Below are positions 1 to 46,000 of a stretch of DNA of 46,000 nucleotides, piece after piece. Each line of letters starts with the position of its first letter. Positions within the stretch are counted from its first letter, which is position 1. The notes below the pieces were generated by a model. It did not search any database. It had not been told where the DNA came from and saw only the letters and a list, made by a program, of their open reading frames with translations. Made by a program: the position numbers and the translations under genes. This DNA is from Chloroflexota bacterium (GTDB lineage Bacteria > Chloroflexota > Dehalococcoidia > DSTF01 > JACRBR01): the NCBI GenBank assembly GCA_028872875.1, contig JAGWOC010000022.1, positions 1 to 46,000 on the forward strand, in the 5' to 3' direction.

Positions 1-348
1 ATCACGAAGCTGACGTTCGACGTGGCGCTGGCGGCCGGCGGCGACGCTGTCAACCTGGACCCGGCGGCGACGACGAACCGGACGGTGATCAGCTACATCG
101 ACTCGTCGACGTCGGTCAACAACGTGACGTACACGGCGACGGCGCTCGTCGGCAACAGCGACAAGCTGCTGCAGCCGGGCGAGCTGTTCGAGATCGACAT
201 CGACATGACGCAGTCGGCGATGTCGGCCGTGACGGTGGGCACAAACGCGACGTTCACGCTGGAGATCAAGCCGCCGAGCGGCTCGTACATGGTGATCCAG
301 CGCACGACCCCGGCGGCGATCTCGGACACGACGATCGACCTGAACTAG
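1..348 (+). CDS. arlB: Archaellin (archaeal-type flagellin), C-terminal part, 5' truncated by the window edge
   Basis: The frame is open from base 1 and ends at TAG 346-348, giving the last 115 residues of a secreted filament protein. The visible part is a Thr/Ser/Asn-rich beta domain with the blocks AVNLDP, VISYID, LLQPGELFEI and FTLEIKPPSG. The same blocks occur in register in the complete archaellin-like gene at 12735-13316 (AVNLDP, VVSYV, LLQPGELAEV, FTLALRAGG), and that copy carries a class III signal peptide, so the assignment rests on this internal match plus the downstream arl-type genes. Archaellins polymerise into the archaellum filament after signal-peptide cleavage. The N-terminal part lies outside the window, so processing cannot be judged. 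The next gene starts 78 bases downstream. Confidence 0.82.
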   Translation: MTKLTFDVALAAGGDAVNLDPAATTNRTVISYIDSSTSVNNVTYTATALVGNSDKLLQPGELFEIDIDMTQSAMSAVTVGTNATFTLEIKPPSGSYMVIQRTTPAAISDTTIDLN

Positions 349-426
349 GGGGACTCGGGAAGGGGTCACCCAGGGGCGGCCGTCCGCGCGGGCGGCCGCC
401 CCTGCACCGCGAAAGGCAGGATTGCC

Positions 427-1110
427 GTGGAACCCAGCCAGCTCAGCTCGAAGGTCGCCACCCTCGAAGCGAAGGTCGCCGTCCTCGAGGATGACGGCAA
501 GATCATGAAGGGTGAGATCAAGCACGTCCTCACCGAGATCCGCACGGCGATCCTGGCGCGCGACAATCCGTTCGAGGACGCGAGCAGCGGCGCCCGGCCA
601 CGCCCGCCGGCGGTCCAGGTCGTCGCGCAGGCGGCGGAGCCCGCGGCGCGCGTCGAGGTGGTGGCACGGGAGGCTGCCGAGCGGGAGCCCGAGCCCGAGC
701 CCGAGCCCGAGGCGATGCCGTCGCGCCGACCTTACACGCCGGAGCCGGTGGTCGAGCCAGCCGAGACGAAGGAGCCGATCATGCTGAGGCCCGCGCCGCC
801 CCCGGTTGCCGCCGTCCCTGAGCACCCCCAGTGGACCCTCCTGACCATCGCCAGCCTCACGGCGTGGGCCGAAGAAGCGATGCGGCGCCTGGGCGCGCTG
901 CGCTTCGAGATCCTGCTGGACCTCTGTGAAGCGGCGGGCCATGTGTCGCCGGAAGCGCGCGCGGCGCTGTCCCGCGTCAAGGAGCTGGATGTCGCGACGC
1001 CGGAGCAGCCGCCTTCGACCAACGAGACGGTCGTCATCCTGCGGCAGCTCGATGCGCTGCTGAATGACGAGTACGGGGAGCAGGCCGCCCTGCGCCTGGC
1101 GCGGCGCTAG
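427..1110 (+). CDS. ArlC/D/E-like archaellum protein with N-terminal coiled coil
   Basis: The 227-residue protein starts at GTG 427 behind a GGCAGG Shine-Dalgarno sequence. Residues 1-45 form a Leu/Val heptad coiled coil (SSKVATLEAKVAVLEDD). Residues 46-130 are a Pro/Glu-rich linker with an EPEPEPEPE run. The last 95 residues form a helical domain with a Trp-containing start (LTAWAEEAMRRLG) and a helix-turn pattern ending HVSPEARAALSRV. This layout matches the FlaC/D/E (ArlC/D/E) family, whose C-terminal domain has a similar W..aE.l...vG and G.IS.e pattern. Archaeal ArlCDE form the cytoplasmic ring that couples the motor to chemotaxis. The recognition is from motif layout, not from a search. 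Its place between archaellin and ArlG/F genes agrees with the archaeal order. Confidence 0.72.
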   Translation: MEPSQLSSKVATLEAKVAVLEDDGKIMKGEIKHVLTEIRTAILARDNPFEDASSGARPRPPAVQVVAQAAEPAARVEVVAREAAEREPEPEPEPEAMPSRRPYTPEPVVEPAETKEPIMLRPAPPPVAAVPEHPQWTLLTIASLTAWAEEAMRRLGALRFEILLDLCEAAGHVSPEARAALSRVKELDVATPEQPPSTNETVVILRQLDALLNDEYGEQAALRLARR

Positions 1111-1152
1111 CGGTCACACACGTCTCCGCGGGGACGCTGAAGGAGTGGCGTC

Positions 1153-1629
1153 ATCGATAAGGCAATCACCACCATCATGCTCACGATCGCGGCGATCGTC
1201 TCGGTGATCGCGGTATCAAACGCCGTGCTGCCCTCGGTCGGCCGCACGACGGGCGCGCTGATCTCGACGTCGAGCGCGGTGCAGGACCGCATCGCGAGCC
1301 AGATCCAGATCGTCAACGCGGCGGGGCAGAACGCCACGCCGACCGCCAACATCTGGGTGAAGAACGTCGGGACGTCGACCATCGACCCGATCAACCGCAT
1401 GGACGTGTTCTTCGGGCCGACGGGCAACTTCCAGCGCATCCCGTACGGCGGGGCGGGCTGCACGGCGCCGTGCTGGGAGTACACGATTGTGAACTCGACG
1501 ACGTTCGACGCCACGGCGACGCTGGCGATCGTCGTGCACTACGGCAGCAACCTCGTGAGCGGGCAGACGTACTACGTGAAAGTCGTGACGCCAAACGGCA
1601 TCAGCGACTCCGCCTACTTCACGGTCTGA
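1153..1629 (+). CDS. arlG: ArlG-like archaellum stator protein, probable AUC start
   Basis: The protein has one N-terminal membrane segment (about residues 7-25, IMLTIAAIVSVIAV then NAVLPSV) followed by a beta-rich extracytoplasmic domain of about 125 residues. This is the architecture of archaeal ArlG/ArlF, which form the stator anchored to the S-layer or periplasm. A conventional ATG exists at 1177, but using it would cut into the membrane helix. Upstream, GAAGGAG at 1139-1145 is a near-perfect Shine-Dalgarno sequence exactly 7 bases before ATC 1153, and starting there gives a (M)DKAITTIML N-terminus. No ATG, GTG or TTG lies in frame at that distance. The domain contains a closely spaced cysteine pair (GCTAPCW) that could form an extracellular disulfide. 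The gene is followed after 9 bases by the ArlF-like gene. The family call is good; the AUC start is inference. Confidence 0.72.
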   Translation: MDKAITTIMLTIAAIVSVIAVSNAVLPSVGRTTGALISTSSAVQDRIASQIQIVNAAGQNATPTANIWVKNVGTSTIDPINRMDVFFGPTGNFQRIPYGGAGCTAPCWEYTIVNSTTFDATATLAIVVHYGSNLVSGQTYYVKVVTPNGISDSAYFTV

Positions 1630-1638
1630 GGCGAGGCG

Positions 1639-2151
1639 ATGGAAAACGGGATCCCCGCGCTGCTCATCGCTGCCATCCTCATGCTCTCGACGGTGTTCAT
1701 GGCGCGGGGAGGGTTCATCGGCATGGACGGCGTCGCGCAGCAGCTTCGGACGTCGGAGACGGCGATCGGCGCCCAGAACCGGACCGCGCTCACGGTGACC
1801 GGCACGACGATCGATGCGACGGGCGCGAACATCACGATCACGGTGCTGAACAGCGGGCAGACGGACGTCTCGCAGTACGCGCAGATGGACATCGTCCTGC
1901 AGTACTTCGACGACACGGCGGTGCTGCACAACGTGTGGATCCCGTACACGAGCGGGCCGCTGGCGGCGAACACGTGGACGACGGGCGTGTTTACCAACGA
2001 CGTCTTCGACCCGGGCATCCTGAACCCGGGTGAGAGCATGCAGATCCTGATCCGGGTCAACCCCGTAGTGGGGAAGGCAACCACGAACAAGGCAGTCATT
2101 GGGACGGAGAAGGGCGTGACGGTCCAGACGCTGTTCTCCGGCCCGCCGTAG
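1639..2151 (+). CDS. arlF: ArlF-like archaellum stator protein
   Basis: The 170-residue protein starts at ATG 1639, nine bases after the ArlG-like gene. An N-terminal hydrophobic segment (PALLIAAILMLSTVFMA) is followed by a short helix rich in Gln, Arg and Ser and then by TALTVTGTTIDATGANITI, the start of a beta-sandwich domain. Archaeal ArlF has the same order: a membrane helix, an amphipathic stretch, then a beta domain opening with an Asn-rich strand. The domain continues with aromatic strands (MDIVLQYFDD, VWIPYTSG) and ends VTVQTLFSG. ArlF binds the cell envelope in archaea; what it would bind in a bacterium with peptidoglycan is unknown. Assignment of F versus G within this pair is tentative because both share one fold. 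Confidence 0.7.
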   Translation: MENGIPALLIAAILMLSTVFMARGGFIGMDGVAQQLRTSETAIGAQNRTALTVTGTTIDATGANITITVLNSGQTDVSQYAQMDIVLQYFDDTAVLHNVWIPYTSGPLAANTWTTGVFTNDVFDPGILNPGESMQILIRVNPVVGKATTNKAVIGTEKGVTVQTLFSGPP

Positions 2152-2167
2152 AAGGCGGTACGCAGGG

Positions 2168-3766
2168 ATGGCGTTTCTTCCGAGGTTCATGCCGGGCAGC
2201 GCTGCGAAGCAGGCGCCGCGCAGCGAGGCGGTCGAAGACGCGGCAAACTGGCAGCGGCCGACGTCGCTGTTCCGGCCGGCGCCCGTGGACTACGACCTTG
2301 TGGCGCAGCTCACGTACATGTCGGCGCTGGCCACCGCCAACGTGGGGCGGGAGGAGCTGTTCCAGAAGACGGCGGAGCTGGGGTACTCGACCTCCGGCTA
2401 CTTCCACCGCGTCCACCTCGTGGCGCAGCGGCTGAACTACGACTACGCGCGCGCCTGCCAGATCGTCGCGGACGCGACGGACAGCGAGGTCGTGAGCAGC
2501 CTGCTCCTGCGATTCTCCAGCTCGCTCGCTTCTGGCGAGTCGGAGTCCGTGTTCCTGGCGCGCGAGACGGAGATCCAGATCGAGCAGTACTCGCGCAAGT
2601 ACGAGCGCGACCTGGAGTCGCTGCGCAAGTGGACGGACGCGTACGTGGCGCTGATGGTGTCGGTGACGCTCGTGGTCGTCGTCTCGCTCGTGTCGATGAT
2701 GATCTACAGCATCGGCACGGTCTTCATCTTCGGGCTGGCGGGGGTGATGATCGGGATCGCCGTCCTCGGCGACTGGATCATCTATCGCACGGCGCCGGTC
2801 GAGCCGAAGACGCACCACCGGCCGGAGACGTCCCGCACGCAACGGCAGATGTTCCGGATGGCGCGCATCCTGCTGCCGGGCGCGGCCGTCGTGGGGGCGC
2901 TGGCCGGCCTGTTCTCGAGCATCGGCGCGGGGCTGGTCGCGGCGGCCGTCGTGATGGCGCCGGTGGGGGTGCTGGCGTTCATCGACGACCGGCGGGTGGA
3001 CAAGCAGGACCGCGACGTCTCGACGTTCCTGCGCGCACTCGGGTCGGTGGTCGGTGCCATCGGCACGACGGTGACGGAGGGCATGGAGCGCGTGAACCAG
3101 CGCTCGCTCGGGTCGCTGGAACAGGGTGTGCGCCGGCTGCACGTGCGGCTGCGGTCGGGCATCAAGCCGGACCTGTGCTGGGACCGCTTCATCTCGGAGA
3201 CGGGCAGCGAGCTGGTGGACCGCTCGGTCAGCACGTTCTGGGACACGATCAAGCTCGGCGGCGACCCGGACCAGATCGGCTACCTGTCGTCGCTCTTCGC
3301 GCTGAAGATCTCGCTGATGCGGGAGAACCGCAAGCTCGTGTCGCAGACGTTCATGTACCTCATCGTGCCGCTGCATGCGGTACTCGTCGCCATCCTGCTG
3401 TTCATCACGGAGGTGATGGCGATCTTCGCGACGCAACTGGCGGGCATCCAGACGCAGGCGCTCTCGGGCAACACGGTGAGCCAGCAGGCAGGCGTCGATG
3501 TGACGAACGTGCTGGCGTTCGCGTCGCCGAACGTGGCGTTCATCCGGGGCTTTGCGCTGGTCGTGACGCTGGTGCTGACGGTGGTGGATGCGTGGGCGCC
3601 GCACTCGACCTCGGGGGGGCACTATCACCGGTTCTGGGCGCAACTGGCGGTGATGATGCTGCTGTCCGGGCTGGGGCTGATGTTCATCCCACACGTCGTG
3701 CAGATGCTGTTCCACAACATCGCCGGCGGCCTCGCGACCACACCGACGACGGGGGCGCCCCAGTAG
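2168..3766 (+). CDS. arlJ: ArlJ-like archaellum platform membrane protein (T2SSF type)
   Basis: The 532-residue polytopic protein starts 16 bases after the ArlF-like gene. It carries two copies of a T2SSF-type helical domain, at about 50-160 (YMSALATANVGREELF through FSSSLASGESESVF) and about 285-395, each followed by paired hydrophobic segments. Membrane segments are visible at about residues 162-205, 235-275, 395-420, 460-480 and 495-525. This is the arrangement of ArlJ (FlaJ), the only integral membrane component of the archaellum motor, which is driven by the ArlI ATPase. Length fits ArlJ (about 550 residues) better than bacterial GspF/PilC (about 400) or TadB/C (about 300). No ArlH or ArlI gene precedes it, although in archaea they usually sit directly upstream. 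Confidence 0.82.
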   Translation: MAFLPRFMPGSAAKQAPRSEAVEDAANWQRPTSLFRPAPVDYDLVAQLTYMSALATANVGREELFQKTAELGYSTSGYFHRVHLVAQRLNYDYARACQIVADATDSEVVSSLLLRFSSSLASGESESVFLARETEIQIEQYSRKYERDLESLRKWTDAYVALMVSVTLVVVVSLVSMMIYSIGTVFIFGLAGVMIGIAVLGDWIIYRTAPVEPKTHHRPETSRTQRQMFRMARILLPGAAVVGALAGLFSSIGAGLVAAAVVMAPVGVLAFIDDRRVDKQDRDVSTFLRALGSVVGAIGTTVTEGMERVNQRSLGSLEQGVRRLHVRLRSGIKPDLCWDRFISETGSELVDRSVSTFWDTIKLGGDPDQIGYLSSLFALKISLMRENRKLVSQTFMYLIVPLHAVLVAILLFITEVMAIFATQLAGIQTQALSGNTVSQQAGVDVTNVLAFASPNVAFIRGFALVVTLVLTVVDAWAPHSTSGGHYHRFWAQLAVMMLLSGLGLMFIPHVVQMLFHNIAGGLATTPTTGAPQ

Positions 3767-3797
3767 GGCGCTCGCCCGGGACCGAAAGGAGACATCG

Positions 3798-4217
3798 ATG
3801 CCACTCTTCCGCAGGCAGAAGCCAGAGCCGAGGCCCGCGGCGCCCGAGGCGGAGGTCCGCGCGGAGCCGCCGTACGTCCCCGCCTCGATGCGCCCGCGGC
3901 CGGCGCCCGTGTTGCCGCAGCTCGACGGCGAGAACGAGGGGCCGGACGAGGAGATCGCGTTCCTCGCGTCGATCGCCGAGCAGGTGGCACGCGAGGGGAG
4001 CAGGCCCGCGGCGGATGCGCCATCGCCCGGCCGCGTGCGGCGCACCGTGGAGCCCGAAGAGGAGGACGACCCGCTCCGGGCGTTCCGCGTCCAGGCGCCG
4101 GCCGCCGACCCGTACGAGGGGGTGCGCAAGCTCCACATCGACGTGGTTGAGATGGACGAGCTGCTCGACGACCTCTCGATGACGGCGGCCGCGCTGCGGC
4201 ACCGCCGGGCCGCCTGA
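3798..4217 (+). CDS. Unknown small acidic/proline-rich protein of the archaellum cluster
   Basis: The 139-residue protein starts at ATG 3798 behind a GAAAGGAG Shine-Dalgarno sequence, 31 bases after arlJ and 6 bases before the amidase gene, so it is almost certainly in the same transcript. I do not recognise its family. It has no signal peptide or membrane segment. The first 15 residues are basic (MPLFRRQKPEPR) and are followed by a Pro/Glu/Ala-rich, probably disordered stretch to about residue 95. It ends with a compact predicted helical or beta segment (VRKLHIDVVEMDELLDDL). It is probably cytoplasmic. By position it could be an adaptor for the motor or for the following amidase, but nothing in the sequence proves a function. 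Confidence 0.6.
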   Translation: MPLFRRQKPEPRPAAPEAEVRAEPPYVPASMRPRPAPVLPQLDGENEGPDEEIAFLASIAEQVAREGSRPAADAPSPGRVRRTVEPEEEDDPLRAFRVQAPAADPYEGVRKLHIDVVEMDELLDDLSMTAAALRHRRAA

Positions 4218-4223
4218 CCGGCG

Positions 4224-5243
4224 ATGTCGCGCTGGGCTTCCTCGTTGCTCGTCGCCTCGATGGCGCTGTGGACTGGGCTGACCGGCGCGTTCGGCTGGAC
4301 GGCGCTCCACAACGGTAGCGCGCCACGCGTACACGCGGAGCCGCTCGTCGTATACGACGTTGCGGCGCCCGAGACGGGGCGCAGCGTGCACTATCTGACG
4401 CTCAGCCAGGCGCAGGCGACGCTGCCGGCGGCAGCCCCGGAGAGCGGCCCGCTGCCCACGCTTGCTTCGCACCCGTACCCCGTCCCCGCGCACGCGCTGA
4501 ACGCGGGCATCGGACCGCAGGCGCACGCAGTGGGAGCGGTGGCATCGCGAGGGCCGGCGCCGCCGCCGCAGCCGGCAACCAGGGGGGTGATCGTGCTCGA
4601 CCCGGGGCACGGGCGCGGCGATCCCGGGGCGGTGCACTACCTGCCGGACGGCTCCGGGCACTACGACATCACCGAGGCGCAATCGAACCTGGAGAACGCC
4701 GAACTCATCCGCGACGACCTGGTGAAGATGGGGTACACGGTCTACCTGACGCGCAACGGGCCCGGGCAGGGACCTGACGGGCCGCTGGTGCCGCAGTTCA
4801 TCCTCTCGGACCTGTACTGGCGCGTGGCGCTGGCGAAGGCGGTGAACGCGGACGTCTACGTGGCGATCCACGGCAACGGCGCGACGGACCACGCGATCAG
4901 CGGCGTCGAGACGTGGTACTGCGGCAAGCACCAGACCGGCGCTGCGAACGAAGACCTCGCGCGGCGGCTCCAGCGGGCGATGATGGACGCTCTGCACGAG
5001 TACGGCTACTTCCCGCCCGACCGCGGCGTGTTCGAGGACGCGGCGAAGCACCACTCGGGCGACTTCTGCCAGTTCGTCGTGACGCGCGAGTCGCCGGTGC
5101 CGGCGGCGCTCGTCGAGTTCCTCTTCCTAACGAACGACGCCGACGCGAAGGTGCTCGTCGACCCGCGCGCGCACGTGCTGATGGCGAAGCACGTCGCGGC
5201 GGCGATCGACGCCTTCGTGCGGGAGAAGAAGGGCGGGCGGTAG
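4224..5243 (+). CDS. N-acetylmuramoyl-L-alanine amidase (Amidase_3 type), membrane-anchored or secreted
   Basis: The 339-residue protein has an N-terminal signal or anchor segment (residues 5-27), a Pro/Ala-rich spacer to about 118, and an Amidase_3 catalytic domain at 120-335. The zinc ligands of the family can be placed at H129 in LDPGHG, E151 in DITEAQ and H217 in AIHGNG, and the catalytic glutamate at E299 in LVEFLFLTN. Such enzymes cut the bond between N-acetylmuramic acid and the stem peptide in peptidoglycan. The gene is 6 bases downstream of the unknown arl-cluster gene and co-directional with the whole archaellum block. Archaea with archaella have no peptidoglycan, so local wall opening for filament passage is a reasonable inferred role. 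General cell-separation function is the alternative. Confidence 0.87.
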   Translation: MSRWASSLLVASMALWTGLTGAFGWTALHNGSAPRVHAEPLVVYDVAAPETGRSVHYLTLSQAQATLPAAAPESGPLPTLASHPYPVPAHALNAGIGPQAHAVGAVASRGPAPPPQPATRGVIVLDPGHGRGDPGAVHYLPDGSGHYDITEAQSNLENAELIRDDLVKMGYTVYLTRNGPGQGPDGPLVPQFILSDLYWRVALAKAVNADVYVAIHGNGATDHAISGVETWYCGKHQTGAANEDLARRLQRAMMDALHEYGYFPPDRGVFEDAAKHHSGDFCQFVVTRESPVPAALVEFLFLTNDADAKVLVDPRAHVLMAKHVAAAIDAFVREKKGGR

Positions 5244-5283
5244 GTGCGTAGCGGGCGGGAACCGAGCCGATCGACGGACATAC

Positions 5284-5353
5284 ACAACAGGCAACAGACA
5301 ACAGGCAACAGACAACAGACAACAGACAACAGACAACAGACAGCAGACAGTGG
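5284..5353 (+). repeat. Tandem heptamer repeat, (A/G)CAACAG x 10
   Basis: Ten consecutive 7-base units run without a gap from 5284 to 5353. The first eight are ACAACAG or GCAACAG and the last two have drifted to ACAGCAG and ACAGTGG. The array fills the gap between the amidase and the alpha/beta hydrolase genes and contains no plausible reading frame. It is far richer in A than the surrounding DNA. A simple-sequence array like this can change length by slippage. Confidence 0.95.
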
Positions 5354-5437
5354 ACGGGAAGCCGGCGGTTTGTGCGCCGGGGCGCGATCCGCCACCATGC
5401 GCTCGACGCCGGAGCACCGGCGACCGGCCGGAGGCCC

Positions 5438-6208
5438 ATGCCACAGGCGGCGATCAACGGCATCAGCATCAACTACGAGGAGCACGGCTCCCCTGCGGGA
5501 GCGGCGATCCTGCTGACGCACGCCTACGCGGCGACGCTGCAGATGTGGGAGCCGCAGTTCGCGGCGCTGGGCGGCTACCGGGTCATCGCCTGGGACATGC
5601 GTGGGCACGGCGGCACCGATAGCCCGCCACGGCAGGAGGAGTACAGCGAGAAGCTCACGGTCGAGGACATGGCCGGCCTGCTGCGGCACCTCGGCGTCGC
5701 GCGCGCGGTGGTCGGCGGGCTGTCGCTCGGCGGCTACATCTCGCTGGAGTTCCAACTCGCGCATCCGGAGATGGTACGGGCGCTGATCCTGTGCAACACC
5801 GGTCCGGGCTATCGGAAGGACGACGCGCGCGCCGGCTGGAACGACTTCTCGATCGGCTACGCGAAGCGGTTCGAGGAACGCGGGCTCGACGGCTTCGGGC
5901 GCGGCATCGAGATCGACGCGACGAAGCGCTATCAGCGCTCGGCGCAGGGGCTGGCGTTCGCCGGGCGCGGCATCCTCACCCAGCGCGACGCGAAGGTGAT
6001 GGAGCATCTCGGCGAGATCGACGTGCCGACGCTGATCGTGCTGGGCGACGGGGACGAGCGCTACAGGGCCGGCGGCGAGTACATGGCGTCGAAGATCCCG
6101 GGCGCGCGCAAGGTGGTGATCGAGGGCGCCGGGCACGCCGTCAACCTCTACCAGCCGGCGGCGTTCAACGAGGCTGTGCTGGCGTTCCTGCGCGACCACG
6201 GCATCTGA
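5438..6208 (+). CDS. Alpha/beta-hydrolase fold protein
   Basis: The 256-residue protein starts at ATG 5438, with GGAGG just upstream, rather than at the in-frame ATG 5372, whose extra residues are low-complexity. The catalytic triad of the alpha/beta-hydrolase family is visible: the nucleophile S96 in GGLSLGG, the acid D206 in LGDGDERY and H233 in GAGHAVN. An oxyanion-hole motif (LLTHAYAA) and the MRGHGGTD loop are also present. Family members hydrolyse esters, lactones or epoxides, such as 3-oxoadipate enol-lactonase-like enzymes. The substrate cannot be told from the sequence. The protein is cytoplasmic, with no signal peptide. Confidence 0.85.
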   Translation: MPQAAINGISINYEEHGSPAGAAILLTHAYAATLQMWEPQFAALGGYRVIAWDMRGHGGTDSPPRQEEYSEKLTVEDMAGLLRHLGVARAVVGGLSLGGYISLEFQLAHPEMVRALILCNTGPGYRKDDARAGWNDFSIGYAKRFEERGLDGFGRGIEIDATKRYQRSAQGLAFAGRGILTQRDAKVMEHLGEIDVPTLIVLGDGDERYRAGGEYMASKIPGARKVVIEGAGHAVNLYQPAAFNEAVLAFLRDHGI

Positions 6209-6223
6209 CCGTATCGGGCTGGA

Positions 6224-6245
6224 GCGCAGCCGCCCCCGGCTGCGC
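6224..6245 (+). terminator. Possible hairpin terminator after the hydrolase gene
   Basis: An 8-bp perfect inverted repeat (GCGCAGCC and GGCTGCGC, 6-base loop) begins 15 bases after the hydrolase stop codon. It lies between convergent genes. It lacks a T tract, so termination is only suggested. Confidence 0.35.
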
Positions 6246-6342
6246 CGTGCCCCGGTAGCGAAGGAGCTTGAGCTCCGTCCCCCGCAAGTCGCGCGCAGGG
6301 GCAGTCCGTACGCGTGCCCGCCACCGACGGCCCTGCCCGACG

Positions 6343-6810
6343 TTAGCCCGGCGCCCGCCAGGACCGCCGCACGGCGTACGTGTCCGGCTTCGTCCAGTTC
6401 TCCCAGTACGCCGTCATTGCCCGCTCGATGCCCAGCTCGAACACCCAGTCGGCGTCGTGCACCGTGTGCCCCGCGCCGGCAACGACGGCCGCGCGCTCGC
6501 CCGCATCCTCGACGAGCCGCGCCCGCCCGCTGGCGTAGAACTCCTCGTCGCGGTCGCCGGGGAGGCCGTGCAGCGCGTAGCGCCCGTCACGCAGCAGGTC
6601 CCAGCGTTTCGGCGACGGCTGCGCCCGCTTGCCGCCGGCGACGGCCACGTACACCCGCCCGGCGGCGAAGATCGGGCACACCGGATGCACCCGCGGCGCG
6701 CCGTCGCGGCGCACCGTCGCCAGCATCATGATCGGCGCCGGGTCGAGCAGCTTCTGCGCCACCGCCGCCATCTCCGGCTCGGCCGCCGCGAACGCACCCC
6801 ACGTCGCCAT
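6343..6810 (-). CDS. Pyridoxamine 5'-phosphate oxidase-like (PPOX/FMN-binding split barrel) protein
   Basis: The 155-residue protein reads on the minus strand from ATG 6808-6810, which has a perfect AAGGAGGTG Shine-Dalgarno sequence at the correct spacing, to TAA at 6343. The core PIMMLATVRRDGAPRVHPVCPIF is the first strand pair of the FMN-binding split barrel, with the R..G.P..hPV pattern typical of PPOX-like proteins. It continues with VYVAVAGGKR, a lysine/arginine phosphate-binding region and an EFYASGRARLVED strand. Related proteins bind FMN, F420 or heme and act on small molecules. Cofactor and substrate are not determinable here. A much longer minus-strand open frame continues upstream across uvrC but has no coding character of its own. 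Confidence 0.82.
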   Translation of the reverse strand: MATWGAFAAAEPEMAAVAQKLLDPAPIMMLATVRRDGAPRVHPVCPIFAAGRVYVAVAGGKRAQPSPKRWDLLRDGRYALHGLPGDRDEEFYASGRARLVEDAGERAAVVAGAGHTVHDADWVFELGIERAMTAYWENWTKPDTYAVRRSWRAPG

Positions 6811-6969
6811 TGCGCACCTCCTTCTCCCAGTGCCGAGCATACGGCTTCGCTCCTGACAGCGTTGTGTCACCTGGGATCGCGCTGGCTGCGGCGCGTGCGC
6901 CCGCTCCCGCCCGTCCTCCGCCCCCCTTTCCGTCCTCCATCTTCCGTCCGCCGGCCCTGGCGCCCTCGC

Positions 6970-6975
6970 TACAAT
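6970..6975 (+). promoter_or_regulatory. -10 box of a probable leaderless promoter for uvrC
   Basis: TACAAT lies 6 bases before GTG 6982, so transcription would begin at or next to the start codon. No Shine-Dalgarno sequence is present and no clear -35 box is seen. Confidence 0.55.
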
Positions 6976-6981
6976 GGACGC

Positions 6982-8877
6982 GTGACCACCACCCGCTTCG
7001 CCGAACGGCTCGCCCGCGTGCCCACGGGGCCGGGCGTCTACATCATGCGCGGCGCCCAGGGCACCGTGATCTACGTGGGCAAGGCGGCCAGCCTGCGCAA
7101 CCGCCTGCGCTCCTACTTTGGGTCGCCTGCGAGCATGGAGCCGAAGACCCACGCCCTCTCGGAGTCCATCGCCGACTTCGAGTACGTCCTCACCCACACC
7201 GAACAGGAGGCGCTGCACCTCGAGGCGGAGCTGGTCAAGCGGCACCAACCCCTCTTCAACATCCGCCTCAAGGACGACAAGCACTACCCCTACCTCAAGG
7301 TCGACCTGGCCGACGCCTGGCCGCGCGTCTACATCACCCGCCGGGTCGAGAAGGACGGCGCCCGCTACTTCGGCCCCTACGCGAACGCCGGCTCCGTCCG
7401 CCGCACGCTCGACATCGTCAACAAGCTCTTCCCGTGGCGCTCGTGCACCAAGACGATCACCGGCACCGACCCGCGCCCGTGCCTGGACTACTACATCCAC
7501 CGCTGCATCGCCCCTTGCACGGGCTACTGCACGAAGGAGGAGTACGACGAGGTGATCCGGCAGGTGGTTCTGTTCCTCGAAGGGCGCACGGAGGAGGTCG
7601 TGCGCGGCCTCAAGCGGCAGATGGCGCTGGCGTCGGCGGCGCTGGACTACGAGCGCGCGGCGCGCATCCGCGACCAGATCGAGGCGATCGGACGCGTGAC
7701 GGAGCGCCAGACCGTCGCCAGCACGAAGCGCGCCGACGAGGACATCTTCGGGCTCGACCGCGGCGACGGCGAGGCGGTCGTGCAGGTGCTCTTCGTCCGC
7801 GGCACGCGCATGGTCGGCACGGACAGCTTCACGCTCGACGGCACGAAGGACGAGCCGGACGGCGCGGTGATGGCGAGCTTCGTCAAGCAGTTCTACGGGT
7901 CCGCAACCTACGTGCCCAGGAGGGTGTACGTCCCCGTCGATCCGCCCGAGCATGAGTTGATCGAGCAGTTCCTCGCTGACCGTCGTGGTTCGAAGGTCGA
8001 CGTGATCGTGCCTGCGCGCGGCGAGAAGCGCCGCCTCGTCGAGATGGCCGCGAAGAACGCCCGCGAGGCGCGGGCGATGGCGCACGTCAAATGGCTCGCC
8101 GACCGCGGCAAGACGAGCGCCGCACTCGAGGTGCTGCAGGACGCGCTGGACCTGCCCGCGCCGCCGCACCGGATCGAATGCTATGACATCTCCAACATCC
8201 AGGGCACGAACTCCGTTGGGTCGATGGTGGTGTTCGCCGACGGCCACCCGCGGCCGCAGGAGTACCGCCGTTTCCGCATCAAGTCCGTCGAGGGCGCCAA
8301 CGACTTCGCGTCGATGGCGGAGGTGCTGCGCCGCCGCTTCGCGCGCGCCCGGGAGCAGGTGCTGCGCGAGGCTGGCGCGACCGCGCCCGGACCCGCCGTC
8401 GGCGACGGCCGGGGCGACGGCGGCCGGCGCGCGCAGGACGCGTCCTTCGCGGCGCTGCCGGATCTCGTGATCATCGACGGCGGCAAGGGGCAGCTCTCCG
8501 CCGTCAGCGACGTCATGCGCGAGATGGGGGTGCAGGCGATCCCCACCGTCGGCCTGGCCAAGCAGCACGAGGAGATCTACGTCCAGGAGGCGGCCGAGCC
8601 GGTGGTGCTGCCGCGCGCCTCCGAAGCGCTCTACCTCGTGCAGCGTATCCGTGACGAGGCCCACCGCTTCGCCATCACCTACCATCGCGGCCTGCGCAAG
8701 AAGGCTGGGTTCCAGTCCGCGCTCGACGCCATACCGGGAGTCGGACCGAAGCGGAAGAAGGCGCTTCTCCGCAAGTTCGGCTCCGTCCGGGGCGTCCGCG
8801 AGGCCTCGGTCGACGAGATCGCCGCCACCGTCGGATTCACGGCCAGGCTTGCGGAGACCGTGAAGACGAAGGTGTGA
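6982..8877 (+). CDS. uvrC: Excinuclease ABC subunit C
   Basis: UvrC makes the dual incisions of nucleotide excision repair in complex with UvrB. The 631-residue product matches the usual length of about 600. It has an N-terminal GIY-YIG nuclease domain (GPGVYIMRG ... VIYVGKAASLRNRLRSYF), a Cys-bearing loop (CLDYYIHRCIAPCTGYC), a central UVR motif (LDYERAARIRDQIEAIG) and the RNase H-like second nuclease domain (ECYDISNIQGTNSVGSMVVF and LVIIDGGKGQL). It ends in helix-hairpin-helix motifs (IPGVGPKRKKALLRKFGS). GTG 6982 is chosen because the GIY-YIG domain begins immediately after it and a -10 box sits 6 bases upstream. The open frame extends 5' to 6268, but that stretch overlaps the PPOX gene and is non-coding in character. 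Confidence 0.96.
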   Translation: MTTTRFAERLARVPTGPGVYIMRGAQGTVIYVGKAASLRNRLRSYFGSPASMEPKTHALSESIADFEYVLTHTEQEALHLEAELVKRHQPLFNIRLKDDKHYPYLKVDLADAWPRVYITRRVEKDGARYFGPYANAGSVRRTLDIVNKLFPWRSCTKTITGTDPRPCLDYYIHRCIAPCTGYCTKEEYDEVIRQVVLFLEGRTEEVVRGLKRQMALASAALDYERAARIRDQIEAIGRVTERQTVASTKRADEDIFGLDRGDGEAVVQVLFVRGTRMVGTDSFTLDGTKDEPDGAVMASFVKQFYGSATYVPRRVYVPVDPPEHELIEQFLADRRGSKVDVIVPARGEKRRLVEMAAKNAREARAMAHVKWLADRGKTSAALEVLQDALDLPAPPHRIECYDISNIQGTNSVGSMVVFADGHPRPQEYRRFRIKSVEGANDFASMAEVLRRRFARAREQVLREAGATAPGPAVGDGRGDGGRRAQDASFAALPDLVIIDGGKGQLSAVSDVMREMGVQAIPTVGLAKQHEEIYVQEAAEPVVLPRASEALYLVQRIRDEAHRFAITYHRGLRKKAGFQSALDAIPGVGPKRKKALLRKFGSVRGVREASVDEIAATVGFTARLAETVKTKV

Positions 8878-8893
8878 GGCCGAAGGGGAGCCC

Positions 8894-9001
8894 ATGTCCC
8901 ACCTGCACCCGCGCATGCTGACCCGCTCGCCGTACCCGGCACGCGGCGCCTGCCCGGCGGCCCGTCCGAATCACGAGCCGCCCGCCGGAGAATCCGCCTG
9001 A
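8894..9001 (+). CDS. Possible 35-residue small ORF between uvrC and pcm
   Basis: ATG 8894 follows a good Shine-Dalgarno sequence (GAAGGGGAG, 3-base spacing). The frame ends at TGA 8999-9001, only two bases before the pcm start. The peptide begins MSHLHPRMLTRSPYP and has no recognisable domain. The placement would couple its translation to pcm, which lacks a strong site of its own. It may be chance in GC-rich DNA. Confidence 0.3.
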   Translation: MSHLHPRMLTRSPYPARGACPAARPNHEPPAGESA

Positions 9002-9003
9002 GC

Positions 9004-9693
9004 ATGGACAGCGGCGACCGCTACGCCATCCGGCGCGAGGCCATGCTGCGTCTCCTGCGCCGCGAGGTGCGCGACGAGCGCGTGCTCGCCGCCATGGCGG
9101 CCGTGCCGCGCGAGGAGTTCGTGCCGCCGCACCTGCGCGCGTACGCGTACGACGACCGCGCGCTGCCGATCGGCGAGGGACAGACGATCTCGCAGCCCCT
9201 GATCGTCGCGCTCATGCTCCAGGCACTGGAGGTCGGCCCCGGTGATCGCGTGCTCGATGTTGGCACCGGCTCCGGCTACCAGGCGGCCGTGCTGTCGGCA
9301 CTCGCGCGCGAGGTGGTGACGGTCGAGCGCATCGAGGCGCTGCTCGCGCGCGCGCGCGCCGTGCTGAGGCGCCTCCATTGCGACAACGTGACCCTGCACC
9401 TCGCCGGGGATGTGCTCGGCTGGCCGGAGCGTGCACCCTACGACGCGATCGTCATCGCGGCGGCGGCGCCGCACGTCCCACGGGCGCTCGTCGATCAGCT
9501 CGCGGAGGGCGGCCGCATGGTGCTGCCCATCGGCGGGCGGCGCGAACAGCAGCTCGTGCGCGTGCGCAAGACGCCGCATGGCATCGACCTCGCGCGTCTC
9601 GGCGGCTGCGCCTTCGTGCCGCTGATCGCGCGCGATGCCTGGCCCGCCGGTGCGGACAGCGATCAGGCTTCGGGAAGGATCACCGTGCCATAG
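9004..9693 (+). CDS. pcm: Protein-L-isoaspartate O-methyltransferase
   Basis: The enzyme methylates isoaspartyl residues in damaged proteins using SAM, starting their repair. The 229-residue protein shows the family's conserved blocks: VPREEFVPPHLRAYAYDDRA, where the substrate-binding loop precedes LPIGEGQTISQP; SAM motif I VLDVGTGSGYQAAVLS; the acidic VTVERIEAL; and the post-motif block DAIVIAAAAPHVP ... LAEGGRMVLPIG. Length is as expected for bacterial PCMT (about 210-220). It is cytoplasmic. The gene lies 126 bases after uvrC, probably in the same transcript, and is followed by a small hairpin at 9752-9767. Confidence 0.93.
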   Translation: MDSGDRYAIRREAMLRLLRREVRDERVLAAMAAVPREEFVPPHLRAYAYDDRALPIGEGQTISQPLIVALMLQALEVGPGDRVLDVGTGSGYQAAVLSALAREVVTVERIEALLARARAVLRRLHCDNVTLHLAGDVLGWPERAPYDAIVIAAAAPHVPRALVDQLAEGGRMVLPIGGRREQQLVRVRKTPHGIDLARLGGCAFVPLIARDAWPAGADSDQASGRITVP

Positions 9694-9790
9694 TCGCGGC
9701 GAATGATCGCCGCACATCCGGTTCGGCTACTCGTATCGGCGTGGTGGGAAATGCGGGTGCTCCCGCACTAGACTCTGACAGAAGTCGTGC

Positions 9791-9796
9791 TACAAT
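9791..9796 (+). promoter_or_regulatory. -10 box of the xerC promoter
   Basis: TACAAT precedes xerC, with a predicted start about 50 bases before ATG 9853. An in-frame TTG at 9802 would give a leaderless longer form. No convincing -35 box is visible. Confidence 0.45.
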
Positions 9797-9852
9797 CGCC
9801 CTTGCATTTCCTCCTCCCCTCCGGCGTCGTCGAGGTCCAGATCGAGGGCACA

Positions 9853-10758
9853 ATGGACGATCGCATCGGCCACTTCCTCAGTTTCATGTCCGTGGAGAAG
9901 GGCGCATCCGGCAACACCGTCGCCGCGTACCGCAATGACCTGCAACAGTTCGACAGCTACCTGACCAGCGTCGCGGGCAACGGCCGGGCGCGCGACTGGG
10001 AGGGACTCGAGCGCGCGATCATCACGGACTACCTGCTCGCGCTCAAGCGCAAGAACTACGCCGAGGCCACGGTGGCGCGCAAGGTCGCGGCGATCAAGTC
10101 GTTCTTTCAGTACCTGCAGGCCGAGGGCATGATCCGGCGCAATCCGGCCGAGAGCCTCGAGTCGCCGCGCGTCGGGCGCTCCTTGCCGAAGCCCCTGAGC
10201 GTCACCGAGATCGATGAGTTGCTCGAACAGCCCATGAAGCGCAATACGCCTGAGGCAAGGCGGGACCGCGCGATGCTCGAGCTGCTGTACGCCTCTGGCA
10301 TGCGCGTCACGGAGTTGGTGTCGCTTGACGTGGACGACGTGAACATCTCCGCGTCGTACGTCCGCTGTATGGGGAAGGGCTCCAAGGAACGGACCATCCC
10401 GATCCACGAGCAGGCCGTGGCAGCCGTTGTCGCCTACCTCGACAGCGGGCGTGCGGCCCTCGTGAAGCACCGCAAGGAGGGGGCCCTGTTCGTGAACCGG
10501 CGCGGCGAGCGTCTCACCCGGCAGGGCTTCTGGCTCATCCTCAAGCAGTACGCGAAAGAAGCGAACATCGCCACGGCCGTGACTCCGCACGTCTTGCGGC
10601 ATTCCTTCGCCACCCATATGCTGCGGGGCGGAGCGCCGCTCCGCAACGTGCAAGAGCTGCTGGGGCATGCGAATATCTCCACCACGCAGGTGTACACCCA
10701 GATCGCCAGCGAGCAGGTCCGCCAGGTCTACGAGAGAGCCCACCCCCGCGCCCGCTGA
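9853..10758 (+). CDS. xerC: Site-specific tyrosine recombinase XerC/XerD family
   Basis: The 301-residue product has an N-terminal SAM-like core-binding domain (residues 1-90, HFLSFMSVEKGASGNTVAAYR) and a C-terminal catalytic domain. All active-site residues of tyrosine recombinases are visible: Arg in ASGMRVTEL, Lys in GKGSKERTIP, His-x-x-Arg in HVLRHSFATHML, His in LLGHANIS and the nucleophilic Tyr in TTQVYTQ. It resolves chromosome dimers at dif in most bacteria. Length and the lack of phage or integron genes nearby favour the housekeeping Xer role. ATG 9853 is chosen because Xer proteins usually begin just before this FL..l...kG.S..T motif. Whether it is XerC or XerD cannot be settled, as many Chloroflexota and related bacteria may use one enzyme. 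Confidence 0.92.
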   Translation: MDDRIGHFLSFMSVEKGASGNTVAAYRNDLQQFDSYLTSVAGNGRARDWEGLERAIITDYLLALKRKNYAEATVARKVAAIKSFFQYLQAEGMIRRNPAESLESPRVGRSLPKPLSVTEIDELLEQPMKRNTPEARRDRAMLELLYASGMRVTELVSLDVDDVNISASYVRCMGKGSKERTIPIHEQAVAAVVAYLDSGRAALVKHRKEGALFVNRRGERLTRQGFWLILKQYAKEANIATAVTPHVLRHSFATHMLRGGAPLRNVQELLGHANISTTQVYTQIASEQVRQVYERAHPRAR

Positions 10759-12718
10759 TCCCGTCCGCGCCGCCCGCCCAAACTCCGGCCGTCTCCGATG
10801 CGGGACGGCCGTCCTGTTCGTCGTGCTCCTCGCCCTCGCGACGGCGTGCAGCGGCGCGAAGTCCGGCGGGGCGCCTGCGTCCCTGGCCTCACCCGCGGCC
10901 ACCGCGCTGGCGCCGTCACCGTCGCCGCAGCCTCCGTCGCTCGCAAGCCAGATCGGCCCGCGCGGTGGCCTCCCGAAGGACAACCCGATCGGCCTTGCGG
11001 CGCGCTACGGCCGGACCCAGGGGCGCGCGCCCGCCGCCAAGCCGTTCGTCGGCGAGGCGAACGTCGGCTCACAGCGCACGTTCATCGTGATGCAGATCAA
11101 CGGCGACACGCTCGCCCAGCAGGCGCCCCCGATGGTGAGCACCATCACGGCGACCTTGCGCGTGAAGACCGCGCACGCCTACTTCTACGAGGACAACGCG
11201 CTCGCGGTGAGCACCGCCGGGATCCAGGCCGCGGCCGACCAGTTCGAGTCCAGCGTCTGGCCCGTCGTCACCGGCGCCTTCGGCGAGCCCGCGATCCCCG
11301 GCGTCGATGGCGACCCGCGCATCATCGTGCTCCAGGCCGACCTCGGCGGCGCCGTCGGCGGCTACTTCGCGCAGGATGACGAGTACCTGAAGGCGGTCGA
11401 GCCGTTGAGCAACGAAGCAGAGATGGTGTACTTGAACCGTACGTTGATCCCGGGCGGTGCCACGTACAAGGTCGTGCTCGCCCATGAGCTCCAACACCTC
11501 ATCCACGCCAGGAACGACCCCTACGAAGAAGCCTGGGTCAACGAAGGTCTGTCCGAGGATGCGCTGATGCTGGCAGGCGGTGCCGCGTCCAGCATCGACG
11601 CCTTCGCCCGGCAGCCGCAGACGCAGCTCAACGCCTGGGACAACGTGGGCAGCGCACCGCACTACGGCGCGAGCGCGGCGTTCTTCCGCTATCTGACGAG
11701 CCGCTTCGGCGGTGACGCGTCGTACGGCACGATCGCCCGCGAGCCCGGCGACGGCCCCGTCGGGGTCGACCAGTTCCTCCAGTCGGCCGGCCAGCCGCTG
11801 CGTTTCCGCGACGTCTTCGCCGACTGGATCGCGGCCAACATCCTCAACATGCCGTCCGGCCCGTACGGCAATCCGAAGCGTCCGCTCAGCGTGGCGGTCG
11901 ACCGGACGCTCGCCCCCGGCTCATCCGTCAGCGGCGCGGCGAGCCAGTTTGGCACGGACTACTACCGCCTGCCGCTGGCTGGCGGCGACTACGTGCTGAA
12001 GTTCAGCGGCCAGCGCCATGTCCCAGTCCTGCCGACGCGCCCGCCCGACGGCGGGCCGCTGTTCTGGGGCAACGCCGAGGACAACATCGACACCCGCCTG
12101 ACGCGCACGGTCGACCTGACCGGCGCGCAGGATCCCGTCCTCACGTTCAAGACCTGGTACGACATCGAACGCTGGTTCGACTGGGGCTACGTCTCCGTCT
12201 CGACCGATGGCGGCCAGACGTGGAAGGCGCTCCCGGGCGGCCACACGACGAGCGACGACCCCGCGCGCTCCGCCTACGGCCCCGGCTACACCGGCGAGAG
12301 CGGCGGCGGCGCGGCGCCGGCATGGATCGATGAGCGCGTCAGCCTGGCGAAGTACGCCGGCCAGAAGATCCTGCTCCGCTTCGAGTACGTGACCGACGGC
12401 TCGACGCACGGCGAGGGTTGGGCGGTCGATGCCCTCGCCTTCAGCGGCGCACCGGCCGCCGGCGACGCGGCGGCCGGCTGGCGCAGCGAGGGCTGGGTGC
12501 GCATCGACGCACCCCTGCCCCAGACGTACATCGTCCGGGTGATCGAACGGCTCGCCGGCGGCGGGACGGCCGTCCGCGACATCCCGCTCGACGCGTCGGA
12601 GAGCGGCCAGCTCCGCCTGAGCGGCGCGGGCGTCGAGCAGGCGACGCTGGCCATCGCGGGATCGACCGAAGGCACCGACCAGAAGGCGCCGTACCGGGTC
12701 GAGCTGGGCCGGCCCTGA
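10667..12718 (+). CDS. Secreted lipoprotein with HExxH zinc-metalloprotease motif and MAM-like C-terminal domain
   Basis: The frame encodes up to 683 residues. A hydrophobic signal segment (LFVVLLALATA) ends at a lipobox-like Cys61 (LATAC-S), followed by a Pro/Ser linker. The catalytic region has HELQHLIH at 273-280 and a downstream glutamate in VNEGLSEDALM near 293, the gluzincin-like arrangement seen in hyicolysin (M30)-type and related secreted peptidases. Residues about 480-590 form a beta domain resembling the C-terminal domain of immune inhibitor A (STDGGQTWKAL ... GYTGESGG ... RFEYVTDGST). The only ATG, 10667, lies inside xerC and gives an implausibly long, Arg-rich leader. No ATG, GTG or TTG occurs between it and the signal core except GTG 10823, which is too late, so the true start is unresolved. 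Confidence 0.75.
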   Translation: MRISPPRRCTPRSPASRSARSTREPTPAPADPVRAARPNSGRLRCGTAVLFVVLLALATACSGAKSGGAPASLASPAATALAPSPSPQPPSLASQIGPRGGLPKDNPIGLAARYGRTQGRAPAAKPFVGEANVGSQRTFIVMQINGDTLAQQAPPMVSTITATLRVKTAHAYFYEDNALAVSTAGIQAAADQFESSVWPVVTGAFGEPAIPGVDGDPRIIVLQADLGGAVGGYFAQDDEYLKAVEPLSNEAEMVYLNRTLIPGGATYKVVLAHELQHLIHARNDPYEEAWVNEGLSEDALMLAGGAASSIDAFARQPQTQLNAWDNVGSAPHYGASAAFFRYLTSRFGGDASYGTIAREPGDGPVGVDQFLQSAGQPLRFRDVFADWIAANILNMPSGPYGNPKRPLSVAVDRTLAPGSSVSGAASQFGTDYYRLPLAGGDYVLKFSGQRHVPVLPTRPPDGGPLFWGNAEDNIDTRLTRTVDLTGAQDPVLTFKTWYDIERWFDWGYVSVSTDGGQTWKALPGGHTTSDDPARSAYGPGYTGESGGGAAPAWIDERVSLAKYAGQKILLRFEYVTDGSTHGEGWAVDALAFSGAPAAGDAAAGWRSEGWVRIDAPLPQTYIVRVIERLAGGGTAVRDIPLDASESGQLRLSGAGVEQATLAIAGSTEGTDQKAPYRVELGRP

Positions 12719-12734
12719 CGCCCGTGGCGCTCGC

Positions 12735-13316
12735 CTACCAGAGGTTGACGACGGCGTCGAGCGGCTGGCCGCCGGGCATCGTGCGCTCGATGGTGACGGG
12801 CGGCGCGCCGCCGGCGCGCAGCGCGAGCGTGAAGCGCTGGCCGGCCGCGATCGCCGGCGTGATGCCGCGCACATCGACGACGACTTCCGCCAGCTCGCCC
12901 GGCTGCAGGAGCGTATCGCCATTGCCGCTCATCCAGACGATGCTGTACGGAAGGTCGGGGATCAGCACCGTCGCCGAGACGTAGCTCACGACGAGGCGGC
13001 CCGATGTGGCGTGCGGGTCGAGGTTGACGGCGCCGCCGCCGGCGGCCGTGGTCAGGTCAACCATGACCTGCGTCGCCCGCGTGCCGTCGGTCTGGGCGAG
13101 GACGGGGCCGTCGACCTGGACGCCGGTCGTCGCCAGGGCCAGGGCCCGTTGGGCGGTCTGCTCCAATTGGAGCGAGGCCGTCGTCCCCGTGCTGAGCACG
13201 ACACCGGCGAACAGCGACGACACCAGCACGATCGCGCCGGCGATGGCGGCGAGCTCGACGCCAGTGATCCCGTCGTCCGGGCGGAAGCGGAGCAGCAGAC
13301 GAACTGTGCGAGACAT
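12735..13316 (-). CDS. Second, isolated archaellin with class III signal peptide
   Basis: The 193-residue protein reads from ATG 13314-13316 to TAG at 12735. The N-terminus is an archaellin-type class III leader: a short basic stretch (RTVRLLLRFRPDDG) with a predicted prepilin-peptidase-type cut after Gly16, then ITGVELAAIAGAIVLV and VVLSTG, with the conserved Glu at mature position 5. The following segment ends TGVQVDGPVL, as in archaeal ArlB. The C-terminal half aligns in register with the truncated archaellin at 1-348. It lies about 12 kb from that gene, on the opposite strand, facing the metalloprotease gene. It may be a minor or alternative filament subunit. An in-frame TTG at 13355 is a possible but weaker start. 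Confidence 0.85.
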   Translation of the reverse strand: MSRTVRLLLRFRPDDGITGVELAAIAGAIVLVSSLFAGVVLSTGTTASLQLEQTAQRALALATTGVQVDGPVLAQTDGTRATQVMVDLTTAAGGGAVNLDPHATSGRLVVSYVSATVLIPDLPYSIVWMSGNGDTLLQPGELAEVVVDVRGITPAIAAGQRFTLALRAGGAPPVTIERTMPGGQPLDAVVNLW

Positions 13317-13446
13317 CGAGCCCCCACGTGAGATGGCGGGGCTCACAGAGATCAACGCGCCGGCGGGAGCGCCGTATCAGTGAGAGGGCGGGGCCGCAGC
13401 CTGAGCGGACCAGTGACACGGGCACCGGCATGTGCCACCATGAGGG

Positions 13447-14871
13447 ATGAATCCCATTCAGCAAGCTCCCGCGTATGGCGTGCGGCGCCGCTCGGCGGCG
13501 CCCCACAACCGGGTGCGGCGCTTCATCAACGTGGGCCAGATGCTCGCGCGCGTCTTCATCGGCTACAAGGTGATTAGCCTGCGGGAGAAGCGCAGCGGCA
13601 ACGCGTGGGCGGCGCCGCGCCGGGAGCAGCACCACCGGTGGAGCGCGCGCAAGTTCTACGAGGCGGCGGTCCGCAACCAGGGGCTGCTGATCAAGACGGG
13701 CCAGTTCCTGGGCACCCGCCCGGACGTGCTCCCTGACGCCTACGTCGAGGTGCTGTCCGGCCTCCAGGATGAGGTGCCGCCCGAGTCCTTCGACAACATC
13801 CGCCGCGTCATCGAGCGTGAGCTGGGGTCGCCGCTCGCCGAGATCTTCGCCGAATTCGACGAGCAGCCGGTGGCCTCCGCCTCGCTGGCGCAGGTGCACC
13901 GTGCCGTGCTCAAAGATGGGCGCGTCGCGGCGGTCAAAGTGCAGTACCCCGGCATCGAGCGCATCGTCGACATCGACCTGGCCAACATGAGCTTCTTCAT
14001 CGGTGTGCTGAACAAGCTCGACCGCTCGATGGATTACCGCTTTGTCGCGGAGGAGATGCGCAGGCACATCCCCCTCGAGCTCGACTTCATCAACGAAGGA
14101 CACAACGCCGAGCGCATCGCCGCCGACTTCGCCGACGTCGAGGACATCGTCGTCCCCAAGATCTACTGGGAGCACTCGAGCCGGCGGGTGCTGACGATGG
14201 AGTACATCGACGGCGTCAAGATCACCGACTGCGAAGGCATGCGCCGCATCGGCGTCGACACGGCCGATGTCGCGAAGATCCTCGTGTTCGCGTTCGCCGA
14301 GATGATCGTGAAGTTCGGGTTCTTCCACGCCGACCCGCACCCGGGCAACCTGATGGTGCTCCCCGGCCCCAAGCTCGTGCTCATCGACTTCGGGCAGGCG
14401 AAGGAGCTCGGGCCCGCATTCCAGGAGGTGCTCGTGCGGTTCACCCGCACGATCCTGGCCGATGACAACGCCTCGATGGGGGTGGCATTCCGCGACCTCG
14501 GCTTCCGCACGAAGAAGGACGATGCCGAGGGCTACGAGCAGCTCGGCGATGCCTACGTCGGCCGCGTCGCGAAGCAGATGCACCGGACCGGCGCCGGCTG
14601 GGCCGAGGGCGAGGACTTCGAGCAGTCCTACGAGGACGTGACGAAGATCTTGCGCAAGAACAGGCTCACCGCCGTGCCGTCGGAGCTGCTGCTCGTCGGC
14701 CGCGTCTTCGGGCTGCTCAACGGCCTCAGCAAGACGCTGCGGGCGAAGACGAACATGCTCGTCGCGTTCGCCCAGCTCGCCGACGAGCTGGAGGCGGCGA
14801 AGCGCGATGGGGCCGTCCTCGCGGCCGATGCCGTGCCACCCGGTGGCACGCGGCGGTTGCTCGAGGCGTAG
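13447..14871 (+). CDS. ABC1/UbiB-family atypical protein kinase-like protein
   Basis: The 474-residue protein has the family's signature features. The KxGQ motif (LLIKTGQFLGTRPDVLP) replaces the usual nucleotide-binding helix. Next come the Ala-rich loop (PVASASLAQVHRA), the lysine strand (VAAVKVQYPG), the catalytic loop HADPHPGNLMV and the metal-binding LIDFGQAKEL. UbiB/ADCK proteins support ubiquinone or other isoprenoid-lipid metabolism and are ATPases or kinases with an unusual fold. The specific role in this organism is unknown. No ubi or men genes are adjacent. It is transcribed divergently from the isolated archaellin across a 130-base gap. Confidence 0.92.
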   Translation: MNPIQQAPAYGVRRRSAAPHNRVRRFINVGQMLARVFIGYKVISLREKRSGNAWAAPRREQHHRWSARKFYEAAVRNQGLLIKTGQFLGTRPDVLPDAYVEVLSGLQDEVPPESFDNIRRVIERELGSPLAEIFAEFDEQPVASASLAQVHRAVLKDGRVAAVKVQYPGIERIVDIDLANMSFFIGVLNKLDRSMDYRFVAEEMRRHIPLELDFINEGHNAERIAADFADVEDIVVPKIYWEHSSRRVLTMEYIDGVKITDCEGMRRIGVDTADVAKILVFAFAEMIVKFGFFHADPHPGNLMVLPGPKLVLIDFGQAKELGPAFQEVLVRFTRTILADDNASMGVAFRDLGFRTKKDDAEGYEQLGDAYVGRVAKQMHRTGAGWAEGEDFEQSYEDVTKILRKNRLTAVPSELLLVGRVFGLLNGLSKTLRAKTNMLVAFAQLADELEAAKRDGAVLAADAVPPGGTRRLLEA

Positions 14872-14948
14872 GTCGAAGCCCACCCGCCGTGCGATCCAGA
14901 TGCCCGCAAGCGGGCACCCTGACCGATGAAGATGCCCGTGCGTCGGCG

Positions 14949-15000
14949 GACCAACCCCCGGCCCCTTCCCTGCCGGGGAACGGGAGCCTGCATCGCGTGA
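14949..15000 (+). repeat. Copy 1 of a GC-rich hairpin repeat
   Basis: The segment shares the block CCCCCGGCCCCTTCCCTGC, then GGGGAA, then GGGAGC and a CG-TGTGA-like end with the copy at 15147-15199, about 85% identical by eye. The arms CCCCTTCCC and GGGGAACGGG can pair, with a mismatch, around a short loop. Confidence 0.75.
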
Positions 15001-15146
15001 ACCGCGGGAACGCCTCTGGGGCCTCGTCGCGCGGATCTGCGCGGTGATGCCGTTGCTCCTGCCATCTGCTGCCATCACCGGCGCGATCCGAATCTGGTTT
15101 CGATTTCGGTCTGCAGTTTTCATGTGCTGGAGAGCGCGGGCCGACG

Positions 15147-15199
15147 GACCTATCCCCCGGCCCCTTCCCTGCAGGGGAAGGGGAGCTTGTACCGTGTGA
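15147..15199 (+). repeat. Copy 2 of a GC-rich hairpin repeat
   Basis: This is the second copy of the element at 14949-15000, with a better palindrome: CCCCTTCCC, a short central TGCA and GGGGAAGGGG can fold into a strong hairpin. The direct orientation and the paired arms suggest a small dispersed intergenic element. Confidence 0.75.
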
Positions 15200-15427
15200 G
15201 CTGCCAGCTTGCGGGGGCGGGGCTTCGCGGGCGCAGTCATCGCGTCACGAGCATAGCCCGGCGCGCGGAGAGGTTGCAGCGGTGCGTGTCAGTGCGGGGG
15301 TTGGGCCATCCGCGACCGGCGACAGAGATTGACGCCCGGGGGGCGCAGCGCGTCTATGCTCCGAGCAGCTTCTTGGTTCTAGGTCCGCTCCGTCGTATCC
15401 TGTGCCGCATCTGGAAGGGAGCCTCCC

Positions 15428-16648
15428 ATGGCGGATCGCGCGCTCGAGGATCTGCGCGTCGTCGATATCTCGCAGGGCATCGCCGGGCCGTACGCCACGC
15501 GCCTGCTGGCCGATGCCGGGGCCGACGTCATCAAGGTGGAGCCGCCCGACGGGGACTACAGCCGCCGCCTGGGCCCGTTTCCCGGGGGCGTCCCGGATCC
15601 AGACCGGTCGGGCCTGTACCTGCACCTCAACACCAGCAAGCGCAGCATCACGCTCGACGTCTCGGTGCCATCCGGCCAGGCCGTGCTCAAGAAGCTGCTG
15701 GCGAAGGCCGACGTCTTCGTGTGCGGCGAGAAGACATCGACGCTGCGCGCATGGGGGCTCACCTACGACGACCTCCGCGTGGAGTTCCCCGACCTGATCG
15801 TCGCGCAGGTGTCGCCGTTTGGGGCGGATGGCCCATACGCCGAGTACGACGGCAACAGCCTCACCGCCATGGCGATGAGCTCGCTGATGTACAACACGGG
15901 GGAGCCGGACCGGGAGCCGCTCTCGACCGGCGGCGAGCCAGGGGAGTACATCGCCGGCGTCCAGCTCTGGGTCGGCATCCTGGCCGCGCTCGAGAACCGC
16001 GCGTCCCACGGCGGCGGCGACCACGTCGACGTGTCGATGGCGGAGGCGGTGGCGGCCGCCGACGAGTACAACGCGGCGATGTACGCGTTCCAGGGCGCGA
16101 TACGCCGGCGGTACTACTCGCGCCACATCTTCGGCTACCCCAACGACATCGTGAAGGCGTCCGACGGATACCTCGTGATGATCCCGGGCGCCGGCGGCTT
16201 CCCGTCGCCGCTCGCCGGCGACAGCGTTTCGCCGATGGCGCTGCTCATGGAGGATCCGGACCTCGACCAGTCGCCCCTGTTCAGACAGATGGGCGAGCGG
16301 ATGATCCACTGGCGCGACTTCGACAAGCTCATCGAGCCGTACCTGTCGACCCACAGCGCCGCTGAGATCGTCATGACGGCGCAGGCGCTGCGGATGCCGT
16401 TCGCTCCGGTACCTTCGGCCGGGGACCTGCTGCAGGATGAGCACCTCGCGGACCGCGATTTTTTCGAGACGCTGGCGACGCCTGCTGGCGAGCTCCGCGT
16501 CCCGGGCGCGCCGTTCCGCATGTCGGCGACGCCGCTGCGCGCCGCGCCGGCGCCGGCGCTCGGCGCGGCGAATGCCGACGTGCTCATCGGTGAGCTTGGC
16601 TACGAGCAGGCCGACCTGGCGGTCCTCAGCGAGCGGGAGGTGGTATGA
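15428..16648 (+). CDS. Family III CoA-transferase (CaiB/BaiF), Glu at the catalytic Asp position
   Basis: The 406-residue protein starts at ATG 15428 with GGAAGGGAG upstream. It has the family III fold signature: LRVVDISQGIAGPYATRLLADAGADVIKVEPP at the N-terminus, LNTSKRSITLDV, and GILAALENR ... HVDVSMAEA in the middle. In formyl-CoA transferase the catalytic Asp sits in a GDSxTGMHL motif that carries the CoA thioester. Here the aligned stretch is GEYIAGVQL, so position 173 is Glu. Enzymes of this family move CoA between carboxylic acids. The gene overlaps the next, a paralogous transferase, by four bases (ATGA), so the two are probably made together and may form a heteromer. The substrate is unknown. 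Confidence 0.9.
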   Translation: MADRALEDLRVVDISQGIAGPYATRLLADAGADVIKVEPPDGDYSRRLGPFPGGVPDPDRSGLYLHLNTSKRSITLDVSVPSGQAVLKKLLAKADVFVCGEKTSTLRAWGLTYDDLRVEFPDLIVAQVSPFGADGPYAEYDGNSLTAMAMSSLMYNTGEPDREPLSTGGEPGEYIAGVQLWVGILAALENRASHGGGDHVDVSMAEAVAAADEYNAAMYAFQGAIRRRYYSRHIFGYPNDIVKASDGYLVMIPGAGGFPSPLAGDSVSPMALLMEDPDLDQSPLFRQMGERMIHWRDFDKLIEPYLSTHSAAEIVMTAQALRMPFAPVPSAGDLLQDEHLADRDFFETLATPAGELRVPGAPFRMSATPLRAAPAPALGAANADVLIGELGYEQADLAVLSEREVV

Positions 16649-18018
16649 GCGAGCAGGAACTCCCGCTCACCGGCCTGCGCGTCATCGACCTGACGCAGGT
16701 CTTCGCCGGGCCGACGTGCACGCGCATCCTCGCGGACCTGGGGGCGGATGTCATCCGCTTCGAGTCGCCGAACCGGCTCGACGTCACGCGCAGCCTGATC
16801 ACCGCTGACAACGACGGCCAGGATCACTACTGGGCCCGCTCGGCGTACTTCACGGTCCGCAACGCCAGCAAGCGCGAGATGGTGCTCGACCTCGCCAGGG
16901 AGGAGGCGCGCGCGATCTTCCGCACGCTCGTCGCCGGCGCCGATGTCGTCGCCGAGAGCTTCACGCCCCGCGTGATGGAGAACTTCGGGCTGGGCTACGA
17001 GGAACTCGCGAAGGTCAAGCCAGACCTGATCATGATCTCGCTCTCCGGGTTCGGGCAGTCGGGCCCGATGCGGGACTTTGCGGGCTACGGCATGGGCCTG
17101 GAGCCCGCCTCCGGCATCTCGTCGATCACCGGCTACGCCGGCGGCCCGCCGATCCGCTCCGGGCTCTCGTTCACCGACCCGTACTCGGGCTTCATCGGCG
17201 CCGGCGCCATCCTGACGGCCCTCCGCTACCGGCGCCGGACCGGCAAGGGGCAGTACATCGACCTCTCCGAGCAAGAGGCGGCGATCCCCATCATGGCTGC
17301 CGCGCTGCTCGAGTACCAGATGAACGGCCAGCCCAGGGAGCGCAACGGCAACCGCAGCGCGTGGGCAGCGCCGCAGGGGTGTTACCGCTGCGCCGGTCCC
17401 GACCGCTGGTGCGTCATCAGTTGTACCAGTGACACGGAGTTTGCCCGCCTGGCCCAGGCAACGGGCCACCCGGAATGGCTCGACGACGCGCGCTTCGCGA
17501 CCGTGCGCGGGCGCTTCGAGCACCACGACGCGCTCGACGCCGCGCTCAGCGAGTGGACGTCGCAGCGGGACCACTACGAGGTGATGCACACGCTCCAGGA
17601 GGCGGGCGTGAAGGCGGCGGCGGTGCTCGACGGCAAGGAGGTGCTGTTCGACCCGCACCTGCGTGCGCGCGGCCACTTCGACGTCATCGACCAACCGCTG
17701 CTCGGGCGGCGGCCGGTGCAGCGGCACCTCGCGGCGAAGTTCCGCCGCTTCGAGCCGAAGGCGCGGTCGCACGCGCCGCTGCTCGGTGAGCACAACGCGG
17801 AGGTCCTCCGCGAGCTTGGTTTTCCGGAGGACGAGATCGTGCGCCTCAAGGGCGAGGGCGTGATCGCCGAGACGCCGAACCTGCCCGTGCCGCCGCAGCT
17901 CGTCGCGATGGCGCTCAAGCTGCCCTACGACCGCTACCTCGAGGCGGGCATCCTGCAGGCCATCGAACCGGACTATCGCGAGCAGCTCGGCATCGCTGCG
18001 GATGGCGCGACCACGTAG
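16645..18018 (+). CDS. Family III CoA-transferase (CaiB/BaiF), second of a coupled pair
   Basis: The 457-residue protein shows LRVIDLTQVFAGPTCTRILADLGADVIRFESP, the RNASKREMVLDL strand and AILTALRYRRRTGKGQYIDLS. The likely catalytic Asp is D178 in SFTDPYSGF, in the position of the family's CoA-accepting aspartate. Unlike its upstream neighbour it therefore keeps the canonical residue. Its start ATG overlaps the stop of the first transferase, implying translational coupling. It is about 50 residues longer than its neighbour. Paired family III genes are common for dicarboxylate, carnitine or aromatic acid CoA transfer, but no substrate-specific dehydrogenase or hydratase is adjacent here. Confidence 0.91.
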   Translation: MSEQELPLTGLRVIDLTQVFAGPTCTRILADLGADVIRFESPNRLDVTRSLITADNDGQDHYWARSAYFTVRNASKREMVLDLAREEARAIFRTLVAGADVVAESFTPRVMENFGLGYEELAKVKPDLIMISLSGFGQSGPMRDFAGYGMGLEPASGISSITGYAGGPPIRSGLSFTDPYSGFIGAGAILTALRYRRRTGKGQYIDLSEQEAAIPIMAAALLEYQMNGQPRERNGNRSAWAAPQGCYRCAGPDRWCVISCTSDTEFARLAQATGHPEWLDDARFATVRGRFEHHDALDAALSEWTSQRDHYEVMHTLQEAGVKAAAVLDGKEVLFDPHLRARGHFDVIDQPLLGRRPVQRHLAAKFRRFEPKARSHAPLLGEHNAEVLRELGFPEDEIVRLKGEGVIAETPNLPVPPQLVAMALKLPYDRYLEAGILQAIEPDYREQLGIAADGATT

Positions 18019-18075
18019 CAAGCTGCCGGAGCGGGTCACAGGCCATCGGCCGCTGACCTACTGGCGGGCGGCTGA

Positions 18076-18081
18076 TACACT
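18076..18081 (+). promoter_or_regulatory. -10 box of a probable leaderless promoter for thrB
   Basis: TACACT lies 6 bases before ATG 18088 and no Shine-Dalgarno sequence is present, so the transcript probably starts at the ATG. Confidence 0.5.
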
Positions 18082-18087
18082 CGCGCC

Positions 18088-18969
18088 ATGCCGCCGTCCG
18101 TCACCGTGCGCGTGCCCGCGACGTCCGCAAACCTCGGGCCGGGCTTCGACAGCCTAGGGCTCGCGCTGACGCTGACGCAGGAGATCACACTCTCGCTCGC
18201 CTACGGCGGTGACCTGAGCAGCGGGCTGGCGCGCCTCGTGCTCGAGGCGGCGCGGTCGGCCTATCGCCTCGCCGAGATCCCCGCGCCCCCGGAGATCGCG
18301 GTCACGGGCGGTCCCGGGATCCCGATCGGGCGTGGCCTGGGCGCCAGCGCGGCCGCGCGGGCCGCCGGCATCGTTGGCGCCAATGCCCTGATGGGCGGCC
18401 GCCTGACCGATGACCAGATGCTGGCGCTCGGCGCCGGGCTCGAGGGTCATGCCGACAACATGGCGCCGGCGCTCTTCGGCGGCCTCCGCGTCGTCGTCCG
18501 CGTCGATGACGGCTGGCGCCAGATCGCTGTCCCGGTCGCGCCGGGGCTGAAGGTCGTGCTCTTCGTGCCGGACTTCGAGATGCCGACGGGCGAGAGCCGC
18601 AAGCTGCTGCCGGCGACGCTCTCGAGGGACGATGCCGTCCACAATATCGGCCGCGCCGCCATGCTCGTCGGCGCGCTCGCGACCGGCCAGTGGGACGCGC
18701 TCGACGCGGCGACGCGGGACCGCCTGCACCAGCCCGCCCGCGGCCGGATCTTCCCCGGGATGTCCGACATCTTCGCCGCCGCGCGCGACGCGGGTGCCCT
18801 CTGCGCCTACCTGAGCGGCGGTGGTTCAACGATCGCGGCATTCGCGACCGGGGGCGAGGAGCGCATCGCCCGCGCGATGACGCAGCAGGCGATCGCCCGC
18901 GGCTATCCGGGCCGGGCGTTGTTCGCGGAGCCGTCACCGGTTGGGGCGCGCGTCATCGCGACGTCGTAA
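18088..18969 (+). CDS. thrB: Homoserine kinase (GHMP family)
   Basis: ThrB phosphorylates homoserine with ATP in threonine synthesis. The 293-residue protein begins with the family's VRVPATSANLGPGFDSLGLAL block. It has the GHMP phosphate-binding motif PIGRGLGASAAARAAGI, a central GHADNMAPALFGGL block conserved in homoserine kinases, and the C-terminal GALCAYLSGGGSTIAAF glycine-rich loop. Length is typical (about 300). No other threonine genes are adjacent. Functionally it contributes homoserine use at the branch point with methionine synthesis, which may matter given the SAM-cycle operon 4 kb downstream. Confidence 0.93.
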   Translation: MPPSVTVRVPATSANLGPGFDSLGLALTLTQEITLSLAYGGDLSSGLARLVLEAARSAYRLAEIPAPPEIAVTGGPGIPIGRGLGASAAARAAGIVGANALMGGRLTDDQMLALGAGLEGHADNMAPALFGGLRVVVRVDDGWRQIAVPVAPGLKVVLFVPDFEMPTGESRKLLPATLSRDDAVHNIGRAAMLVGALATGQWDALDAATRDRLHQPARGRIFPGMSDIFAAARDAGALCAYLSGGGSTIAAFATGGEERIARAMTQQAIARGYPGRALFAEPSPVGARVIATS

Positions 18970-18994
18970 GCGCAGCGAGACTCGGAGGTAGGGG

Positions 18995-19038
18995 CAGGCA
19001 CCGGGAGGCGGGCATCCGTGCCCGCCTCCCGGTGCCTG
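18995..19038 (+). terminator. Perfect 20-bp stem hairpin downstream of thrB
   Basis: The arms 18995-19014 (CAGGCACCGGGAGG...) and 19019-19038 (...CCTCCCGGTGCCTG) are perfect reverse complements around a 4-base TCCG loop. The hairpin lies 26 bases after the thrB stop and 28 bases after the end of the minus-strand small ORF, so it could terminate both. Neither side has a T tract. Confidence 0.6.
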
Positions 19039-19066
19039 TGGATGACATGCGGGCGGCCCAGGCTGT

Positions 19067-19210
19067 TCAGCCCCGAACCCTGCCCGTCGGGACGGTGTGT
19101 GCACGTTGCTTCGCACGCTCGATGCGGATGAACCCGGGACGGACTTGGACCTCGAAGCGCACATGCGCTGCCGGGGTTCGCGAACGCCTCGGCGGAGTGG
19201 GTCGTTGCAT
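19067..19210 (-). CDS. Candidate 47-residue basic small protein
   Basis: On the minus strand ATG 19208-19210 is preceded by a consensus Shine-Dalgarno sequence (AAGGAGGA, 4-base spacing), among the best ribosome sites in the window. The frame runs to TGA 19067. The product is basic (about 12 Arg or Lys), with a Pro/Arg-rich first third and a segment that looks like a beta hairpin (HVRFEVQVRPGFIRIERA). No known family is recognised. The long hairpin at 18995-19038 lies just downstream, so the unit could be an independent small transcript. Evidence is the ribosome site and strand-like residue pattern only. Confidence 0.5.
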   Translation of the reverse strand: MQRPTPPRRSRTPAAHVRFEVQVRPGFIRIERAKQRAHTVPTGRVRG

Positions 19211-19589
19211 CGGGTCCTCCTTGAAGGCTGACGGGGCCTGGCTGATACAGACAGGATAGGCGCCCAGGTGCGCCCACAGGTTGCGCGGGTGTTACCGGAA
19301 TGTTGACTTCGCGTGACGCCGGCGCCGGGACCTGCGGCGGAGCGCGCTCAGCGCTCCAGGGCGGCGCATCATCCGGGACGTTCGTCCTCCGATGCATGGC
19401 CGTGAGCGGGCAGGGCGCATATGATGGCGACGTCGCACACGAAGGGAATGCTGTCATGCCCGCTTGTCTCTCCCTGATCGCCCTCCCCGGTACGCGGCGC
19501 TCGCACGCGCGCCGGGAGCAACGCGCCGCCTGGTGCGTCGGGCGCGCGTCCTGCGCCGCCCCGATCGGGTGCTGCATACCGGGTGCCGC

Positions 19590-20066
19590 GTGAACGTCCT
19601 CACGGGCTCTATCTCCACGTACGTGTTCACGATGCTCCACGGCCGCCCCGCCTTCCTGCTGCTCTTCCGTGCGCCGCACCTGCCGCACGCCGGCACGTGG
19701 CAGGCCGTCCACGGCATGATCGATGACGGCGAGAAGGCGTACGGAGCCGCCTGGCGCGAGATGCGCGAGGAGACCGGGCTGGTGGCCGACCGCTTCTTCA
19801 AGACCGATTACGTCGAGAGCTTCTACAGCGAGACGACGGATGCCGTCCACCTCGTGCCGGCGTTCGCCGCGCACGTTACGGGCGCGCCGGGCGTCACGCT
19901 CTCCGGTGAGCACACCGCCTACGAGTGGTGCTCGCTCGATGAAACGCTGCAGCGCTTCGTCTGGCCCTCGCAGCGCGAAGCCGTCCGCGTCATCGCCGAG
20001 GCGGCGAAGTGGTGGCCCGAGATCGGTATTGGCCTCACCGAGATTCGCGGCCTGCGCGACGGGTAG
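19590..20066 (+). CDS. Nudix hydrolase
   Basis: The 158-residue protein contains an exact Nudix box, GMIDDGEKAYGAAWREMREETGL, split here as GMIDDGE then KAYGAAW then REMREETGL, matching G-x5-E-x7-REUxEExGU. Nudix enzymes hydrolyse nucleoside diphosphates linked to another group, such as oxidised dNTPs, ADP-ribose or dihydroneopterin triphosphate. The length and the HxxxxxxWxxxHGxI stretch around the box are generic. GTG 19590 is the likely start because the fold's first strand (TGSISTYVFTML) follows at once. The open frame continues 5' to TTG 19464 without conserved features. The downstream GTPase gene starts 3 bases after its stop, suggesting co-transcription. Confidence 0.85.
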   Translation: MNVLTGSISTYVFTMLHGRPAFLLLFRAPHLPHAGTWQAVHGMIDDGEKAYGAAWREMREETGLVADRFFKTDYVESFYSETTDAVHLVPAFAAHVTGAPGVTLSGEHTAYEWCSLDETLQRFVWPSQREAVRVIAEAAKWWPEIGIGLTEIRGLRDG

Positions 20067-20069
20067 GCG

Positions 20070-21161
20070 ATGGACCTCGGCATCATCGGCTTCCAGCGCT
20101 CGGGCAAGACGACGATCTTCAACGCCGTCACGAGGGGCCACGCGCAGACGGGCGCGTACGGCGCGGGCGTCCAGCCGAACATCGGCGTCGTCAAGGTGCC
20201 GGACCGGCGCCTCGACGACCTGGCGAAGCTTTTCGCCCCGAAGAAGCTGACCCACGCGGACATCCGCTACATCGACTTCCCCGGCGCCGCCTTCAGCGAG
20301 GGCCAGGGGCCGCCCGCGCAGTTCCTCGCGCAGCTCGCGCGGTGCGACGCGCTCATCCATGTCGTGCGGGCGTTCGCCGACGAAACGGTGCCGCACCCCG
20401 CGGGCTCCGTCGACGCCGCGCGCGACGCGACCGCGATGGATCTCGAGCTGGCGTTCGCGGACGCAGGGTTCATCGAGAAGCGCCTCGAACGCATCGAGGC
20501 GGCGATGCGCTCGGTGAAGGCCGGCGAGCGCGACGCCGCCGAGCGCGAGGTCGCGCTGCTCTTGCGCCTCAAGCAGGGGCTCGAGGACGAGCAGCCACTG
20601 CGCGCGCAGAAGATGAGCGAAGAGGAGCAGCAGTCGCTTTCAAACTATCAGTTCCTCACGGACAAGCCGCTCCTGCTCGTCGTCAACATCGGGGAAGGAG
20701 ACGTTGCGTGCAGCCGCGAGATCGAGGCCGAGTTCGGGACGGCGTCCGCGGCGCCCCACACGGCCGTCGCCGCCATCAGCGGCAAGATCGAGCAGGAGCT
20801 GGCGCAGATGTCCGAAGACGAGGCGGCGGAGTTCCGCGCCGACCTCGGCATCGATGAGCCCGGGCTGGACCGCATGATCCGCCTCTCCTACGCGCTCACG
20901 GGACTGATCTCGTTCTTCACCGTGGGCCCGGACGAGTGCCGCGCCTGGAACGTCGCCGCCGGCGCGACAGCGCCCGCCGCCGCCGGCAAGATCCACACCG
21001 ACCTCGAGCGGGGCTTCATCCGCGCGGAGGTGGTGCGCTGGGATGACCTGCTGGCGGCCGGGTCGATGGCCGAGGCCCGCAAGCGCGCGCAGCTCCGGCA
21101 GGAGGGCAAGACGTACGTCGTGCAGGATGGCGACTGCCTGAACATCCTGTTCAATGTGTAG
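20070..21161 (+). CDS. ychF: YchF/OLA1-type GTPase/ATPase (Obg-related)
   Basis: The 363-residue protein has an N-terminal P-loop (GIIGFQRSGKTTIFNAVT), a switch region before VQPNIGVVKVPDRRLDDL (the family's conserved N-x-G-x-V-x-V-P-D-x-R-L block) and the Walker B-like IRYIDFPGA. A coiled helical insertion spans about 125-195. The NxxE-like NIGEGD replaces the G-protein NKxD motif, which is typical of YchF and explains its preference for ATP. The C-terminal TGS/DUF933 domain includes TVGPDECRAWNV, KIHTDLERGFIRAEVV and the KTYVVQDGDCLNILFNV tail. YchF binds ribosomes and is linked to stress responses. The HGxP of some YchF proteins is not obvious here. Confidence 0.9.
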   Translation: MDLGIIGFQRSGKTTIFNAVTRGHAQTGAYGAGVQPNIGVVKVPDRRLDDLAKLFAPKKLTHADIRYIDFPGAAFSEGQGPPAQFLAQLARCDALIHVVRAFADETVPHPAGSVDAARDATAMDLELAFADAGFIEKRLERIEAAMRSVKAGERDAAEREVALLLRLKQGLEDEQPLRAQKMSEEEQQSLSNYQFLTDKPLLLVVNIGEGDVACSREIEAEFGTASAAPHTAVAAISGKIEQELAQMSEDEAAEFRADLGIDEPGLDRMIRLSYALTGLISFFTVGPDECRAWNVAAGATAPAAAGKIHTDLERGFIRAEVVRWDDLLAAGSMAEARKRAQLRQEGKTYVVQDGDCLNILFNV

Positions 21162-21333
21162 TGCCGATCGAGGTTGATGACGCACGGGAAGCTGGACGGT
21201 GGAGTGTGGAAGATGGACGGAACGACGGCACCGGTCCGCTCCTCGACGCCGTCACCTTCCGCTCCTCTACCTGGGGGCCGACTGCCGTAACGCCATTCTT
21301 GAGACGCTACACGAGCGCGCGAGTGAGAGGCCA

Positions 21334-22131
21334 ATGAGCGACCTGAAGTCCTTCGACCGCGTCGCCGGCGTCTACGACGAGACGCGCGGCCTGCCGCCTG
21401 ACGTCGGGCGGGCGGTTGGCGGTGGCATCGCGCGCATCGCACGCGAAGCGGCGCCGGCGCCGCGGCTGCTCGAAGTTGGCATCGGCACCGGGCGCATCGC
21501 TGTGCCGCTGGCGGCGGAAGGCGTGCGCGTCGCCGGCATCGACATCTCGTCGAAGATGCTCGCGCGCCTGCGCGAGAAGCGCGGCGACATCGACGTCATG
21601 CTCGGCGAGGCGTCGCGCCCGCCGCTGCGCGACGCCTCGTTCGACGCGCTGCTCTTCGTGCACATCCTCCACCTCGTGCCCGACCCGGAAGGGACCCTGC
21701 GCGCCACGCTGCCGCTCTTGCGCCCTGGTGGCGCCGTCCTCTTCGGCGGCGACGATGGCCAGGTCGGCAAGCGAGCCGAGGCCGAGGCGATCATCCGCGC
21801 GGCGGCGGCGGAGCTGGCGGGCGTGTCGCTCGCCGACTGGGAGGGGCACGCCCGCACCGCGGCGCTCGTCGAGCGCGTCCTCGGCGAGGAGTGCGCCGGC
21901 ATGCGCCGGGTGGTGCTGGCGCGCTGGACGCGCCGCGGCACCGGCCGCCACATGATCGAGCGCCTGGAGCGCCAGGACTACTCCAGTTCCTGGAAGATCC
22001 CGCGGCAGGCGCTCCCCGCGATCATCGCGCGCGTGACGCCACAGCTCGATGCCCTCTACGGAGGCCTCGACCGCGAGGAGGCGTTCGAGCGCACGTTCAC
22101 GCTCACGGTCGGCCGCCTCCGCGCGCGATGA
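21334..22131 (+). CDS. SAM-dependent class I methyltransferase
   Basis: The 265-residue protein starts at ATG 21334 behind GAGAGG. A Rossmann methyltransferase domain fills residues 1-160: motif I LLEVGIGTGRIAVPLA, motif II VAGIDISSKMLARL, motif III DVMLGEASRPPLRDASFDALLFVHILHLV and a post-motif LRPGGAVLFG. This is the Methyltransf_11/25 pattern. The C-terminal 100 residues are specific to the protein and give no hint of a substrate. It ends with the ATGA overlap that starts the following hicA remnant. Confidence 0.87.
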   Translation: MSDLKSFDRVAGVYDETRGLPPDVGRAVGGGIARIAREAAPAPRLLEVGIGTGRIAVPLAAEGVRVAGIDISSKMLARLREKRGDIDVMLGEASRPPLRDASFDALLFVHILHLVPDPEGTLRATLPLLRPGGAVLFGGDDGQVGKRAEAEAIIRAAAAELAGVSLADWEGHARTAALVERVLGEECAGMRRVVLARWTRRGTGRHMIERLERQDYSSSWKIPRQALPAIIARVTPQLDALYGGLDREEAFERTFTLTVGRLRAR

Positions 22132-22247
22132 GCATGAAGAATCGGGCTGTCATCCGGATGTTCGAGCGAGACGGCCGGCGCCTCGTGCGGACGCGAGGCA
22201 GTCACCGAGGCGCACCCGCGCACCTGAAGGATGGTGAGCAGGCGTGA
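22128..22247 (+). pseudogene. hicA: Truncated HicA-like toxin remnant
   Basis: The 39-residue frame (ATG 22128 or 22134) begins like a HicA mRNA interferase: MKNRAVIRMFERDGRRLVRTRGSHR matches the first strand, helix and the catalytic His in the GSH motif. Full HicA proteins run about 55-80 residues and need a following beta strand with a T-V-P-H-type motif. Here the text jumps from GSHR to GAPAHLKDGEQA, so about 20 central residues are missing. The toxin is therefore probably inactive. It overlaps the methyltransferase stop and the hicB start. Confidence 0.7.
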
Positions 22248-22450
22248 AACACGAGATCGTCATCGAGCGAGGGGATCACAAGGTCTCGGCGTACGTCCCG
22301 GACCTCCCGGGGTGTTGGGCGACGGGTGCGACCAGCGAGGAGGTCGAGCGCGAGATGCGGAGGGCGATTCGCTTCCACATCGAAGGCCTGCGGCTCGACG
22401 GACTCCCGCTGCCGGAGCCGGCGGCGAAGATCGAGTACGTGGAGATGTGA
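22244..22450 (+). CDS. hicB: HicB-family antitoxin-like protein
   Basis: The 68-residue protein starts at GTG 22244 in a GTGA overlap with the hicA remnant. It shows the HicB partial-RNase-H fold pattern: an N-terminal strand (HEIVIERGDHKVSAYVPDLPGCWATG) with the hallmark VPDLPGC, then TSEEVEREMRRAIRFHIEGL and the GLPLPEP tail. HicB normally binds and blocks HicA. With the toxin gene degraded, it may be a solitary antitoxin or a relic. No DNA-binding domain is fused, as is usual for short HicB forms. Confidence 0.85.
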   Translation: MKHEIVIERGDHKVSAYVPDLPGCWATGATSEEVEREMRRAIRFHIEGLRLDGLPLPEPAAKIEYVEM

Positions 22451-22496
22451 CCGTCCGCGGAGTCAGGCGTTGCCTGCATCCCCGGCGCTGCCGCCC

Positions 22497-22526
22497 TTGA
22501 CGGGTCCCGGCGGCCGCCCGTACAAT
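22497..22526 (+). promoter_or_regulatory. Sigma-70-type promoter of the SAM-cycle operon
   Basis: TTGACG (22497-22502) and TACAAT (22521-22526) are separated by 18 bases, placing the transcription start near 22533, just before the SAM-I aptamer. It is the clearest -35/-10 pair in the window. Confidence 0.75.
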
Positions 22527-22546
22527 GCGTTCAACAATTGAATACA

Positions 22547-22652
22547 GGCTCTTATCGAGAGTGGTGGAGGGATCGGCCCGACGAAACCCGGCAACCCGCA
22601 GTCGCAAGGCGGGTGCCAAATCCGACTCGCTGTGGCGAGAGAGATGAGAGAA
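22547..22652 (+). ncRNA. SAM-I (S-box) riboswitch aptamer
   Basis: The core matches the S-box consensus: CTCTTATCGAGAG at the 5' side, GGTGGAGGGAT, GGCCCGACGAAACCCGGCAACC and GGGTGCCAAATCC. P1 is closed by CTCTTATC (22549-22556) with GATGAGAG (22643-22650). SAM-I aptamers bind S-adenosylmethionine and favour the terminated state. It is followed by an intrinsic terminator at 22660-22689 and then by mtnA, mtnP, ahcY and metK, which fits SAM-responsive control of SAM recycling. Confidence 0.95.
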
Positions 22653-22659
22653 TCGCGAG

Positions 22660-22689
22660 ACTTCTCTACCACCGGCGGAGAAGTTTTTT
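22660..22689 (+). terminator. Riboswitch-controlled intrinsic terminator
   Basis: ACTTCTC (22660-22666) pairs with GAGAAGT (22678-22684) and is followed at once by a TTTTTT run. The 3' arm carries GGAGAAG, the only candidate ribosome-binding sequence for mtnA, so the same hairpin could also block translation. The 5' side overlaps the riboswitch 3' side closely enough to allow an alternative fold. Confidence 0.9.
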
Positions 22690-22690
22690 C

Positions 22691-23728
22691 TTGCCCGTGC
22701 ACAACGACGACAGCTACGAACCCATCGCCTGGCGCGACGGCCTCCTGCGCTTCCTCGACCAGACGCGCCTGCCCGGCGAGATCTGCTACGTCGAGACCGG
22801 CGACTACCGCGACGTCGCCGACGCGATCCGCCGCCTCGCCCTGCGCGGTGCGCCGCTGATCGGCATCGCCGCCGCGTATGGCCTGGCGCTGGCGGCGCGT
22901 GACTGGCGGACGGATCTGCACGACGCCGCGGCCCATCTCACCGCGACGCGCCCGACGGCCGTGAACCTGGCGTGGGCGGTGCGGCGCGTGCTCGCCGCCG
23001 CGGACCGCGCGCCGGCAAGCCGCGGCCCCGCGGTGGAGGCCGAAGCGCGCCGTATCCACGCGCAACAGGTCGAGGACGACCTCCGCATGGGCGACGTTGG
23101 CGCCGGGCTCATCGCGCCGGGCTCGACCCTGCTGACGCACTGCAACACCGGCGCGCTTGCGACGGGCGGCATCGGCACAGCGCTCGGCGTCATCAAGACG
23201 GCGCACCGCCAGGGCAAGGACGTCCGCGTATTCGTCGACGAGACGCGCCCGCTGTTGCAGGGCGCCCGCCTGACCGCATGGGAGCTGGAGCGGGAGGGCG
23301 TGCCCTACCGGCTGATCGTCGACGCGGCGGCCGCCGGGCTGATCGCCGCGGGTGAGGTACAGGCGGTGGTCGTCGGCGCCGACCGCATCGCCGCGAACGG
23401 CGACGTCGCCAACAAGGTCGGCACCTACGGCGTGGCGCTCGCCGCGCAGACGCACGGCGTGCCGCTCTACGTCGTGGCCCCATCCAGCACGATCGACCTG
23501 CTCACGCCCGATGGCGCGGGCATCACGATCGAGCACCGCGACGGCGACGAGGTGCTGTCATTCGGGTGGATGCGCAATGCTCCCGACGGAGCGACTGCCC
23601 TCAACCCGGCGTTCGACATCACCCCCGCCAGCCACATCAGCGCGATCGTCACCGAGCACGGCGTGCTGCATCCGCCGTTCGATGCCCCGCTTCGCGAGAC
23701 GGGCGCGGCTGTGGCGGTGCCGCGATGA
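22691..23728 (+). CDS. mtnA: S-methyl-5-thioribose-1-phosphate isomerase
   Basis: MtnA converts methylthioribose-1-phosphate to methylthioribulose-1-phosphate in methionine salvage. The 345-residue protein has the family's ALRGAPLIGIAAAYGLALA block, the catalytic Cys in THCNTGALATGGIGTALG and the catalytic Asp in VGADRIAANGDVANKVGTY. Its length is the family norm. TTG 22691 is preferred: GGAGAAG (22677-22683) is 7 bases upstream, whereas GTG 22697 would be 13 bases away. Either start is immediately 3' of the riboswitch terminator. The stop overlaps the mtnP start by four bases. Aldose isomerases of this family are cytoplasmic. Confidence 0.93.
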   Translation: MPVHNDDSYEPIAWRDGLLRFLDQTRLPGEICYVETGDYRDVADAIRRLALRGAPLIGIAAAYGLALAARDWRTDLHDAAAHLTATRPTAVNLAWAVRRVLAAADRAPASRGPAVEAEARRIHAQQVEDDLRMGDVGAGLIAPGSTLLTHCNTGALATGGIGTALGVIKTAHRQGKDVRVFVDETRPLLQGARLTAWELEREGVPYRLIVDAAAAGLIAAGEVQAVVVGADRIAANGDVANKVGTYGVALAAQTHGVPLYVVAPSSTIDLLTPDGAGITIEHRDGDEVLSFGWMRNAPDGATALNPAFDITPASHISAIVTEHGVLHPPFDAPLRETGAAVAVPR

Positions 23729-24600
23729 CCCGCGCGACGCTCGCCGTCATCGGGGGCTCCGGATTCTACGCGATCGATGGCCTCGAAGATATCGAGCACG
23801 TCGACCTCGACACGCCGTTTGGTGCGCCGTCCGACAGGATCGTCATTGGCACGCTGGGCGGCGTGCGCACGGCCTTCCTGCCGCGCCACGGCGCCGGTCA
23901 TCGCATCCTGCCATCGGAAGTCCCGGCGCGCGCCAACATCTGGGCGCTCGCCTCGCTCGGCGTGCGCTGCGCGCTGTCCGTGAGCGCCGTCGGCAGCCTG
24001 AAGGAGGAGATCGCGCCGCTGCACATGGTCGTGCCGGACCAGCTCATCGACCGCACGTGCGCGCGCCCGTCCACGTTCTTCGGCCGCGGCATCGCGGCGC
24101 ACATCGCGTTCGACGCGCCCTTCTGCGGGGCGCTGTCGGGCGTGCTGCACGAAGCGGCCGCCGCGACCGGCGCGACCGTGCACCGCGGCGGCACGATGGT
24201 CGTCATCGAGGGCCCGGCGTTCTCGACGCGCGCCGAGTCCGAGCTCTACCGGAGCTGGGGCGCCAGCACCATCGGCATGACCGCGCTGCCCGAAGCCAGG
24301 CTGGCCCGCGAGGCCGGCCTGTGCTACGCGACGCTCGCCTGTGTCACGGACTACGACACCTGGCACGAGACGCATGATGCCGTCACCGTCGAGATGATCG
24401 TCGCCAACCTGCACGCCAACGTCGAGCGCGCGAGGGCTGTCGTCGCGGGCGTCGCGCGCGGGCTTCCCGGTCCCGCAGCCTGCGCCTGCCGTGATGCGCT
24501 GAGGGACGCGATCATCACGCCGCTGCACCTGGTCCCTGAAGAGCGGAAGCGTGAGCTCGGGCCAATCCTCGCCCGCTACAGCGAGGCGGCGGCACGATGA
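23725..24600 (+). CDS. mtnP: S-methyl-5'-thioadenosine phosphorylase
   Basis: MtnP splits methylthioadenosine with phosphate, giving adenine and methylthioribose-1-phosphate, the substrate of mtnA. The 291-residue protein has the nucleoside phosphorylase fold signature: VIGGSGFYAIDGLEDI, LPRHGAGHRILPSEVPARANIWAL (phosphate and ribose contacts), the MTAP block GGTMVVIEGPAFSTRAES and GMTALPEARLAREAGLCYATLACVTDYD. A GMTxxPE motif in that block is usual for MTAP over the purine phosphorylase PNP. It starts by ATGA overlap with mtnA and ends by overlap with the next gene. The pair MtnA/MtnP explains its operon. Confidence 0.93.
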   Translation: MTRATLAVIGGSGFYAIDGLEDIEHVDLDTPFGAPSDRIVIGTLGGVRTAFLPRHGAGHRILPSEVPARANIWALASLGVRCALSVSAVGSLKEEIAPLHMVVPDQLIDRTCARPSTFFGRGIAAHIAFDAPFCGALSGVLHEAAAATGATVHRGGTMVVIEGPAFSTRAESELYRSWGASTIGMTALPEARLAREAGLCYATLACVTDYDTWHETHDAVTVEMIVANLHANVERARAVVAGVARGLPGPAACACRDALRDAIITPLHLVPEERKRELGPILARYSEAAAR

Positions 24601-25508
24601 CGGTCGTCGAACGCAAGGCGCGACCGCTGGGACGCAGCGCAGAGTACACGGTACAGCCCCTCCGCGACCGCGACCAGATCCGCCGTATCCTCGAGACCCG
24701 CCGTCCCTACGCGGCGTACGCGCTGGGCCAGCTCGACCCTGTCCTGTTCCGTGTGAGCGAGTGGTGGCTGGCGCTCGGCCCCGGCGGCGAGCGGGCCATC
24801 GTGCTGCACTCGCATGGCGGGCTCGGCAACGCGACGTTCGCGATGGGCGGGGCCGGTGCGCTCGACGCCGTGCTTCGCCTGCACCCGGGCCCGCGCCACG
24901 CGTTTCTCACCTGCGAGGTGCACCACCTCGAGACGGCGCTGCGCTACTTCGAGATCGAGCAGCGCCAGACGATGATCCGTATGCAGGCGACACCCGACAC
25001 GTTCCGCCCGTTTCGCGACGAGCCCGTTGAACGGCTCAGCGGCCGCGACGTGCGCGCCGTCAACCGTCTCTACCGCACCGATGGCGTGCCGTCGTTCTAT
25101 ACCTCGCACCAGATCGACGATTCCGTCTACTTCGGCGCCGTGCGCGGCGGCGAGTTGGTGTCGATCGCCGGTACACACGTCATCTCGGCGCTCAGCGGCA
25201 TCGCCGTCGTCGGCAACGTCTACACCCACCCGCGCTACCGCGGCGCGCATCTCGCGGAGGCGACGACCAGCGCCGTCACCGCGTTGCTGCTGCGTTCGTG
25301 CCGCGAGGTCGTGCTCAGCGTCGACCCGACGAATGCGCCGGCGGTGCGCGCCTACGAGCGCCTCGGCTACCGGGAGGTCGCCCGCCTGCTCGAGGGCGCA
25401 GCCGTGCGCCGCGATGCCACCGGCGTCGTCAGCGCCGCGCGGCGCCTGTTCGCCCGGATGCGCGGCCGGACGGCGCACGCCGAGGTCGTCCGCGGCCCGG
25501 GCGACTGA
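24597..25508 (+). CDS. GNAT-family N-acetyltransferase-like protein
   Basis: The 303-residue protein overlaps mtnP by four bases, so it is in the SAM-cycle operon. The C-terminal part (about 150-260) holds a GNAT core: a strand ending GIAVVGNVYTHPRYRGAHLAEATTSAVTALLL, where the Arg/Gly pocket RYRGAHLA takes the place of the acetyl-CoA-binding Q/RxxGxG/A motif, followed by SVDPTNAPAVRAYERLGYREVA. The N-terminal half is less conserved and resembles the duplicated, degenerate GNAT half of two-domain members. The acceptor substrate is unknown, and the link to methionine salvage is positional only. Confidence 0.8.
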   Translation: MTVVERKARPLGRSAEYTVQPLRDRDQIRRILETRRPYAAYALGQLDPVLFRVSEWWLALGPGGERAIVLHSHGGLGNATFAMGGAGALDAVLRLHPGPRHAFLTCEVHHLETALRYFEIEQRQTMIRMQATPDTFRPFRDEPVERLSGRDVRAVNRLYRTDGVPSFYTSHQIDDSVYFGAVRGGELVSIAGTHVISALSGIAVVGNVYTHPRYRGAHLAEATTSAVTALLLRSCREVVLSVDPTNAPAVRAYERLGYREVARLLEGAAVRRDATGVVSAARRLFARMRGRTAHAEVVRGPGD

Positions 25509-26840
<1,332 letters not shown>

Positions 26841-26952
26841 AGGGAGGAGCGTTGGCAGCCGGAAACGGGAAGCGAGAGGCGAGATCGAGCGTTGGGCGCC
26901 CTGCCGCCGATAGGGCGCATCTCGCGAGGACTGCACAGCAAGGAGCATCGCA

Positions 26953-28185
26953 GTGAACACCTTCATGAACTCCGCGAGCCTGAAGCTCACCAGCGAATCG
27001 GTGACCGAGGGCCACCCCGACAAGATGTGCGACCAGATCAGCGATGCCGTGCTGGATGCCATCTACAAGGAAGACCCCATGGGCCGCGTCGCGTGCGAGA
27101 CGGCGGTCACCACCGGCCTCGTGATGGTGATGGGCGAGATCACGACCAGCACCTACGTCGATATCCCGTCGATCGTGCGCGAGGTCGTCCGGGACATCGG
27201 CTACGTGAACGCGCACTACGGCTTCGACTACGAGACGTGCGGCGTCGCCGTGTCGGTGAAGGAGCAGTCGGGCGACATCGCCATGGGGGTCGACAAGGCG
27301 TTCGAGGTCAAGCATGGCGAGAAGCTCGACGATCTGGACACCGGCGCGGGCGACCAGGGCATGATGATGGGCTTCGCCTGTAACGAGACCCCTGAGCTGA
27401 TGCCCCTCACCATCGCGCTCGCCCACCGCCTTTGCCGCCGGCTCGCGGAGGTGCGCAAGAGCGAGCTGCTGCCGTACCTGCGCCCCGACGGCAAGTCGCA
27501 GGTCACCGTCGAGTACGAGTACGGCCGCCCGAAGCGCATCGACACCGTCGTCATCTCGACCCAGCACGACCCGGACGTCACGGCGGAGGCGCTCGAAGCG
27601 GATGTCATCGAGCAGATCATCCGGCCGATCCTGCCGCCGGAACTGGTGACGCGCGACCCGCGGACGCTGATCAACCCGACCGGCCGCTTCGTCATCGGCG
27701 GCCCCATGGGCGACGCCGGGCTTACCGGACGCAAGATCATCGTCGACACCTACGGTGGCATCGCCCGTCACGGCGGCGGCGCGTTCTCCGGGAAGGACCC
27801 GACGAAGGTCGACCGCTCCGGCGCCTACGCCGCCCGCTGGGTGGCGAAGAACATCGTCGCCGCGGGCCTCGCCGACCGCGTCGAGTTCCAGCTCTCGTAC
27901 GCCATCGGTGTCGCGCGCCCGACCTCGATGGCGATCGAGACCTTCGGCACGGGCCGCATCGACGACGACCGCATCCTCGACCTGGTGCGCGAGCACTTCG
28001 ACCTGCGGCCGGCGGCGATCATCCGCGACTTGAACCTGCGCCGGCCGATCTACCGGCCGACGGCCGCCTACGGCCACTTCGGCCGCGACGACATCGATGC
28101 GCCGTGGGAGGCGACCGACCGGGCCGCCGCGCTGCGCGCGGCCGCCGGCATCGTCGCCGAGCCGGAGGGCGTGCCCGGGGCGTAG
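26953..28185 (+). CDS. metK: S-adenosylmethionine synthetase
   Basis: MetK makes SAM from methionine and ATP. The 410-residue protein has the signature [21 protein letters not shown], the loop [19 protein letters not shown], the ATP-binding hexapeptide region [12 protein letters not shown] (the conserved GAGDQG), and the phosphate-binding [22 protein letters not shown]. The catalytic lysine motif and the metal-binding aspartates are in the expected blocks. GTG 26953 follows AAGGAG at 7-base spacing, better than ATG 26965. The gene lies 112 bases after ahcY in the same direction and is probably under the upstream SAM-I riboswitch, so SAM feeds back on its own synthesis and recycling. Confidence 0.97.
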
Positions 28186-28385
28186 GGCCGGTAGAGGCGT
28201 CGGAGCCCGCAGCGCCGCGCGTGGCTGTCGACAACTGCCAGCGGGACGGCGCCATGCGCGGCGTCGCGCACGGCGGCCCGGCGGTGGTCTACAGGAGCAG
28301 GCGCCGGATCACGTCCGTCCCGGCTGTCCGCGTGCGCGCTCGCGTACCTTCGCGCGTACGTGGCAGGCCGCATCCAACATCCGGA

Positions 28386-30227
28386 TCACTCCACGGTCAC
28401 TGTCTTCGCGAGGTTGCGTGGCTGGTCTACATCGCACCCGCGCGTCGTGGCGATGTGGTACGCCAGCAGTTGCATCGGGATGGCGCTCAGCAGCGGGTAC
28501 AGCAGCGGGGCGTACGGTGGCAGCTCGAGCGCCACGTCACACTTCCCGCGCAGCTCCGCGTCGCCTTCGGTGATGATGCCGACCACCAGGCCCTCGCGCG
28601 CGCGCACCTGCTCGATGTTCGACAGCATCTTGTCGCGCGTGCCATCGTCGAGCGCGATCGCCACCACCGGCATCGTCCGGTCGATGAGCGCGATCGGCCC
28701 GTGCTTCATCTCGCCCGCGGGGTACCCCTCGGCGTGGATGTAGCTCACCTCCTTGAGCTTGAGTGCGCCTTCGAGTGCCATCGGGTACTGTGCGCCCCGG
28801 GCCAGGAACAGGAAGTCCTCGTAACCGGCGAGCGTGTGGGCGATCTCCTGCACCTTCGGCCCGAGCGCAAGCACCTGTCCCATCAGCCCCGGCGCCTGCG
28901 CCAGCGCCGCGATCAGCTCGCCGAGCCGCGCGGCGTCGACGACGCCCCGCGCGCGGCCGGCGTGGCACGCCAGGAGATAGAGCGCCGAAATCGATGCGGT
29001 CAGCGTCTTCGTGCTGGCGACCGCGACCTCGGGCCCGCAGCGCGTCAGCACGCAGCCGTCCGCGACGCGGGTCGACTGCGCGCCGGGCGTGTTGCAGATG
29101 GTGATCTGCGGCGCGCCCCGCCGCTTCGCGTCGGCCATCGCCTCGAGCGTGTCGACCGTCTCACCAGACTGCGCCACCGAAACGACGAGCGTGTCCGGTC
29201 CGATGAGCGCGTCGCGGTAGCGGAACTCCGACGAGTTATCGACCTCCGCCGGGATGCCAGCGATCCGCTCGAAGTAGGTCCGGCCAAGCATCGCCGCGTG
29301 CATGCTCGTCCCCATGCCGATGAGCATGATGCGCGACACGCGTCGCAGCGCCTCGTCCGAAAGCCCGACGGATTCCAGGGCGACTGCCGGCGGCTCGAAG
29401 ATCGCGCGCCCGCGGAAGGTGTCCATGATGCACTCCGGCTGCTCCATGATCTCCTTGAGCATGAAGTGCTTGTGGGCGCCTTTCGCGGCGGTCACCGGGT
29501 CGAATGGCACGACCTGCGGCTCGCGCTGGAGCGGCGCCCCGGCGGCTGTCACGTACTCCACGCCGTCCGCCGTCACGCTGGCGATCTCGCCGTCGGCGAG
29601 GAACGCGACGCGCTGCGTCTCCGGCAGGAGCGCCGGCAGGTCGCTGGCCACGAACATCTCGCCCGCCCCGTAACCGATGACCACCCCGCCCGCGTTGCCG
29701 GCGCGCGCGGCGACGATCCGCCCCGGCTCGCGCTTCGACATCGCGACGATCGCGTGCGCGCCGCGGATGCGTCCGAGCGTGCGCCTCAGCGCGGTTAACA
29801 GGTCCGTGCCCTCGTCCATGTACGACTCGATGAGGTGCGGCAGCGCTTCCGTGTCCGTCTCCGAGCGCAACGCATGGCCGCTGGCCGTGAGGACGGCGCG
29901 CAGCTCCAGGTAGTTCTCGACGATGCCGTTGTGGATGACGACGACGGCGCCGGTGCAGTCGAGGTGGGGGTGGGCGTTGTCCGTCGTCGGCTTGCCGTGG
30001 GTCGCCCAGCGCGTATGGCCGATGCCGCAGCGTCCGGGCGGATACGCACCCTCCAGCCCGTCGCGTAGCACCGAGAGCTTGCCCGCGCCCTTGACGACGT
30101 GGATCGCGCCGTCATCGATCACCGCGATCCCCGCGCTGTCGTAGCCGCGGTACTCGAGCCGCTGCAGTCCATCGAGCAGTAGCGGCGCGGCCTCGCGCCG
30201 GCCGGTGTAGCCGATGATCCCGCACAT
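28386..30227 (-). CDS. glmS: Glutamine-fructose-6-phosphate aminotransferase (isomerising)
   Basis: GlmS makes glucosamine-6-phosphate, the first step to UDP-GlcNAc and peptidoglycan. The 613-residue product begins MCGIIGYTG, placing the catalytic Cys at position 2, the N-terminal nucleophile of glutaminase. The glutaminase domain has GHTRWATHGKPT and HNGIVENY. Two SIS sugar-isomerase domains follow (GMGTSMHAAMLGRTYFE, SVAQSGETVDTLEAM, and later KLKEVSYIHAEGYPAGEMKHGP), and the end NLAKTVTVE is conserved. GGAGGTG lies 5 bases before the ATG. A glmS ribozyme is encoded about 290 bases upstream on the same strand. Confidence 0.97.
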   Translation of the reverse strand: MCGIIGYTGRREAAPLLLDGLQRLEYRGYDSAGIAVIDDGAIHVVKGAGKLSVLRDGLEGAYPPGRCGIGHTRWATHGKPTTDNAHPHLDCTGAVVVIHNGIVENYLELRAVLTASGHALRSETDTEALPHLIESYMDEGTDLLTALRRTLGRIRGAHAIVAMSKREPGRIVAARAGNAGGVVIGYGAGEMFVASDLPALLPETQRVAFLADGEIASVTADGVEYVTAAGAPLQREPQVVPFDPVTAAKGAHKHFMLKEIMEQPECIMDTFRGRAIFEPPAVALESVGLSDEALRRVSRIMLIGMGTSMHAAMLGRTYFERIAGIPAEVDNSSEFRYRDALIGPDTLVVSVAQSGETVDTLEAMADAKRRGAPQITICNTPGAQSTRVADGCVLTRCGPEVAVASTKTLTASISALYLLACHAGRARGVVDAARLGELIAALAQAPGLMGQVLALGPKVQEIAHTLAGYEDFLFLARGAQYPMALEGALKLKEVSYIHAEGYPAGEMKHGPIALIDRTMPVVAIALDDGTRDKMLSNIEQVRAREGLVVGIITEGDAELRGKCDVALELPPYAPLLYPLLSAIPMQLLAYHIATTRGCDVDQPRNLAKTVTVE

Positions 30228-30737
30228 CAGCGCACCTCCGTCCGGCGTCGGAGGCCGGAGGTGGCAGGCCGGAGGCCGGCGGTCGCGCGATCCCAGGCTC
30301 CCGATCTCACGGTGGGGCCGTCTCCCACTCTCCGCTCGGCAAGAGAGGGGGCTGAGGGGCGAGGTTTCTCGGTGAACATGCAGACTCCCGTCGTCGGCCG
30401 CAAGCGCGGCCGTGCGCTCATCTCGCGGGGCGAGGCGACATCCGGGTGTGGGTCTGCGCGTGGGGGAGCGAAATCGTCCGCGGAGGGTCGGCTTCGCCAA
30501 CCATCCGACGGGGCTGCACGCTGGACGGTCTTTGTCGGGCGCTCCCGCGCCGCGTTTTGCTCCGTCCATATCGACTGTGCTGCCGAGAGGCCATCCGCCG
30601 AGTGGTTCGATCGGCCTCTTCCTCGTCACCCTGGCACACTCAGTACGCCGGGGCCTGGCGCTTCGTTCGTCGTTGCTCCCGCCGCCCGCTTGTTGCGCAC
30701 CTCCCTTCGTGCCGTGGCCCGGTCTTTCGGCAGCGGC
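30228..30737 (-). other. 510-base leader region between the DUF512 gene and glmS
   Basis: On the minus strand this region holds the glmS ribozyme (about 30518-30664) followed by some 290 bases of leader before the glmS ribosome site. No convincing gene is seen on either strand. No strong promoter is evident, so glmS may be read partly from the DUF512/ispH operon. Confidence 0.75.
30518..30664 (-). ncRNA. glmS ribozyme (glucosamine-6-phosphate-activated self-cleaving RNA)
   Basis: Read on the minus strand, the sequence matches the glmS ribozyme core in order. A then GCGCC marks the cleavage site (between 30662 and 30661). Then come a P1-type hairpin, GACGAGG, the stem AGAGGCC, GATCGA, TCGGCGGATGG and the returning stem GGCCTCT, then CGG. 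Downstream, GGCGC-GGGA-GCGCC followed by GACAAAG matches the P4 hairpin and its 3' flank. Paired arms are complementary, so this is structure and not only sequence similarity. The RNA cleaves when GlcN6P rises, lowering glmS mRNA. The 3' limit is approximate. Confidence 0.92.
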
Positions 30738-32189
30738 CTAGGTGATGGCCGAGTAGTCGACCCAGGCCTTTCCGTTCGTACTCGACGCCCGCTGTCCGGC
30801 GCCGGCCACTCCCGAGTGTAGCGGCTCGCGCACGATCCGCAAGACCTCGCCGAGGGTCGAGGCGAACGCCACCGGCACCCCGAGCGCGCGTTGCACCTCG
30901 GCAGGCGTGCCGTCGTCGAGAAACCGCCCGCCGGTGTAGTCGAGCGCGTAGCGCGGGAACACCGCGAGGTCGCCGAGGTCCTGGCCGCGGAGCTGGCCGA
31001 CCAGATCCTGCGAGACCAGCAGCCCCGACACATTGACGCGCGGCCCGAAGAATCGGTTCGACATCGCATGGACGCCGACACGGACGCCCGTCATCTCCTC
31101 GAACTCCTGCGCAAGGCGCGCGAGCGTGGGGGCGATCAGCGTCGCGCACACGAGGCTGATACGCCGGATACGCGAGGCGCCGCACTCCCGACGGTGCAAG
31201 CCGCGCTTCGCGCGGCGCCAGTCGTCGATCAGCGAGCGCGCCATGCCGATCCCGTTCTCGAACTGCGGGAAGCCGTCGTAGTGCGACGCCGGCGGCGGCG
31301 CGAGGCCGGCCGACAGGTAGTACTCGTCCGCGAGGTAGACGGCTGTACGTCCGCGCTCGCGCCGTATGCGCTGCTGCCACGGCCGCACCTGCGCGATCAG
31401 CGCGCGTGCGTACTCCGGCGCGCAGCCGTGCACCTCCTCCGCGTGCGCCCCGCGCGCGATGCGCTCCTCCGCCGTCATCGTCGCGCCGACCGGCACGATC
31501 GATACGTTCTGCACCGTCGGCCAGAGCGCGGTCAGGTCGGAGATCGTGCGGTCGAGCGCGGTGCCGTCGTTGACGCCGGGGCACAGCACGACCTGCGTGT
31601 TCGTCTGGATCCCGAGCGACCCCAGCCGGCGTAGCTGCGCGCAGATGTCGGGCGCCGTCTTGTTGCCGAGCAGATACCGCCGCAGCTCCGGCTCCGTGGC
31701 GTGCACCGAGACGTTGAGCGGCGACAGCCGCTGCTCTTCCAGCCGCCGCCAGTCGTCTTCGGTGAGGTTCGTCAGCGTCACGAAATTGCCGTGGAAGAAG
31801 CTCAGACGGTAGTCATCGTCCTTGACGTACAGCGTCTTCCGCAGCCCCTTCGGATTGCCCTTGAGGAAGCAGAAGAAGCAGGCGTTGTTGCACGTGCGCA
31901 CGCCGTCGAACGCCGCGTCCTGGAAGTCGATGCCCAGGTCCTCGTCCGGATGCTTCTCGACGGTGATGCGCCGCGCGTCATCGCCGCGCACGACCTCGAG
32001 CTCGATCACGTCCTCGGCGGCGAGGAACTGGAAGTCGACGGCGTCGCGCAGCCGGCGCCCGCCGATCGCAGTGACGCGGTCGCCCGGGCGCAGTCCGACC
32101 TCCGCGGCGATGCTGCCGCCGCGGACGGCGTCGACCACGCCGCCCTCGTTTGGCCGCCGCAGGCTCGGCGTCCGCCGCGCCTCCGTCAT
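30738..32189 (-). CDS. DUF512 family radical-SAM protein with N-terminal PDZ domain
   Basis: The 483-residue protein overlaps the ispH gene start to stop by four bases. Residues about 15-75 form a PDZ-like fold (VVDAVRGGSIAAEVGLRPGDRVTAIGG). An Fe-S cluster motif follows in TCNNACFFCFLKG (C-x3-C-x2-C), typical of radical SAM proteins. The C-terminal DUF512 region includes HYDGFPQFENGIGMARSLIDDW, GVHAMSNRFFG and VNVSGLLVSQDL. The function of this family is not established. It is often found beside the essential GTPase Der, which is not in view. It sits upstream of glmS on the same strand. Confidence 0.9.
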   Translation of the reverse strand: MTEARRTPSLRRPNEGGVVDAVRGGSIAAEVGLRPGDRVTAIGGRRLRDAVDFQFLAAEDVIELEVVRGDDARRITVEKHPDEDLGIDFQDAAFDGVRTCNNACFFCFLKGNPKGLRKTLYVKDDDYRLSFFHGNFVTLTNLTEDDWRRLEEQRLSPLNVSVHATEPELRRYLLGNKTAPDICAQLRRLGSLGIQTNTQVVLCPGVNDGTALDRTISDLTALWPTVQNVSIVPVGATMTAEERIARGAHAEEVHGCAPEYARALIAQVRPWQQRIRRERGRTAVYLADEYYLSAGLAPPPASHYDGFPQFENGIGMARSLIDDWRRAKRGLHRRECGASRIRRISLVCATLIAPTLARLAQEFEEMTGVRVGVHAMSNRFFGPRVNVSGLLVSQDLVGQLRGQDLGDLAVFPRYALDYTGGRFLDDGTPAEVQRALGVPVAFASTLGEVLRIVREPLHSGVAGAGQRASSTNGKAWVDYSAIT

Positions 32190-33106
32190 CGGGTCGCGGG
32201 CCGTCCGCCCGGCCGCGCGTCGCTGGCCGGCCGTGCCACTGGTGGGTCATCGGCCGCCAGCTCGTGCAGCCGCGCGACCACCTCGTCGATCACCGCGTCC
32301 GGCGTCGATGCGCCAGCGGCGACGCCGACGCGCTCGTGGCCCGCGAGCCAGCCGCGGTCGATCTCCGCCGCCGCCTCGACGTGGTGCGTCTCGACTCCGT
32401 GTTCGCGCGCGACCTCGGCCAGATGGCGCGTGTTCGCGCTCTCGCGCCCGCCGACGACGACCATCAGGTCGACCTGCCGCGCCAGCTCCTCGGTCGCCGC
32501 CTGCTGGCTCGTCGTCGCGTTGCAGAGCGTGTTGATCACGCGCAGCTCGCTGATGCGCTCCATGTGCGCCGTCAGCAGCTTCTGCACGAAGCGCGCGAAG
32601 TGCGCCTCCGTCTCCGTCGTCTGCGACAGCACACCGACGCGCGATGGCATCCAGTCCGGCAACGGAACGTCCAGGTCGGACTCGTGCTTCATCGTCAGGA
32701 TCTTGCCGTTCGCCCAGCCGAGGATGCCGCGCACCTCCTTGTGCGCCGGGTCACCGAAGATGATGACGCCGAACCCCTCGTCGGTGAGCTTCTTCGCCCA
32801 CTGCTGCGCGCGCGTAACGATGGGGCAGGTCGTATCGACGACGTCCGCGCCACGCGACCGGAGCTCGCGCAAGACCTGCGGCCCGACGCCGTGCGCGGTG
32901 ATCGCCACCGGGCGCGTGTCGGCCTCGTCGAGCGTGGCGATGACGTCGACGCCGTGGCTGCGGAGCCGGTCGACGACCTGGGGATTGTGCACGGTCGATC
33001 CCAGGCTGGTGATCGGGCCGAGTTCGCCGGCCGCGGCCTCCATCATGTCGACGGCGCGGCGGACGCCCATGCAGAACCCGAGCTCCCTGGCCTTGATCAC
33101 CTGCAT
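32186..33106 (-). CDS. ispH: 4-hydroxy-3-methylbut-2-enyl diphosphate reductase
   Basis: IspH makes the isoprenoid precursors IPP and DMAPP in the MEP pathway with a [4Fe-4S] cluster. The 306-residue protein begins MQVIKARELGFCMGV, and the three cluster cysteines are visible in GFCMGV, VDTTCPIV and INTLCNATTSQQ. Other conserved blocks are LGSTVHNPQVVDRL, ITAHGVGP, HKEVRGILGWA and VVVGGRESANTRHLAEVA. ATG 33106 is preferred to the in-frame upstream codons because the family starts here. A TATACT -10 box on the minus strand (33186-33181) lies about 70 bases upstream. It is translationally coupled to the DUF512 gene. Confidence 0.95.
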   Translation of the reverse strand: MQVIKARELGFCMGVRRAVDMMEAAAGELGPITSLGSTVHNPQVVDRLRSHGVDVIATLDEADTRPVAITAHGVGPQVLRELRSRGADVVDTTCPIVTRAQQWAKKLTDEGFGVIIFGDPAHKEVRGILGWANGKILTMKHESDLDVPLPDWMPSRVGVLSQTTETEAHFARFVQKLLTAHMERISELRVINTLCNATTSQQAATEELARQVDLMVVVGGRESANTRHLAEVAREHGVETHHVEAAAEIDRGWLAGHERVGVAAGASTPDAVIDEVVARLHELAADDPPVARPASDARPGGRPATR

Positions 33107-33180
33107 GGACTGGATACTCTCCCCAGCGGTAGCCGCCGCCGCTATCTCGACATAACGTGTACTGGTGTCGATGCGTAGCC

Positions 33181-33186
33181 AGTATA
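33181..33186 (-). promoter_or_regulatory. -10 box upstream of ispH
   Basis: TATACT on the minus strand predicts a start near 33174, giving a leader of about 70 bases before ATG 33106. The 245-base gap to plsC makes a separate promoter here plausible. Confidence 0.45.
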
Positions 33187-33351
33187 GCGACCGGGCACGG
33201 GGTGCAGCATCGGCATTATGCTGCGGGTGCAAGGCTCGCCTGCGACCGTGTCATCGGGCTCAGGGGCGCCGGCGCGGTGGCGCCGCAGTGGTACTTGCTG
33301 CGGTCGGGCCCATCGTCGCGTCCCTCATGCTCGCACGATGATGCGCGCCGA

Positions 33352-34062
33352 CTACACGCGTTCCGCCGCGCGCCGGCCGGCGTCGTCCGCCGCGCGCGCC
33401 GCGACGGCCGCCCGGTACTCGCCGCGATACGACTCCGGCAGCAGCTCCGCGATGTGCAGCATCAGCTCCTCCGTCGCCGCCTGCGCCGCCTGCGACGTGA
33501 TGCGCTCGGCGCGCGGGGCGTAGAACGGCTTGCCGATCCGCACCGTCACGCGCGGCCCGATGAACGGCCGGAAGAACACCCATGGCCACGGGACCGTCTC
33601 CGTGCCCGTGATCGCGACCGGGATGATCGGCGCGCCCGTGCGGTAGGCGACGAGCGACGTGCCCGGGAAGCCGCGGTGCAGTTGGCGGTCGCGGCTACGC
33701 GTGCCTTCCGGGAACATCAGCAGCAGCAGCCCGTCGTTCACCACCTTCTGCGCCTGCCGCAGCGCGCCCAGATCCGCTCCCTGCCGGTCTACCGGGAACG
33801 CCCCGATGAACTTGAAGAGCAGGCTGACCACCGGCCACTTGAACATCTCCTTCTTGGCCATCGTGACCACCCGCCGCCGGAGGATCGCGGGGATCACACA
33901 GGGGTCGGCGTTGTTCAGGTGGTTCGATACGAGGATCGCGCCACCTTCGCGCGGCACGTTCTCGATGCCATCGACGGCGGGCCCGCGCACGTACAGCCGC
34001 AGGCAGAGGCGGATGAACCAGACGACGGCCCAGTACGACAGCGGCAAGAGGCGGCGCTTCAC
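33352..34062 (-). CDS. plsC: 1-acyl-sn-glycerol-3-phosphate acyltransferase
   Basis: PlsC acylates lysophosphatidic acid to phosphatidic acid. The 236-residue protein has a hydrophobic N-terminal segment (SYWAVVWFIRLCLRLYV) for membrane association, the catalytic NHLNNADP (the HxxxxD motif with N-terminal Asn), and the substrate-binding FPEGTRSRD. Further conserved blocks are GAFPVDRQGAD and GAPIIPVAITG. The start overlaps the cmk stop by four bases on the minus strand, and the next gene, ispH, is 245 bases downstream. The cmk-plsC-ispH order is widely conserved. Confidence 0.93.
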   Translation of the reverse strand: MKRRLLPLSYWAVVWFIRLCLRLYVRGPAVDGIENVPREGGAILVSNHLNNADPCVIPAILRRRVVTMAKKEMFKWPVVSLLFKFIGAFPVDRQGADLGALRQAQKVVNDGLLLLMFPEGTRSRDRQLHRGFPGTSLVAYRTGAPIIPVAITGTETVPWPWVFFRPFIGPRVTVRIGKPFYAPRAERITSQAAQAATEELMLHIAELLPESYRGEYRAAVAARAADDAGRRAAERV

Positions 34063-34751
34063 GAAGCACGCTCCAGGATGCGGGCGACGACCTCTTCGAG
34101 TGTCAGGTCGTCCGTCTCGATGATCACAGCCCCGGGCGCCGCCGTCAACGGTGACACTGCCCGGCTGCTGTCGATGCCATCGCGGCGCGCCAGTTCGGCC
34201 AGCAGCGCGGCAAAGTCGGGCCGCTCACCCGCCGCGCGCAACTGCTCCTCCCGCCGCCGCGCCCGCACCTCGCGCGACGCGTCCAGATATACCTTGAGGT
34301 CGGCGTCCGGCAGCACCACGCTGCCGACGTCCCGCCCTGCCATCACCACGCGCCCCGCGGCGGCCAGCGCGCGCTGGATGCGCACCAGCGCCGCACGCAC
34401 GCCCTCCACGCGTGAGACGAGGGAGACGCTGTCCTCGACCTCCTGCTCGCGCAGGTGCGCTGTGACGTCCATGCCGTCCACGACCACGCCTGTCGGCTCG
34501 ATCGCGTCGCCTTCGCCAAGGCGCACGTCGATGCGGAGGCCGTCCGTCAGCCTGACCAGCGCCGCGCCGTCGTGGACGTCCACGCCACGCTGGAGCGCTG
34601 CCCACGTCACCGCGCGGTACATCGCCCCCGTGTCGAGGAAGCGGTAGCGGAGCCGGGCCGCTACCAGCGCACCCACGGCGCTCTTCCCGGACGCCGCCGG
34701 CCCGTCGATGGCGATCGTCGATGCGCGCGGCTTGTGTCCCTGGGTGCTGAT
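34059..34751 (-). CDS. cmk: Cytidylate kinase, probable AUC start
   Basis: Cmk phosphorylates CMP and dCMP. The 230-residue protein has the P-loop AIDGPAASGKSAVG, the YRFLDTGAMYRAVTWAALQ block, the CMP-binding VVMAGRDVGSVVLPDADLKVYLDAS and the RRxEQLR lid (RRREEQLRAAG). The reading frame has no ATG, GTG or TTG between the upstream gene and the P-loop. On the minus strand, AGGGAGG is followed 5 bases later by ATC 34749-34751, giving (M)STQGHKPRASTIAID, which fits the family's N-terminus. A TATGAT -10-like box lies about 25 bases earlier, and an 8-codon ATG frame (MARPKGRR) ends within the ATC region. Identity is firm; the start codon is inferred. Confidence 0.92.
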   Translation of the reverse strand: MSTQGHKPRASTIAIDGPAASGKSAVGALVAARLRYRFLDTGAMYRAVTWAALQRGVDVHDGAALVRLTDGLRIDVRLGEGDAIEPTGVVVDGMDVTAHLREQEVEDSVSLVSRVEGVRAALVRIQRALAAAGRVVMAGRDVGSVVLPDADLKVYLDASREVRARRREEQLRAAGERPDFAALLAELARRDGIDSSRAVSPLTAAPGAVIIETDDLTLEEVVARILERAS

Positions 34752-34798
34752 CAGCGCCTCCCTTTCGGTCGCGCCATCATACCGTGCGAGGCCGCCGG

Positions 34799-35554
34799 TC
34801 AGTCGCCGCCGGCCCCGAGGCCAATGGCCCGCCGCAGGCCGCGCAGCTCGCGGGCCGAGAGCGGGCGCGTCGAGCCTCGCTCCAGCCGTCCGAGCAGGAC
34901 CCCGTCCAGCCGCGTGCGCACGAGCGTCCGCACCGGGTGGCCGACGGCCGCGCACATGCGCCGCACCTGGCGCTTGCGGCCCTCGTGGATCACGATCCGC
35001 AGCCAGGTATGGCCCGCGCGGGCGTCGAAACCCGGCGGCGGTTGGGCGGGCTCGATGCGCGCCGGTGCGGTGCGGCGCGCGTCGATCACGACGCCCTGCT
35101 CGAGCGAGGCGATCGCCCCCGGCGGAGGCGCGCCGGCGACGAGCGCGTGATACTCCTTTTCGACCGCGTACCGCGGGTGCGCGAGCCGGTGCGCGAACTC
35201 ACCGTCGTTCGTGAAGAGCAGCAGTCCTTCCGTATCGCGGTCGAGCCGTCCAACCGGGAGGACGTGCGGCGGCAGGCCGTGCGGCAGCAGTTCCATCACG
35301 GTGCGGCGTCCCTGCGGGTCACGCGCCGTCGTGACGAGGCCGGCGGGCTTGTACATCGCCACGTACACGGCCGCCGTCTCCGGCAAGACGCGCGCGCCGT
35401 CCAGCTCGACCACGTCCGCGTGCGCGTCGGCCTGCATCCCCAGCGTCGCCGGCTCGCCGTTGACGTGCACCCGCCCGGCGACGATCAACGCCTCGACGCT
35501 GCGGCGCGATCCGTACCCGGCGCGGGCGAGGATCTTCTGCAGCCGCTCCTTCAT
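34799..35554 (-). CDS. rluB: Pseudouridine synthase of the RluB/RsuA family
   Basis: The enzyme isomerises uridines in rRNA. The 251-residue protein starts with an S4 RNA-binding domain (residues 1-60, RLQKILARAGYGSRRSVEALI). The catalytic motif GRLDRDTEGLLLFTNDG contains the invariant Asp. Also conserved are KPAGLVTT and the EGRKRQVRRM arginine-rich loop. Whether it targets 23S U2605 (RluB) or 16S (RsuA) is not proven, but RluB-like is the usual case when it neighbours cmk. It starts in a 4-base overlap with the end of the lamin-tail gene. Confidence 0.93.
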   Translation of the reverse strand: MKERLQKILARAGYGSRRSVEALIVAGRVHVNGEPATLGMQADAHADVVELDGARVLPETAAVYVAMYKPAGLVTTARDPQGRRTVMELLPHGLPPHVLPVGRLDRDTEGLLLFTNDGEFAHRLAHPRYAVEKEYHALVAGAPPPGAIASLEQGVVIDARRTAPARIEPAQPPPGFDARAGHTWLRIVIHEGRKRQVRRMCAAVGHPVRTLVRTRLDGVLLGRLERGSTRPLSARELRGLRRAIGLGAGGD

Positions 35555-37521
35555 TGCCCGCTCTGGAGGCGCTCACGCACGAACGGCGCCAATCGCCATC
35601 CCGCTGCCACGGCGACGAGCGTGAGGCCGCTGCCCAGCGCGAGCCACGGCAGCCAGGAGCGCGCGCCGCCGCCCCGACCAGCCGCCAGCACCTGCACGGT
35701 GCCGGCGGGCGCGCGTTGTGGATGTGGTGTGGCCGGGGCAGCTTCGAATGGCGCACCCGGGGATGGCCGGAGGTTGTCGACGAAGTCTGCCGCCCGGTCC
35801 GTGTCGCCGCCTGGCGTCCGGCGCTCGATCGAGTGGCCGGCGGGTACATCGGCGATGGCCGGTTTCAGGACCGACGTATCGGCGCCCCACGAGATGGCGT
35901 CGACGAGCGCGCCCGCGCCGTCCTTCAGCAGCAGGTGGTCGCCGTCGTTGCCGAGCGAGTTGCCGAGCCGCCCGCCTGCCGTCGTGAGCGCGGCGCGATA
36001 CGCCGGGTGTGCCTGCGCGAAGGTGGCGGACGCGGCGACGATCGCGTATCCCCGCGCCGGCACGGCGAGCGCGGCGATCTGGTCCGTGCCGCCGTTATCG
36101 GTCAGCGTCCAGCCCGTCACGTCCTGAGCCGCATCGCCGGCGTTGTAGAGCTCTACCCACTCGCCGGCGGCGTCCGGGCTGGCGTCCGGGTCGTACAGCA
36201 CCTCGTTGATGACGACGCGCGCGCCCGTCACACTGCGCGCGCCCGGACGGGCGTCCGGCGTGGCGCCGCGTCCGGAGCGCGTCTGCGCGAGCACCGCACT
36301 CTCGTGCGGGCCAGGGACGGCCGAAGCCGGCGCGGACGGGTCCGCCGCTGTCGGTTCGCCGGGAGGGATCGCTTCGAACGACGCGTCGTCGACGTAGATC
36401 ACCGCACGCGCCGCCGACGCGGGCGCGAGCATCACGCGCACGCGCGCGCTGTGTGCGGCTGCGGGAGCGGCGACCGGCCCCGTCGTCAGGCGCCGGTAGA
36501 CGGGTGCCTGCGCGTCGAGCCGCCCGCCGCTGTCGTCGCTGCTCAGCGCCGTGCCGGTCCCGTCGCGCGATGCGTACCACGATACGCGCAGAGACGCCGA
36601 GGTCACGTTCGGGTCGTCGGCGAGCACCCACGCGTCGAACGCGTACGCCGCCCCCGGGTCGACCGCGACCCGCTGGTAGAGCCACTTCGTCGCGTCACTC
36701 GTGCTCTCGAACCGCGCCGCGTAGCTCCCCGAGTGCACCGGCGCGGTTGCGGCGGACAGGGCGCCGCCGTAGTGCGCCCAGCCGGCGGGCGCGCCGGCAC
36801 CGTCCGTCAGCTCGAAGCCGCCGTTTCGCAGCGCGCCGGCGTACGCATCGGCGGTCGCTGTCGGCGTGCGCGTCGATGTCGGTGTGCGTGTCGCCGTTGG
36901 TGTGCGCGTGACGGAGGGCGTGCGTGTTGAGGCGACCGTCACCGTGGCCGATGCCGTGGTCGTCGGCGTGTCGGTCGGTGTCGGTACGCTGCCCGGCTCC
37001 ACGCCGTCGAGCCGCACCGCGTCCAGGTAGGCCACGTCGCCCGTTGCGCCGTCGATCGTGATGGACAAGCTCACGTCGGCGAAGACCGACAACGTCACGT
37101 CGAGTTGCGCCGGCGTCCACGCGCCGGGTACGGCATCGACCTGCACCTGTGCGGCGTTGACGGCAGGGTCGGTCGTCGAGAGGCGGGCGGCGATCGGCGT
37201 CCGCTGTGTGCCTCCGCGCACGGCGAGCGAGAGGTGGTACGGCCCCGGGGGCAGGGATGGCAGCACGCCCTGCCGGAGGGTCATCGGTGGCGGGCCAAGC
37301 GTGGCGCGCCCGGCGCGCAGGCCGTCGGCCGGCTGGACAACATCGGCACCGACGCTGTCCAGCGCGCCGCCGACCGGCGCCCACGATGCGGTCCCGTCTT
37401 CGAAGCTGCCGTTGCGGACGTAGTCGAAGCCCGCGGCGTCATCCGGCGCGAGCGCGAGCGCGATCGCCGTCACCGCGGCGGAAGCGAGCATCGCCACGAG
37501 GTGGCGTTGAGTGCCCTGCAC
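35551..37521 (-). CDS. Cell-surface lamin-tail-domain protein with PT-rich linker and C-terminal membrane anchor
   Basis: The 656-residue protein has a signal peptide (1-30, HLVAMLASAAVTAIALALA). Two jelly-roll, carbohydrate-binding-like modules follow at about 33-175 (YVRNGSFEDG start) and 232-385 (NGGFELTDG start), separated by a Thr/Pro/Ser/Arg-rich linker (179-226) of repeated TRTPT units. A lamin-tail domain lies at about 433-575 (VVINEVLYDPDAS, WVELYNAGD, GWTLTDNGG). A single membrane helix (622-643) and a short basic tail anchor the protein. Such proteins stay on the cell surface and bind glycans or DNA, or act with exported nucleases. Its function here is unknown. Its gene is the first of the rluB-cmk-plsC group. 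Confidence 0.85.
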   Translation of the reverse strand: MQGTQRHLVAMLASAAVTAIALALAPDDAAGFDYVRNGSFEDGTASWAPVGGALDSVGADVVQPADGLRAGRATLGPPPMTLRQGVLPSLPPGPYHLSLAVRGGTQRTPIAARLSTTDPAVNAAQVQVDAVPGAWTPAQLDVTLSVFADVSLSITIDGATGDVAYLDAVRLDGVEPGSVPTPTDTPTTTASATVTVASTRTPSVTRTPTATRTPTSTRTPTATADAYAGALRNGGFELTDGAGAPAGWAHYGGALSAATAPVHSGSYAARFESTSDATKWLYQRVAVDPGAAYAFDAWVLADDPNVTSASLRVSWYASRDGTGTALSSDDSGGRLDAQAPVYRRLTTGPVAAPAAAHSARVRVMLAPASAARAVIYVDDASFEAIPPGEPTAADPSAPASAVPGPHESAVLAQTRSGRGATPDARPGARSVTGARVVINEVLYDPDASPDAAGEWVELYNAGDAAQDVTGWTLTDNGGTDQIAALAVPARGYAIVAASATFAQAHPAYRAALTTAGGRLGNSLGNDGDHLLLKDGAGALVDAISWGADTSVLKPAIADVPAGHSIERRTPGGDTDRAADFVDNLRPSPGAPFEAAPATPHPQRAPAGTVQVLAAGRGGGARSWLPWLALGSGLTLVAVAAGWRLAPFVRERLQSGQ

Positions 37522-37600
37522 GCGCGGACGTCCTGCCCTTGCAGCCCCGCCCTGCGGGGATGTGGCGATGCGGCCGGCCGGACCGTTCCCGCGGGCCGGA

Positions 37601-37954
37601 TCAGGCCTGCCGCCTGATGCGCACGCGCCGCATCATCACCGTCTCGGTGATGATCTGCGCCTCATCGAACATGCCGTCGTTGTCCTGCGTGCGCACGGCG
37701 CGGGCGGCACGGCGCTTGCCGCCGGCCAGCATGTTGACGAGCGCGCGCCGCACGAGATACTGGCCGACGGTGCCCGCCGCCATGACTGCGGCGCCCTTGA
37801 CGACGCGCGGGACACGCGGCTGCCACAGCGTCGCCGACATCGGCCCGCGGACTGCCGGCAGGCGCGCGCCAGCGAGCGCAGCGCCACAGCGGCGGCAGTA
37901 GTTGTCGTCCGCGCCCAGGACGGCCTCGCAGTCGGGACAGATCGAGGTGCTCAT
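37601..37954 (-). CDS. Zinc-ribbon protein of unknown function
   Basis: The 117-residue protein starts with a zinc ribbon, CPDCEAVLGADDNYCRRCG, with two C-x2-C knuckles 11 residues apart. A moderately hydrophobic segment (GAAVMAAGTVGQYLVRRALV) follows at about residues 53-72, then a basic tail. It may tether to the membrane or bind nucleic acid. The call is limited to the motif. It stands between the lamin-tail gene and the formyltransferase, all minus strand, but with separate gaps. Confidence 0.7.
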   Translation of the reverse strand: MSTSICPDCEAVLGADDNYCRRCGAALAGARLPAVRGPMSATLWQPRVPRVVKGAAVMAAGTVGQYLVRRALVNMLAGGKRRAARAVRTQDNDGMFDEAQIITETVMMRRVRIRRQA

Positions 37955-38002
37955 GGCCGCGCTATCGTACCGCGCGCCCCATAACCCGTCAATTGACTTT
38001 GG

Positions 38003-38830
38003 CTACGTCAACGCCGCGTTCGCCAGTGACCGCTCGATCTCCGGCGTCAGGTCATAGCCGCCCACGACCTTCGTCTCGCCCGCCATGATGTGTCCGTCTT
38101 CGAGCCGCAGGCGCCCGTCCGCGAACGCCCGCAGCGTCTCGACCGCCAGCGGCAGCTCGCGGGCGCTGCCCCGCCTCCGGATCTCGCGGAACAGTGCGTT
38201 CTCCTCCCCCTCCGCCTCCTGGATCTCGGTGATGCTGCGTGCCTCCGCGTCGCGCCAAAGGGCGTCGATGGTGCCGCCCCGCAGCGGGTAGGTGCAGTAC
38301 GTCGCGATGGCGCCCGCATCGAGCTCGCCCGTGACGAGGTGTACGCGGACGCCGCCGTGCTCCGCGCGCTGCTCGATGAGCTTCCACGTGACCTCCTGCC
38401 ACGTGCCGGCCGGCTGTCCGGGCGCCGCCGGGTGCAGGTTCAGGAGCGGGTGCGACTCGTACAGCGGCGCCGTGCTGATCAGGTAGTAGCCCGCCAGCAT
38501 CCCCAGGTCGTACGGAAACGGCTCGAGGATCTCCACGACCGCGCGGTCGAACTCCGTGCGCCAGGCCGGCAGCGGCCCGCCCGCCCGCGCGATCTCGCCG
38601 CCCCGCTCGCGACGGAAGCGGCGATCCGACAGGGTCACGAGCGGGATGCCGTAGGCGCGCACCTGGTCGAGGAAGACATCCGTCGCCGGGGCCTGGCCCT
38701 GCTCGCGGTTGCAGAAGACGAAGGCGATCTGCGCATCGAGGCTGCGGTCGCGGATCGCCTCCACGGCCGCGCGCAGGAGCCGCTGCGATCCCTCGCCGCG
38801 GCCCGTCGCGAACCAGCCGATGCGCAGCAC
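38003..38830 (-). CDS. Formyltransferase-fold protein, PurN-like
   Basis: The 275-residue protein has the formyltransferase fold. Catalytic blocks of phosphoribosylglycinamide formyltransferase are present: the Asn and His in LLNLHPAAPGQPAG and the Asp in GGVRVHLVTGELDAGAIA. The N-terminal nucleotide-binding loop is FATGRGEGSQRLLRAA rather than the GxGSN of PurN, so it is a divergent member, perhaps of a different substrate. GTG 38830 is preferred to TTG 38851: CGGGAGG lies 5 bases before GTG, whereas the upstream codon would be inside the ribosome site. No purine genes adjoin it. Confidence 0.8.
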   Translation of the reverse strand: MLRIGWFATGRGEGSQRLLRAAVEAIRDRSLDAQIAFVFCNREQGQAPATDVFLDQVRAYGIPLVTLSDRRFRRERGGEIARAGGPLPAWRTEFDRAVVEILEPFPYDLGMLAGYYLISTAPLYESHPLLNLHPAAPGQPAGTWQEVTWKLIEQRAEHGGVRVHLVTGELDAGAIATYCTYPLRGGTIDALWRDAEARSITEIQEAEGEENALFREIRRRGSARELPLAVETLRAFADGRLRLEDGHIMAGETKVVGGYDLTPEIERSLANAALT

Positions 38831-38980
38831 GGACACCTCCCGCCAGGACAATGCGCCGACACGGACAGGCTAATCCGATGTGCGCCGCTGCCGCAACAGC
38901 GCGCAACATACGTTACGCGCCCATGCCACTCGGCCGCGGTGCGTCCGCGCTCAGGGTTGCCGCCTGTGGAGGGCGATCGG

Positions 38981-39289
38981 CTACGGAAACTCTTCGTCGT
39001 CGAGCGCCGCGTCGTCGGCGACGTATTCGTAGTCGTCGGGCTCCGTCGCCGCGGCTGCCGCGTCCTGCGGATGGGGCAGCGCCGCGAACGACTCCTTGAG
39101 CTTCGTGATCTTCAGCTCGGCGCGGTCGAGCTGGTCCTGGCAGCGCCGCGCGAGCGCCATCCCCTCTTCGTAGACGGCGATCGCCTCGTCGAGGGAGAGG
39201 CCGCCCTGCTCGAGCCTGCCGACGCGCTCTTCGAGGCGCGCGTACAGCGCCTCGAAGCTCTCCGCCTTATCTCTGCCTTCCTTCGCCAC
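38981..39289 (-). CDS. xseB: Exodeoxyribonuclease VII small subunit
   Basis: The 102-residue protein shows the XseB helical hairpin: SFEALYARLEERVGRLEQGGLSLDEAIAVYEEGMALARRCQDQLDRAELKI, with the LEQGxLSLDE turn. Several XseB chains wrap around one XseA chain. The C-terminal tail is acidic (DDYEYVADDAALDDEEFP), as in many bacteria. It lies 9 bases after the xseA stop in the same operon. Confidence 0.94.
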   Translation of the reverse strand: MAKEGRDKAESFEALYARLEERVGRLEQGGLSLDEAIAVYEEGMALARRCQDQLDRAELKITKLKESFAALPHPQDAAAAATEPDDYEYVADDAALDDEEFP

Positions 39290-39298
39290 GAAGCCCTC

Positions 39299-40594
39299 CT
39301 ACGCCCGTTCCTCGGGCATCATGAAGAGCGGCGCCTGCGCCTCCGGCACCCGCCGCTTCAGCCGCCGGCGCTGTACGCTGCCCGCTCCGCCGTCGACGTG
39401 CGCGCCGAAGGAGCCGTCCCTGACGCGCACGCGCAGAGGATCGCCCGGCTTCGCGCCTGCCACGCTCGACACCACCGCCGCGCCGCGCTGCACGATCGCG
39501 TATCCGCGCTCGAGCGTCGCGAAGGGGTCGAGCGCGCGCAGCCGCCACACGCATCCCCCTACCCCCTGCGCCGCCTCGCGTGTCCGATGCTCGACGGCGG
39601 CCTGCGCGCGCCGCGCGAGGTCGTCGAGACGCTGCCGCTCGCGGTCGATCGCCGGCCCACGCTGCTCGATGCGGCGCGCGCAGCCGCGCACATGTTCGCG
39701 CGCGGCGTCCATGTGCCGCCGGACGATCGAGTCCATGATGCCCGCGGCCACGCCGAGCCGCACCGATACGTCGAGCCGGTCCGGCGCCACGATCTCCGCC
39801 GCCGCCGATGGCGTGGGCGCGCGGCGGTCCGCGACGAAATCCGCGATCGTCACGTCCGTCTCGTGACCGACGGCGGAGATGATCGGGGTCGCGCTCGCGA
39901 AGATCGCGCGCGCCACGGGTTCGGCGTTGAATGCCGCCAGCTCCTCGATCGACCCGCCCCCGCGCGCCACGATGATCACGTCGATGTCGCCGCGGCGGTT
40001 GAGCTGATCGACGCCGCCGATCACCCCGGCGACGGCGTCCGCGCCCTGGACCGGCGCCGGGGCCAGCACGACCTCCGCCAGCGGCCAGCGCCGCTCGAGC
40101 ACGTGGCAGATGTCGTGAAACACGGCGCCGCTCGCCGACGTGACGACGCCGATGCGGCGCGGGAAGCGCGGGAGCGCGCGCTTGCGGGTCTCGTCGAAGA
40201 GCCCTTCGGCGGCGAGCTGCTCCTTGAGGCGCTCGAACTCCATCTGCAGCAGCCCGGCGCCCTCCGGCTTCACGAAGTCGACGATCATTTGCAGCTCGCC
40301 GCGCTGCTCGTAGATCGAGACACGCCCGTGCACGACGACGGCGTGCCCCTGTTCGATCTCCCGGGCCGTCGCCGCGTCGGGCCGGCTGCGCCTCTGGAAG
40401 AAGACGCCGCGGATCTGCCCGGTCGCGTCCTTCAAGGTGAAGTACACGTGCCCGGACGCCGGGCGGCTGACGTTCGATATCTCGCCGGTCACCCAGACGT
40501 CGCCGAGCAGCGGGTCGCTGTCGAGCAGTTCACGGAGATAGGTGGTGAGCTCATGGACGGCGTAGATGTGCTGCACGCTGCCATTTTCGAACAA
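39299..40594 (-). CDS. xseA: Exodeoxyribonuclease VII large subunit
   Basis: XseA forms the catalytic subunit that degrades single-stranded DNA from both ends. The 431-residue protein has an N-terminal OB fold (VWVTGEISNVSRPASGHVYFTLKD) and the catalytic block with GVVTSASGAVFHDI, RGGGSIEELAAFN and SAVGHETDVTIADFVADRRAPTPSAAAE. The helical C-terminal region binds XseB. The start is uncertain: the frame opens at TTG 40594 and GTG 40576 is an alternative, both before the HIYAVHELTTYL block that begins the OB fold. Neither has a clear ribosome site. Confidence 0.93.
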   Translation of the reverse strand: MFENGSVQHIYAVHELTTYLRELLDSDPLLGDVWVTGEISNVSRPASGHVYFTLKDATGQIRGVFFQRRSRPDAATAREIEQGHAVVVHGRVSIYEQRGELQMIVDFVKPEGAGLLQMEFERLKEQLAAEGLFDETRKRALPRFPRRIGVVTSASGAVFHDICHVLERRWPLAEVVLAPAPVQGADAVAGVIGGVDQLNRRGDIDVIIVARGGGSIEELAAFNAEPVARAIFASATPIISAVGHETDVTIADFVADRRAPTPSAAAEIVAPDRLDVSVRLGVAAGIMDSIVRRHMDAAREHVRGCARRIEQRGPAIDRERQRLDDLARRAQAAVEHRTREAAQGVGGCVWRLRALDPFATLERGYAIVQRGAAVVSSVAGAKPGDPLRVRVRDGSFGAHVDGGAGSVQRRRLKRRVPEAQAPLFMMPEERA

Positions 40595-40652
40595 ATGCGC
40601 GGATCAGCGCAATCACCGGTCGGCGAGGTCGGCCGGGATGGGGCCTCGGGAT

Positions 40653-40681
40653 GAAAGAAACCGCCGTGGGGTGGCGTCCTT
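40653..40681 (+). promoter_or_regulatory. ECF-sigma-type promoter upstream of the secreted Ala/Gly-rich protein
   Basis: GAAAGAAAC (40653-40661) and GCGTCCTT (40674-40681) form an ECF-like -35/-10 pair, with the GAAAG-to-CGTC distance 17 bases. The same two blocks recur at 42903-42930 with 16. It lies just before the secreted protein whose downstream neighbour is an ECF sigma factor. Confidence 0.6.
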
Positions 40682-40702
40682 CAAGTCGGAAGGAGGCGAG
40701 CC

Positions 40703-41341
40703 ATGTTTCCAAGATTCAGTCTGATCGGAGCGGCAGCCCTCGCGCTGACGGTCGCCGGCGGTCTTGCGGCGGCGCAGATACAGACCGGCGGTAGGGCCGC
40801 GACAAGCGTCGGCGGGCACTTCGCCGGGGCGGCACAGACGTCCGCGTCAGCAGCGGGCGCCGCAGGCTCCGTGTCCGCGAGAGGCACGCTCGGCGCGGCG
40901 GGCGCCGCGAGCGCGGGGCCCGCCAGCGGCAGGGCCAGCGCGAATGGCGCAGGCGCGATGACGGCGACAACGGGCGGCCGGCGAGACGCGGCGGCCTCGT
41001 TGCGCACGGGCGGCAGCGCCCATGCCAGTACCCGACTGTCGTCGGACGTGAGCGCGGGCGGCAAGGCTGGCGGGTCGGTCCCGGCCACCGTGAGCGGCGC
41101 CGGCTCGGTGCGGGCGACGGTGGCGGCGGGGGCCGCGGTACACTTGGCTGGTGCCAACGGGAGCGCAACCGCCGCCGCGAGCCCGTCTGCAACGGCGACC
41201 GTCCGCATCAGTCTGCCCGCGGCGCCGTCGATGATCGGAGTGACAGCCGCTGGCGGGCAGGAGGTGAGCGCACGTGGGCTGCTTGCTGCTGGTCTATCCG
41301 CCGGAGGCAGCCTGTCCGGCGCCCTGGGGGTCACCCCGTGA
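40703..41341 (+). CDS. Secreted low-complexity Ala/Gly/Ser-rich protein
   Basis: The 212-residue protein starts at ATG 40703 after a consensus AAGGAGG (spacing 6). A signal peptide (residues 1-24, FPRFSLIGAAALALTVAGGLAA) precedes a mature chain of more than half Ala, Gly and Ser, with little else and no cysteine. No family is recognised. The composition suggests an extended or disordered surface or matrix protein. An ECF-style promoter motif lies upstream and an ECF sigma/anti-sigma fusion gene 78 bases downstream, so it is a plausible target of that regulator. Confidence 0.7.
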   Translation: MFPRFSLIGAAALALTVAGGLAAAQIQTGGRAATSVGGHFAGAAQTSASAAGAAGSVSARGTLGAAGAASAGPASGRASANGAGAMTATTGGRRDAAASLRTGGSAHASTRLSSDVSAGGKAGGSVPATVSGAGSVRATVAAGAAVHLAGANGSATAAASPSATATVRISLPAAPSMIGVTAAGGQEVSARGLLAAGLSAGGSLSGALGVTP

Positions 41342-41419
41342 GCGTATGATGGGAGTGCCGAATCCGCGGCCCGGTCGGGCGGCATCCGCTCCGCACGCCG
41401 GGCCTCCTGGGAGCCTCTG

Positions 41420-42811
41420 TTGACGAACGCGATTGCCGCGGTCTCTCCAGGCCGCGCCTCGGCGGACGAACAACGCGCCGCCGTCGTGGCGGCGGTGGCC
41501 GGGGATGCCGCGGCCTTCAGCCTGCTCTACGAACGGTACTCGCGCCCGATCTACAACATGGTGCTGAGAAGCGTCCGCCACACGCAGTCCGCCGAAGACG
41601 TCTGCCAGGACGTCTGGCTCAAGGCGTACCGCGAGCTTGACAAGCTTCGCGACCCGGCGGCGTTCCCACTGTGGCTCTACCGGATCGCGGCGAAGGCGTG
41701 CATCGATGCCGCCCGCCGGCGAGGACGCGCGCCGGCAACGGCCGAGCTCCCGGAGGACCTTGCGGCGCCTCACGACGACCCGGAGATGGCCGCAATCGGC
41801 CACCAGGAAGCGCAGTTGACCTGGGAAGCGCTCGCCGCCCTGCCGGCGAAGCAGCATCTCGCGCTGTTTCTGCGCGAGGTGGAGCAACGAAGCTACCGGG
41901 AGATCGGGAGCATCCTCGGCATCTCGGAGGTGGCGGCGGGGCTGTGCCTGTTCCGCGGCCGCCAGGCGTTCGTGAAGACGTACCACCGCCTGGAGCAGAC
42001 GACGTCCGGCGAGCGCTGCGAGCACGTCCGGAGGGCGATGTCGCTCGTGCTCGACGGAGAAGCGACGGCGGTACAGCAGCAGGCAGTGAGCGCGCATGCG
42101 GCTGGCTGCCGCGGCTGCGCGGACGACTTCCGCGCGATGCGGCACTCGACGCGCGCCTACGCCGGACTCGCGCTCGCGCCGGCACCGCTGCTGCTGCGCT
42201 CTCGCATCGCCGAAGGTATCGCGCTGGCCACGAAGGGCGGCGGCCTGGGCGCCGGGCTCCATGTGCTCGCGTCCCTGGTCGCGCAGACCAAGCCGCTCGT
42301 GGTGGCGCTCACGGCGACGGGAGCGCTCGCCGGTGCGGCGCTGATCGCGCCGGGCACACCTGCCGGGACGCGCCCTGCGACGGAGGGGCGCCCGCCGGCC
42401 GCGCACCCCCAACCAGCCGCGGCGCTGCACGCCGGCTACGAGCCTGCTCCACGGTCCGCGATGCCGCCCGCGCCGAGGGACACAGCAGTGACCGTCACCG
42501 CGCCCGCACCATCGGCAAGCGTATCCGTCGCGCTCTCGACTCCCGCGCCGGTGGTGGGGATGCCGCTTGCTGCCAGCATCACGCTACCCGGGATCGCGCC
42601 GATCGCCTCGCCGGTCACGGGCACGGCGGCCACCCTGACGAACACGGTCACCGCAGCCGTCGGACGTATCACGCAGGACGTGCAGAAGGCGTTGCCCCCC
42701 GTCCTTGCGACACCGATCGCGGGCGTCCCGCTGCTGCCGCCGGCGCAATCGCCCGCACAGTCTCCCTTGCTTCCATCCCTCGTGGCGCCGGCGACGGCGT
42801 CGCTGCCGTAG
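41420..42811 (+). CDS. ECF sigma factor fused to a zinc-binding anti-sigma-like domain with a membrane anchor
   Basis: The 463-residue protein has sigma region 2 at about 25-100 (FSLLYERYSRPIYNMVLR, DVCQDVWLKAYREL) and region 4 at about 130-190 (LPAKQHLALFLREVE, YREIGSILGIS). A ZAS-like zinc motif follows at 200-233 (C200, H226, C230, C233 in VSAHAAGCRGC). One hydrophobic segment lies at 291-310 (PLVVALTATGALAGAALIA). The rest, about 150 residues, is Ala/Pro/Thr-rich and would be extracytoplasmic. The single polypeptide thus contains sigma, anti-sigma-like and transmembrane parts, as in some ECF groups. TTG 41420 follows GGGAG at 7-base spacing. Release by proteolysis or signal sensing is expected but not shown. 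Confidence 0.87.
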   Translation: MTNAIAAVSPGRASADEQRAAVVAAVAGDAAAFSLLYERYSRPIYNMVLRSVRHTQSAEDVCQDVWLKAYRELDKLRDPAAFPLWLYRIAAKACIDAARRRGRAPATAELPEDLAAPHDDPEMAAIGHQEAQLTWEALAALPAKQHLALFLREVEQRSYREIGSILGISEVAAGLCLFRGRQAFVKTYHRLEQTTSGERCEHVRRAMSLVLDGEATAVQQQAVSAHAAGCRGCADDFRAMRHSTRAYAGLALAPAPLLLRSRIAEGIALATKGGGLGAGLHVLASLVAQTKPLVVALTATGALAGAALIAPGTPAGTRPATEGRPPAAHPQPAAALHAGYEPAPRSAMPPAPRDTAVTVTAPAPSASVSVALSTPAPVVGMPLAASITLPGIAPIASPVTGTAATLTNTVTAAVGRITQDVQKALPPVLATPIAGVPLLPPAQSPAQSPLLPSLVAPATASLP

Positions 42812-42902
42812 TCGCCCATTGCTTCGCACCTGCGGCACGCGGGCGGGTATCTCGCGGGCGCGCGGCGGCGGACGATCTGCCAGGAATTTTTTCGCGCCGC
42901 AG

Positions 42903-42930
42903 GAAAGAAACGCGCCGCACGCGCGTCCTT
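42903..42930 (+). promoter_or_regulatory. Second ECF-sigma-type promoter motif, downstream of the sigma factor gene
   Basis: GAAAGAAAC (42903-42911) and GCGTCCTT (42923-42930) repeat the blocks found at 40653-40681 with one base less between them. It points away from the sigma gene into a gene-free region. Confidence 0.55.
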
Positions 42931-43190
42931 ATCTCACGGGACAGGGCGGCCTGCGGCGCGTTTCCGCATCGATGACTCTCCTCCCCGGAGGCATCGCGGG
43001 CTGCCAGGGAACGGCAGCGCGCTCCCGGCCGGTCGCCGTGCTCCCGAGCAGTGGGGCGACTCCCCCAGCGACCCCACTGGCCGTGGCAGCGTCTTACCCC
43101 CGCTCGCCGCGGACCGCGCCGTAGCTGGAAGCCCCGGCGCGGACGTGCACCCTGGGTCGCGCCCACCCCGGATGGGGCGCACCGGGGCCG

Positions 43191-43238
43191 CTGGCAGGAA
43201 GGGCCGGCCCGAGGGAACGGGCCGGCCCGTCCCGCCAG
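43191..43238 (+). terminator. Long imperfect hairpin, possible terminator or ncRNA end
   Basis: CTGGC/GCCAG at the base, GGA/TCC next, then GGGCCGGCCC paired with GGGCCGGCCC around an 8-base GAGGGAAC loop, with two single-base mismatches. It could end a plus-strand transcript from the ECF-type promoter, or the minus-strand tRNA-Asn transcript. No T tract follows on either strand. Confidence 0.5.
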
Positions 43239-43481
43239 TCTCATCGTCAACGACTCTGCCCTCGATCGCCGTCTCGCGGATGCGGCCGGCAGCGAGCCGC
43301 CGCGTACACGTGGGGACGCGCCGTCGACGGCCACTGCGTGGCGTACCGCGAGGCTGGACGCGTAACGAGCGGACGAGTGGACATTCTCCGCCGGAATGGC
43401 GATGACACCGCGGCAGCAACGGCGCCCCGCCCATCGTCGCCGATGCACGCCGGGCTCAGCGGCGCGCTGCGGTGCGGAGTC

Positions 43482-43556
43482 TGGCTCCCCGGGCAGGACT
43501 CGAACCTACAACCCATCGGTTAACAGCCGATTGCTCTACCATTGAGCTACCGGGGA
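43482..43556 (-). tRNA. tRNA-Asn (anticodon GTT)
   Basis: The minus-strand sequence folds into a full cloverleaf: acceptor TCCCCGG with CCGGGGA, D arm GCTC-AATGGTA-GAGC, anticodon arm ATCGG-CTGTTAA-CCGAT with GTT at the anticodon, a 5-base variable region, and a T arm GTAGG-TTCGAGT-CCTGC. The discriminator is G and the 3' CCA is encoded. GTT reads asparagine codons. The gene is 75 bases including CCA. Confidence 0.97.
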
Positions 43557-43711
43557 GGGCGCTCGCAGCCGGGCATGGGTGCCCGGCCCGCGCATGGTAG
43601 CGAATCGCGCGGCGGCGACTCAACCCGAGCCGGCGGCCGCCATCCTTGCGTGCGCGCGCGGCTACACACAGGTGTAACGATGCCGGGTTCACCCGCGTCG
43701 CCCGTACCCGG

Positions 43712-43717
43712 TATGAT
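43712..43717 (+). promoter_or_regulatory. -10 box of a probable leaderless promoter for the ABC transporter genes
   Basis: TATGAT ends 8 bases before TTG 43726, and no Shine-Dalgarno sequence is present. Transcription would begin at or next to the start codon. Confidence 0.5.
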
Positions 43718-43725
43718 GAGCAACG

Positions 43726-44643
43726 TTGGAACAGCGAGAGATCCTGCGCACCGAGGGGCTCTGGAAGCGATACGGCAGCCTGACGGCCGTCGCGGATATG
43801 AACCTGCGCGTCCATTCCAACGAGGTCTTCAGCTTCCTCGGCCCGAACGGCAGCGGCAAGAGCACAACGGTCGGCATGATGCTCGGCCTGGTGCGCCCCA
43901 CGAAGGGCCGGGCGCTGATCTTCGGCGACGACATGGCCACCCGCCCCTGGCCCGTGCTGAAGCGCATCGGCGCGGTCATCGAGTCACCCGCCTTCTACCC
44001 CTACCTCTCCGGCTACGACAACCTGCGCGCCGTCGCCATCGCCCTCGGTGATATTCCCGACGCCCGCATCGACCAGATGATCGAGCTCGTCGGACTGCGG
44101 GAGCGCGCCCGCGACCCGTACAAGAACTACTCCCTCGGCATGAAGCAGCGGCTCGGCATCGCCTCCACGCTGCTGCGCAGCCCGGACCTCGTCATCCTCG
44201 ACGAGCCGACCAACGGCCTCGACCCCGCCGGCACCCGCGAGGTGCGCGAGCTCATCCCGCGCCTGGCGCGGGAGGGCCACTCGGTATTCCTGTGCAGTCA
44301 CCTGCTGCACGAAGTGCAGGCGGTCAGTGACCGCGTGGCGATCGTCAAGCAGGGCCGCCTCGTGGCGCAGGGCACGGTCGAGGAGCTGCTCGGCCGCGGC
44401 CAGTACCTGCGCCTTCGCGCCGACGACAACGAGGCGCTCGCCCGCGCCCTCGGCGGCATCGACTGGGTGCGGGGCGTCGACCGTCTCGATGGCTACCTGC
44501 GCGCCTCGGCGCCGGTGGATCGCGCCGCCGAGCTCAACCGCGTGCTCGCCATGCAGGGTGTGTACGTCGCCGAGCTCTCACCGTGGGAGACGGAGCTGGA
44601 AAGCGTCTTCCTCGACCTTACCGGCGAGGAGTCGCCGGCATGA
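43726..44643 (+). CDS. ABC transporter ATP-binding protein
   Basis: The 305-residue protein has Walker A FLGPNGSGKSTTVGMM, the Q-loop region, the signature YSLGMKQRLGIASTLL, Walker B DLVILDEPTNGLDPAG and the H-loop CSHLLHEV. The C-terminal 80 residues form the DUF4162-like domain (AELSPWETELESVFLDLTG) typical of ABC-2 type exporters. It pairs with the ABC-2 permease whose start overlaps its stop by four bases. TTG 43726 follows a -10 box by 8 bases. The substrate is unknown; the family exports antibiotics, lipids or polysaccharide. Confidence 0.94.
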   Translation: MEQREILRTEGLWKRYGSLTAVADMNLRVHSNEVFSFLGPNGSGKSTTVGMMLGLVRPTKGRALIFGDDMATRPWPVLKRIGAVIESPAFYPYLSGYDNLRAVAIALGDIPDARIDQMIELVGLRERARDPYKNYSLGMKQRLGIASTLLRSPDLVILDEPTNGLDPAGTREVRELIPRLAREGHSVFLCSHLLHEVQAVSDRVAIVKQGRLVAQGTVEELLGRGQYLRLRADDNEALARALGGIDWVRGVDRLDGYLRASAPVDRAAELNRVLAMQGVYVAELSPWETELESVFLDLTGEESPA

Positions 44644-45518
44644 CGCGCCTCCTCCACGTCGAGTTCTTCAAGCTGCGCAAGCGCATGATGACGTGGGTCG
44701 TCGGCATCCTGCTGATCGCCCTCGTCATCCTGCTGTATACGGTGCTCTGGAGCATTAGCGGCCGTGCCTCGCACTTCGGCGAGCACAACCAGTTCTCGGC
44801 CGAGGACCTGCGGCGGGCGCTCTTCCTGCAAGGTTCGGTGCCGTTCGCGCTCGAGATCGCGGGGTCGTTTGGCACGATCCTCGCGATCATCCTCGCCTCG
44901 GGTGCCGTCGGCAGCGAGTACGCCTGGGGGACCGTGCGCCTCATGGCCACCGCGTCGAGCGGACGCGTGCGGCTGCTCCTGGCGAAGCTCGCCGTCATCT
45001 TCGCGCTGACCGCCTTCGGGGTCCTGCTCGCGGTGCTCGTCGCCATCGCCTACAGCGCGATCATCACATACACGAACGGTGGGTCCGACTACAGCTTCGT
45101 CACCGCGTCCTTCGTCCGTGGCGAGTTCGCCGCGTTCGGGCGCACGCTGTTTGTCATGGCGCCGTACATCACCCTCGGCTTCGCCGCAGCCGTCATCGGG
45201 CGCTCGACGCTCGCGGGTGCCGCGGCAGGCATCGGCACCGCGTTCATCGAGCCACTCGTCACGGGGCTGATGCGCGCGGGCGGCAGTCCGTGGAAGGACA
45301 TGCCGAACTATCTGCTGAACGCGAACGTCGACGTGATCAGCGCGCAGAACGCCTTGCCGCCGGCGCTGCCGCGGTTCGGCGCCTCGCGGGCCGACCTCAT
45401 CGGTCAGAATGTGAACTCGCTGGAGGGCGCGACGCTCGTGCTCATCCTGTACATCGTGGGGTTCGTCGCACTCGCCCTCTTCGCCTATCGCCGCCGCGAT
45501 ATCACGGCCGGCGCCTGA
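44640..45518 (+). CDS. ABC-2-type transporter permease
   Basis: The 292-residue protein begins MTRLLHVEFFKLRKRMMTW. It has six predicted membrane segments, including about 19-39 (VVGILLIALVILLYTVLW), 70-95 (VPFALEIAGSFGTILAIILASGAV), 118-140 (LAKLAVIFALTAFGVLLAVLV) and the last (VLILYIVGFVALALFAYRRRDI). The ExxWxTxR-like turn YAWGTVRLMATASSGRVRLLLAK is a common intracellular coupling helix in this family. ATG 44640 overlaps the ATPase stop (ATGA). Together they form an exporter of two subunits, with no periplasmic partner nearby. Confidence 0.92.
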   Translation: MTRLLHVEFFKLRKRMMTWVVGILLIALVILLYTVLWSISGRASHFGEHNQFSAEDLRRALFLQGSVPFALEIAGSFGTILAIILASGAVGSEYAWGTVRLMATASSGRVRLLLAKLAVIFALTAFGVLLAVLVAIAYSAIITYTNGGSDYSFVTASFVRGEFAAFGRTLFVMAPYITLGFAAAVIGRSTLAGAAAGIGTAFIEPLVTGLMRAGGSPWKDMPNYLLNANVDVISAQNALPPALPRFGASRADLIGQNVNSLEGATLVLILYIVGFVALALFAYRRRDITAGA

Positions 45519-45587
45519 CGCCGTTTCGCATCCGCACGCTGGCCGCTATACTCCCGCCGCCCGCAGCCCAGCGACGAAGGAGCAGCC

Positions 45588-45800
45588 ATGGCAGTCAAGT
45601 GGAGCAAGATCGCGCCGTACATCGAGCACGGCTTCAGCGCGAGCGGCCGCGTCGAGCGCGCCAGCATCGTCGACGCCGCCTACGACGACGGCGCCGACGA
45701 CGACGTGGTCGACGCGCTCGACGGTCTCGGCTCGCGCGTCTTCAACAGCGTCGATGAGGCGAAGCAGTTTCTCACGTCGCAAGGCTACGCCGAAGCATAG
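45588..45800 (+). CDS. Small DUF2795-like protein
   Basis: The 70-residue protein starts at ATG 45588 behind GAAGGAG. It has the pattern RASIVDAAYDDGADDDVVDALDGLGSRVFNSVDEAKQFLTSQGY, which resembles DUF2795, a short helical family built around an AxxxGA...VxxxLxxL...F pattern. The function of that family is unknown. It has its own TATACT -10 box at 45547-45552, so it is likely transcribed alone. No signal peptide or membrane segment is present. Confidence 0.7.
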   Translation: MAVKWSKIAPYIEHGFSASGRVERASIVDAAYDDGADDDVVDALDGLGSRVFNSVDEAKQFLTSQGYAEA

Positions 45801-45846
45801 CGTCGCGTCGCGCTCTCATACGGCCCAGGCGGACACCGGACGGGCG

Positions 45847-46000
45847 TCAGTACGACCCCGCGGCCGCCGCAACCTTGCGGTCCGCCTTCTGGACGAGCGC
45901 TCGCGTGGCTGCGACGTCGCCTGTCCCCGTCACGAGCTGCGACAGGATCATCACGACGTTGCCGTGCCGCACGACCAGGAACTCGTCCGTGCCCTCTGTC
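45847..46000 (-). CDS. C-terminal part of an unknown protein, truncated by the window edge
   Basis: A minus-strand frame runs from the window edge to TGA at 45847-45849 and gives the last 50 residues, with strand-like EFLVVRHGNVVMILSQLV followed by a basic helical end (TRALVQKADRKVAAAAG). I do not recognise the family. The beta-strand and helix pattern resembles the end of a sensor or lipoprotein domain, but this is weak. The start lies outside the window. Confidence 0.5.
   Translation of the reverse strand, partial: TEGTDEFLVVRHGNVVMILSQLVTGTGDVAATRALVQKADRKVAAAAGSY

What the first reader, a model, noticed from the sequence alone, without database searches (positions are those of the whole stretch)
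1..4217. An archaellum (archaeal-type motility) gene cluster in a bacterial chromosome
Five consecutive genes match archaellin, ArlC/D/E, ArlG, ArlF and ArlJ by signal, membrane and domain layout, while every other gene in the window is bacterial. Archaella have been noted in some Chloroflexota, so the lineage may be the expected one, but the exact set, order and companions deserve study. This window shows a compact 5-gene core with an unknown small gene and an amidase attached.
Basis: partly seen in the sequence, partly recalled or inferred. Interest (0 to 1): 0.92.

Follow-up and report, generated by a model that had tools for sequence, protein, structure and literature searches.

The report
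Split archaellum operon with overlooked gene
This uncultured Dehalococcoidia bacterium carries real archaellum (archaeal swimming-motor) genes, a trait already published for its phylum, but its motor genes sit in two separate places and its operon ends with an unrecognised small gene, nearly universal in Dehalococcoidia archaella, followed by a cell-wall-cutting enzyme.

Summary
Window 1-3766 holds archaellin (3' part, cut by the contig end), a fused ArlCDE, ArlG, ArlF and ArlJ; arlH and arlI exist but on another contig. Archaella in Chloroflexota, Dehalococcoidia included, were published in 2023-2025, so the headline is not new. What the published main texts do not report: (1) In the window's family arlHI left the operon (divergent next to it in one genus, far away in others), although the literature says all genes stay in one locus. 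(2) The 'unknown small gene' belongs to a family found directly after arlJ or arlI in nearly every Dehalococcoidia archaellum locus. It has a membrane-directed N-terminus, an acidic linker and a ~45-residue C-terminal helical module; leave-one-family-out search recovers 53 of 58 and no off-site ORF scores below E 0.58. (3) The next slot holds unrelated peptidoglycan hydrolases in sister families; one genus fuses a paralogue of the small gene to LysM. (4) arlG starts at AUC/AUA in all 12 arlG genes examined in the order. CheW is absent from the window's family, so the small gene is unlikely to be a chemotaxis adaptor. I propose a membrane tether for the ArlCDE/ArlI motor plus a dedicated peptidoglycan opener; this is untested.

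The parts
1..348 (+). arlB, archaellin, C-terminal 115 residues; cut by the contig start (N-terminus on contig C214)
   Evidence: PF01917 6.4e-9; C214 end holds the N-terminus and its upstream genes match those upstream of arlB in sister genome G002
427..1110 (+). arlCDE fusion: N-terminal coil ending in NPF (ArlC-like), Pro-rich linker, C-terminal ArlD/E-like domain
   Evidence: 41 orthologues in the same place with K28, W147 invariant; one orthologue hits PF04659 Arch_fla_DE at 0.0069
1153..1629 (+). arlG, stator protein; start codon AUC at 1153 with AAGGAG at 1140-1145
   Evidence: NCBIfam ArlG 3.6e-7; FlaG structures 4.3e-11; start codon comparison over 45 orthologues
1639..2151 (+). arlF, stator protein
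   Evidence: NCBIfam ArlF 8e-4, Pfam FlaF_Ig-like 0.0073; conserved order G-F
2168..3766 (+). arlJ, membrane platform
   Evidence: NCBIfam ArlJ/FlaJ 2.2e-133; orthologues 38-86% identical in 14 relatives, plus one truncated match at 28%
3798..4217 (+). small gene (139 aa): basic/hydrophobic N-terminus, acidic Pro-rich linker, C-terminal helix VEMDELLDDLSMTAAAL; divergent copy of the family at the 3' end of arl operons
   Evidence: No Pfam/NCBIfam match; family defined
4224..5243 (+). N-acetylmuramoyl-L-alanine amidase (Amidase_3) with N-terminal membrane/signal segment; 7 bp after the small gene
   Evidence: PF01520 1.4e-33; same place in 6 genomes of the family and 2 of a sister family
12735..13316 (-). 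solitary archaellin paralogue
   Evidence: PF01917 5e-13

Best explanation
This is the larger of two loci of one functional archaellum. Shown by sequence: locus 1 (window) makes the archaellin, the ArlCDE cytosolic ring protein, the stators ArlG/ArlF and the platform ArlJ; locus 2 (contig C103) makes the motor ATPase ArlI, the switch protein ArlH and a second copy of the small protein. They are inherited vertically in Dehalococcoidia, and the split arose inside the window's family, most simply once. The small gene is a lineage-wide component of the machine (supported by position and conservation). Inferred role: its N-terminus (a transmembrane helix in some lineages, a basic hydrophobic stretch in others) sits at the cytoplasmic membrane, and a flexible acidic linker carries the C-terminal helical module to the cytosolic motor. 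It would thus tether the ArlCDE/ArlH/ArlI assembly, which lacks the membrane anchor that ArlX provides in Crenarchaeota. Inferred: the amidase after it locally opens the peptidoglycan so that the filament can cross the wall, a need most Archaea do not have. Inferred: the AUC start of arlG keeps ArlG output low or responsive to initiation factor 3. Certainty by step: archaellum identity ~0.97; small gene a real component ~0.85; tether role ~0.4; amidase as wall opener ~0.55; regulatory meaning of AUC ~0.3.
For: Identity. Split: ArlI is on another contig than ArlJ in G000, G002, G003 and G006, deep inside 296-317 kb contigs in two of them; in G005/G007 arlHI is divergent, upstream of arlB; same insertion neighbour in G000, G001, G003. 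The ArlI and ArlJ trees both give the family 100/100 with G005 basal. Small gene: a 20-sequence module profile hits, among 6305 ORFs of 66 loci, only ORFs directly after arlJ/arlI; leave-one-family-out recovers 53/58 at E<0.01, best off-site E 0.58; one Phe invariant in 42 proteins; three helices modelled, the last two at pLDDT 90-95. Membrane link: 14 members carry an N-terminal hydrophobic segment, with basic residues after it where read; a tandem paralogue in G162 continues through a TM segment into two LysM domains. Wall: Amidase_3 (families f1, f2), M23+SLT and SLT (f4), LysM then M23 (f36) in the next slot; none elsewhere in 1.08 Mb of these loci. Peptidoglycan: G000 has 5 transpeptidase domains; lineages without any (G029, G083) lack the hydrolase. 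Chemotaxis role unlikely: CheW absent in all six f1 genomes searched and in 38/54 archaellum carriers.
Against: No expression, localisation or binding data. The window's own small-gene copy is the divergent type: it scores weakly against the family profile (E 0.02), so its membership leans on synteny and on intermediate relatives. G009 and G017 have archaellum genes but no small gene. The G264 LysM protein has no detectable module. Peptidoglycan-making family f37 has the small gene but no hydrolase next to it. Archaeal operons could not be inspected, so the small gene may be inherited from Archaea rather than new.
Confidence: 0.6

Rival explanations
1. The small gene is the missing chemotaxis adaptor (CheF substitute): its C-terminal helix (VEMDELLDDL) resembles from memory the CheY-binding ends of CheZ and FliM and couples CheY to the motor.
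For: CheF is reported absent from Chloroflexota and an unknown replacement is expected (PMC12488501); short acidic helix with a DELL pattern.
Against: CheW (and so CheA, which carries the same domain) is absent from 38 of 54 archaellum carriers, including every searched genome of the window's family, while the small gene is nearly universal. The resemblance is from memory and such helices are common.
Confidence: 0.12
2. The small gene is a peptidoglycan-linked anchor in itself, part of a wall-attachment complex like the PilO-LysM proposed for Litorilinea.
For: Paralogue of the small gene continuing into TM + 2 LysM in G162; LysM membrane protein in the same slot in G264; peptidoglycan hydrolases next door.
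Against: Lineages with no transpeptidase domain (G029, G083) keep the small gene with an N-terminal TM; most members have no extracytoplasmic part.
Confidence: 0.2
3. The cluster is a relic: the split, the truncated archaellin and scattered archaellins show a decaying, non-functional system.
For: Split locus; archaellin interrupted at the contig edge; no chemotaxis genes.
Against: All core genes are intact over the whole family; ArlI dN/dS is far below 1 (0.01 vs 0.16); the truncation is an assembly break at a near-identical archaellin copy.
Confidence: 0.05
4. The loci encode an adhesive archaeal-type pilus rather than a rotary archaellum.
For: Archaellin and pilin machineries share ArlI/J homologues (established knowledge); no motility data for this lineage. 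No call here favours it.
Against: ArlH, ArlG, ArlF and ArlCDE, specific to archaella, are present; ArlI scores 635 bits on the archaellum model against 185 on the bindosome one.
Confidence: 0.04

Closest known systems
Archaellum of Chloroflexota (Litorilinea aerophila and over 240 genomes; Sivabalasarma et al. 2025, PMC12488501)
   Same: arlB-CDE-G-F-(H-I)-J gene set and order, arlCDE type, prepilin peptidase elsewhere, no CheF reported
   Different: There all genes are said to stay in one locus; here arlHI has left. The small 3' gene and the peptidoglycan hydrolase slot are not mentioned in the main text.
SAR202 archaellum (Nat Commun 2023, PMC10444878)
   Same: Dehalococcoidia; scattered extra archaellin genes as well as those in the cluster
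   Different: flaGFHIJ contiguous; no small gene or amidase named.
ArlX of Crenarchaeota (reviewed in PMC8978795)
   Same: A membrane-anchored protein with a cytosolic part at the motor; ArlCDE lacks such an anchor
   Different: ArlX replaces ArlCDE and forms a large ring; the small protein occurs beside ArlCDE and is mostly disordered. Homology not tested.
PilN/PilO-LysM near the L. aerophila archaellum (Joest et al. 2026, PMC13319060)
   Same: Peptidoglycan-directed protein attached to an archaellum locus; same problem of crossing the wall
   Different: Here enzymes (amidase, M23, SLT) in the operon, or LysM fused to a paralogue of the small protein (for the published case).
sigR GTC start codon repressed by IF3 (PMC5472188)
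   Same: Near-cognate bacterial start codon
   Different: Here AUC/AUA, in arlG, conserved over an order; regulation not shown.

Membership tests
Archaellum (arl2-type, euryarchaeal set) | ArlI motor ATPase of the archaellum clade | tested here: met
   NF058587 635 bits over cut-off 550; FlaI structures 3e-125; on contig C103
Archaellum (arl2-type, euryarchaeal set) | ArlJ platform protein | tested here: met
   NF004703 2e-133, though 445 bits is below its curated cut-off of 570
Archaellum (arl2-type, euryarchaeal set) | ArlH switch protein | tested here: met
   FlaH subfamily 267 bits over 194; FlaH structures 2e-29
Archaellum (arl2-type, euryarchaeal set) | Archaellin with class III signal peptide | tested here: met
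   PF01917 over cut-off; ERGITGLETA motif in the C214 and C179 copies
Archaellum (arl2-type, euryarchaeal set) | ArlF/ArlG stators in the order G-F | tested here: met
   ArlG by structure match 4e-11; ArlF weak but in place
Archaellum (arl2-type, euryarchaeal set) | ArlCDE ring protein | tested here: inconclusive
   Position, coil-NPF motif and 41 orthologues; only one weak Pfam hit 0.007
Archaellum (arl2-type, euryarchaeal set) | Class III (type IV prepilin) peptidase in the genome | tested here: met
   One Peptidase_A24 on contig C124, 2.9e-11
Archaellum (arl2-type, euryarchaeal set) | All machinery genes in one locus (reported for Chloroflexota, not defining) | tested here: not met
   arlHI on a different contig from arlJ in four genomes of the family
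Archaellum (arl2-type, euryarchaeal set) | Rotation and swimming | not testable with these tools
   Needs cells
Bacterial Tad / T2SS / T4aP | ArlI/ArlJ best match inside these families | tested here: not met
   Tad ATPase 162 bits, T2SSF 21 bits; the genome has its own Tad and T4a ATPases
N-acetylmuramoyl-L-alanine amidase (Amidase_3) | Pfam domain with Zn-ligand His/Glu and catalytic Glu | tested here: met
   PF01520 1.4e-33; DPGHG, IHGN, VEFLFLTN read in the sequence
ArlX | Homology to crenarchaeal ArlX | not tested
   No archaeal sequences in reach; no Pfam/NCBIfam family common to the small proteins
CheF-like chemotaxis adaptor | Co-occurs with CheA/CheW | tested here: not met
   CheW in 16/54 archaellum carriers, none in the window's family

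The most novel reading that the evidence does not exclude
Bacterial archaella of Dehalococcoidia have an extra, nearly universal component absent from current archaellum models: a membrane-tethered linker protein that anchors the ArlCDE/ArlI motor in place of ArlX. In wall-bearing lineages the operon has also repeatedly recruited unrelated peptidoglycan hydrolases, the adaptation that let an archaeal machine work through a bacterial wall.
Probability: 0.4. Interest if true: 0.78.

Novelty: new variant of a known kind. Interest (0 to 1): 0.6.

Why it matters
How an archaeal rotary filament was fitted into a bacterial envelope is an open question: the 2026 envelope paper says it is unknown how members lacking PilO/PilN anchor archaella (PMC13319060), and the archaellum review notes that ArlCDE has no membrane anchor (PMC8978795). 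The operon's 3' end gives two concrete gene candidates for these gaps, one for the motor side and one for the wall side. The split locus is an exception to the published one-locus rule that synteny-based counts would miss, and the AUC start of arlG means gene finders will truncate that protein in a whole order.

Tried and rejected
Small gene as CheY adaptor: rejected on distribution. Small gene as a known domain: no family shared between members in Pfam, NCBIfam or PDB sequences. Split as assembly or contamination artefact: rejected, since independent MAGs and 296-317 kb contigs show it. Named-genome scan with ArlJ gave only two relatives, the same records as G002 and G003. Search for archaella in other Chloroflexota classes: the phylum sample found none outside the class, and a second class chosen blindly was a small one with none, so presence of the small gene in Anaerolineae such as L. 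aerophila is untested. Plasmid collection for archaeal arl operons: no record covers 80% of the query and all are under 60% identity; the listed ones are archaeal type II/IV secretion ATPases and CpaF-type ATPases. Fold search on the small protein was not run because the model is mostly disordered (pTM 0.29).
Full report
CHECK. The window is the whole of contig C24 of a 3.4 Mb, 234-contig genome. Its first 5.2 kb encode, on the + strand, the end of an archaellin, a 227-aa protein, ArlG, ArlF, ArlJ, a 139-aa protein and an Amidase_3 enzyme. ArlJ is certain (NCBIfam ArlJ/FlaJ 2e-133). ArlG matches the FlaG soluble-domain structures at 4e-11. ArlF is weak by itself but sits in the right place. 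The 227-aa protein is an ArlC/D/E fusion by its N-terminal coil ending in NPF and its conserved C-terminal domain in 41 orthologues. The archaellin is cut only because the contig ends: its first 64 residues are at the end of contig C214, whose genes are those upstream of arlB in sister genome G002. A near-identical archaellin on C100 explains the assembly break.

WHERE THE REST IS. arlH and arlI are on contig C103, between an acyl-CoA synthetase-like gene and rplU, with intact neighbours. ArlI scores 635 bits on the archaellum motor model (cut-off 550), and 162 on Tad. The genome also holds its own Tad and type IVa pilus ATPases, one prepilin peptidase and solitary archaellins on C179, C100 and in the window at 12735-13316 (-).

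THE SPLIT. In relatives of the same order but other families (f2, f3, f4) and in most of the class, the order is B-CDE-G-F-H-I-J. In the window's family arlHI is elsewhere in G000, G002, G003 and G006, and divergent just upstream of arlB in G005 and G007. G000, G001 and G003 share the insertion neighbour, and G006 has it 4 kb away. Trees of ArlI and ArlJ agree: the family is monophyletic at 100/100 in both, G005 branches first, and the families of the order group together, so the genes look vertically inherited and the split is most simply read as one event inside the family. [quoted passage not shown]

THE SMALL GENE. The 139-aa protein has no Pfam or NCBIfam match. I took ORFs downstream of arlJ or arlI in about 60 loci, mostly from the 57 ArlI-positive genomes found among 393 sampled in the class (fetched), built a profile of the C-terminal ~60 residues from 20 of them, and searched all 6305 ORFs of at least 50 aa in those loci. 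Every hit with E below 0.05 lies directly after arlJ, or after arlI where arlI is last. To avoid circularity I rebuilt the profile leaving out one taxonomic family at a time: 53 of 58 members are found at E<0.01, and the best ORF anywhere else scores 0.58. Four of the five misses are in the window's family; in the first search its arlJ-linked copies, including the one in the window, scored weakest, so the window copy is the divergent type, while the copy after arlI on C103 is the canonical type. G009 and G017 lack the gene. The C-terminal module reads LLxxF...L...L.DV...LL.E, with the Phe invariant in 42 sequences. AlphaFold gives three short helices, the last two at pLDDT 90-95, after a disordered acidic stretch. 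The N-terminus is a transmembrane helix in 14 members, with basic residues after it where read, so that the module would face the cytosol, and a basic/hydrophobic stretch such as MGLLKKK or MPLFRRQ in most others. In G162 a tandem paralogue continues through a transmembrane segment into two LysM domains (1.7e-14). Coding is supported by third-position changes and dN/dS of 0.4-0.5.

THE HYDROLASE SLOT. The gene after the small gene is Amidase_3 in families f1 and f2, an M23+SLT protein in G014 and SLT in G015 (family f4); in G264 a LysM membrane protein follows arlJ and an M23 domain follows that. tblastn with these enzymes over all 1.08 Mb of the loci finds them nowhere else. The window's genome makes peptidoglycan by the test of five transpeptidase domains; G029 and G083 have none, and G029 and its relatives have an Ig/TIG surface protein in this slot instead. 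Family f37 makes peptidoglycan and has no hydrolase there, so the link is not universal.

START CODON. arlG in the window has no ATG or GTG at its conserved start. The frame begins ...AAGGAGTGGCGTC-AUC-GAU-AAG, with a stop five codons before the AUC. Orthologues in other lineages start exactly there with AUG or GUG followed by GAx-AAx. In the window's order 12 of 12 arlG genes have AUC or AUA at this place, each after a purine-rich SD-like stretch, and four more do elsewhere (one of the four, L054, was read by eye). A near-cognate start repressed by IF3 is known for sigR (PMC5472188); regulation here is a guess.

HOW IT LIKELY WORKS. Established for relatives: ArlI/ArlJ drive assembly and rotation of an archaellin filament, and L. 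aerophila swims with it (PMC12488501). In Crenarchaeota ArlX, a single-TM protein, forms the cytosolic ring; ArlCDE has no such membrane segment and the polar cap has been suggested as the anchor instead (PMC8978795). A membrane-directed linker protein with a conserved cytosolic module, encoded at the end of the motor genes, fits the role of that anchor. A chemotaxis role is disfavoured because CheW is missing in 38 of 54 archaellum carriers and in all six searched genomes of the window's family. The amidase, M23 and SLT enzymes fit local opening of the wall. These roles are inferences; no partner was tested.

NOVELTY. Archaella in Chloroflexota are known. The split, the small-gene family, the hydrolase slot and the AUC start were not found in the parts of the main texts read or searched or in full-text searches; supplements could not be read. 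I rate it a new variant of a known kind.

Noticed in passing
L092:3119-6295, L093:8339-11810, L100:8091-11564, L111:8511-12059, L117:2357-5851: Tandem duplicated arlI in five genomes, both copies with intact Walker A and GE(I/V)R motifs; in the tree the two copies of G083 and G125 group by copy, so the duplication is old there. Suggests a two-ATPase archaellum motor.
   Followed up: partly
window 1153 and 15 arlG orthologues (L044-L054, L096, L097, L114, L134): AUC or AUA start codon of arlG, in all 12 arlG genes of the window's order, where other lineages have AUG or GUG.
   Followed up: partly
L015:462-1340 (+) and L015:1568-3469 (-); L044:5994-6773; L048:3175-4020: A LuxR-type regulator is encoded divergently upstream of arlB in several genomes of the family, with a Cache-domain sensor-like protein next to it in some: candidate regulators of the archaellum.
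   Followed up: partly
genomes G000-G010 (families f1-f3): Archaellum genes without any CheW: possibly swimming without the classical chemotaxis pathway.
   Followed up: partly
L055:6973-8733, L108, L125, L127, L128, L124:11421-13133: In family f16 (no transpeptidase domain found in G029) the slot after the small gene holds a ~580-aa Ig/TIG-domain membrane protein, perhaps an envelope collar.
   Followed up: no
L054:8005-8457, L109:9016-9594, L130:7918-8490: A type IV prepilin peptidase (or its homologue) lies directly after or close to the small gene, inside the archaellum locus, whereas the published survey places it outside.
   Followed up: no
window about 5250-5450 and L014 about 6220-6510: Short repeat runs (reading frames with TTDNRQQ-like repeats) next to both archaellum loci of this genome; dispersed repeat family not studied.
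   Followed up: no
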